Positions 1-35,747 of a stretch of DNA of 35,747 nucleotides are shown piece by piece. Position numbers and translations under genes: made by a program. Below the pieces are notes generated by a model, which was given only the letters and a program-made list of their open reading frames with translations, had not been told where the DNA came from and ran no database searches. The stretch is from IMG/VR virus record IMGVR_UViG_3300032334_000391, positions 1 through 35,747 of that record. The stretch is one strand, 5' to 3'. Every line of letters begins with the position of its first letter. Position 1 is the first letter of the stretch. This DNA comes from a virus.

Positions 1-123
1 AACAATCATGGTTGACGGCGGCTATGCTTTCCCACGCGCCCGCACGCGCGACCCTGTAACGTCCCACCTGGCAGCGGCCCAGGTGACTACAGCGACCGAC
101 CACTACACGGCGATACACGAAGC
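1..123. repeat. Terminal direct repeat, left copy
   Basis: Identical over its whole length to 35625-35747. It covers the first 116 bases of the HTH gene starting at 8 plus 7 bases of leader. It is either the overlap left when a circular contig is linearised or a genuine short terminal redundancy; sequence alone cannot separate these. Confidence 0.95.
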
Positions 124-319
124 CCTTACCCTGTACGGGCCAGCCGGAAAGGACAGGATAGCGGCCCTCGCGGGCTTAGACCCGTCCCAGGTAGCCCGCA
201 GGCTACCGGAGATGCGTAGGCTCGGCCTTGTGGGCCTTACTGGCGAAACTGTGCAGTCCCGTAGTGGACGGCAGGAGAGAGAGTGGCAAGCAATAACCCA
301 ACAGGAGAAGACAGCATGA
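8..319 (+). CDS. Winged-helix-like DNA-binding protein
   Basis: 103 aa. Residues about 33-95 have the look of a small winged-helix domain: helices around HYTAIHEALTLYGPAG and DRIAALAGLDPSQVARRL (helix-turn-helix), followed by a hydrophobic turn (LGLVGLTGE) typical of the wing. It is probably a phage regulator of the early plus-strand operon, but target and exact family are not recognised. The ATG at 8 has its ribosome binding site only in the right-end copy (35618-35624). It overlaps the next gene by ATGA and the gene before it (35364-35639) by 8 bases once the ends are joined. Confidence 0.75.
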   Translation: MVDGGYAFPRARTRDPVTSHLAAAQVTTATDHYTAIHEALTLYGPAGKDRIAALAGLDPSQVARRLPEMRRLGLVGLTGETVQSRSGRQEREWQAITQQEKTA

Positions 320-483
320 ACCTTGAACAAGTACAAATCGCCCTTTTTGACGCATTCGACATGCGGGACGCACTCGCGTCTAGCGTGAAGCGGCAGAAGA
401 TGGACAACGGCGAAACCATCGGAGAAGCATTAGACAATCTGATTCAGTTTTTGGAATCGTTGGAAGAAGAGGTGACAGCATGA
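316..483 (+). CDS. Small acidic hypothetical protein
   Basis: 55 aa, start ATG overlapping the previous stop (ATGA) and stop overlapping the next start. Predicted largely helical (MNLEQVQIALFDAF, then IGEALDNLIQFLESLEEE), acidic at the C-terminus. No family recognised. Tight coupling to both neighbours supports it as a real gene in the early operon. Confidence 0.75.
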   Translation: MNLEQVQIALFDAFDMRDALASSVKRQKMDNGETIGEALDNLIQFLESLEEEVTA

Positions 484-656
484 CCGACCATAACCCCACC
501 ACGCGCAAGCACCCGCGCACCCTGCAAGAGGCATTCCCCCGCGCCCCTGAGTGGCGGGAGCATGACAGCAGCCCCGACCAGTGGGACTATGTAATCACCA
601 TCCTAGGGATTGCCCTGATAGTGTTTACCCTACTATTGACATGGTTGGAAAAGTAG
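480..656 (+). CDS. Small single-span membrane protein
   Basis: 58 aa. It starts with ATG overlapping the previous stop. The N-terminal half is hydrophilic with a KHPRTLQEAFPRAP segment, a pattern I have seen in small phage proteins. Residues about 38-56 (YVITILGIALIVFTLLLTW) form one membrane span followed by LEK. It is the last gene before the terminator at 697-769. The function is unknown; insertion in the inner membrane with the N-terminus in the cytoplasm is likely from charge distribution. Confidence 0.75.
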   Translation: MTDHNPTTRKHPRTLQEAFPRAPEWREHDSSPDQWDYVITILGIALIVFTLLLTWLEK

Positions 657-696
657 GCTAGAGTTCGCCCCGTTGCCGTAGGAAGCGACAGATGAG

Positions 697-769
697 AGCC
701 GTTACACATGCCTTCGCCCTTGGTCTTTACCGATGGGTTCCTACCGAGGGCAGTTGTAACGGCTTTTTT
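697..769 (+). terminator. Nested-stem intrinsic terminator
   Basis: The outer 10-bp stem pairs AGCCGTTACA (697-706) with TGTAACGGCT (755-764), followed immediately by a run of T (764-769). Inside it a second 9-bp stem pairs GCCCTTGGT (716-724) with ACCGAGGGC (743-751) with one G-U pair, and a small ACC/GGT stem lies inside that. The rod-like fold with a T tract 41 bases after the stop at 656 is a strong rho-independent terminator for the 34200-656 operon. Confidence 0.85.
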
Positions 770-929
770 GTTGTCCCTACGCATCCGTCCAGTTGTCGGT
801 GAACCATACGGCAGGGCTGGAGGACAGGCGCTACTGTGGGAAAGGTCTGAGAGAGCGCAAGGGGTGGCGAAGATAGTGCCCCTGACCGAACGACTGTCGG
901 GTATGTGCGGCTCCGTCCGGCATTGAAGG

Positions 930-957
930 CCTAGTTCCCCTGCGGGAGGGCTAGGTT
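930..957 (+). terminator. Hairpin followed by TTTT
   Basis: CCTAG (930-934) pairs with CTAGG (951-955), continued inward by TTCCC/GGGAG with a two-base bulge, and is followed by TTTT. It could end a short RNA from the preceding unexplained stretch or attenuate transcription into the gene at 1054. Confidence 0.5.
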
Positions 958-1008
958 TTGCTCACCATCCGGCAGAGGGGTTTGTAGGGTAGTCGAAGGT
1001 CTAAAGGA

Positions 1009-1030
1009 CTAGTAACTAGTAGTAGAGTAT
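1009..1030 (+). promoter_or_regulatory. CTAG repeats and AGTAGAGTAT element
   Basis: ACTAGTAACTAG (1008-1019) is followed directly by AGTAGAGTAT (1021-1030), then a T9 run. The same pair of elements recurs at 34065-34077 and 34103-34112 ahead of the other plus-strand operon. This suggests a shared operator or promoter for the two plus-strand units. No clear -35 box is present here. Confidence 0.4.
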
Positions 1031-1053
1031 TCTTTTTTTTTAGGTAGTACCGG

Positions 1054-1878
1054 ATGAACCCATTCCTAATTGATAGTCCCACATGCATCAGCTTTAGCGG
1101 TGGACGCACTAGCGCCTACATGCTCTGGCGGGTACTGGAAGCTAACGGGGGACTACCCGCAGAAGCCATAGTCTGCTTTGCCAACACGGGGAAAGAGGAT
1201 GAGGCCACGCTGCGGTTTGTCCAAGACTGTAGCGAACAATGGAACGTCCCTATAACTTGGCTAGAGTACAGGGCAGATGGGTATGCGGTGGTGGACTATG
1301 AGACAGCCAGCCGTGACGGGGAACCTTTCGAGGCGCTGATACGAAAGAGAGGGTTTCTACCTAACCCTGTCGCTAGATTCTGCACTGTGGAACTGAAGGT
1401 CAGGACAATCCACAGATACCTTAAAGCCAATAGCTGGACAACCTGGGACTCTATGCTTGGCATACGCGCAGATGAACAGCGCAGGCTGGCGAAGATAGGC
1501 AATCAGGACTATGGCAAGCATGAAGAGAAGGTAGCCCCGTTGGGGCAGGCCGGAATTACTAAAGACGCTGTAGGGGCTTTTTGGAGGGAGCAACCCTTTG
1601 ACTTGGGTTTACCCAACATGAACGGGGTAACCATGCACGGCAACTGCGACCTGTGCTTTCTCAAGGGTGGGGCACAAGTCCTTAGCCTGATAACTGAGAA
1701 GCCAGAGCGTGCCGTATGGTGGGCAAAGATGGAGGCGTTGGCGTTGGCGTCTAAACCTAGTGGTGCGGTGTTCCGCTCTGACCGCCCCAGCTATGCATCC
1801 ATGCTGCAATTCTCCCAGGAGCAACGGGATATGTTTGACCCTAACGAAGAAGCCATAGCCTGCTTCTGTGGAGACTGA
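1054..1878 (+). CDS. PAPS-reductase-like PP-loop protein
   Basis: 274 aa, about the usual size of the phage members of the PAPS reductase/adenine nucleotide alpha-hydrolase superfamily. The PP-loop is SGGRTS at residues 15-20, followed by a strand and CFANTGKEDEAT (about 41-52), the second nucleotide-pocket segment of the fold. Cysteines occur in RFCTVELK, in HGNCDLCFLKGG and in the C-terminal CFCGD, a set that could hold an Fe-S cluster or zinc. Family knowledge supports ATP or PAPS binding and adenylating or sulfur-transfer chemistry; the substrate is unknown. There is no neighbouring dnd-type gene, so DNA phosphorothioation is not supported. It is the first gene of the second plus-strand unit. 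Confidence 0.85.
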   Translation: MNPFLIDSPTCISFSGGRTSAYMLWRVLEANGGLPAEAIVCFANTGKEDEATLRFVQDCSEQWNVPITWLEYRADGYAVVDYETASRDGEPFEALIRKRGFLPNPVARFCTVELKVRTIHRYLKANSWTTWDSMLGIRADEQRRLAKIGNQDYGKHEEKVAPLGQAGITKDAVGAFWREQPFDLGLPNMNGVTMHGNCDLCFLKGGAQVLSLITEKPERAVWWAKMEALALASKPSGAVFRSDRPSYASMLQFSQEQRDMFDPNEEAIACFCGD

Positions 1879-1879
1879 C

Positions 1880-2047
1880 ATGCAACATCAAGGACACAAA
1901 GAGTGGGCATTTCGCCTACAGGACAAAGAAGCAGCAGGGATACCGCTATCCAATATCCAGAAGAAATACTGGAGGGAAGCACTAGGAAAAAGAAAGGAAG
2001 ACCCAGCGGTAAGAAGGCCCCGCACGCCTAACCAAGTAATGCTATAA
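1880..2047 (+). CDS. Small hypothetical protein (NIQKKYWREALG)
   Basis: 55 aa, starting one base after the previous stop. It is basic and hydrophilic with an N-terminal EWAFRLQDKEAAG segment and a central LSNIQKKYWREALGKRKED, a pattern I recognise from small phage proteins but with no known function. Its stop codon is embedded in a perfect TATAAT (2043-2048), so the end of the gene doubles as the promoter of the next one. Confidence 0.65.
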   Translation: MQHQGHKEWAFRLQDKEAAGIPLSNIQKKYWREALGKRKEDPAVRRPRTPNQVML

Positions 2048-2066
2048 TTCTCTCGCGGGTATCTTC
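2040..2066 (+). promoter_or_regulatory. Extended -10 promoter with leader hairpin
   Basis: TGCTATAAT (2040-2048) is an exact extended -10 box. No TTGACA is found upstream, which is typical of extended -10 promoters. The expected start of transcription, about 2055, falls at a small hairpin (GCGGG, loop TATCTT, CCCGC), which would form the 5' end of the message for the gene at 2091 and could protect it from decay. Confidence 0.5.
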
Positions 2067-2090
2067 CCGCTTTCACAATGAAGGTTTCAC

Positions 2091-2312
2091 ATGTCAACAA
2101 AATACTGCATCAACTGCAAGCATTTTTCCCCAGCGAAAGATGACCCCGACCACCTCTACGCGAGGTGTTCTCACAACCATACCCCGTCTCTAATTACTGG
2201 CACTCTTGTGCGGTCAAGCATGGGCTTTTGCTCTGTTCTCCGTATGGATGGCACAGACAAGTGCGGGGTGGAAGCTATTCACTACGAAGAAAAGGCGGTG
2301 TCCCATGTCTGA
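2091..2312 (+). CDS. Small Cys-rich protein, zinc-ribbon-like
   Basis: 73 aa with a good GAAGG ribosome binding site. The N-terminus has YCINCKHF (CxxC at residues 6 and 9), with further Cys in ARCSHN, GFCSVL and DKCGVE. This is the usual arrangement of small phage proteins thought to bind one zinc ion. No enzyme signature is seen. It is probably an early regulatory or accessory protein. It overlaps the next gene by 8 bases. Confidence 0.7.
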   Translation: MSTKYCINCKHFSPAKDDPDHLYARCSHNHTPSLITGTLVRSSMGFCSVLRMDGTDKCGVEAIHYEEKAVSHV

Positions 2313-2505
2313 TAAATCCACACCCATTGACCCAACATGGCTGGAAAAGGTTGGCGGCTTTGCCCGCGACATGACCCTGCGTGATTGGTACGCGGGGCTG
2401 GCTATGCAAGGAAGGGTTGCAAATGAGGCTACATTCGTAAAGTGGAATAGCCAAAAATCCTATGAATTCGCAGACGCAATGCTGAAAGCGAGGGAGGCGA
2501 AATGA
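2305..2505 (+). CDS. Small hypothetical phage protein
   Basis: 66 aa from the ATG at 2305, which follows AAAGGCGG. The segment TLRDWYAGLAMQGRVA followed by a helical FADAMLKAREAK resembles the very common small phage and prophage protein with an (I/L)RDxFAxxAL core; no function is established for that family. It lies directly before the exonuclease with an ATGA overlap, so it is probably translated together with the recombination genes. Confidence 0.75.
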   Translation: MSDKSTPIDPTWLEKVGGFARDMTLRDWYAGLAMQGRVANEATFVKWNSQKSYEFADAMLKAREAK

Positions 2506-3401
2506 GCGATTTCTCACCCGAAACCCGTAATAGCGCCTGGTGGTCAGGCGACAGCCGCCTAGCCGCCCAAGGCAGGGCTAACGAAGCCATCCTGGTCAAG
2601 CAAGGCCGCATGGAACGCCCTGACCTGTCCGGCATAGAGGCCGTGCAGATGGGGCATGTCATGGAACCCGTGATAGGCCAATTGGCACAGAAGGCTCTAG
2701 GCGTGGAGCTGACCAAGATAGAGGACGCATACACGCACAAGACTGAGCATTGGATGCGCTCTCACTTTGATTTCGCTGGAAGGGATGCATATGGTCAAGG
2801 TTTTCTTGTCGAGGCTAAGAATTACAACGCGGCAACGCGCAACAAGTTTGACGCTGAGAGCGGACTACTACCGCCTGCTGATATGGCTCAACTTGTCCAC
2901 GAAGCAGCGGTATTCGGTGTCCAGAAGATTTACCTGGCTGTGCTATTCGGCGGGCAGGAATTTGTCCTTATCCCTCAGACGATTACTGATGAGATGAAAG
3001 AGGCCCACGTGCAGGAGATGGCAAAGTTGTGGGCACATGTGCAGGCAGGAACAGCTCTCCCGCCGGAGACTAGCGACCAGGCTAGGGCATTGTTCCCTGT
3101 AAGCCAAGAGGGGCTGAAAACAGCCTCACAGAGCGTAGAACAGGCTGCGGCGGTACTGAGCCAAGTCAAGGCCCAAATAAAGGCTCTAGAGGCCCAGGAA
3201 GACCAACTGGCGACCATGTTGCAGGGCTACCTCGCAGACAGCGACACGCTGGTCACAGTAGACGGGCGGGTGCTGGCTACTTGGAAGTCTGCCAAACCCA
3301 GCATGAAGTTCGACAGCAAGCTGTTCGCTACTGCTATGCCGGACGTTTACCGCCAGTTCACAGTTTCATCCCCAGGCTCACGCCGTTTTCTTTTGAAGTG
3401 A
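2502..3401 (+). CDS. YqaJ/lambda-exo-like recombination exonuclease
   Basis: 299 aa. It has the PD-(D/E)xK core of YqaJ-type viral exonucleases: HVMEPVIG with Glu55, DFAGRDA with Asp90 or Asp95, and LVEAKN giving Glu104-x-Lys106, followed by QLVHEAAVFGVQKIYLAVLFGG, the typical helix-strand of the family. The C-terminal half (about 200-250) is a coiled coil. Family members resect double-stranded DNA 5' to 3' for the partner annealing protein, here very likely the product at 3777. Together they would form the phage recombination system, useful for making concatemers when no phage replisome is present. Confidence 0.88.
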   Translation: MSDFSPETRNSAWWSGDSRLAAQGRANEAILVKQGRMERPDLSGIEAVQMGHVMEPVIGQLAQKALGVELTKIEDAYTHKTEHWMRSHFDFAGRDAYGQGFLVEAKNYNAATRNKFDAESGLLPPADMAQLVHEAAVFGVQKIYLAVLFGGQEFVLIPQTITDEMKEAHVQEMAKLWAHVQAGTALPPETSDQARALFPVSQEGLKTASQSVEQAAAVLSQVKAQIKALEAQEDQLATMLQGYLADSDTLVTVDGRVLATWKSAKPSMKFDSKLFATAMPDVYRQFTVSSPGSRRFLLK

Positions 3402-3409
3402 GGTTCACC

Positions 3410-3613
3410 ATGTTATTTTTTCAAAATGAGAAAGATGAGTTGAAGCAAACCCTTGTAGGGATTCTGCGCGATATAGAACGGCTGCGGTCATCTATGGAGC
3501 ACCAAGTAGATGTCCTCACCAAGCGCCTAGACAGTCTGACGCACCCGCACGGGGCCAAGAAGGACGGGACACCCCGCGCTAAACCTGGGCGCAAACCAGG
3601 AGTAAAAGCATGA
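3410..3613 (+). CDS. Small coiled-coil protein with basic tail
   Basis: 67 aa from the ATG at 3410, behind a GAGG. Residues 5-45 form a helical, probably coiled-coil segment (DELKQTLVGILRDIERLRSSMEHQ), and the C-terminus is a flexible basic KPGRKPGVKA tail similar to an AT-hook (GRKP). This suggests a nucleic-acid-binding accessory of the recombination genes, which is inference only. The stop overlaps the next start. Confidence 0.7.
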   Translation: MLFFQNEKDELKQTLVGILRDIERLRSSMEHQVDVLTKRLDSLTHPHGAKKDGTPRAKPGRKPGVKA

Positions 3614-3780
3614 AACCGAAGATTACTTTGACTTGGGATGGTGAACAGTGCGTCACCAAATATTCCAATGAGTTTGTTGAGGCTGATTGGGTTGTTCGCG
3701 TGGATATGTTGCGAGACGCTATCAAGGACTTACAAGACCTTTACACCAGTCTTTTTCCAATGTTGGGAGATAAATCATGA
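3610..3780 (+). CDS. Small hypothetical protein
   Basis: 56 aa, ATG overlapping the previous stop and TGA overlapping the next start. It begins with a short beta segment (MKPKITLTWDG), followed by a helix (VRVDMLRDAIKDLQDLYTSL). No family recognised. Exact coupling to both neighbours between the exonuclease and annealing genes supports it as real. Confidence 0.7.
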   Translation: MKPKITLTWDGEQCVTKYSNEFVEADWVVRVDMLRDAIKDLQDLYTSLFPMLGDKS

Positions 3781-4532
3781 GCAACGCATTAGTGCCAGTG
3801 GCAGATATAGAGAAGATGGCAGGGGCTATCGCCAAGTCCAAGATGTTTGGCATGAAGACCACAGAGGAGGCTTTCGCCCTCATGCTGATAGCACAGGCAG
3901 AGGGTATGCACCCAGCTATCGCTGCCCGTGATTTTCATGTCATCCAAGGCCGTCCTACGCTGAAAGCAGATGCCATGCTGGCCCGTTTCCAGAATGCTGG
4001 CGGCAAGGTGCAGTGGGATGTCTACACAGACGCAGAGGTCACAGGGACGTTCTCGCATCCGCAGGGCGGCTCTCTGAAACTCACCTGGACGTTCGCCCAA
4101 GCTAAGTCTATTGGCCTCACGGGGAAGGACAACTGGAAGAACTATCCCCGCGCCATGCTGCGTGCCCGTTGCATCTCAGAAGGTATCCGCACTGTGTACC
4201 CAGGCTGTGTGGTGGGAACCTACACGGCAGAGGAGATAGAGGAAATCCCGAAGGCCAAAGACATGGGCATGGTGGAGGAAGTGGTGGCTGCTGTGGAGGA
4301 AGTGCAGATTGTGCCGGACGGGGCTTTTAAGCTCTACGTGCCTGGCAACGATGCGCCCTACGATGCTTTTCACTCTGAGGAAGAGTGGCTGAATGCCTAC
4401 GAATACATGGTTGAGCGCATAAAGAACAGCACCAAGATGGATGCTATTCAGAAGGCGCAGAAGCTGGATGGCCTCAAGGCTTGCAACTTGGATATGCTGG
4501 ATTACGTAACACCTTTGGAGAAACCACTATGA
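3777..4532 (+). CDS. RecT-like single-strand annealing protein
   Basis: 251 aa. The order of blocks is that of phage RecT-type annealing proteins: an N-terminal helical AGAIAKSKMFGMKTTEEAFALMLIAQAEG, then DFHVIQGRPTLKADAMLARF, a beta region with GTFSHPQGGSLKLTWTFAQAKSIGLTGKDNW, and KNYPRAMLRARCISEGIR followed by VVGTYTAEEI. Members anneal complementary single strands after exonuclease resection. Position close to the exonuclease and before an SSB-like protein fits a complete exonuclease/annealase/SSB set. Assignment to RecT rather than ERF is from these motifs and not from a profile search. Confidence 0.75.
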   Translation: MSNALVPVADIEKMAGAIAKSKMFGMKTTEEAFALMLIAQAEGMHPAIAARDFHVIQGRPTLKADAMLARFQNAGGKVQWDVYTDAEVTGTFSHPQGGSLKLTWTFAQAKSIGLTGKDNWKNYPRAMLRARCISEGIRTVYPGCVVGTYTAEEIEEIPKAKDMGMVEEVVAAVEEVQIVPDGAFKLYVPGNDAPYDAFHSEEEWLNAYEYMVERIKNSTKMDAIQKAQKLDGLKACNLDMLDYVTPLEKPL

Positions 4533-4837
4533 GTAACGCTCACCGCGAGATGCCAGGGTCAGGAGTGGCCTACTGGGAGACAGAGAAGAAGTCCGACAAA
4601 GGGCCGGACTACAAGGGCTTTATCGTCCTAGAGATGGACTACAAGGCTGGCGAGAAGCTGAAGCTGGCTATGTGGCTTAAGAACACCGCACAGGGCAATA
4701 CCCTGCTGTCGCTGAAAGAGGACAACTGGCTCAAGCGTAAGAAGCTGGAGCAGGACGCACCTGTGGAGGTCACCCCTGCCTACCGCCGTGCCCCGCCCCG
4801 CAGGGGGCAGGACGATGATTCTGACCTTCCCTTCTGA
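4529..4837 (+). CDS. SSB-like protein with acidic tip
   Basis: 102 aa, start ATG overlapping the previous stop. The N-terminal 75 residues are beta-rich (YKGFIVLEMDYKAGEKLKLAM), compatible with a small OB-like domain, followed by a Pro/Arg linker and the C-terminus DDDSDLPF. That end closely matches the DDDIPF tip by which bacterial SSB recruits repair and recombination proteins. Placed after the annealing protein, it is probably a minimal single-strand binding or SSB-mimic protein. The OB fold itself is not provable from sequence here. Confidence 0.55.
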   Translation: MSNAHREMPGSGVAYWETEKKSDKGPDYKGFIVLEMDYKAGEKLKLAMWLKNTAQGNTLLSLKEDNWLKRKKLEQDAPVEVTPAYRRAPPRRGQDDDSDLPF

Positions 4838-5157
4838 TGGCAAAGGAATCACCCACCAGCCGCACGCTGGAAGTCCTGCGAGAGCAGGGCTACACAGTAG
4901 CGATAGTGGAGAAGTGGAACCCACACGCCAGGATACGACAAGACCTTTTCGGGTTTATCGACATCCTGGCTATCAAACGGGATGAGACTCTTGCTGTGCA
5001 GGCAACTGCCAGTGGTGTCTCTGACCGACTGAAAAAGATTATGGCTAGTGACCTTTTACCGAAAGTGAGGGAAGCAGGATGGAAGATACAAATCTGGGGG
5101 TGGAGGAAGTCGAGCGTCACAAAGAAGTGGGTCTTGAGGATATTAGACGTCTCATGA
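4837..5157 (+). CDS. PD-(D/E)xK-like nuclease, resolvase-type
   Basis: 106 aa. SRTLEVLREQGYTVAIVEKW, then RQDLFGFIDILAIK and TLAVQATA follow the layout of small PD-(D/E)xK nucleases such as Hjc-type resolvases and VRR-NUC domains: a helix, Glu25, Asp42 in the FGFID strand, Gln55 in place of Glu, then a helix and a basic C-terminal strand (WKIQIWGWRK). The expected catalytic Lys two residues after Gln55 is Thr57, so activity may differ. It starts one base inside the previous stop (TGATG). It is likely to process recombination or replication branches. Confidence 0.6.
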   Translation: MAKESPTSRTLEVLREQGYTVAIVEKWNPHARIRQDLFGFIDILAIKRDETLAVQATASGVSDRLKKIMASDLLPKVREAGWKIQIWGWRKSSVTKKWVLRILDVS

Positions 5158-5228
5158 GAGATGCCTATCAGCAGGGCTTTATGGACGCTGTGGCCTGGAT
5201 GCAGAAGCCAGAAGGAGAGATGCAGTGA
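5079..5228 (+). CDS. Small overlapping acidic/helical protein
   Basis: 49 aa if it starts at the ATG at 5079 (MEDTNLGVEEVERHK..., preceded by GAGGGAAG), in which case it overlaps the nuclease gene by 79 bases in another frame. An in-frame ATG at 5154 overlaps the nuclease stop exactly (ATGA) and would give 24 aa. RRLMRDAYQQGFMDAVAWM is predicted helical. No family recognised. Downstream coupling to the GTG-started membrane gene supports translation of this frame at least from 5154. Confidence 0.55.
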   Translation: MEDTNLGVEEVERHKEVGLEDIRRLMRDAYQQGFMDAVAWMQKPEGEMQ

Positions 5229-5356
5229 ACCAAGACGACGACACTGACGCTGGTGGTGATTTCTTCATCGACTTGGTGAAGACCATGATTGCCATCTTTT
5301 TCTTTTGCTTGTTCATGTCTGTAGTGGCAAGCATTGTGTACGGGCTAATAGCATGA
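5225..5356 (+). CDS. Tiny single-span membrane protein (GTG start)
   Basis: 43 aa, GTG start at 5225 overlapping the previous TGA, preceded by AGGAGAG at the right distance. The N-terminus is acidic (NQDDDTDAGGD), then a single hydrophobic segment about residues 17-42 (LVKTMIAIFFFCLFMSVVASIVYGLIA) that ends the protein. It is membrane inserted; a holin-like or superinfection role is possible, with no direct evidence. Confidence 0.6.
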   Translation: MNQDDDTDAGGDFFIDLVKTMIAIFFFCLFMSVVASIVYGLIA

Positions 5357-5565
5357 TTCAAATCATCTACATTCCTGTGCTTTTTGTTTGTATGGCAGGA
5401 CATTGTGAGTTCATGCAAGCGCAAACTTGGTTCAAGACCGAACAACAATGCCGCGCTGCGGTAGATGCACAAAAGGAAAATTTGCAAAAGATGGCCCTTA
5501 AAGGTGGGCAAATGGTCACCCAGCTTGAGGGCACTTGCATCACACTACGAAACGGAATGCTATGA
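5353..5565 (+). CDS. Small secreted-like Cys protein
   Basis: 70 aa, start ATG overlapping the previous stop. Residues 1-16 are hydrophobic (MIQIIYIPVLFVCMAG), compatible with a signal peptide or anchor. Next come HCEFMQAQTWFKTEQQCRAAVD and later EGTCITL, so three cysteines remain after the hydrophobic part. The layout suggests a small periplasmic disulfide-containing protein. Function unknown. Confidence 0.6.
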   Translation: MIQIIYIPVLFVCMAGHCEFMQAQTWFKTEQQCRAAVDAQKENLQKMALKGGQMVTQLEGTCITLRNGML

Positions 5566-6002
5566 AAACAGAAGAAGATGAGGCGTTTGAGGACATTGAG
5601 CGCAGACAAGGCGGCTTCCAAGCCAAGCGGAAGATGGCTGCGAACAAACTATGGGACAGGCCCAGCGTTGCGTTTGATGAATGGTGGAACAATGACAACG
5701 ATGAAAGCACTAATCCATTTAGGTTAGAAAGCGGCGCGTATTGGGCATGGGCAGGTTGGAAAGCAGCCTTGGCACAGCCAGCGCAGGAGCCTGTGGCGTG
5801 GATGCACCCCAGTGGTGGCGTGTTGCAGAAATTAGCTACTGGCCTTGAGCGAAGCACCTACACCATACCTCTCTACACCACCCCACCAAAGCGCGAGTGG
5901 GTAGGGCTGACGGATGAGGATGAAATTCCTTGGGATGGTGTTGATGCCAAGTCTTTTGCCAGAGCCATTGAAGCCAAACTCAAGGAGAAAAATTTTGACT
6001 AA
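5562..6002 (+). CDS. Hypothetical phage protein, Trp-rich
   Basis: 146 aa, ATG overlapping the previous stop. It carries FDEWWNNDND, then YWAWAGWKAALA, and EPVAWMHPSGGVLQK followed by TIPLYTTPP. The second half matches the very common phage 'EPVAW...PLY...P' protein pattern found in many proteobacterial phages, for which no function is established. The C-terminal 25 residues are a charged helix. It ends 2 bases after the likely TTG start region of the next gene (TTGACTAA). Confidence 0.75.
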   Translation: MKTEEDEAFEDIERRQGGFQAKRKMAANKLWDRPSVAFDEWWNNDNDESTNPFRLESGAYWAWAGWKAALAQPAQEPVAWMHPSGGVLQKLATGLERSTYTIPLYTTPPKREWVGLTDEDEIPWDGVDAKSFARAIEAKLKEKNFD

Positions 6003-6765
6003 GAAAGAACCTATGACAGAAGAAAAGAAGACACACATTTTTGTAGCCACCCCTATGTATGGTGGCATGTGCTGCGGCTACTTCACCAATAGCCTTATCG
6101 CTATGACCAACGTGATGAAACAGGTGGGATGGGACATGTCCTTCTCCAGCATGTTCAATGAGTCACTGATACAGCGGGGCAGGAATGCGCTGGTTCACCA
6201 GTTCCTAAAAACACCCTGCACTCACCTGATGTTCATAGACGCAGATATCAAGTTCGACCCAGCACAGATTCCCCCGATGGTGGACGCTGACGTAGACATC
6301 ATCTGCGGCATCTACCCTAAGAAGGAAATCAACTGGCACGGGGTTGAGAAGGCCGTGAAAGAGGGCGTGGAGGTTAACAAGCTGGCTACCCGCACTGGCA
6401 GCCTGGTTGTGAACCTTGTGGACTACACAGGCTCTGTGACCGTGCCGGAGAACAAGCCTGTGGAAATCTGGAATGGTGGCACAGGGTTCATGCTTATCAA
6501 GCGGGAAGTGCTGGAGGGTCTGGCAGACAAGGTGTCCAGCTACGTCAACGATGTCACGGTCATCAACGGCACTATGGGTGCAGACCGTATCGTGGAATAC
6601 TTTGCTTGCAGTATCGAGCCGGAGACAGAGCGCCTGCTGTCAGAGGACTACCACTTCTGCTACGTGGCTAGGAAGAACGGCTACAAGGTCTGGGCAGCAC
6701 CGTGGGTGCGCCTGGGGCATCTTGGCAGCTATCTGTTTGAAGGTGGCCTGCTGCCTGCGCCTTAA
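5995..6765 (+). CDS. GT-A glycosyltransferase
   Basis: About 250 aa of GT-A fold. HIFVATPMYGG starts the first strand, RNALVHQFLKTPCTHLMFIDADIKFDP contains the DxD motif (DAD) that binds metal and nucleotide sugar, and IWNGGTGFMLIKREV is the acceptor-side segment. The TTG at 5995 has AAGGAG seven bases upstream; the ATG at 6013 has no clear ribosome binding site, so TTG is preferred. It is likely to transfer a sugar to phage DNA, virion protein or a host surface glycan; the acceptor is unknown. It is the last gene of the plus block and its stop shares TTAA with the opposing gene. Confidence 0.8.
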   Translation: MTKKEPMTEEKKTHIFVATPMYGGMCCGYFTNSLIAMTNVMKQVGWDMSFSSMFNESLIQRGRNALVHQFLKTPCTHLMFIDADIKFDPAQIPPMVDADVDIICGIYPKKEINWHGVEKAVKEGVEVNKLATRTGSLVVNLVDYTGSVTVPENKPVEIWNGGTGFMLIKREVLEGLADKVSSYVNDVTVINGTMGADRIVEYFACSIEPETERLLSEDYHFCYVARKNGYKVWAAPWVRLGHLGSYLFEGGLLPAP

Positions 6766-6905
6766 CGCTTGGCGGTCTTGGCAGAACGCTTGAAAGCCTT
6801 GGCGGTAGGGTAACCCCTCTGCCCTGGCTTCTTAGCTGGCAGACCAGCCTTCCTGCGTTTGTTGATGTTGTAGTACAGACCGCGCTTTGCTTTCGGTGTT
6901 TTCAT
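6762..6905 (-). CDS. Very basic 47-aa protein
   Basis: 47 aa with about one third Lys and Arg (KTPKAKRGLYYNINKRRKAG, then GYPTAKAFKRSAKTAKR). The pattern is familiar from small proteins at the ends of late operons in aquatic phages, but its role is not established; nucleic-acid binding or packaging is plausible from charge. The start ATG overlaps the stop of the gene before it. Its stop codon lies on TTAA at 6762-6765, shared with the stop of the converging glycosyltransferase gene. Confidence 0.75.
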   Translation of the reverse strand: MKTPKAKRGLYYNINKRRKAGLPAKKPGQRGYPTAKAFKRSAKTAKR

Positions 6906-7129
6906 CTGCATCCCCAGCGTTTACGTGCGGCCTTGCCGCGCTCACCCGTCCAGCTTTTGCTGCGGGCACAGAAAGACTTGTGGCGTGGCCCAGACTTCTG
7001 AGGGGCTTTGAGGTTGCTGCCAGTGGCGCGGTTGTACTTCTTCCGGCCCTTTTCTGTCAGGCCGCCGCCCTTCTTAACAGATAGCTTCTCTCCTCTGCCG
7101 ACAGAGAGCTTTACATTCTTCTTAGGCAA
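6902..7129 (-). CDS. DUF6321-like basic small protein
   Basis: 75 aa, TTG start at 7129 with AGGAG six bases upstream inside the end of the endolysin gene. KLSVGRGEKLSVKKGGGLTEKGRKKYNRATGSNLKAPQ and the following SFCARSKSW are characteristic of the small basic family I know as DUF6321, found in aquatic phages. No biochemical role is known. It is placed after endolysin with the 47-aa basic protein, as a pair at the end of the late operon. Confidence 0.75.
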   Translation of the reverse strand: MPKKNVKLSVGRGEKLSVKKGGGLTEKGRKKYNRATGSNLKAPQKSGPRHKSFCARSKSWTGERGKAARKRWGCR

Positions 7130-7538
7130 TTTTGGCTCCTTGCTGTAGTTGGGCCAGGGTTAGGCCACCAGTGTATTGGAAGTGCGGGAACTCTTTGAAC
7201 GTCACCCAATCACCAGCCCACTCCAGGCCGCAGGACTTGCCAATCTCACCAACTTTCTTCCACATGGCCTGGTCATCCCAGATAGCCTTACCGTTGACCA
7301 GCGGCACGACATCTAGGGCGCAGCGCCAGTTATGCCAAGACTGCCCAGCTTTAGCTCTGGTGACAATGTTGCCAGGTGCGGTGCGTCCTTGGGCGTAGAG
7401 AGCGTTTTGGCTTTCGTTGTCGCGGTAGGTAGAGGTCACCAGCAAGTCGATGCCTTTGGCCTTGGCGGCTGCGATAAAGGCTTCTGCCCGCTGCTTGGCT
7501 GGTGGTGCTAGGTCATCCAGGCTGCGAGAGTTAATCAC
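7122..7538 (-). CDS. M15-family endolysin (peptidase)
   Basis: 138 aa from a GTG at 7538 that overlaps the holin stop (GTGA); the frame is open further upstream but that part is antisense-like to the holin gene. M15 D-Ala-D-Ala carboxypeptidase/L-Ala-D-Glu peptidase motifs: STYRDNESQNALYAQG, then SWHNWRCALDVV (zinc ligands His69 and Asp76) and EFPHFQY (His119). It cuts the peptide stems of peptidoglycan at lysis. There is no signal peptide, so it should need the preceding holin for release. Confidence 0.88.
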   Translation of the reverse strand: MINSRSLDDLAPPAKQRAEAFIAAAKAKGIDLLVTSTYRDNESQNALYAQGRTAPGNIVTRAKAGQSWHNWRCALDVVPLVNGKAIWDDQAMWKKVGEIGKSCGLEWAGDWVTFKEFPHFQYTGGLTLAQLQQGAKIA

Positions 7539-7942
7539 TTTGCGGCTACGCCCTGTATCTTCTCCGCAGTGCGTAAGCCACCCAAGCCCAACATACCCAG
7601 CAACAGGGGCATCATTGTTCCAGTATCCATAGGCGGGAATTTGACGGGGTGACCGTAAAGCGCAGAACCCCACTCAGCGAGAGGGCCAAAGACAAACTGG
7701 ACACCAAACCCTAGGCCGCAAACCCAGCCGATGAAAGGCCGCCAGCCACTGACAAACACGTTGGGGTTCGCAGCCTCTGCCTTGTTGACCTCCATCTGTC
7801 CGGCAATCTGGGCAAGCTCACCTGACTGCTGTAGCTTGAAGAGTTCTAGCTTGGCGGCAGCGGCTTGCACGGGGTCAGGCCACAGCCTGTCCATGACTTT
7901 GCCACCAATGTCAAGCAGTGCGGATACAGGATCGAGCGCCAT
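7535..7942 (-). CDS. Holin (GTA 3TM type)
   Basis: 135 aa. The N-terminal half is amphipathic and helical (AAAAKLELFKLQQSGELAQIAGQMEVNKAEAANP). GWRPFIGWVCGLGFGVQFVF (about 66-86) and TGTMMPLLLGMLGLGGLRTAEK (about 107-128) are membrane segments. The GWRPxxGWxC signature is that of the 3TM holin family first described in gene transfer agents (PF11351). It is directly coupled to the endolysin. ATG at 7942 with GGGAGG upstream. Confidence 0.82.
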   Translation of the reverse strand: MALDPVSALLDIGGKVMDRLWPDPVQAAAAKLELFKLQQSGELAQIAGQMEVNKAEAANPNVFVSGWRPFIGWVCGLGFGVQFVFGPLAEWGSALYGHPVKFPPMDTGTMMPLLLGMLGLGGLRTAEKIQGVAAK

Positions 7943-7944
7943 TC

Positions 7945-8160
7945 TTAACCTCCCAACAGTTTTTTGATAAGTTCCGCCGCAAATCCAGGGCCAAGCAACA
8001 GCACGCCAATGATGGCGTACAAGATAAGCTCAATTTTCTGCATACGCTTTTGACCGAAATCAAGCGATTTTTTTATTCCTGCATATCGTTCTGCACAAAT
8101 AGCCTCATGCACGCTGATGCGCTTGTCATTTTCTGTTGCTAACTCATGTGCAGTTTCCAC
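7945..8160 (-). CDS. XhlA-like membrane protein, lysis-associated
   Basis: 71 aa from a GTG at 8160 with GGAG upstream. An N-terminal charged helix (ENDKRISVHEAICAERYAGIKKSLDFGQKRM) is followed by one membrane span (about 44-62, ELILYAIIGVLLLGPGFAA) and a short basic tail (ELIKKLLGG). This is the arrangement of XhlA-type proteins that work with holin and endolysin. Position two bases before the holin gene supports a lysis role, possibly timing or holin partner. Confidence 0.6.
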   Translation of the reverse strand: METAHELATENDKRISVHEAICAERYAGIKKSLDFGQKRMQKIELILYAIIGVLLLGPGFAAELIKKLLGG

Positions 8161-8177
8161 TCGAAGTCTCCGTAATT

Positions 8178-8528
8178 TTACAAGCCCTCACCAGGGGTGA
8201 AGTAAGCCTCAGAAGCAGCTTCCCCGATAAACGCAATGTAAATGGGAGTGGAGCTAATTTGATACGGTACGGTGTACACCTTGGTGCTGGCAGGAACAGA
8301 CACCAGAGCGTACTGCGGAGAACCGTTGGCAGGCAAAGTACAAGTCACGCTGGCGTTGGCGCTGATAACAAAGTACGTAGGCTGACCAGTAGCTCCGCTA
8401 GGCTGGTGGTTAGCCACTAAAATTTGATTGCAGGGGCTGTCAGCCGTGATGCTGATTGTCTGTGAGGCGGTGGTGACGTTAGCTTTGTACGTCTTGCCCT
8501 GCGCCTGGAAAGGGATGTTTGCAGCCAT
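8178..8528 (-). CDS. Small beta-rich virion-type protein
   Basis: 116 aa, start overlapping the previous stop (TAATG). Almost entirely beta-strand and Ser/Thr/Ala-rich (KANVTTASQTISITADSPCNQILVANHQ), ending AYFTPGEGL. The end matches VYITPGDGM of the 109-aa protein at 16684-17013, and the overall layout is alike, suggesting distant paralogues. Possibly a head or tail decoration protein. No family recognised. Confidence 0.6.
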   Translation of the reverse strand: MAANIPFQAQGKTYKANVTTASQTISITADSPCNQILVANHQPSGATGQPTYFVISANASVTCTLPANGSPQYALVSVPASTKVYTVPYQISSTPIYIAFIGEAASEAYFTPGEGL

Positions 8529-8743
8529 TAGTACACCTTGCAGCCACCGCCGGAGGTAGGAGATTGTTTGGTGTTGTAGCTGCCTTCTGAGAAGTCAAAG
8601 GTCGAGCGGTAGCCGCCTTTCGGCAACTGTCCTGGCTCCCAGCGTTGCATGTCCTTGCTGCCGTCACGGGGCAACTGAGGACGGGTGGACTTGGCTACTT
8701 GTTGGTTAACGTCATGTGGACGTTGGTGGTCTCGGGTCTGCAT
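8528..8743 (-). CDS. Small hypothetical hydrophilic protein
   Basis: 71 aa with AAGGAG ribosome binding site at 8750. Rich in Gln, Arg, Pro and Gly (TRPQLPRDGSKDMQRWEPGQLPKGGYRSTFDFSEGSYN) and probably extended or disordered. No family recognised. It overlaps the end of the preceding membrane-protein gene by 32 bases. Confidence 0.6.
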   Translation of the reverse strand: MQTRDHQRPHDVNQQVAKSTRPQLPRDGSKDMQRWEPGQLPKGGYRSTFDFSEGSYNTKQSPTSGGGCKVY

Positions 8744-8933
8744 TACTTTTCTCCTTTGCGGTTACGAGAAGATACGCGAATATCACATAAATTCCCAGTG
8801 TTGTCACTCTTTCCCAGCCCATGCCCCACATCGTCCAGCACCCAAGGCCAAACGATGTGAGTAAAGCCGCGATAGTTATCAAGCGGTCTGAGATGACCGC
8901 CAAAGCTAGGCGAATGATAGATGTTGCATCCAT
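8712..8933 (-). CDS. Two-span membrane protein
   Basis: 73 aa, ATG at 8933 with GAGGGTAACT upstream, the same leader seen before two other late genes. Hydrophobic segments at about 19-38 (LITIAALLTSFGLGCWTMWG) and 44-59 (TLGIYVIFAYLLVTA), then a charged end. Small two-span proteins close to endolysin genes are often alternative holins or antiholins, so this is a second holin candidate. A competing reading frame in the same place has no such structure. Confidence 0.6.
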   Translation of the reverse strand: MDATSIIRLALAVISDRLITIAALLTSFGLGCWTMWGMGWERVTTLGIYVIFAYLLVTAKEKSNADPRPPTST

Positions 8934-8968
8934 GATAGTTACCCTCTAGTTGTGAGGTAATCATCTTA

Positions 8969-9175
8969 TCATTTATCGTCATCATCGTCTAACCCAAACC
9001 CGCTGCCCCACTCGGAGTCAGCGTCCTTCATTTTGAGTTGCTCTAGCTTTAGAGCGCGGTCTATCACCCGCATCTTGTCTGTGATGGTCGCCGTGGTGTC
9101 AGCCATGATTTCTTTCATCATCTTGTTGATGGCGTTCTCCAACTCGGGGTTGATGCCTTTTGCTTTCTTGCTCAT
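8969..9175 (-). CDS. Small acidic-tailed helical protein
   Basis: 68 aa, starting directly after the previous stop. Mostly helical (NPELENAINKMMKEIMADTTATITDKMRVIDRALKLEQLKM), ending in an acidic GLDDDDDK tail. No family recognised. Size, helices and the acidic end recall phage assembly chaperones, but there is no specific match. Confidence 0.6.
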   Translation of the reverse strand: MSKKAKGINPELENAINKMMKEIMADTTATITDKMRVIDRALKLEQLKMKDADSEWGSGFGLDDDDDK

Positions 9176-10567
9176 TTAGTTTCCCAGCCTTCCACCGTAA
9201 GTGTCTTCTGCCTTGTCTTTTCCTAGCTTTACCTGAGGAGTTATCGGCGCGGTTGTTTGTACGTAAGGAGCAACTTTTTGAGCGTACTTGCCTGGAAAAC
9301 CCGTAAATTGCTTTGGCACGCTTGGTTGAATAGCAGACTGAAACAGCTTGGCAAGAGGGGATTCTGTAATGCTTCTATACGCAGCAACTGGTACGCTTGG
9401 TTTTCCCATTTGCTTTGTGCCTCGAAACATTGGCCCCCACTCAGCCAACTTGTCATACAAAGGATGTGTAGTTTCGTTTCCTCTTTTGATAATTGTTTGG
9501 TGCAATTCATCTAACGGAATTTGACCAGCGGCTGTTCTTCCAGGCACTTTGCTGTACACATCACGTATGGTGGCAAAAGACGTATACGCTTTTCTCCAAT
9601 TTCGGTATTGGTCTACAAGTTTGGAAGATATTTTGTCAAGATTTCTTTCTGCAAGGTCGTGCAAGGCTTCTGCGGTCTTGTGCAATATTTTGGCTTGTGG
9701 GCCTTCTGCTGTAGCCAGGTATTGGTTTACTTCTTCAATAGCACCGCGCAATCCTATAGCATCAAACGTGGGGTCAACCAACTTGCCGCCAACCCTTTGG
9801 CCTTGGATGTTCTTGTCAAGAATTGCTTTTACAACATTGCCTTTGTCTCCAAAAGCCGTGTTTGCATCTTTTACCAAATCACCAACTTCATTTAAGAATT
9901 GCTGGTCGGATGTAAATTTTTTGCCGCCAAACAACTGCTGAACTTCGTTGCCAAGAGCATTTCCTGTGTTTTCTATCCACGTGCCATCAACAGATGGAGT
10001 TTTGAAACCCGTTCGTTCAGTAGCAAGCTCTGTTGCTTTGGTAAGATTTTGAGAAGCCTCTACACTAGTTTCGCCAGCACCGTATTTCATGCCTTCTGCG
10101 GTTTTTGCACCTGGCCCTAGCTTGAAAGTATTTTTGGCTTGCTTGTACATGTCGTTAAGTTTTGGCTCTATGTAACCAATTGTTCTTCCGGCAGTGCCTG
10201 CGGCAACTTGTCCAGCACCGCCACCTAACACTTCCGCAACTGGCTGGTACGATTCAGGAACGCCAAATTCTTCAGCGGCTTGACCAAGAGCAACGGAGCC
10301 AACATAACCTAAAGCAGCAGGAACTCCTCCAAAGGGCGCTGCCGCCAACGCATACGGAGCATTTCTAGCTGCCCTTCGAGTCAATCTTTCGGTAAAGGTG
10401 CTAGGCTTGGGCAAGTCAAGGCCTTCTGCAAGAGCCTCACCAGTAAAAGGCACAGACTCAGCAAGACCCCTTCCGGCGGCTTGCAATCCACCTCTCAAAC
10501 CGCCAGCACTTTTACGCCCGCCAGTGCCTTCGCTTGAACCTAATCTGCCGCCATATTCATCAGCCAT
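9176..10567 (-). CDS. Internal/ejection-type virion protein, YGGRLG ends
   Basis: 463 aa. The first 150 residues are Gly/Ala-rich with amphipathic and near-membrane stretches (ALAAAPFGGVPAALGYVGSVALGQAAEEF), then about 250 residues of long helices. This composition and the position among large late genes between fibres and lysis genes suggest one of the podovirus internal proteins that is injected with DNA. The motif YGGRLG occurs at residues 5-10 and again at 457-462, with all six codons different between copies. No enzyme domain is seen. Codon use is more AT-rich than the fibre genes. Confidence 0.55.
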   Translation of the reverse strand: MADEYGGRLGSSEGTGGRKSAGGLRGGLQAAGRGLAESVPFTGEALAEGLDLPKPSTFTERLTRRAARNAPYALAAAPFGGVPAALGYVGSVALGQAAEEFGVPESYQPVAEVLGGGAGQVAAGTAGRTIGYIEPKLNDMYKQAKNTFKLGPGAKTAEGMKYGAGETSVEASQNLTKATELATERTGFKTPSVDGTWIENTGNALGNEVQQLFGGKKFTSDQQFLNEVGDLVKDANTAFGDKGNVVKAILDKNIQGQRVGGKLVDPTFDAIGLRGAIEEVNQYLATAEGPQAKILHKTAEALHDLAERNLDKISSKLVDQYRNWRKAYTSFATIRDVYSKVPGRTAAGQIPLDELHQTIIKRGNETTHPLYDKLAEWGPMFRGTKQMGKPSVPVAAYRSITESPLAKLFQSAIQPSVPKQFTGFPGKYAQKVAPYVQTTAPITPQVKLGKDKAEDTYGGRLGN

Positions 10568-10580
10568 AACTTTGCCCCTG

Positions 10581-12563
10581 TTATTTCAGAATCTGTTTTA
10601 TCTCTCCAGTGGTGGTTCTTATGTAGTCACCAACTTTGAGCTTTCCTGGCCCTTGATAATTTGGAGCCATTCTTTTGTCTAGTTCTTTTGCCGTAACAAT
10701 CGGGAAGTTTTCAGACATCCACTGCTCTCCGCCTTTTGTGGTCAAGTCAAACCTGCCCGCATCTTTGCGGTTCTCAACTTGCATCCCAAAATTAGCAAGG
10801 TTGCGGTTGGACTGATGAGCACGGTCAGCTAGAATTCCCATTAAAGTTTCTGGTCTGGATGCTTGGTCATAAAGACCTTGGAATGCTTTATCAAGGTAAA
10901 CGCTGCCACGTTGACCGCTAGACTGAACGTCTGCCAAAGCCAACGAAAACAACTTCTTGTTAAGCAATTTTGCAGAACTTGCTTCATCCGCTGTAAGTGC
11001 GCCCCTTTTAACAGCATCGTCAACTTGGCTGTCAATGATGCGGGCTTTTTCTCCAGCCGTGGTTTCTGATTCGCCAACAACGCTCTTGATAGCATCGTAG
11101 TTAATGATGTTCTTAAATTTAGCAGCAGCGCCAACAGCTTGTGGCTTTTGCTTGATGAACTTGGCAATGTCTTCAACTTCCTCAAGCGCCCTAGTTCCGT
11201 TAACAATTCGGCCCACGCTTTCTTTGCTCAAGTTGGTGAGGTTTTGAGGGTCAACATTAGAATAGTTTTGCGTAGCAATGTTGTAGACCTCGCGGTCAAG
11301 TTTGCCGATGCCACCGCCTTTAGCAGCAATTTCTTTTGCCCTGAGTGCTTCCTGCGCTCTGTCATGGCGCACAGTTTCTCTGTACCTATCATCTTCAAGT
11401 TTCAAGCGTTTTTCTTGATACTCTTTGTCCTTGAGTCTGTACTCAGCCGTGTCGCGGTCTCTTAACTTGTCCCGTTCTATGCGGGCAAGCTCAATGTCGG
11501 CAGCGGCTTTTCTGTTGATTTCTGCCAGGTTTTCTCCGTGCGTCCAGTTAGCTTTTGCTTTTTCTATTTCAAAAGCCCTTCTTGATATTTCTTCTTCCAA
11601 TCGGAAGTCATTGTTTGCTTTGGCACGCTTTGCTTCTTCTGTCAATTTTTGTGAAGCAAGGTCGTACTGGGCCAACACTTTGTCACGCTGTTGCTCTCTA
11701 GCTTCGTTGGCTTTTTGTGTGTCAAGCCGCAAAGTAAAGTCTTGGTCAGCAGCACGCTGGTTTTCTTTGGCAACCATTTCAGCGGCTTTGCCGCTGGCCT
11801 TCACCATTTCTTTCAAGGTCTCAACAGTCTTGCCGTAGCCGTTCTTTTGGTAGTAGTCAGAAAGAAACGTAGCACCATCCTCCAAGAACTTGCCTTGGAT
11901 GGCCTGGTCACGCGCTGTCTTGTCCATGTTGGTCAACAGTTCGTTGTCTTGCATGAACGCCAGCAGTTGCTTAATCCGTGAATCCAGTTGTTTCTGGTTT
12001 GTCTCAAAGATGCTCTTCTCTTTCTTGTAGAGGTCATCCCTACCTTTTTGGTGACCTTCCAACATGCCGTTCATGGCAGACATGGCGGCTTGGGAATACT
12101 CTTTGCCTCCAGCACCAATAGCAAAACCAACCACATTCAGGAGGCCAAACAGCGTCATCAGGTCTTGAGCATTTTCCTCATGCGGGATGAACGGTTTGGC
12201 TTTGGCTTCTAAGGCCTGCTTGTACTCTGCCCGTGATGGGTCATCCAAGATTTCTCGTCTTTGTTGGGCAGCAGATTCACCCAAAGCCCTTTGCTTTGCG
12301 GCTTCACGCTGGGCAGTATCAATCTTTTCCAAGCCTGCAAACTTCAGCTTTTCTTCTTCCGCTTTCCCAAGAGCTTCAATATCTGGCTGCACCGCCGCCA
12401 TGTAATCTTTACCCACAGGAAGAGGTTTCTCTGCCCTTGCAGCAGAAAAATCAACAGGAGCAGCCACTGGCTCTGGAGCTTTCAAAGACACGGCCTCTGC
12501 CGCAGGATTTTTAGCAAACCCTGTTCCTAGAGCCTTACTCAGCAATTCGTCATTTGTTGCCAT
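10581..12563 (-). CDS. Large coiled-coil internal virion protein
   Basis: 660 aa. Residues about 60-130 and 160-410 are long charged helices with heptad character (EKRLKLEDDRYRETVRHDRAQ, KANEAREQQRDKVLAQYDLA), interrupted by a short hydrophobic Gly-rich segment near 140-155 (LMTLFGLLNVVGFAIGAGG) that could insert in a membrane. The C-terminal 200 residues are globular. This fits a DNA-ejection/inner-core protein of a short-tailed phage. No sequence match to a named family. Confidence 0.55.
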   Translation of the reverse strand: MATNDELLSKALGTGFAKNPAAEAVSLKAPEPVAAPVDFSAARAEKPLPVGKDYMAAVQPDIEALGKAEEEKLKFAGLEKIDTAQREAAKQRALGESAAQQRREILDDPSRAEYKQALEAKAKPFIPHEENAQDLMTLFGLLNVVGFAIGAGGKEYSQAAMSAMNGMLEGHQKGRDDLYKKEKSIFETNQKQLDSRIKQLLAFMQDNELLTNMDKTARDQAIQGKFLEDGATFLSDYYQKNGYGKTVETLKEMVKASGKAAEMVAKENQRAADQDFTLRLDTQKANEAREQQRDKVLAQYDLASQKLTEEAKRAKANNDFRLEEEISRRAFEIEKAKANWTHGENLAEINRKAAADIELARIERDKLRDRDTAEYRLKDKEYQEKRLKLEDDRYRETVRHDRAQEALRAKEIAAKGGGIGKLDREVYNIATQNYSNVDPQNLTNLSKESVGRIVNGTRALEEVEDIAKFIKQKPQAVGAAAKFKNIINYDAIKSVVGESETTAGEKARIIDSQVDDAVKRGALTADEASSAKLLNKKLFSLALADVQSSGQRGSVYLDKAFQGLYDQASRPETLMGILADRAHQSNRNLANFGMQVENRKDAGRFDLTTKGGEQWMSENFPIVTAKELDKRMAPNYQGPGKLKVGDYIRTTTGEIKQILK

Positions 12564-12574
12564 GCTGTTGCTCC

Positions 12575-13618
12575 TTATTCTTTGGCTGGAGCCGTTGGAG
12601 TACCAGCCAACAAACGGGCAATGTTGTTGGCATAACCCGCAGCCAAGCTATTGACGTACTGGTCAGCCTGCATACCCGCTTTGATAGCGCCAGTGGCAAT
12701 GCTGTCGCCTATGCCAGAGACTTTCAGGCCGTAGTCATACTGGTTCTGCAACAGTTGCTGACGCATGTTCTCTACCGCCATTTGAGCCTGCTGTGCACCT
12801 ACGCCTCCGCGCTTCTCTGCGCCCTGTGCGGCCTGTGCTTGTGCGGCTTGTAGCTGTTGTTGGGCAACAGGCGAAAGCTCTCCGCGCTGTGCTTGTGCAA
12901 TAAGTTGCTTGCCTTGCTCTTGGTAAGGTTTGGCAACATTTGCGAGGTCTTCTCTGTACTTCTTAGCCTGCTCTGCTCCTTGGCTAATTTGGTATGCACC
13001 AAGGATAGACTGCAAACCACCAATGCCTAGCTTTGCTTTTGTTGGCTCACTGAGAGTTTTCCACCAGTTCTTGATGTCATCACCAACGCCTGCTTCTTCT
13101 TTGGCTCCAGGAGTTATGCCTGGAGGTGGTGCAGGCCTGTCAGACAGGCGTTGAACCTCTGCTGCCGTTTGGTCGGTAGTTATGCCAACACCTGGTGCTG
13201 CTCTAACGGGAGTTCCAGCACTAGGTCCTTGAAAGTCAAAAATGGGCTGGGCGGGCTGGACATAAGGCCCCTGAAAATCCATTTCTGTGCCCTGCGGCGC
13301 TGTGCGGGCAGGCTGTACATCTGGAAAATAAGTGTATTGATATGGATATTGAGTGGCAGGAACTTCTACAGCAGGCGCAGGCTCACTTGTGCCAGGTGTT
13401 TCAAAATCGTATATTGGGTTGGAGTCCAAAGGCTCAAAAGAAGGCACACCAGTGTCCTCATGTGGCTTACCAGAGCCTCCACGGGCTTTCAGCAAGTCAG
13501 CTTCCTCTTGGTTGATGTAGGCAAGCATGTGCCCTGGCGGGGCTTTCTTTTGCAACAGCCGCGCTATTTTGCGGACATCGCCACCCACACCTGTCATTTG
13601 CCGAATTGCTGATGCCAT
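12575..13618 (-). CDS. Pro/Gln-rich internal virion-type protein
   Basis: 347 aa from the ATG at 13618; a longer frame starting at 13666 would run into the previous gene without a ribosome binding site. The N-terminal 160 residues are Pro-rich and disordered with repeated DFQGP and QPA motifs. The C-terminal half is Ala/Gln-rich helix (SPVAQQQLQAAQAQAAQGAE, QAQMAVENMRQQLLQNQYD) with GIGDSIATGAIKAGMQ near the end. The latter pattern resembles internal virion proteins with membrane-active helices. Role in DNA ejection is inferred. Confidence 0.55.
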   Translation of the reverse strand: MASAIRQMTGVGGDVRKIARLLQKKAPPGHMLAYINQEEADLLKARGGSGKPHEDTGVPSFEPLDSNPIYDFETPGTSEPAPAVEVPATQYPYQYTYFPDVQPARTAPQGTEMDFQGPYVQPAQPIFDFQGPSAGTPVRAAPGVGITTDQTAAEVQRLSDRPAPPPGITPGAKEEAGVGDDIKNWWKTLSEPTKAKLGIGGLQSILGAYQISQGAEQAKKYREDLANVAKPYQEQGKQLIAQAQRGELSPVAQQQLQAAQAQAAQGAEKRGGVGAQQAQMAVENMRQQLLQNQYDYGLKVSGIGDSIATGAIKAGMQADQYVNSLAAGYANNIARLLAGTPTAPAKE

Positions 13619-13620
13619 GC

Positions 13621-14589
13621 TTACACTCCTAGTGCGTCTTTGAGTTTCAGAGACTCTTCGTTCCAAACCTTCTTGCGTTGCCCACCCGTACCTGTGCCTT
13701 CAATTTCACCAGCGCCACGGGAGGCTGTCAACCCTGTAGTAGTTCCCAAAGCCTGACCTAAAGCCTCTGTGGAGGCAGAACCACCCACTTTAGACTTTAC
13801 AGGCAGGCTGGTAAATGTGTAAGCATACTGACCAGGTTTTGTCTCTGGGATTATGTTCATCTTGCTGGAGGGTTCAGCAGGCAAAAACGCACCCTGTTTA
13901 GGTTCTTCTATAGGCGCAACAAAAGAGCCTTCCGGCATGTACGCGCCCTTCTCAGACCCAGCAATTTTTGCCTCTTGCCTTGCCAACCGAGCATCTTCTG
14001 CTGTTGTTTGGTCTAACGGTGCTTCAACAGGAGGTGGCGTGTCAAAGGTTGGGGATTTCAAATAATCACCCAGAGCCTGCTCACCCGCACTGATAGCTAT
14101 CTGCTCTGGCGTTCTTTCTAAGGCGGCTTGGCCCGCAACAGAACCCAGAATCCTAGAACCAGTTTCACCACCCACTGTTGACGCAACAGTACCAGCGGCA
14201 GCGGCTTTTAGAATGTCATCAGGAGTGCCGCCACGCAGGGCAGTAGTTGCAGCGGAGCCAGATGCGGATGCTGCAATGTCTGCAAGCAAAGGACTTGCGC
14301 CAGCACCAGTTGCCTGCGCTCCAGCATAGCCGCTGGCTTGACCACCAGCGTAGCCAGTAGCGGCGGCAGTGGCAATTTGACCAACATCTCCACCGTTTGC
14401 GGCTTGCACCGCAGCACTAGCAATGGCTGTACCCGCAGCCTCGCTAACGCCAAACAAAACGCCCACCTCTGGGCCAGCGGCAATGATGGCTACAGCCTCA
14501 ATGATGGGCAGGGGATTTTTCTGGATGACATCAGACACATTGCTGATGGTTTTGCTAACGTCCTCAACTGCTTTGCTTACGCCACCCAT
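13621..14589 (-). CDS. Ala/Gly-rich internal virion-type protein
   Basis: 322 aa. Residues 28-160 are dominated by Ala, Gly and small residues (IIEAVAIIAAGPEVGVLFGV, then repeated GYAGGQASGYAGAQATG), with likely membrane-interacting helices; the rest is hydrophilic and probably extended. Such proteins are common in podovirus ejection modules. It follows the GNAT-like gene and precedes three further large proteins of similar type. Confidence 0.55.
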   Translation of the reverse strand: MGGVSKAVEDVSKTISNVSDVIQKNPLPIIEAVAIIAAGPEVGVLFGVSEAAGTAIASAAVQAANGGDVGQIATAAATGYAGGQASGYAGAQATGAGASPLLADIAASASGSAATTALRGGTPDDILKAAAAGTVASTVGGETGSRILGSVAGQAALERTPEQIAISAGEQALGDYLKSPTFDTPPPVEAPLDQTTAEDARLARQEAKIAGSEKGAYMPEGSFVAPIEEPKQGAFLPAEPSSKMNIIPETKPGQYAYTFTSLPVKSKVGGSASTEALGQALGTTTGLTASRGAGEIEGTGTGGQRKKVWNEESLKLKDALGV

Positions 14590-14590
14590 A

Positions 14591-14977
14591 TCAAGCTCCT
14601 ATCTCAATAGCAAATTCTGGCTCACCACTGACGCTTGGCTTCTGCTGGACACGGTACTTGATGCCAGCTTGGTCTAGCACTTTTGTCATCGTAGGGTTGG
14701 TGACTGTCGATGTAGCCTTCTTGAACCCAGCCTTCAACATGGCTTGGTGCAGCTTTTTCACGTTATCCACAACCTCGCGGGGGTTGTCGATGGTGGCAAT
14801 GTGTATCTCTGCCTGACCTGGGCCTTTGATGGTGTAAATCAACAGCGTGTTGCCAGAGCGCATGACGCGCATCTTGTTGCCGCTCACACCTTGCTGGAGG
14901 GCGGCATACGTCCTGTTGAAGTCGCCGCCAGTGCGCTCTACATCTTTGCGAATAATGTCTTGTGCGGTTGCTTTCAT
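14591..14977 (-). CDS. GNAT-fold-like small virion protein
   Basis: 128 aa, starting at 14977 overlapping the previous stop. NTLLIYTIKGPGQAEIHIAT (two strands) then VDNVKKLHQAMLKAGFKKATSTV followed by NPTMTKVLDQAG matches the strand-helix order of an acetyltransferase-like fold. GNAT-like proteins with lost activity occur in short-tailed phage virions, for example T7 gp13. The acetyl-CoA loop is not obvious, so a structural rather than catalytic role is likely. This is inference. Confidence 0.45.
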   Translation of the reverse strand: MKATAQDIIRKDVERTGGDFNRTYAALQQGVSGNKMRVMRSGNTLLIYTIKGPGQAEIHIATIDNPREVVDNVKKLHQAMLKAGFKKATSTVTNPTMTKVLDQAGIKYRVQQKPSVSGEPEFAIEIGA

Positions 14978-15315
14978 CACACCCCCAGAGCAGATGCTAT
15001 TTGTTGATGAATGGTCAGGTGAACACCCAACCAATCGTAGAAGTCATCTTCCACATTCCAATCTGCGTCCAACAACTGAAACGGGTTATCCAACACCAAG
15101 ATGGATGCCAGTGACTCATGCTCTTGGTTATGCACAAACAGCCAATCATCCAGGTTCTCAGTGCTGGCATCAATGATGGGGTACTTGGGGTACAAAATGT
15201 TTTGGTCAGCAAGCACTTGGGAGAACAGCCTGTGCTGCACCCCGTTTTCAAACAAAAACTGTCCTAGGCCGTCTTTGTCGCCAAACCGCACGTAGGACAA
15301 GTCATTCATGTTCAT
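14977..15315 (-). CDS. Hypothetical acidic protein
   Basis: 112 aa from the ATG at 15315. Acidic with aromatic residues (ENLDDWLFVHNQEHESLASILVLDNPFQLLDADWNVEDDFYDWLGVHLTIHQ would be too long to list as one motif; key residues are three DW pairs between 61 and 99). No family recognised. Coupled by overlap to the GNAT-like gene after it, and one base after the fibre gene before it. Confidence 0.65.
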   Translation of the reverse strand: MNMNDLSYVRFGDKDGLGQFLFENGVQHRLFSQVLADQNILYPKYPIIDASTENLDDWLFVHNQEHESLASILVLDNPFQLLDADWNVEDDFYDWLGVHLTIHQQIASALGV

Positions 15316-15316
15316 T

Positions 15317-16681
15317 TTAGAACGTCCCTGATGTGCCGTTGCGTCCAAATGTGTTACCAATAATCATCCAGTTTGCATTATCTGATTGCAGTTGAAGCCC
15401 GTCATATTGATAGCTTAAAACCTTGCTAGATTGTCCATCAATTAGTTGTGATGACGTGGTAAGAATGGTTACGGTGTTGGCTGTACTGTCTACTTTTTTG
15501 ATGATGTAAACCTGTCCTGTTGCGCCAACAGCAGTAGGAAGCGTGAGCGAAAACGACGCAGTGCTTGCATTGCCAAGCACAGTGTAATCAAGTGTTGTCA
15601 GCGTGTATGCGCCTGTTTTTGTTGTTAATGCCTGTCGGACACCCGCCGTTGTTGTAATTCCGTTAAGCGCAGTTGTACTTGTTGCGCCAGATACAGACGA
15701 ACCAATATTAATTGTTGTTGTCGAGCCGCTTAAACCGTTTGCGCCAAAATTTATGGTTTTGGTTGAGCCTGATGCTGTAGCACCAGAAGCAATGTTGGTT
15801 GTTCCAGATACAGTAGATTGTCCAAACGTGTTTGTTCCCGTTTGACTTGTTCCACCAAAAGTGATTGTTCCAGAAGCTAATGATGTGGCTGAAATGCCAC
15901 CATTAAAAGTAACAGTGCTAGTTCCAGTTGCAGAACCAATGTTTACTACTGTAGTAGACCCAGATAATCCACCCGTACCAATATTTACAGTAGTAGTATT
16001 TCCAGACGAAGTTGCTCCTGTTGCAACATTTACTGTTTGACTTGCGGCTGATTGACCAAAAGTAAGAGCTCCTGTTTGCGATGTGCCGCCAATAGTTGAA
16101 GAGCCAGTTGTTTGTGCTGTTGCCTGAATTCCTGCTGCTGGGCCGCTTAAAGTAAAATTTCCAGCCGCAATGGTTATGCCAGAGTTGTAAGTTTGCAGGG
16201 CGGTAAATGTTTGCGCCAAACCCAGTACAGCAAATGTTGAACCACTTAAAGTTGGCAAATTGTAAGTAAACGTTGTTCCAGTAGTTAATCCACTAAGTTG
16301 AAATTGCGCTTGCTTGGTTGAGTCTACATCGTCTTGCAACGTAAATACGTTGTCTTTGACCGTAATACTTGTGCTGTTAACCGTACCGCCCGTGATGGTT
16401 ACGGCATTGGCGTTTTGGATAGACATCGTACCCAAACCTGTCACGGCACTATTGGCAATGCTGATAGTTACGTTGGCTACGCTTGTAGCCTGTCCTTGAG
16501 CGTTGATTGTGACCTGAGGTACTGTTGATGCGTCTCCGTAAATGCCAGCAGTTACAGCGGTGTTGGCAAGCGCAATCGTGCCCGTGGTGGTGATAGGGCC
16601 ACCCGTCAAACCTGTGCCTGTTGCTATGTTGGTAACGGTTCCTCCGCTACCACCTCCTGCTGAACTTACGGTCTTTAACAT
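15317..16681 (-). CDS. Tail fibre protein with tandem repeats
   Basis: 454 aa, Ser/Thr/Gly-rich and almost wholly beta-strand. The N-terminus (GGTVTNIATGTGLTGGPITTTGTIAL) is a motif frequent in phage fibres. Two copies of a roughly 65-residue unit at about 197-262 and 275-341 share FGGTSQTG...TFGQS...ASGAT...GGLSGSTT..NIGS with a period of 78 residues. The C-terminal domain (about 355-454, SFSLTLPTAVGATGQVYIIKK) is a receptor-binding-type tip. Likely host recognition. The fibre body is more AT-rich than the first 100 residues. Confidence 0.75.
   Translation of the reverse strand: MLKTVSSAGGGSGGTVTNIATGTGLTGGPITTTGTIALANTAVTAGIYGDASTVPQVTINAQGQATSVANVTISIANSAVTGLGTMSIQNANAVTITGGTVNSTSITVKDNVFTLQDDVDSTKQAQFQLSGLTTGTTFTYNLPTLSGSTFAVLGLAQTFTALQTYNSGITIAAGNFTLSGPAAGIQATAQTTGSSTIGGTSQTGALTFGQSAASQTVNVATGATSSGNTTTVNIGTGGLSGSTTVVNIGSATGTSTVTFNGGISATSLASGTITFGGTSQTGTNTFGQSTVSGTTNIASGATASGSTKTINFGANGLSGSTTTINIGSSVSGATSTTALNGITTTAGVRQALTTKTGAYTLTTLDYTVLGNASTASFSLTLPTAVGATGQVYIIKKVDSTANTVTILTTSSQLIDGQSSKVLSYQYDGLQLQSDNANWMIIGNTFGRNGTSGTF
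15657..16084 (-). repeat. Tandem protein repeats inside fibre gene
   Basis: Two degenerate copies of a fibre unit, coding for residues about 197-262 and 275-341 of the 454-aa fibre (plus-strand coordinates about 15657-16093). Protein repeats are clear; the DNA copies have drifted. Confidence 0.6.
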
Positions 16682-16683
16682 GG

Positions 16684-17013
16684 TTACATTCCATCCCCAG
16701 GCGTGATGTACACCGCAGCGGTGCTGCTGCCAGTGATGCCTGTAAAGTAAGCGTTAGGGACAAACGACAGAATCTCATCTGTGCCAGCCAGCAGCGGATA
16801 AGCAGGGCCAGTGCTGGTCACGACAACCGCGCTGTTGGTAGCGTCAGTAGACGCAACACCGTAGCCAAGAAACACAGTGACGCTGCCGCTGTTGATGATG
16901 CGGTACTGATTGCCGCCGAGAGTAGTAGACAGAGCTTGCACGGGCGAGGGTGCAGTCACAGCAGCGGTGAACACCACCGTGTTGCCTGTCCTGGTAAATG
17001 CGTTGGTACTCAT
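16684..17013 (-). CDS. Small beta-rich virion-type protein
   Basis: 109 aa from the ATG at 17013 (overlaps the previous stop). Beta-rich: GNTVVFTAAVTAPSPVQALS, QYRIINSGSVTVFLGYGVAS, LLAGTDEILSFVPNAYFTGI, ending VYITPGDGM. Similar in size and end to the protein at 8178-8528. Likely a structural accessory of the fibre or head region. Function unknown. Confidence 0.65.
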   Translation of the reverse strand: MSTNAFTRTGNTVVFTAAVTAPSPVQALSTTLGGNQYRIINSGSVTVFLGYGVASTDATNSAVVVTSTGPAYPLLAGTDEILSFVPNAYFTGITGSSTAAVYITPGDGM

Positions 17014-17450
17014 GCACGCTCTCCTGTGGGCCAGTTCTGTGTAGTCACCACTGTAGCCAAGGTAGGCACATCTGTACAGGCGGTGATAGCCGCAACCAAA
17101 CGAGTGCATTCTGCCAGCACAGCAGCGCGGTAGGTAGCCGTGTCAGCAGGAATGTCCACGCTGCGCTCCACTTTGCGGATGACCATCCAATCGGTCTGCG
17201 CCAGCAGTTTGTTGGCGGTGTCCTTGACTTGCGTTGACCACAGAGTCTTGAGGCTATCCAAGTCTTTGGGATTGTCCACGCCCCAATAAAAACGGTCATC
17301 GTAGGTCACCGTGGTGTCAGCCACTTCTGTGATGCCGATGGCGTTCTTCTCTTCAATATTGGTCAGGCGCAACCAATTGGCGGGATAGCAAGTGCCATCT
17401 ACCTCGAAAGGCGCGTCAAGTTGCAGGGGTTGTCCGTTGAGTAAAAACAT
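17010..17450 (-). CDS. Tail fibre assembly chaperone-like
   Basis: 146 aa. The middle and C-terminal half (NKLLAQTDWMVIRKVERSVDIPADTATYRAAVLAE) contains the LLAxTDW(M/Y)VIRxxE...IPxxxxxYRxAL signature of phage tail-fibre assembly/chaperone proteins. Placement directly between fibre genes supports it. It would help folding or trimerisation of the neighbouring fibres and may not remain in the virion. Confidence 0.7.
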   Translation of the reverse strand: MFLLNGQPLQLDAPFEVDGTCYPANWLRLTNIEEKNAIGITEVADTTVTYDDRFYWGVDNPKDLDSLKTLWSTQVKDTANKLLAQTDWMVIRKVERSVDIPADTATYRAAVLAECTRLVAAITACTDVPTLATVVTTQNWPTGERA

Positions 17451-17453
17451 GAG

Positions 17454-19691
17454 TTACCTCGCTAAAGAATACTTGAATGGGTTTTCGGCAAAGCAGGCGT
17501 AAATATACGTTCCACCGCTGGCGTTTCTAGATACTGTTGTAGTTCGTAACTTAAAACCGTTTGAAAGAATATCAAGCTGGTCGCCCGTTCCTTCACTTGT
17601 AGAAGAATTGGGACTTAAATCTTTGGTGGCTACGTTGTAGGTATCTCTTGATGTATCAAAAACAAACCAATCACCAGTGCTATCAGTGCGTTTTATCAGC
17701 ACATATCTTGGCCTAAATCCAAGAAACACAAACGGTCCATCCGCAGAGCCATTGCCTGTGTAGCTGCCAATTGCGCTGTATCCTGCTATTGCTGCAAAGC
17801 AATAAGCAAGAAAATCTCCAACAGGTGTAAATTGACCCGTCACAATTTGCACTGTAGTTGAACTAACTACAAGCCAATCAACACCTACTGTATCAGCACC
17901 ATTGGTTGCATTTAGATAAACAGATTGTTTTGCAGTTAATGCATTAGTCCACACTTGCCAATTGCCTGTGCTTTCTTTGCGCTTGATGATGACAAAACCG
18001 GGCGTTACATTGAGGCCGTGACCAAAAGTAAAAGTGCCTGATGGCGCGGTGTAAGTTGCAGCACTAAACCCAGCCGTGGTGTTTGCGCTTACCGTGCTAG
18101 TGACTGACCCCACATTATTGGTTACTGCTGTACCGCCAGCTTTCCATTGCCATGCAACATAGGTGGCTGCATTGGTGTTCATTTTTGCCAAAGTGCCAAT
18201 GGTAAAGCCTGTGCTGCCAAATGCAGTCAGCCCTGTTGTTTGCGTAGTTTCTGCCGCCGTGGTGTTGCTTACCATGTCTTTAGTAGCGCCGCGCACAACG
18301 TCATATAAAGCATGGTCAGTAGCGCCACTTCTGCCTTTGACCCATACAAAATCAGGTTGAAATGATGTGGTGTTGATTGTGTTGGCAATTGTCAAAGTTG
18401 CGCCTGTACCCGTGTATGTCGTAGCCGCCATGTACACCGCGCCGTTGGGTATCGTAGGCGTGGTCAGGTTGTAGGTGTTCAGCGCAACAAAGCCGCTTGG
18501 CGGGGTGTAGGTAAATGGACGCTGACCGGCATTGAGGCTTGCCGTCGTCGATGCTGCTGTGCTGACGTAGAAGAAATATGGCCCAGATGTTAGTCCGGTT
18601 GCAATGCTAGTGAAAGAACTGCCGTTGGTCGTGTAGTCAAAAGCACCAGTTGTGGCGTTGAATCTAAAACCATATGTCAGTCCAGTTGTCACCGTTTGGC
18701 TTGTTGACACTGCTGTTGAATACAGCGCAACAGTAGACGTTCCTCCAGTTGAGGTAATTTCCCAATAGCTGCTGCCGGACAATGCCATTGTTCCAATGCC
18801 GACACTTGATGCTGGGTAATCAAGATTCCCGTTTGTTGGAACGTTTGTTCTTCCCTGCCAAAGTGGGTTCCATGTTGGATAGTTTGCCTCTGTCGCGCTT
18901 GTCAGCGTTGGCACATCCGTCATGGAGTCGTAGGTCACTCCAGCGGTCACGCTGAGGTTGTTCACCGTCCAGGTGTTGCCGTTGCCGCTAGAGTCAGTAC
19001 CTAGCGCAGCAGCAGTAGCGTAGCTGTTGAACTTGAGGTAGAACCCGTTTGTGCCGTATGTGCCCGTGTATGCAGTTGGTTGCCATACGCCGTTAGTGCT
19101 GATTGCCCCAAAGCTGGATGGGGTCAGGGCTTGACCGTCAATGGCATTAAATTCTGTGATATACCCATCATAAAAAGTAGAAGCATTGTTATTCCAATTT
19201 GTGCCAATTCTATTATTTGAATTGGCATAAAGTAATGCTGTATTTGCATTTTGTGCAGGGTAGTTTGCAGTAGAGAATGCAGTTACTTGAACTCCATTTA
19301 CATAAATTTTAACCCTATTTGATGCGGTAGCTTGCGTGGTATCAATGGCAACAACAATGTGATACCAAGCGGAAGGGTCACGAAATAATTGAGTGGTTGT
19401 AATAGAAGATGTTACACCGCCCACTTGAACATTAAAAGCATTAGATGCAAAATTTAATCCAGCATCAAATCCTGATGAGCCATCATACCCTGCAATAACA
19501 TAAAGATATGTTGCGCTTAAATTTCCAAGTTTTGCCCAAAAACTAAATGTTTGAATTTGACGGGACGTTCCACCAGTGCTAAATGTCCGACTCAAATTGG
19601 CGCTTGCGCTGCTACGAAACCGCGCAGAACGGGCAATGGTGTACGCACCACCGCCTGTGGATTTTAGGAATACGTCTTTGCTGGCGAACAT
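17454..19691 (-). CDS. LamG-domain tail fibre/receptor-binding protein
   Basis: 745 aa. Residues about 25-190 form a LamG/concanavalin-like jelly roll (TFSFWAKLGNLSATYLYVIA, WYHIVVAIDTTQA, VKIYVNGVQV, YDGYITEFNAIDGQALTPSSFG). A SPRY-like part follows (SGSSYWEITSTGG, TYGFRFNATTGAFDYT). The C-terminal 300 residues hold three copies of a unit with FxPxFVWVKGR / VTPGFVIIKRK / FRPRYVLIKRT and a following W, as in the DUF7483 family. All point to glycan binding on the host surface. The LamG-coding part (about 19140-19680) is clearly more AT-rich than the middle, which suggests domain exchange. Confidence 0.78.
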   Translation of the reverse strand: MFASKDVFLKSTGGGAYTIARSARFRSSASANLSRTFSTGGTSRQIQTFSFWAKLGNLSATYLYVIAGYDGSSGFDAGLNFASNAFNVQVGGVTSSITTTQLFRDPSAWYHIVVAIDTTQATASNRVKIYVNGVQVTAFSTANYPAQNANTALLYANSNNRIGTNWNNNASTFYDGYITEFNAIDGQALTPSSFGAISTNGVWQPTAYTGTYGTNGFYLKFNSYATAAALGTDSSGNGNTWTVNNLSVTAGVTYDSMTDVPTLTSATEANYPTWNPLWQGRTNVPTNGNLDYPASSVGIGTMALSGSSYWEITSTGGTSTVALYSTAVSTSQTVTTGLTYGFRFNATTGAFDYTTNGSSFTSIATGLTSGPYFFYVSTAASTTASLNAGQRPFTYTPPSGFVALNTYNLTTPTIPNGAVYMAATTYTGTGATLTIANTINTTSFQPDFVWVKGRSGATDHALYDVVRGATKDMVSNTTAAETTQTTGLTAFGSTGFTIGTLAKMNTNAATYVAWQWKAGGTAVTNNVGSVTSTVSANTTAGFSAATYTAPSGTFTFGHGLNVTPGFVIIKRKESTGNWQVWTNALTAKQSVYLNATNGADTVGVDWLVVSSTTVQIVTGQFTPVGDFLAYCFAAIAGYSAIGSYTGNGSADGPFVFLGFRPRYVLIKRTDSTGDWFVFDTSRDTYNVATKDLSPNSSTSEGTGDQLDILSNGFKLRTTTVSRNASGGTYIYACFAENPFKYSLAR

Positions 19692-20293
19692 TATGCGTAT
19701 GCCTGTGCAAAGTTGCCGTACCAGTTAGTGCCGTCACTGATAAAAGTCAGGATGTCCCAACGGCTGGCTGTAGTGGTGATGGTAGGAGCAGTGTTGCTAG
19801 GCCACTTCACACTAGTGAACGTAGCGGTAAAGCCGCCTGCACCTGTGCTGAGAATCAAGATAAATGACTTACTGGCCCCTACAGCAGGCATAGTAAACGT
19901 GCAATTACCTGTGAGGGTACAGGTCTGCACAGTGCCCGTCACAAGCGAGATGGTTTGAGCAGTGCTGCTGTTACCAATAGCGTTGAGTGTCTCTACGTAG
20001 TTGGTGACCGTCACGTTGGCAGTAGTGAGGTTGCCCAGGCTGGTTGCAGTGCTGCCGAGAGAGACAGACGTATTGCCCAGCGTCACCGAGCTATTTGCCA
20101 GCAAGTTGTTGGGGAAAGCCGTGCCTGCGCTGCTGATGGTGACGTTAGCCAACGTCATGTTGTTGAGCGTGGTGACGGTGTTTCCTAGCTGGATAGCCGT
20201 GTTCCCCAACGTGATGGGTGTAGCAAAGTTGCTATCTAAGTTGGACAACGGAATAGCCGCTGTAGCCGTGCCAAAAGTATAGGGAACTGCCAT
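19691..20293 (-). CDS. Repeat-containing fibre protein
   Basis: 200 aa, sharing one base with the next gene start. Two copies of a unit: ITLGNTAIQLGNTVTTLNNM followed by TLANVTI (about 31-57), and VTLGNTSVSLGSTATSLGNL then TTANVTV (about 70-97). The C-terminal half (GNCTFTMPAVGASKSFILIL, SRWDILTFISDGTNWYGNFA) is the common fibre tip fold found in many aquatic phages. It is likely a short adaptor or fibre between tail hub and the LamG fibre. Confidence 0.7.
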   Translation of the reverse strand: MAVPYTFGTATAAIPLSNLDSNFATPITLGNTAIQLGNTVTTLNNMTLANVTISSAGTAFPNNLLANSSVTLGNTSVSLGSTATSLGNLTTANVTVTNYVETLNAIGNSSTAQTISLVTGTVQTCTLTGNCTFTMPAVGASKSFILILSTGAGGFTATFTSVKWPSNTAPTITTTASRWDILTFISDGTNWYGNFAQAYA

Positions 20294-22294
20294 TTAGAAC
20301 CTCACTCTCAATTCATGTTCAAACTCAAACGTGTTGTACACAAAACCAGCACTGTTACTGGTAATGGTCAATCCTAGATACTTGCCGTACTGCTGCGCGT
20401 CACTCTTGTACAGAGCGTACCCGTTGGAAATCAGCCAGCCAATGGCTGCATTGCTGTTGTTTTTCCAAGGAATGGTGGTAAAGCTATTGTTATACCAAGT
20501 GACCGAATTGTCTAGTGTGTAGACGGGGCTGGAGCCAGATTCACTGTCCACCGTGGCATACAAACTAGAGGCATTGGTCAGGGTAGCCTCAATACCAAAC
20601 TTGAGCGCCTGCTTGGTGCGGATGCTGTCGCCCATAGGCATCAGGGCCGTGCGGATGGTGGAGGCGACATTGCCCGTGGCGTTGCCGTACAGTTTGTACA
20701 GGTCAGTGCCTGTAGTCCCGTAGAGGTTAATCACCCCGCTAAACGGGACAGAGGTGATGTATGTCAACGCGCCCTGGCTGGTGATGAACCATTTCTTCTC
20801 AAAAAACACCGCTTGGATGGGCCGAGGAGAGGACAGCGGGTCGTTGTAGGTGAAGGAGAACGCCGCGCACAGGATGTTGTTGAGCAGGACTTGCCCGCCC
20901 GTGACGGGCTGGGTGAAGTCAATGTACGGGAAGATGCCGTCCAGTTGGTCAGAAATCTTGCTGGTGGTGGAGCCGACCAGGGCGTACATGCCGTAGTCGT
21001 TCATGAACAGGACAGAGCGGAAGTACGGGAAGATGCCGTACACCCGCTTAGTACCTATACTGGCGCTGACGTTGGTGTTGGTAAACAAGGTCACGCCCGT
21101 GTTGGACACCCGCAAGTCAGAGAAAACGTTGATGCTGTCATCACCAAACACGTATAGAAAGTTGTTGGCAGACAGCAAGGCCTGAATATTGCCGTGCAGA
21201 GTGGAGTCTGTGATGGTGAAAGACCCCGCAGACACGGATGTGAAGTCGCTGACGCTGGTGGCAGAGGAGTAATACACCGTCCTGCCCGCAGCTACCCATG
21301 ACCGCCCCGAGAAGGTGGCTACATCCACAATCTTGTCGGTGTTGACAATGGCTGTGGCGGTTGCACCCGTACCTGGTGAGGGGCTGCTGTCAGTGATGAC
21401 CACCGTCACGTTGGATGCAGAGGTGTATCCAGCCCCTGCGTTGGTCATGATGACCTGAGTAATCTGCCCGCCGGACACGATAGCGTTGCCGATAGCCCGT
21501 GTTGTCCAGCCAGTGCCGTCACCGATAGTCACCGTGACGTTGGCAGAGTTGCTATAGCCCGTGCCCAAGGTGTTCATCACCACCGACACCGTGCCTGTCT
21601 TGAACGTGACCAGAGAAGCCACCGCCGTGGCGCTGGTAGTGGCTCCACCGCCGCTGATGGTCACGGTAGGCGCGGCTGTGTAGCCTTGACCACCGTTGGT
21701 GAGGGTAATTGCCGTGACAACGCCGCTGCCTATGGTCACAGTAGCCGTTGCTTGCACGTTGCCTGTTAGCTCTTGTGGGGCAGAAATGGTGATGCTGGGC
21801 GTGCTGGAATAGCCTGCGCCAGCGTTTCTGATGCCAATAGCGCCTACAGAACCAATACTGGACAGGTTGCCGCCATCCCAAGAAAACAAGCCCTTGTCAG
21901 GGTCACCAATGATGACTTTCTGGTTTTTGTACTGGGCTGTGGTTACGCCTGACGCAGAAAACGTGCCCGCAGCGGCAATGTTTCCAAGCGTGGAGCTTGT
22001 GACGTTGAAATATTGCGCTGCACCATTGGATTGAAACGCCACCACATAGTCACTGACGTTGATGTTTGCAGAATTGAGCGTGGTGACCGTGTTGCCAAAA
22101 GCAACAGCGGCATTGCCAGAGTCTCTGACCGTCAACTGCGCGGGGGTGACTTTGATGTTGCCAAACCCGATGGGCATGGCGTTCTCTATCCAGGCGAATT
22201 CATCCTCTTTGATAGCCGTTCTGTTGGCTTTGGTGTTAAGAGTGGTGAAATTCTTAACAACAGCATAAGACTTCTTTTGCTCTGCTGCTGCCAT
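20294..22294 (-). CDS. Tail hub/stabilisation protein with Ig-like repeats
   Basis: 666 aa. The N-terminus (NRTAIKEDEFAWIENAMPIGFGNIKVTPA) and the beta-propeller-like rest (SFSGRSWVAAGRTVYYSS, ANNFLYVFGDDSINVFS, YFRSVLFMNDYGMYALVG) resemble P22 gp10-type tail nozzle or packaged-DNA stabilisation proteins. Residues about 155-310 hold four units of about 43 residues, each beginning GxGY followed by a VTI strand, at 159, 203, 245 and 288: an inserted Ig-like or adhesin-like array. Position after the adaptor gene fits a tail-tube closing role. Confidence 0.7.
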   Translation of the reverse strand: MAAAEQKKSYAVVKNFTTLNTKANRTAIKEDEFAWIENAMPIGFGNIKVTPAQLTVRDSGNAAVAFGNTVTTLNSANINVSDYVVAFQSNGAAQYFNVTSSTLGNIAAAGTFSASGVTTAQYKNQKVIIGDPDKGLFSWDGGNLSSIGSVGAIGIRNAGAGYSSTPSITISAPQELTGNVQATATVTIGSGVVTAITLTNGGQGYTAAPTVTISGGGATTSATAVASLVTFKTGTVSVVMNTLGTGYSNSANVTVTIGDGTGWTTRAIGNAIVSGGQITQVIMTNAGAGYTSASNVTVVITDSSPSPGTGATATAIVNTDKIVDVATFSGRSWVAAGRTVYYSSATSVSDFTSVSAGSFTITDSTLHGNIQALLSANNFLYVFGDDSINVFSDLRVSNTGVTLFTNTNVSASIGTKRVYGIFPYFRSVLFMNDYGMYALVGSTTSKISDQLDGIFPYIDFTQPVTGGQVLLNNILCAAFSFTYNDPLSSPRPIQAVFFEKKWFITSQGALTYITSVPFSGVINLYGTTGTDLYKLYGNATGNVASTIRTALMPMGDSIRTKQALKFGIEATLTNASSLYATVDSESGSSPVYTLDNSVTWYNNSFTTIPWKNNSNAAIGWLISNGYALYKSDAQQYGKYLGLTITSNSAGFVYNTFEFEHELRVRF

Positions 22295-22296
22295 GA

Positions 22297-23142
22297 TTAG
22301 TACGGGCTAGAGTAAGGGTCTGGGATGCGGCGCGTGAAGACAGAGTTCTGAACAGCATTGACATGCTTCATGTACTCTTGCTTGTAGATTTCAGCCTCGC
22401 CGTAGCTCTGCTCTTTGTACTTGGCCTTGTAGGCTGCGTAGAAAGCCACAGGCGTGGTGTACGGAGATACGATAACGTCCACGGCATCAGGCGCATCAGA
22501 TGTCAGTGCGGTAGGCAGGATGACCGTATCTATTTCGATGTAATAGCTCTGGTCTGGCACGGGCGCAATGTATATCTGCCCCTGACCATAGGTTGAAAAG
22601 CAGATGGGCCTGCCCACGTAGTTCTGCCAATACCGTAGCTGGGCGTTGAAGTTGCTCCACGGCAAGTAGCGCAGCGGGATACGGCTGTTGCCCCAGTACA
22701 GGGTGATGTTCATCACATCCAGCGTGTATTGCCCGTTGGGCATGGCTGCGTAGTTGATGAGTTCCGCAGGGCCGGAATACTGCATGGTGGTCGTGCCGTT
22801 GGTGAACGGCGCGGTGGGCGGGAACGTGCTTCCAGAAGACGGGTAGGGCGGCGCAGAGTCGCCAGTAGTGCCGCCAGCCGTTACTTCATAAATGAAGATG
22901 TTGGAGAACAGGTAATCACCTGTGTTGACAGCCGTGTTGGCTGCCCAGATGGTAGCTACATTGCCACCAGAAGAAATGGGGGTTTGGGTAACCTGTAGGG
23001 TACGTAAGCACCCTGTATCTCTGACTACACGCTCACGGGCACTGTTGATGTAGTCCGTTAGTTCAGCATTGTCCCAGAAGACACCATTGGCATCATGCAG
23101 GAGCCGCCGGACTTCCGATATGTAGGAAGTAAGTGTTGCCAT
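22297..23142 (-). CDS. Head-tail adaptor (neck) protein
   Basis: 281 aa. The N-terminus LTSYISEVRRLLHDANGVFWDNAELTDYINSARERVVRDT is the helical start typical of podovirus adaptor proteins (gp4/gp11-like ring). The C-terminal part has PYTTPVAFYAAYKAKYKEQSYGEAEIYKQEYMKHV, again typical. It would sit on the portal and join the tail hub encoded next. Start at 23142 with GGAAG upstream. Confidence 0.8.
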   Translation of the reverse strand: MATLTSYISEVRRLLHDANGVFWDNAELTDYINSARERVVRDTGCLRTLQVTQTPISSGGNVATIWAANTAVNTGDYLFSNIFIYEVTAGGTTGDSAPPYPSSGSTFPPTAPFTNGTTTMQYSGPAELINYAAMPNGQYTLDVMNITLYWGNSRIPLRYLPWSNFNAQLRYWQNYVGRPICFSTYGQGQIYIAPVPDQSYYIEIDTVILPTALTSDAPDAVDVIVSPYTTPVAFYAAYKAKYKEQSYGEAEIYKQEYMKHVNAVQNSVFTRRIPDPYSSPY

Positions 23143-23154
23143 GTTGCTTCCATT

Positions 23155-23496
23155 TTATGCTGCCCTTTGGGTAACTTTTCCCCCTACGGATTTTTCAATC
23201 CGCAGAGGTACTACGCTAACCGCCGAGGGTAAGGAGCGGTTCTGCTCTGGCTGCTGCTCAGTGATTTCAAACCGAGCCAGCAATTCCAATCCTGTTGCTA
23301 AATCTGCGTGGGACTTAATCCATCCCAGGCGGGCAAGGAAGGGTTCCTTGTTAGGATTTCCATAACCAAACACATGCTGCGCCACATGGAAAGGAATCTC
23401 TACGGGCTTGTCTTTCACGAATTCATAAAAGACACCACCGTACCCATCTCTGAGTACGGTGTCGCTGTGGTTGGTTACAAAAACCGTCTGCGTCAT
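23155..23496 (-). CDS. Hypothetical head-region protein
   Basis: 113 aa. FVTNHSDTVLRDGYGGVFYEFVKDKPVEIP then VAQHVFGYG and EPFLARLGW: beta-rich N-terminal half with a conserved-looking GYGN/PFLARLGW core, found in my recall next to capsid genes of aquatic podoviruses. Role unknown. ATG overlaps the preceding stop. Confidence 0.65.
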   Translation of the reverse strand: MTQTVFVTNHSDTVLRDGYGGVFYEFVKDKPVEIPFHVAQHVFGYGNPNKEPFLARLGWIKSHADLATGLELLARFEITEQQPEQNRSLPSAVSVVPLRIEKSVGGKVTQRAA

Positions 23497-23897
23497 AGAT
23501 TCACAATGTCACCGTAGACCGTCACTTCACAAACAGCGTCAACAGCGGTGGTGACTTTCACCCACAAAGCACCCGAGCTATACACGTTGGAAACGGCATT
23601 AGCAGTGGGAGCAATGTCTTGGAAGGTCGTAGTGCTGGTGATGTTTGAGAGCTTGGTCGTTGCAAAAACTGCATTGGCTGCGTTGCCATCGCTAGACGTA
23701 ATGATGCTTACGTTAGCGGTGGCAGCGGTTGCGTTTGCGTTAGAGATGGTGACACGGCGAACTATGTAGCTTGTACCTACCACAGACATCACGGCAGCAG
23801 CGTTGCTGACCGCATTCAGCGGAACAGGCACTGCTGTGGCAATAACAAAATTGCCAAACGAGTCTGGGTAACGTGAGCCTACATTGTTTGCGTTCAT
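23493..23897 (-). CDS. Small beta-rich head protein
   Basis: 134 aa, Val/Ala/Thr/Asn-rich (VRRVTISNANATAATANVSIITSSDGNAANAVFATTKL). This is a jelly-roll-like or Ig-like composition common in capsid decoration proteins. Just two genes from the major capsid gene. Decoration is likely but not proven. Confidence 0.6.
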   Translation of the reverse strand: MNANNVGSRYPDSFGNFVIATAVPVPLNAVSNAAAVMSVVGTSYIVRRVTISNANATAATANVSIITSSDGNAANAVFATTKLSNITSTTTFQDIAPTANAVSNVYSSGALWVKVTTAVDAVCEVTVYGDIVNL

Positions 23898-23906
23898 GTC
23901 TACTCC

Positions 23907-24281
23907 TTAGCTGGTGTAAGTGCCAGGAGCGTTGTTGCCGCCGTTGGAGGTGTACAGAGTCAAAGTCTGAGTGCTGGTGGTTGCGTTTGCACGCACGTTG
24001 TAGCCGTCAGAAATGATAGTACCGCCAGTGTTAGCAGCAATGTACGTAGTCCACGCATTTGCGTTAGCAGAGGTGTACGCATTCACTTCAATAGCCACGT
24101 TGTTGGTGGTTTGAGGAAGAATGTATGCACCAGCGGGGATGGTCTGTGCGCTAGACACGCCAGCGTTCATCAGCGTGGCGTTACCAATACCAATGCTGGT
24201 GATGGTAATACCTTGCAGATAAGCACCAGCCGTGTTGGTGGCTGCACTAGCAAGCAGGATTTTATTGAGTGATAAAGACAT
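23907..24281 (-). CDS. Possible capsid decoration protein
   Basis: 124 aa, rich in Ala, Thr, Asn and Gly (TSIGIGNATLMNAGVSSAQTIPAGAYILPQTTNNVAIEV). Beta-rich with no Cys. It follows the major capsid gene by 12 bases, the usual position for head fibre or decoration proteins. ATG at 24281 with a nearby AGGAG (24291-24295 region on the minus strand). Confidence 0.6.
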   Translation of the reverse strand: MSLSLNKILLASAATNTAGAYLQGITITSIGIGNATLMNAGVSSAQTIPAGAYILPQTTNNVAIEVNAYTSANANAWTTYIAANTGGTIISDGYNVRANATTSTQTLTLYTSNGGNNAPGTYTS

Positions 24282-24293
24282 GCTCTGTGCTCC

Positions 24294-25304
24294 TTACAGT
24301 GAGAGGTAGTTGTAACCCGTCACCTTGGTCATCGACTTGGGCTTGACGTTCACCAGTTCGGCAATCATCAGCACAGCGCCGACATAACCAATTTGCCAGT
24401 TGGGCAGAGTGGACTCAAATCCTGTGAACACAAACGAACCTTGCTCATGGATGTAGAGCGACAGGTAGTTGGTGTTGAGGAAATAGACCGTGCCTTCGGG
24501 GCAGTAGGGGTCAGGATAGATTGGCACACCAGCAACCATCAGGGCGCGGAACGCAGCCTGTGGGCCGTTGTTGTCGCCGTCAAAGCCGGAACCTGGGGTG
24601 ATGACATACTGCTCTTGACCAACAAAGTCTTGAGCCAGCAGCGTCCAAGTACCAAAGCCGCAAACACCAAAGCTAGGCATCTCAGCGCCGTTCTTCACAG
24701 TGCCGGAAATGTATTGCAAGATGTTCTGACGAGTGGGGTTAACCGAGCCAGCAGCGTACTGCTTCGACTTCCACCAGGTGTAGGTCGAGCGGTTGATGTT
24801 GCCGTAGGTTTGCAGGGTTGTACCGTCATCCACAGCACCAGGCAGTCCGATGAACTGTTGGGTGTTGGTGGTGTTGTTGTACAGAGCAGTTGCCATTGCG
24901 TCCATCATCACGTTGGTCGCATCGTTCATACGAGCTTCAATCAACGGGATAATTGCTGCGTCTTGCTGAACTGCGCCTTCCATACCGAGGAACGGCACGG
25001 GAGAAATCATCAGTTTCAGGTCGAATTCAGCGCTGTAAGCACCTTGTTGGACTGACGGCTGGGCAAAAGAGCCGCTGTAGTCAGACCATTGGGCATTCAC
25101 AAACTGTGCGCCTTGGACAGGAACGGTTACAGAAGAGACACCACCAGAGGCTTGCTGACTATTGCTAATCAGGGCCGCAAGCAGCGGGGTCGAGTTGTAA
25201 AGCTGGACAACCAGCTTGGGAATAAAGGCTCTACGAGTTACGTAAGTCAGTTCAGTAAACTGAGATGACCCTGTAGCTGGTAGGATGCCGCCGCCAATAG
25301 CCAT
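24294..25304 (-). CDS. Major capsid protein (HK97-fold type)
   Basis: 336 aa. AFIPKLVVQLYNSTPLLAALIS near the N-terminus, then a substrate-like strand (SVTVPVQGAQFVNAQW), EFDLKLMISPVPFLGMEGAVQQ, a long spine helix (IIPLIEARMNDATNVMMDAMATAL) and the A-domain core AFRALMVAGVPIYPDPYCPEGTVYFLN. This is the pattern of HK97-fold capsid proteins of aquatic podoviruses. It follows a scaffold-type gene, with GGAGG before the ATG at 25304. Confidence 0.85.
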   Translation of the reverse strand: MAIGGGILPATGSSQFTELTYVTRRAFIPKLVVQLYNSTPLLAALISNSQQASGGVSSVTVPVQGAQFVNAQWSDYSGSFAQPSVQQGAYSAEFDLKLMISPVPFLGMEGAVQQDAAIIPLIEARMNDATNVMMDAMATALYNNTTNTQQFIGLPGAVDDGTTLQTYGNINRSTYTWWKSKQYAAGSVNPTRQNILQYISGTVKNGAEMPSFGVCGFGTWTLLAQDFVGQEQYVITPGSGFDGDNNGPQAAFRALMVAGVPIYPDPYCPEGTVYFLNTNYLSLYIHEQGSFVFTGFESTLPNWQIGYVGAVLMIAELVNVKPKSMTKVTGYNYLSL

Positions 25305-25344
25305 AAGGCCTCCTTACGAACAGATAAACAAAAAATACCCTCTT

Positions 25345-25875
25345 TTACAAACCTATCGGACGATTCGGTCTACGCAAATCGTTCAACGCATTCATCGCTT
25401 CATTCCGTGCAGCGCCAGCCGGATTCTTCCAGTAGCGGTTCAAATCAAACTGCTTCACGGGTGAAGGGTTGTATCCAGAAGAAGTAGGAATCGCTGCCTG
25501 CTTCATCCACGCATGGTACTGCGCCGCAGTCTCATGGTCATGGATTTTCTTGTCAAGCATGATTTTTTCTACTTCCTCAATCTCGCTCTCGGACTGAATC
25601 AGTCCTTTCTTCATCAGACCTTGGCGGCGCTTCTGGAGTTCTTCCACAGCGTCACGCTCCCGCAGCTTTGCTTCCAATTGTTGAACACGCGCTTCGGATT
25701 GACCAACAGCCTTGCGGGTGTAGTCTTCCATGTCGAGCTCGGGAATTGGCAAGTCCGGCTTGACCTTCTTGGTCATGCGGAGAAAGTCTTTGCGAGTCTC
25801 GGGATTTTCAGCCAGCATCTGGGACAGAGCAGCCAACTCATCACGAGCCTCTAGAGAAATGTTTTCAAGCGACAT
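25345..25875 (-). CDS. Scaffolding protein
   Basis: 176 aa, charged and mostly helical, with a coiled coil at about 55-115 (ARVQQLEAKLRERDAVEELQ, SEIEEVEKIMLDKK) and a C-terminal NRYWKNPAGAARNEAMNAL. Size, charge and location directly before the major capsid gene fit an assembly scaffold. The leader AGAGGGTAACTGT before the ATG is shared with two other late genes. Confidence 0.75.
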   Translation of the reverse strand: MSLENISLEARDELAALSQMLAENPETRKDFLRMTKKVKPDLPIPELDMEDYTRKAVGQSEARVQQLEAKLRERDAVEELQKRRQGLMKKGLIQSESEIEEVEKIMLDKKIHDHETAAQYHAWMKQAAIPTSSGYNPSPVKQFDLNRYWKNPAGAARNEAMNALNDLRRPNRPIGL

Positions 25876-25895
25876 ACAGTTACCCTCTTAATGTC

Positions 25896-26081
25896 TTAGA
25901 TTACGCGCTTACCGTCACCAGGCTTTTGGACAGCCATGCCCATTTTTCCACCCAGCTTGGACGGGCTAGACAGACCGCCGAGTTGAGCAAAACGGGGGGT
26001 GTTGGTTACAACGCCATTTTGTTGATTGTTGTCAGTGGGTTTGCGAGGAGCCGCTGCGCCACGGGGTTTGAACAAGTCCAT
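25896..26081 (-). CDS. Small basic hypothetical protein
   Basis: 61 aa, rich in Pro, Gly, Lys and Gln (FKPRGAAAPRKPTDNNQQNG, LSSPSKLGGKMGMAVQKPG), probably disordered. It lies between the Pro-rich 160-aa protein and the scaffold. No family recognised. A role in head assembly is suggested by position only. Confidence 0.6.
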   Translation of the reverse strand: MDLFKPRGAAAPRKPTDNNQQNGVVTNTPRFAQLGGLSSPSKLGGKMGMAVQKPGDGKRVI

Positions 26082-26090
26082 GATATTTCC

Positions 26091-26573
26091 TTACATAGGT
26101 GGGGGAGAAGGGGGTGGCATACCGCCGCCAGCAGCGGGTGGCATACCTGGAATCGGCGCAGCAGACATAGCCTTCGCTTCAGGCGATGCGCCACCAGCCT
26201 GGGGAAGAGTTTGAAGCATCTGAAGAATTTCAGACTGCTGCAATTCGTTGGTCTTGTTCTTGCGCGGCCCCATCAAGCCCGACAGTTGCCGGATAGCAGC
26301 CAAGGCTTTTTGACCTTCTGGAGATTCTGACCCGAGGGCTGGGAGTGACTGCTCTAGCAAGTCCACTGCCATGCCGATGTTAATCATTGCGCCTTCTTTG
26401 CTACCCATCTTTGGTTCGGGAGTAGACATAGGCGCGGACATAGGCGGGGTTTCCGCATCCGACATTGCACCAGGAGGGGGAGCGCCAGCACCAGCAGGAG
26501 GGGTCGGCAAAGCAGCGCCAGCAGAACGGCTGCCGCCCATTAGCTCTCTCAACTTCTCTTCTGGCACACTCAT
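26091..26573 (-). CDS. Pro-rich head-assembly-region protein
   Basis: 160 aa from the ATG at 26573 with AAGGAG seven bases upstream. N- and C-terminal thirds are Pro/Gly/Ala/Met-rich and disordered (PPAGAGAPPPGAMSD; the end is GGGMPPPSPPPM). A helical centre (MINIGMAVDLLEQSLPALGS, QKALAAIRQLSGLMG) has amphipathic character. It could be a scaffold-related or head-stabilising protein. A candidate promoter lies directly upstream. Confidence 0.65.
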   Translation of the reverse strand: MSVPEEKLRELMGGSRSAGAALPTPPAGAGAPPPGAMSDAETPPMSAPMSTPEPKMGSKEGAMINIGMAVDLLEQSLPALGSESPEGQKALAAIRQLSGLMGPRKNKTNELQQSEILQMLQTLPQAGGASPEAKAMSAAPIPGMPPAAGGGMPPPSPPPM

Positions 26574-26592
26574 AACTAACTCCTTTGGTCGC

Positions 26593-26611
26593 GTTTGTAC
26601 CATATACAAAC
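26593..26611. repeat. Inverted repeat inside promoter
   Basis: GTTTGTA (26593-26599) and TACAAAC (26605-26611) with a five-base centre. The palindrome covers the -10 box and spacer of the candidate capsid promoter, a typical operator position. No regulator can be assigned. Confidence 0.5.
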
Positions 26612-26621
26612 GGTTTGTCAA
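26594..26621 (-). promoter_or_regulatory. Candidate capsid-cluster promoter
   Basis: On the minus strand a perfect TTGACA (26621-26616), 16-base spacer, then TACAAA (26599-26594), four of six matches to TATAAT. The ATG at 26573 with its AAGGAG is just downstream, leaving a very short leader. It would give the scaffold/capsid genes their own start inside the late block. Confidence 0.5.
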
Positions 26622-26670
26622 TAGTGGCGGTTATTTTGCATCCAACCGCCAATGATGTGCTGCTCTAGGC

Positions 26671-26692
26671 AATCAAGGTTTTACCCTTGATT
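26671..26692. other. 8-bp inverted repeat
   Basis: AATCAAGG and CCTTGATT with a six-base loop, directly after the basic micro-ORF at 26691. There is no T run after it on the minus strand, so it is a weak candidate for a terminator; it may protect the end of the upstream message before the capsid promoter. Confidence 0.4.
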
Positions 26693-26729
26693 ACTTGCGA
26701 GACTTACGTCCTTTACGACCTTTACGCAT
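26691..26729 (-). CDS. Micro-ORF: basic 12-aa peptide
   Basis: MRKGRKGRKSRK, eight Lys/Arg in twelve residues, with a perfect AAGGAG six bases upstream of the ATG. An upstream in-frame ATG would give MKERIMRKGRKGRKSRK but would remove the Shine-Dalgarno from the leader. It is in the same frame as the 13-codon basic ORF at 26802, separated by three stops. Either a translated peptide that binds DNA or RNA, or the remnant of a broken gene. Confidence 0.45.
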   Translation of the reverse strand: MRKGRKGRKSRK

Positions 26730-26756
26730 AATGCGCTCCTTCATCAAGGCGGCCAC

Positions 26757-26780
26757 TTACTTACAAGGGGAAGCAGCCAT
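26757..26780 (-). CDS. Micro-ORF: 7-aa peptide (doubtful)
   Basis: MAASPCK, with AAGGA seven bases upstream. It lies between the two basic micro-ORFs, in the same frame. A leader-peptide function or chance are both possible; this is the weakest of the three. Confidence 0.2.
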   Translation of the reverse strand: MAASPCK

Positions 26781-26801
26781 ACCCTATTCCTTACGGAATT
26801 C

Positions 26802-26843
26802 TTACCGACGAGTCTTACGACCGCGCTTTGCCATTTTGTACAT
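26802..26843 (-). CDS. Micro-ORF: basic 13-aa peptide
   Basis: MYKMAKRGRKTRR, with a perfect AGGAG six bases upstream and a TAA stop. It follows the 57-aa gene by 16 bases in the late operon. The core KRGRKTRR resembles KGRKGRKSRK of the peptide at 26691, so the two may be a duplicated pair. Strong initiation signals for such a short frame are unusual. Confidence 0.45.
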   Translation of the reverse strand: MYKMAKRGRKTRR

Positions 26844-26859
26844 GAGAAACTCCTGGTAA

Positions 26860-27033
26860 TCAACGGCGGGCATAGTCACGCTGACTGCGCCCTGCATAGT
26901 TTTTAACCCCGTCCTGACGGTATGTCAAGGAGGGAGCCGCTTCTTTTCTTTGCAGAGATGATGTATTCACACGGGGCTGGTCTGCCTTGGGTTGCGTAAC
27001 CCCTGCGCGGGATGAGCCTGGTGTGGTTGCCAT
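26860..27033 (-). CDS. Small basic hypothetical protein
   Basis: 57 aa. Two adjacent ATGs overlap the portal stop (ATGATG); the second (27033) has AAGGAG at a better distance. Hydrophilic and basic (SSLQRKEAAPSLTYRQDGV, then KNYAGRSQRDYARR). No family recognised; probably disordered. Tight coupling to portal supports a head-assembly-related role. Confidence 0.65.
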   Translation of the reverse strand: MATTPGSSRAGVTQPKADQPRVNTSSLQRKEAAPSLTYRQDGVKNYAGRSQRDYARR

Positions 27034-28652
27034 CATTTCTCCTTGGGTGGTGGGCCTGGAGGCTTAGGTGGAGCAGAGGCGGCTTTCTCAGCCTGCTTCG
27101 CTTCCATCTTCTTGAGCCTGTCCTTGAGTAATTGTTTCATGGGCGGCTCCAGCAAGTCAAGCAAGGACTCCTTGTCGATTGCCTGCGCCTTGAACAAGTT
27201 GAACGCCAGTTGCCGCAAGTCTTCCGTGAAAATGGGACTGTTGCTGTGTGCATCCACCTTGACCACAAAGTCCTTGGTGAATTGTTCGGCAATGAACGGC
27301 AGACCTTCACTGTCTTTGAAGTGCGTGTTGTCATACGCTTGCATACACTTGAGGTACAGCGTAGCCAACTTCTCCAAGCTGTCCTCGACAACCAGCGCAC
27401 GCTTCTTAGCGCGGCTGCTACCCATGCGGGCAAGCTGGCTGGCGTGACCAGAGGAGCGGACACCCGCCTCGCCCTTGCCTTGCAGCACGTTGCCAATGCC
27501 GGACACTTCCTCGAACATTTGGTCTATCTGCGTCAACTCTTTGAACAAGTCCGGCGGGATGGTAGGAGCCAGCTTCTCAACCTTGGCGTTGGGCATGTCG
27601 GTTGCCAGCAAACCACCAGCGCGGTTGAGCGCAAAGTTCTTCTCATCCAAGATGCCCGTAAAGCCAATCAACGCCGTGGGCGGCGAGACTTGTTTGCTCA
27701 ACAGGTCAAGGATTTCAGCCAGACGTTTTGTCCGCAGTTGCTGTAGGTAGACCAGACGCGCAACCTCTGATTGACCCCAGTAGTAGTCATACAGCGGGTT
27801 GGGGCAAACTTGGATGAAGGGCAGTTCGCCTTTCAAGAAGACCTGTTCGCCTGGGCGGTCATAGATGATGATGTCGGGGTCAGCGCGGGTGACCACCTGG
27901 TAGTCAGAGGTGTCATCGTTCCACACCCACAACTCAATCATCTCCACAGTCTCTTCCGACACCGTGGCCTTGTACTTGTTGTTGCCAGCAAGGTCGAGGT
28001 TGACGTTACCGTACATGGTTGGGTTGGACGCAGACAGAATGATGCGCTCTACCCCGTTGGCTACTTCTGTGCGCTCATGCTGCGTGGCACTCACACGCTT
28101 GACAATGGCATCACGGTTGGGGTGAGCGTACAACCGAGCGTACAACTCCGACTTGGTGATGTAGTAGCTCTGGACAATGGCCTCTTGCCTGTCGGTGTAC
28201 GGGGTGTCTTCTCGCAACACGCCCATGCTTCCAGGCTCCACCATGTACGGGTGAATGCCGTTGTTGATGATGAGCTTGACAAAGGTGGACGAGTAAGCCA
28301 GCGACCAAGACACTGCTTGCGAGAACACCTGGTCAGCATTGCTGTTAAGCCACTCATCGTTGAGTGCGCGGGTCAGCGTGGGAATCTTGCGGTGTTCCAA
28401 CTCATTGACCGCCGCACCCAGGTTGATGGAGAAGCGGGTTGTCTCTGCTGAATACAGAAACGAGGTCAGTTGGTCAATGTGCGGAAAGATTTTGTTGAAG
28501 ATGGCGGGCGTTTCACTAGGCCCGTTCCCAAAGAGATACCAGCTTCGCAGGGAAGCATAGTCAGGGCGGCGTTCTTCCCGAGAGACTAGACACTTCTGTA
28601 TCAAGTCAAGGTAGAACAATTCCCTCTGTAGTGGCTCTTTGGGGATTCTCAT
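27033..28652 (-). CDS. Portal protein
   Basis: 539 aa, the usual size for podovirus portals. QELF-type N-terminal helix region, WYLFGNGPSETPAIFNKIFPHIDQL, a wing region (YKATVSEETVEMIELWVWND, RADPDIIIYDRPGEQVFLKG), the stem segment (YYWGQSEVARLVYLQQLRTKRLAEIL) and the helical crown (SSGHASQLARMGSSRAKKRALVVEDSLEKLATLYLKCM). The last 40 residues are a basic then Pro-rich tail. It would form the dodecameric gate through which the terminase packs DNA. Confidence 0.85.
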   Translation of the reverse strand: MRIPKEPLQRELFYLDLIQKCLVSREERRPDYASLRSWYLFGNGPSETPAIFNKIFPHIDQLTSFLYSAETTRFSINLGAAVNELEHRKIPTLTRALNDEWLNSNADQVFSQAVSWSLAYSSTFVKLIINNGIHPYMVEPGSMGVLREDTPYTDRQEAIVQSYYITKSELYARLYAHPNRDAIVKRVSATQHERTEVANGVERIILSASNPTMYGNVNLDLAGNNKYKATVSEETVEMIELWVWNDDTSDYQVVTRADPDIIIYDRPGEQVFLKGELPFIQVCPNPLYDYYWGQSEVARLVYLQQLRTKRLAEILDLLSKQVSPPTALIGFTGILDEKNFALNRAGGLLATDMPNAKVEKLAPTIPPDLFKELTQIDQMFEEVSGIGNVLQGKGEAGVRSSGHASQLARMGSSRAKKRALVVEDSLEKLATLYLKCMQAYDNTHFKDSEGLPFIAEQFTKDFVVKVDAHSNSPIFTEDLRQLAFNLFKAQAIDKESLLDLLEPPMKQLLKDRLKKMEAKQAEKAASAPPKPPGPPPKEK

Positions 28653-29158
28653 GGTTTAGGAACCGAAAGGTTTTCGTGATCGGGAATATAACTTGCGGGC
28701 TTTGGCCCTGTCAAATTGCCCGCCTCACGGGGGTTGATGCCCACAGGTTCCCCTGCCAGGGACTTGAATTGCCCACCAAGAACCGATTTCATGGAGATGT
28801 TCCCGCCTGTGCCCCAGATGGCGGCATCACCAGGCTTGCTTTCCTTCTGCTTTTGGTTCTCAAAGTGTTCGCTGGCGGCTGTAGCCTCTGCATATTCCTT
28901 GTCAGAGAGCTTATTGTTCCGTTTGAGGTATCCAGTTTGGTGTTCGCCCTCTCTGGTGGACTTAATATCCGTCATCCCAAAATCTTTTGCCAATCCATCC
29001 AGCGTTTTGTCCGTTTTAGCGGTTTTTGCCGACCTCATGCCCACTGGTTTGAGGTGAATGATGGAAATGGTGGCTTTGCAGTGCTTCATGGGGCACTCAG
29101 GCTCCCATGCTTCAAATACACCGTGTGATTCGCAGTAGTAGTCTCTCAAAATAGCCAT
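28649..29158 (-). CDS. Zn-ribbon-headed hypothetical protein
   Basis: 169 aa. The N-terminus YYCESHGVFEAWEPECPMKHCKA has the Cys spacing of an FmdB-like zinc ribbon with His as possible fourth ligand. The remaining 140 residues are hydrophilic (TREGEHQTGYLKRNN, EHFENQKQKESKPGD). Its place between HTH and portal genes suggests a packaging or head-assembly accessory, but the function is unknown. The leader AGAGGGTAACT includes the stop codon of the gene before it. Confidence 0.65.
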   Translation of the reverse strand: MAILRDYYCESHGVFEAWEPECPMKHCKATISIIHLKPVGMRSAKTAKTDKTLDGLAKDFGMTDIKSTREGEHQTGYLKRNNKLSDKEYAEATAASEHFENQKQKESKPGDAAIWGTGGNISMKSVLGGQFKSLAGEPVGINPREAGNLTGPKPASYIPDHENLSVPKP

Positions 29159-29160
29159 AG

Positions 29161-29550
29161 TTACCCTCTAAGTGCTTCCTGTAGGTCAATTTCACTGTAA
29201 TCATGGCGGTTGACCATTCCAACCTTGATTTTTATGCCGTCTGGCGTAACTTTTAGCCCCATTCCAGGCATCATGGCGGGTTGTGACTCCCGCCTGTACT
29301 CCACAAATCGGGTGTTGTCTTTGCGGCGCATAACTTTCACGTTGCCCTCTTTCCACTGCTGATAGGCCTTGCTGACCCGCAATTGCATGTTTTCAGTCTG
29401 TGGATAAATCCTGTGGACAAATACATCATAGAACTGCTGCTTACTTATGCCCGCAAGTTCGCAAAACAAGGCTATGGAGATGCCTCTGTCCTGGTCTTTT
29501 ACGAACCGCTTCATCTGCCGGAACAGTTCTTGTTTGGTCAAGGCCTTCAT
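29161..29550 (-). CDS. HTH protein, candidate small terminase
   Basis: 129 aa. ISIALFCELAGISKQQFYDV is a clear helix-turn-helix, followed by a helix (LRVSKAYQQWKEGNVKVMRR) and a beta-rich C-terminal part (GLKVTPDGIKIKVGMV). No other small terminase is visible and this gene overlaps the large terminase by ATGA, so TerS is a fair candidate, although TerS usually comes before TerL. A late regulator is the alternative. Confidence 0.55.
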   Translation of the reverse strand: MKALTKQELFRQMKRFVKDQDRGISIALFCELAGISKQQFYDVFVHRIYPQTENMQLRVSKAYQQWKEGNVKVMRRKDNTRFVEYRRESQPAMMPGMGLKVTPDGIKIKVGMVNRHDYSEIDLQEALRG

Positions 29551-31301
29551 GAACCGTACATTCCTATCCGCTTGAGGTAGTTGCTGACGTTGGTGGCTGT
29601 GGATAACTCTTCTGCTGACCGCATTTCCTTCATAGCACTCACCTCGCGGGTGAGCTTGGCAGCTATCAGGCGGGGCTGAACTTGCTCTGCAAAGGCTACA
29701 CAGGCCAGCGCGGCGGCAATCACCCTGTCATCCTTGGCTCTGCCAGGTGCGCCTATGAATCCGTTCTCACGCACGATGGTCTTCATCTCTTCCAACAAGT
29801 CCATGCTGAACACGTTCATCATCCCGCGCTCAAAGTAGTCCTTGTAGTACGCCAGCATACGCTCTTTGGTGCTGCTGGTGGTCAAGTACCCCATGCTGTT
29901 GCCAGGGCCGCCCAGGTTGTCATTCCTGCGCCAGAGGTAGTTCTGCATGTTGCCCAGTACGTCCATCAGGTCTTTGCCAGTGGAGTTGCCCATGCTGGAT
30001 GCCATCCGGCGCAGCGTCCGCATTTCGTTGATGACCGCCTGCCCAGGGCCGTTGACCTCAAGGTTGAGGGTGGAGTTCTTGTAGGCTCCGGCAAGGTGGG
30101 CAATCACCCAGGCAAACTGGTAGGTGTTCATCTCGCTGGTGGCGAACTCTGCCACCTGGTCTAGCCCGTTGGCATACACCCTAAAGACCTGGATGCAGAA
30201 GCGGTCTGCCCAATCCGAAGAGCCGTAGGCAGGGTCAGCACCGATGACGTAGTAGGCAGAGTCATTAGGCTCTTCCCATACCCGCAGCGTACCCAGCCGC
30301 TCCGTGGACTTCATAACTTCCGTGTCTTGGAAGCTCTGCCCAAATATGTAGCGGTAGCAGTCAGGCAAAGTCTTCTTCGCAACCTTGGCGGCTTCCGTGC
30401 AGCGGCTGCTGGAGAAGAAGGAAGTGCCCGTCATCACAAAGGCGTAGTCCTCGGTGGGCGGGAACTCCTGGTACATCAGGGATTCATCCTTGATACCTTC
30501 CAGCATCTTCCACCGCCACCAGGCCATCTGACGGGAGTTTATCTCCACGCCGTATAACTTCTTTATATCTTTCGTCCACTCACGCTCTTCTGGAGTCAGT
30601 TTGCCATCCCAATAGACCTTGTAGATGTTGCTGTCAGCAGTGACAGAGTAGTATTCATTACGCCACCATCCGCAGAAAATGGCACGCTGGGTCTTGGCAG
30701 ACTTGGCGGTCTTGTACATGTCGTGGAACATGTTGAAGCCCTGGGCGGTACTCTCGAACATGTAGAGACGCTCTGGGTTCTTTTCTGCCAACGAGGCTAT
30801 AAGGGATGCCAAGCCTTCTTCGTTACCCCAGGAAGCAGTCTCTGTACCATGTAGGTAAGTGATAGCTTTACCTTGCCCCAAGCGAGACTTATTCCCCGCG
30901 ATTTGGTAGAAGATTCGGCTCCTGTTTTTAAGAACCATTTGGTTTCTATTGTGGGCAATAAGCGGAATCTTGTACTCTTTGGGTAGCCCTTCCATATACA
31001 TAGCGAGAGTAGACCGAAACATGTCTCGGTTCTCTTCTGTATCAGCCACCAGTGTTCCTTGCCAGCCTGGGTGGGTAAATTGCCAATAGAGGTCAAGTGC
31101 CAAGCTGACAGTGGTAATACCCAACTGACGACCCTTGAGGATGACGAAAAAGTGGACATCATTGGCTAATCCTTTCTGTATTTCTTCCATGACATACGTC
31201 TGCGTCCCCAGCAGCTTGCCCATCTTCTTGAGACCTTCCTCCTTGGTCTCAATTTTCAGTTCTGAGCAAAACTTGTAGAATTTCTGTAGGTCAAACTTCA
31301 T
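29547..31301 (-). CDS. terL: Terminase large subunit
   Basis: 584 aa. ATPase: FFVILKGRQLGITT (Walker A-like, about 56-64, with Arg in place of the usual Gly-Lys end), TYLHGTETASW (Walker B-type hydrophobic run and GTE near 152). Nuclease: VIGADPAYGSSD (Asp356), LNLEVNGPG (Glu about 415), and AKDDRVIAAAL near the C-terminus, the RNase H-like acidic set. It is the DNA-packaging motor; the whole reading is intact. The deviant Walker A is normal for many TerL lineages. Confidence 0.92.
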   Translation of the reverse strand: MKFDLQKFYKFCSELKIETKEEGLKKMGKLLGTQTYVMEEIQKGLANDVHFFVILKGRQLGITTVSLALDLYWQFTHPGWQGTLVADTEENRDMFRSTLAMYMEGLPKEYKIPLIAHNRNQMVLKNRSRIFYQIAGNKSRLGQGKAITYLHGTETASWGNEEGLASLIASLAEKNPERLYMFESTAQGFNMFHDMYKTAKSAKTQRAIFCGWWRNEYYSVTADSNIYKVYWDGKLTPEEREWTKDIKKLYGVEINSRQMAWWRWKMLEGIKDESLMYQEFPPTEDYAFVMTGTSFFSSSRCTEAAKVAKKTLPDCYRYIFGQSFQDTEVMKSTERLGTLRVWEEPNDSAYYVIGADPAYGSSDWADRFCIQVFRVYANGLDQVAEFATSEMNTYQFAWVIAHLAGAYKNSTLNLEVNGPGQAVINEMRTLRRMASSMGNSTGKDLMDVLGNMQNYLWRRNDNLGGPGNSMGYLTTSSTKERMLAYYKDYFERGMMNVFSMDLLEEMKTIVRENGFIGAPGRAKDDRVIAAALACVAFAEQVQPRLIAAKLTREVSAMKEMRSAEELSTATNVSNYLKRIGMYGS

Positions 31302-31978
31302 GGGACGATACGTCCGTGGTAGGGTGCTTTGGTGGGAATCAGGAACTGGGTGGACAGGTTGCCCTTGATGATGCTGTCACAGGTGTTCACAAACATCTGG
31401 ACGTTCTTGTCCATGCGGCCTTGGTACAGGTGGTACACACCTTCCTCAAAGTGCGTGCCTATGCCGTACAGCCCGTAGGTATGCAGCCGCCACGCGCCCT
31501 CCTCCGGCTCTGCTGTCCAGTGGGTAGGGAACAGGGTCTTGTAACGCAGCCCCGCCATCTCTGCGGCGTAGCACACGTTCTCTGCCACATCACTCTGTTC
31601 TGTCTCCGAGAAGGTTGGCTTACGCAACTCTATCCAAGCCTCACGCCACATGAAGAAGAAAGCAGGGGCAGCGAATATGTGCGATTTAGGCCAAATATGG
31701 TTACTTGCCTGCGCTATGCCCACAAACGACTCATTTTGGGCAGCCCACGCCGCAGCAGCGTTCACAACGCCTGGGTTGGTAGGAACACAGTCAATATCCA
31801 GAAAACCAACAACGTCCGCAGTGCTGTTGTCCATAACAATGTCCATCCACTTGCCGTGCGGGGTCTGTGTCATGTGGTACGCCACATCCAGACCTAAGTG
31901 CTTACAGGTATTGGTGTGTGCCTCCACCATCTTCACGTTGGTGTTGGGCCAGGCAAGGGTGTGTATCTCTATGTTCAT
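31298..31978 (-). CDS. Glycosyltransferase-like protein
   Basis: 226 aa from the ATG at 31978. MNIEIHTLAWPN begins a Rossmann-like strand, then DNSTADVVGFLDIDCVP has a DxD-type metal site (DID), and FFFMWREAWIELRKPTFSETEQSDVAENVCY is the acceptor side. It is followed by TerL with an ATGA overlap. It pairs with the next gene, probably modifying the same target. Acceptor unknown; virion or DNA modification and host surface change are possible. Confidence 0.65.
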   Translation of the reverse strand: MNIEIHTLAWPNTNVKMVEAHTNTCKHLGLDVAYHMTQTPHGKWMDIVMDNSTADVVGFLDIDCVPTNPGVVNAAAAWAAQNESFVGIAQASNHIWPKSHIFAAPAFFFMWREAWIELRKPTFSETEQSDVAENVCYAAEMAGLRYKTLFPTHWTAEPEEGAWRLHTYGLYGIGTHFEEGVYHLYQGRMDKNVQMFVNTCDSIIKGNLSTQFLIPTKAPYHGRIVP

Positions 31979-31991
31979 GCTGTTCCTAGTT

Positions 31992-32693
31992 CTACATGCT
32001 TTTTGATAGTTCTGCGTATTTCTTGATAGAAGGTACGCCGTTCTTGAGTGTGACCACCTTGCTGTCATCAGGAGGAGTCTCACCAGCCTGCTGGTAGTGA
32101 AAGGCCAGAGTGGTAGGGTAGTTGACAGTGGCTTTCATAGACCGCGCTATCTTGACCCCTGAGTTCTGCACGGCCTGCCAGAAGTATCTGTCTCCTATGT
32201 ACCCGTACTCACGAGGCCGGAAACCCCACTCCTTGCACAGCGGGAATGTTTCACGTGAAAGTAGAAAGCAGTTGGTGTCATTCCAGTGGACACCGTTGCT
32301 CTCCGCATCCACGCCCATCTGCGTGCCGTCCATCCTCCACAACATGCGAGGACAGGTTACCACCTTCGCCTGCGACTGCTGCATGACCTCCACCATAGTG
32401 GCAATGTGGTCAGGCTCAAACCAGCAGTCAGCATCCAGCAGGCAGATAGCGTCAGCACCCTGCACACTGGCAACAGACAGCCCCACTATCCTGGGCGTGT
32501 CGCCAGAGTCATTGCAGTTTGGCAGAGAGATGTGGACAACATCCGCACCCTTCTCGAAAGTCTGGACAGGGTGACCGTCTGCCACCATGTAGTGAACGAT
32601 GTCGCAGTGGGTCTGCGTCTTGACACTACGCCAGCACCTCTCCAGCACGGCTATAGGTTCTTTCCAATAAGGGGTGACTACTGCTACTCTCAT
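31992..32693 (-). CDS. GT2-family glycosyltransferase
   Basis: 233 aa. RVAVVTPYWKEPIAVLERCWRSVKTQ is the GT2 first strand-helix, HYMVADGHP the second, AICLLDADCWFEPDHI the DxD (DAD) motif, and GYIGDRYFWQAVQN a typical GT2 C-terminal segment (ED-like acid). It transfers a sugar from a nucleotide-sugar donor. GAGGAGTAAGC before the ATG includes the stop of the previous gene. One of three glycosyltransferases in this genome. Confidence 0.8.
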   Translation of the reverse strand: MRVAVVTPYWKEPIAVLERCWRSVKTQTHCDIVHYMVADGHPVQTFEKGADVVHISLPNCNDSGDTPRIVGLSVASVQGADAICLLDADCWFEPDHIATMVEVMQQSQAKVVTCPRMLWRMDGTQMGVDAESNGVHWNDTNCFLLSRETFPLCKEWGFRPREYGYIGDRYFWQAVQNSGVKIARSMKATVNYPTTLAFHYQQAGETPPDDSKVVTLKNGVPSIKKYAELSKSM

Positions 32694-32695
32694 GC

Positions 32696-32908
32696 TTACT
32701 CCTCATAGAACGTCTCTGTATCTTTCACGTACCGCATGTACTGCTTGATACGCACATCCGAACTCTTGCCGTACAGCTTCTCCAGCTTCAACAACTGAGC
32801 CGCCAGAAACTTGTCTGCCTGCGGCTTCCCGTGAGACTGCTTGGCAGCAAAGTAAGAGTGCAGCAACACCCTGGCCTCTGCCATCTCTAGCTGTACTCTG
32901 TCTGACAT
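32696..32908 (-). CDS. Small helical protein
   Basis: 70 aa, charged and mostly helical (EMAEARVLLHSYFAAKQSHG, QADKFLAAQLLKLEKLYGKS, DVRIKQYMRYVKDTETFYEE). No family recognised. Part of the first group of late genes before the glycosyltransferases. Confidence 0.65.
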   Translation of the reverse strand: MSDRVQLEMAEARVLLHSYFAAKQSHGKPQADKFLAAQLLKLEKLYGKSSDVRIKQYMRYVKDTETFYEE

Positions 32909-32909
32909 G

Positions 32910-33098
32910 TCAGTTACGGATGTAGTTCAGCAGCACGTTACACGCTGCTATCTCCTTGTCGGTGTGACCTTCCTCCAGTACGTTGTCCAGCAAGTCCTGT
33001 AGGTACTGAGCCACAAAGTCATCCATCCCCTGCATGAAGCTGTCTGTCAGGTCTATGGTGATAGGGATGTTGAGGGTTATCTTCTTAGTCTTCGGCAT
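32910..33098 (-). CDS. Small helical protein, tandem paralogue A
   Basis: 62 aa. A short beta start (KKITLNIPITIDL) then helices. DDFVAQYLQDLLDNVLEE followed by GHTDKEIAACNVLLNYI aligns with DQIVRARLKQIQEHLSDW and DSDRDIQAACLALLDWM of the next gene upstream. Together with that gene it looks like a duplicated pair. Confidence 0.65.
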   Translation of the reverse strand: MPKTKKITLNIPITIDLTDSFMQGMDDFVAQYLQDLLDNVLEEGHTDKEIAACNVLLNYIRN

Positions 33099-33270
33099 TT
33101 GGCTTCCCCATCCAATCCAACAAGGCTAGGCAAGCTGCCTGTATGTCGCGGTCACTGTCCCAGTCCGAAAGATGTTCCTGTATCTGCTTCAACCTAGCCC
33201 GCACAATCTGGTCTAGCACTTCATCAGCGGCAGTGTTCTGTTCAAACTTGAGAACTATCTTGTGAGTCAT
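33085..33270 (-). CDS. Small helical protein, tandem paralogue B
   Basis: 61 aa from the ATG at 33270 (a TTG at 33282 is an alternative). HKIVLKFEQNT, then a helix (DEVLDQIVRARLKQIQEHLS) and DSDRDIQAACLALLDWMGK. Like its neighbour at 32910 in length and in the D(R/K)(D/E)I-A-C-L-L block. It overlaps that gene by 14 bases. Function unknown. Confidence 0.65.
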   Translation of the reverse strand: MTHKIVLKFEQNTAADEVLDQIVRARLKQIQEHLSDWDSDRDIQAACLALLDWMGKPNAED

Positions 33271-33271
33271 G

Positions 33272-33430
33272 TCATGTCCCAATTAAAAATAAGTCACCAT
33301 AGTCATTCATGCACATCACCCCCAAATGCTTGTGAACATGCTCAGACTTCTCATCGTCGTAAAACCATTGGGTTACGTCTTTTTGGTAGTGCATCTTGGT
33401 TTGTTTCCAATACCAGCCAACTAGCCTCAT
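33272..33430 (-). CDS. Small hypothetical protein
   Basis: 52 aa. The ATG overlaps the stop of the gene before it, and the frame ends just before the next start. Aromatic and His-rich (RLVGWYWKQTKMHYQKDV, WFYDDEKSEHVHKHLGVM), ending GDLFLIGT. The coupled start and exact fit between genes support it. No family recognised. Confidence 0.6.
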   Translation of the reverse strand: MRLVGWYWKQTKMHYQKDVTQWFYDDEKSEHVHKHLGVMCMNDYGDLFLIGT

Positions 33431-33645
33431 GCCATCCTCCACACACGTATCTGGTCACCCTCTGTCCTGGCTACGAACACACGCTGTAGCCGCTTCCCAG
33501 CCCTGTAGTTAGCGTTGAGTACCTTCGCCCTAGCCTCCACAGGCACGGTGAAGGAATCCCCTATCTCCATGTCCTCATAAGGGTAGGCATACACCACCCT
33601 GGGCTTCGGCATAGCAATACCGCTTTCTCTCTCTATCGCTTGCAT
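33427..33645 (-). CDS. Small DNA-binding-type phage protein
   Basis: 72 aa from the ATG at 33645, which has GGAGATGTTGAT upstream; an ATG at 33684 would place the -10 box inside the gene. EIGDSFTVPVEARAKVLNANYRAGKRLQRVFVARTEGDQIRVWRM has the common phage core (IGDSF-VP ... KR-G-RF--R---G-RVWR) found in numerous small proteins thought to bind nucleic acid. First gene of the late minus-strand block, possibly an early-expressed regulator of that block. Confidence 0.65.
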   Translation of the reverse strand: MQAIERESGIAMPKPRVVYAYPYEDMEIGDSFTVPVEARAKVLNANYRAGKRLQRVFVARTEGDQIRVWRMA

Positions 33646-33674
33646 ATCAACATCTCCACTGTGTCTATAACCTA

Positions 33675-33703
33675 ATACTAGCATACTTGTGTGCGTAGCG
33701 GAA
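33675..33703 (-). promoter_or_regulatory. Candidate late-block promoter, extended -10
   Basis: On the minus strand TGCTAGTAT (33683-33675) is a good extended -10 box. At 17 bases upstream is a weak -35 (TTCCGC). The gene start at 33645 lies about 25 bases after the expected start of transcription, with its GGAG in the leader. Confidence 0.45.
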
Positions 33704-33708
33704 ACCTA

Positions 33709-33724
33709 TTTTTTTTTGGGGGGG
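33709..33724. repeat. T9G7 homopolymer tract
   Basis: Nine T followed by seven G on the plus strand, in the spacer between the two divergent blocks. It is a natural slippage point and could vary in length between copies or sequencing runs. Confidence 0.85.
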
Positions 33725-34199
33725 ACGGAGAGTTGGGTGCACACCCACACGGTAGTCAAGACCCATCGCATGGGGCAGGCGGCATCGGTGCGGCTGGTGC
33801 TGGCATGACATGGTGACCATAGTCCAATTAAGAGCTGCTACGGCATGTCAACAGACTAGGGGAAGGGTAAGACTAGCGGCAAGACATGGGGCGCACTAGC
33901 GCGACATGGTGATGACTAGGGGATGCGGTAGGGGGAGACAGTACCCCTACTAGGTGTGGGGGGAACGGGGAGTGGCAGTCCATCCCGAATGCGTGCCAGG
34001 TGAACAAAACCAGTCTAGTCTACTAAACACCTAAGACCCCTAATTGAATTCTAGTATATCACCTACTAGGTAACTAGACCACTACGGGTGTTTGACAACT
34101 AAAGTAGAGTATCAATTACACAGATTGACACCGTAAAAGCCGATGTATACTAGTTATACCTAGAGGGGTTCTAGGCATCACTTTAAGGGGTAAGTTACC
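33725..34199. promoter_or_regulatory. Non-coding control region with CTAG cluster
   Basis: About 475 bases with no credible gene. Twelve CTAG sites fall between 33856 and 34174, against one or two expected; four of them (33856, 33873, 33896, 33916) are spaced 17-23 bases apart, three as GACTAG and one as CACTAG, each followed by G or C. Three GACATGG motifs occur in the left part. The right part is AT-rich with two TTGACA boxes and is placed between divergent blocks. Operators, an origin, or both are possible. Confidence 0.55.
34092..34151 (+). promoter_or_regulatory. Candidate early promoters (two TTGACA boxes)
   Basis: TTGACA at 34092-34097 and again at 34125-34130. The second has TATACT (five of six -10 matches) at 34146-34151 with a 15-base spacer, shorter than ideal. 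AGTAGAGTAT (34103-34112) lies between them and is shared with 1021-1030. They would drive the gene at 34200. Confidence 0.5.
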
Positions 34200-34364
34200 A
34201 TGTTCTATCAGATTACAGCGGTTTATCAGGGTGCAGAAATTGGCTATGGTGAGGGTGAGCGCCTGGCCTACGCTAAACAAGAATGCCGCGATAGCATCGA
34301 CAGCATCTACCAATGCGTGTGGAGCGAAATCAAGTACATCATTGTGCATTCTGTCCTGGCTTAA
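34200..34364 (+). CDS. Small hypothetical protein
   Basis: 54 aa, ATG at 34200 with AAGGGGTAA upstream. MFYQITAVYQGAEIGYGEGERLAYAKQECRD then a helical IDSIYQCVWSEI and a hydrophobic end (YIIVHSVLA). It is the first gene after the early promoters. The start resembles small single-domain proteins with an alpha-beta fold. No family recognised; possibly an early host-takeover gene. Confidence 0.7.
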   Translation: MFYQITAVYQGAEIGYGEGERLAYAKQECRDSIDSIYQCVWSEIKYIIVHSVLA

Positions 34365-34374
34365 CACAGTGGCA

Positions 34375-34402
34375 GCTATAGCCTAGCGTGCTAGGCTATG
34401 GC
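34375..34402 (+). other. 12-bp hairpin, CGTG loop
   Basis: GCTATAGCCTAG pairs with CTAGGCTATGGC (one G-U pair), loop CGTG. It starts 10 bases after a stop codon and ends 34 bases before the next start. There is no T run, so it is not a normal terminator; an RNA-processing or stability element is more likely. Confidence 0.65.
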
Positions 34403-34436
34403 GGCAGATTGTGCCGATAACCTGAGGATAGTATCC

Positions 34437-35096
34437 ATGCGAGTGCATCTCACACCTAAGAGCGCGAACGTTAAGACAGGCCCGATACCTGTCTCCACCA
34501 CAGAGAAAGATTCCTGCCCTGCCGATTGCAAAATGCGTGCCGAATGCTACGCAGCATCCGGCCCTCTAGCCCTACACTGGGCGGCAGTGTCTGCCGGTAA
34601 TCGTGGCACAGATTGGGCAACATTCTGCGACACAGTGGCAGATATGCCAGACGGGCAGCTGTGGCGGCATAACCAGGCAGGGGATTTGCCACAGTCCGGC
34701 GGCACTGTTGACCCTGTATTACTGGGGCAGCTGGTCGCTGCTAACCAGGGTAAACGTGGGTTTACCTATTCGCACCATCGTGACGCTGAATCGATTAACT
34801 GGATACGGCACGCTAATGCCTGGGGTTTTACTGTCAACCTGTCTGCTAACGACCTGGCAGACGCTGACACACTGGCAGACGCTGACGCTGGGCCTGTGGT
34901 GGTGGTGTTACCTAGCACACAGACAGTTAACACAGTGACACCAGCTGGCAGGCCTGTCGTTATCTGCCCTGCCACACAGCGCGATAACGTGAGCTGTGCC
35001 ACCTGTCAGCTGTGCCAGCGTCAACGTGCCGCTATTGTGGGTTTCCCTGCACACGGGACACGTAAACGTGTGATTGACATCAAACTGGCAGCATAG
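34437..35096 (+). CDS. DUF7227/gp88-like cysteine protein
   Basis: 219 aa from the ATG at 34437 with GAGGA upstream; an ATG at 34398 would lie in the hairpin. HLTPKSANVKTGPIPVSTTEK, then DSCPADCKMRAECYA (Cys27, 31, 37), PLALHWAAVSAGNRG, LWRHNQAGDLP, GFTYSHH, FTVNLSAND and VICPATQRDNVSCATCQLCQ are blocks of the family I know as DUF7227, related to phage gp88 proteins. The Cys sets suggest metal or Fe-S binding. The biochemical role is unknown. The middle holds a short ADADTLADADAG stretch. Confidence 0.8.
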   Translation: MRVHLTPKSANVKTGPIPVSTTEKDSCPADCKMRAECYAASGPLALHWAAVSAGNRGTDWATFCDTVADMPDGQLWRHNQAGDLPQSGGTVDPVLLGQLVAANQGKRGFTYSHHRDAESINWIRHANAWGFTVNLSANDLADADTLADADAGPVVVVLPSTQTVNTVTPAGRPVVICPATQRDNVSCATCQLCQRQRAAIVGFPAHGTRKRVIDIKLAA

Positions 35097-35104
35097 GGCT
35101 ATCT

Positions 35105-35129
35105 GTAAGCCCTGCGTGCCAGGGTTTAC
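35105..35129 (+). other. 10-bp hairpin, CGTG-containing loop
   Basis: GTAAGCCCTG pairs with CAGGGTTTAC (one G-U pair), loop CGTGC. It starts 8 bases after the stop at 35096 and ends 40 bases before the next start, the same arrangement as the hairpin at 34375. No T run follows. Confidence 0.65.
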
Positions 35130-35169
35130 GGGCTATTCCTGGCCATCAACTATGAAAGGATGTTCCAAC

Positions 35170-35367
35170 ATGAAAGACGAAAGCATGATATGGGCACGCC
35201 AGTGCGCCAATTACCCCGAGCTGTACGTGAAAGTATCCGGCACGCCTATAGGCACGTATCGCGTGATGTTCATAGATACCGAAGCCGATGCTGTGATATC
35301 GCAGCGTATTTTCAACAAATGCGTATCTGCCACCGAATACGCGCATACCCTGGTGAACCAAGCATGA
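35170..35367 (+). CDS. Small hypothetical protein
   Basis: 65 aa from the ATG at 35170 (AAAGGA nine bases upstream; an in-frame ATG at 35152 lacks a site). Beta-rich first half (LYVKVSGTPIGTYRVMFIDTEAD) and a helical end. No family recognised. Stop overlaps the next start. Confidence 0.7.
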   Translation: MKDESMIWARQCANYPELYVKVSGTPIGTYRVMFIDTEADAVISQRIFNKCVSATEYAHTLVNQA

Positions 35368-35639
35368 AAATCAATCAACTACGCACCTATGGTGCAGCTG
35401 GCGGCAGTGACCGCCTGGGCGAGATAACCCTGCACGTACGCGCCAGCGACTGCGACACAGTGGCCCAGGCCGATAGCCTGTTTCGTGCGGCCCCTGACAT
35501 GCTGGAGATGCTGTACAAAGTGTTTCCCATTGTTGAAGATGCAGAGTCCGACCCCTGCTACAAACCTGGGGTAATGGCGAAGATAGCGAAGGACATCCGC
35601 GCCCTTATTGACCAGGCAGAGGGGAACAATCATGGTTGA
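35364..35639 (+). CDS. Hypothetical protein
   Basis: 91 aa. Beta start (LRTYGAAGGSDRLGEITLHVRASD) followed by helices (QADSLFRAAPDMLEMLYKVFP, MAKIAKDIRALIDQA). The central AAPDMLEML block is familiar from small phage proteins of unknown function that share an AAPdLLeaL-type segment. It overlaps the HTH gene start in the right-hand repeat copy by 8 bases. Confidence 0.75.
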   Translation: MKINQLRTYGAAGGSDRLGEITLHVRASDCDTVAQADSLFRAAPDMLEMLYKVFPIVEDAESDPCYKPGVMAKIAKDIRALIDQAEGNNHG

Positions 35640-35747
35640 CGGCGGCTATGCTTTCCCACGCGCCCGCACGCGCGACCCTGTAACGTCCCACCTGGCAGCG
35701 GCCCAGGTGACTACAGCGACCGACCACTACACGGCGATACACGAAGC
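35625..35747. repeat. Terminal direct repeat, right copy
   Basis: Second copy of bases 1-123. A purine-rich ribosome binding site (agagggg) lies just before it at 35618-35624 and is missing from the left end, so this copy carries the natural upstream context of the gene. Joining the ends gives a unit of about 35,624 bp. Confidence 0.95.
35632..35747 (+). CDS. Partial second copy of HTH gene
   Basis: First 38 codons of the 103-aa HTH gene at 8-319, cut by the window end. Identical to the left copy over the 123-base repeat. This copy keeps the natural ribosome binding site. Confidence 0.9.
   Translation, partial: MVDGGYAFPRARTRDPVTSHLAAAQVTTATDHYTAIHE

Follow-up and report, generated by a model that had tools for sequence, protein, structure and literature searches.

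Tandem basic micro-genes and a conserved RNA pseudoknot beside the portal gene in a large family of freshwater phages

Two very short genes, here named A and B, were found between the portal gene and the capsid block in a viral DNA of 35.7 kb (the whole stretch analysed, hereafter the window), and the comparison with relatives identifies them as genuine conserved genes, far beyond chance. The explanation that we favour, with slightly better than even confidence, is that they are genuine micro-genes encoding trans-acting polycations that bind nucleic acid, likeliest in packaging or head assembly, and that a pseudoknot in the RNA between them tunes B. A frame of 12 codons normally escapes gene finders and homology searches, and comparative evidence suffices to reveal free-standing genes 9-16 codons long.

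Organisation of the locus

The genes of the locus are all encoded on the minus strand, as are the features given below, in the order portal, 58-aa gene, A, pseudoknot, B, 160-aa gene, 61-aa gene, 176-aa protein and major capsid protein. The stop of the portal gene (28652-27033; SU10_portal, phrog_1216) is overlapped by the 58-aa gene (26860..27036, with AAGGAG), which is the upstream neighbour of A and has clear homologues at the equivalent position in most relatives. Micro-gene A (MYKMAKRGRKTRR, 13 aa, net charge +7) occupies 26802..26843, its stop following MYKMAKRGRKTRR, and its Shine-Dalgarno (SD) sequence AGGAG (26850..26854) is 6 nt from the ATG, a spacing found in most relatives. Micro-gene B (MRKGRKGRKSRK, 12 aa, +8) occupies 26691..26729, the stop again following MRKGRKGRKSRK, and is preceded at the same distance of 6 nt by AAGGAG (26736..26741), which is also seen in relatives. 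The first-pass annotation had placed both frames exactly at these positions (26843-26802 and 26729-26691) and with this SD spacing.

A small hairpin predicted by folding, AUUCC-GUAA-GGAAU (26786..26799), lies 5' of the pseudoknot, and hairpins of the CCCGCAAGGG type occur in relatives. Downstream, a candidate hairpin AAUCAAGG-GUAAAA-CCUUGAUU (26671..26692) holds the stop codon of B and has a counterpart at the equivalent place in many relatives. A second candidate, GGCGGUU...AACCGCC (26626..26650), recurs with differing sequence in relatives and stands directly 5' of a promoter-like TTGACA-16-TACAAA (26594..26621), upstream of the 160-aa Pro/Ala-rich gene (26573-26091) which is the next gene after B. 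Of 204 intervals, 173 have TTGACA 3' of the last micro-ORF, where shuffling predicts 6.1, and this conserved element is the probable promoter of the capsid block. A consensus promoter scan reported no site at the promoter-like TTGACA of the window. In the window and at the equivalent places the element has a spacer of 16-18 nt to TACAAA, TCTAAT or TTTAAT, and the hairpin before it varies in sequence.

The micro-genes had been described as lying between portal and scaffold, which is roughly right. Upstream are the portal gene and then the 58-aa gene, the next gene downstream is the 160-aa one, and the likelier scaffold would be the 176-aa helical protein encoded just before the capsid gene, for which a family search gave no match.

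Elsewhere in the window, positions 785-902 (+) give a full-length match to the Rfam Betaproteobacteria-1 RNA (RF02932; 96 bits, gathering 49), which hints at a beta-proteobacterial host. The host search in genome contigs gave only two contigs, one in a beta-proteobacterial MAG and the other in a Legionella MAG, and these pointers toward beta-proteobacteria are weak. A phosphoadenosine phosphosulfate reductase-like gene (phrog_424), possibly an auxiliary metabolic gene, is located at 1054-1878 (+).

Conservation and coding selection

One scan of IMG/VR with the portal protein gave 588 relatives, and the phages belong to a very large freshwater family; two complete relative genomes, from Manatee Spring, were present in the phage collection. 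All fetched micro-gene loci belong to this one family, among whose members portal identity goes down to ~62%. Loci retrieved by a peptide pattern are bound to show conserved peptides, and those fetched by micro-ORF patterns were therefore kept separate; the unbiased set consists of those fetched by portal similarity alone from five starting points.

At least one basic micro-ORF was present in all 219 distinct portal-to-next-gene intervals (two in 161, one in 54 and three in 4). In the two batches that were fetched first by portal similarity, 101 of 103 distinct intervals have exactly two basic micro-ORFs; their shuffled versions contained 0.043 per interval, or 0.003 when ATG and SD were required, and the reverse strand contained none. 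The suspicion that A and B exceed what is expected of chance frames is therefore borne out by relatives and shuffles alike. In the first portal-fetched set of 155 distinct intervals, the last basic micro-ORF (B position) was present in all 155 and a second one, in the A position, in 142, and in the larger set 12 more intervals have an A-type gene alone. When two degenerate micro-ORF patterns were searched against 2.9 million viral contigs, only this family and locus appeared among the matches listed. No such micro-ORF was found around the head genes of seven phages, Mx8 and BUCT555 among them, that are distant relatives but have a related capsid protein, so that this head type does not need the micro-genes.

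In the window A and B are the sole frames of 8-20 codons, on both strands, that have an SD and at least 45% Lys and Arg. Across the family the peptides are ~9-16 aa long, Arg and Lys make up more than half of them, and the net charge is mostly +7 or +8; that of B is +8 in 139 of 155 intervals despite length variation. The Lys and Arg content is 56% in A-position micro-ORFs and 63% in the last basic ones (155 distinct portal-fetched intervals), and the SD spacing in relatives is mostly 6 nt for both. Moreover, 92% of the Arg codons of B are CGT or CGC, compared with 46% in eleven genes of the window, which is suggestive of the bias typical of strongly expressed genes. The ORF list also offered longer starts, giving 31 aa for A and 21 aa for B, and these were rejected as they are not kept in relatives.

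Selection was estimated on the portal-fetched set, which replaced a first estimate from peptide-pattern-fetched loci, using the changes along minimum spanning trees; these omega values are approximate counts made without a codon model, though the contrast is large. In frame, omega was 0.21, 0.20 and 0.49 for A of 13, 14 and 12 codons (the last with just 11 distinct sequences), and 0.24 and 0.25 for B of 12 and 13 codons. The shifted sense frames of the same stretches gave 1.7-3.9, and in the main length classes four of the five alternative frames gave 1.4-3.9 against ~0.2-0.3 in frame. Changes at codon positions 1/2/3 numbered 61/36/158 in A (13 codons) and 9/11/34 in B (12 codons), third positions being dominant, and the lengths of the micro-ORFs differ by whole codons. 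The comparison of related phages that had been proposed as a check thus favours the genes: start, SD spacing, stop and basic codons are kept across relatives and synonymous sites vary. Conserved start, SD and stop together with in-frame purifying selection are the marks of conserved small protein-coding genes of phages, and A and B bear them. Among the earlier options, that of translated DNA- or RNA-binding peptides gains from this codon-level selection, from the fixed SD spacing and from the micro-ORF in every relative, the binding itself being presumed.

In the two GenBank relatives (L002 4740-5038 and L001 4668-4928; MW202753 and MW202825) antisense hypothetical proteins are annotated across this region and A and B were missed.

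Pseudoknot upstream of micro-gene B

The stretch between A and B holds GGG-U-R-U-GGCUGCUU-CCC and then AAGUGGCC, and the loop pairs with the downstream strand. In the window this H-type pseudoknot (26751..26785) has one stem, S1, formed by 26785-26782 with 26769-26766, and another, S2, formed by 26778-26771 with 26758-26751. S1 occurs in relatives as AGGG/CCCU, CGGG/CCCG, UGGG/CCCA and GAGG/CCUC, and S2 covaries as GGCUGACU/AGUUGGCC, GGCUGCAU/AUGUGGCC, GGCUGAGU/ACUUGGCC, GGUUUCUC/GAGAAACC and UCCUGCUC/GAGUAGGG. In 34 diverse sequences, hand-trimmed around S1 and S2 with a few rows off by one column (which lowers and does not raise the count), 89.4% of the cells pair in fixed columns versus 43-60% when slid. 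Changes on both sides, i.e. compensatory, were seen in 9 of the 12 pairs, and the observed covariation was reached in none of 500 shuffles; two central mismatches of S2 are found in about one third of the sequences. An automatic pseudoknot search with free choice finds 8/8 helices in ~1% of shuffles, for which reason the fixed-column count is taken as the basis of the claim.

The nested-model fold of this region of the window was no better than shuffles (z -0.34), and the Rfam 15 covariance models gave no relevant match to it. A nested alternative pairing is possible in the window; among 47 distinct contexts S1 has full pseudoknot pairing in 35 and nested pairing in 9. The 3' end of S2 is most often 21 nt, and mostly 15-23 nt, from the ATG of B, which places the pseudoknot just 5' of the SD of B, as in pseudoknot-controlled initiation.

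The seven-codon frame reported between A and B (MAASPCK*) does exist, with AAGGA at 7 nt. As a gene it was rejected, since in relatives it often starts with GTG, has no fixed SD and is part of the pseudoknot. The idea of a string of three peptides therefore holds for A and B, whereas the covariation identifies the middle member as part of a conserved H-type RNA structure and not a conserved ORF.

Gain and loss of micro-genes

A has been lost with pseudoknot and B kept in L350, L311, L369-L373, L382 and L305, and all 12 A-only intervals (MDKKMKRGRKCRR and the like) are without pseudoknot, so that on this comparison the structure belongs to the cassette of B. In L412 a 9-residue gene (MRKGRKCRK) is kept and the pseudoknot is absent. 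The loci with three micro-ORFs include L409, without recognisable pseudoknot, and L381 and L495, which have it. On the portal tree the number of micro-genes has changed at least 12 times and is never zero among the intervals seen, and the sole survivor can be an A-type or a B-type gene. This pattern, along with the changes in number, suggests interchangeable, dose-like products acting in trans.

The basic codons of A are intact in L382 and the ATG is missing, which may represent a gene undergoing loss or a sequencing error. L312 carries an insertion between A and the pseudoknot, a gene of 51 codons that has its own SD, starts MSDGQSKEDVKEVDREFERTKRDILSG and has a basic Ser-rich C-terminus, and in L022 an extra 70-codon charged gene is found between the portal gene and the 58-aa gene. 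Small genes seem to be acquired at this portal-adjacent site.

Possible functions

According to the favoured explanation, A and B would each be translated from their own SD into a polycation of 9-16 residues which would bind nucleic acid electrostatically and in trans, with packaging of the genome or assembly of the head, late in infection, as the likeliest occasion. The pseudoknot, ending ~21 nt before the start codon of B at the edge of the footprint of the initiating ribosome, would tune the translation of B. The micro-genes close the terminase-portal block on its 3' side and precede the promoter-like TTGACA, a position that suggests late expression with the packaging genes, and the composition and position of the peptides are consistent with DNA binding inside the head.

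The reading of the locus as a stop-readthrough product or a decayed gene came from the three frames that share one phase in the window, where the 51-codon run with three internal stops is indeed present. This common frame is nevertheless due to chance, as the phase from A to B is 0, 1 and 2 in 43, 23 and 35 of 101 relatives and a fused product is thus impossible in most of them. Both versions are excluded by the variable phase together with the whole-codon length differences; the stops are conserved and each frame is under purifying selection, across portal identities down to ~62%, and in L312 a whole gene follows A. The probability left to this reading is close to nil. It is scarcely greater, and still very small, for a real gene on the antisense strand of which A and B would be the mere shadow. 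The GenBank annotations in MW202753 and MW202825 are of such antisense hypothetical proteins, a frame of at least 45 codons covers B in 137 of 219 intervals, and the antisense frame sharing third positions has an omega of 0.33-0.37. However every class has a lower omega in the sense frame (0.23-0.30), and the antisense ORF varies in length from 13 to 146, has mostly TTG or GTG starts, an SD in just 21 of 219 and no consistent phase; it is open because Lys and Arg codons rarely give antisense stops.

Selection on the peptide fits action in trans as well as action on the translating ribosome and does not separate them. The peptides could therefore act in trans without being structural, as arginine-rich binders of host or phage RNA (ribosome, RNA polymerase, antitermination) or as autoregulators via the pseudoknot of B. 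Their composition resembles arginine-rich RNA-binding motifs, the charge is strictly conserved and the pseudoknot sits at the ribosome-binding site of B, but the genes are located in the packaging and head block and the A-only loci offer no pseudoknot to bind, and we regard this role as unlikely, though it is the most probable of the alternatives. Somewhat less probable is a role in cis as leader or arrest peptides, in which a polybasic nascent chain would slow the ribosome, remodel the pseudoknot or the downstream hairpins and so control a neighbour gene. Very short frames with strong SDs next to a conserved RNA structure would suit such a role, polybasic chains slow ribosomes, and in ColIb-P9 repZ a leader is reportedly coupled to a pseudoknot. 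On the other hand, the pseudoknot persists in loci that have lost A (L350, L311, L369, L382), a whole gene can separate the two (L312), the number, type and order of the micro-genes vary, with A-only loci devoid of pseudoknot, and a separate promoter-like site stands between B and the next gene.

Within the favoured trans role, a more speculative version, to which we give slightly less credence than to the cis role, is that pseudoknot and B form a self-contained RNA-peptide module of ~120 nt, in which a 12-residue polycation controlled by its own pseudoknot would also bind it, so that the module would itself adjust how much is made of a peptide condensing or marking the head DNA. If true, it would rank with the smallest autoregulated genes on record. 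The family is a clean system in which to ask whether tailed dsDNA phages use short polycations with their packaged DNA, and which role a conserved pseudoknot plays ahead of a 12-codon gene.

Comparison with known systems

No homologue of known function was found for A and B, and a literature search on basic phage micropeptides gave no precise precedent. The J protein of phiX174-like microviruses, of about 24-38 aa with a capsid-binding C-terminus, may be taken as the nearest functional analogy, since both are tiny, strongly basic phage products encoded among head genes, and A and B would likewise serve as counter-ion for the packaged DNA if the favoured explanation holds. It is an analogy only and fails on the tests that were run: J belongs to ssDNA phages, whereas the genes of the window include those for a terminase, a portal and a major head protein of tailed-phage type; A and B have 9-16 aa, usually come as two tandem genes and are basic through the final residue, with no non-basic tail or hydrophobic C-terminus of the J type.

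For the RNA, the nearest analogy would be pseudoknot-controlled initiation, as in the leader of T4 gene 32 and in ColIb-P9 repZ, whose pseudoknot was reportedly described by Asano and Mizobuchi in 1998 (cited in PMC10724649). In both an H-type pseudoknot lies upstream of the SD, as at B, and repZ also has a short upstream ORF. The locus differs from these in that the downstream gene B has only ~12 codons and no Rfam model matches. In the repZ type the pseudoknot forms only if an upstream leader ORF is translated, whereas here, on the comparison of relatives, it is retained where the upstream A is lost. Bacterial leader peptides of attenuators resemble A and B in their size of about 10-20 codons, strong SD and adjoining RNA structure. 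A and B, unlike these, are not fixed upstream of one gene, number from one to three and conserve overall charge and not one regulatory amino acid.

Small phage genes are said to have been predicted from metagenomes by Fremin et al. in 2022 (Cell Rep 39:110984, cited in PMC11323111), and that catalogue, like the present family, concerns phage genes that are conserved and very short and that annotation had overlooked. The A/B family may already be listed in published catalogues of this kind; what sets it apart is the tandem polycationic pair together with the conserved pseudoknot.
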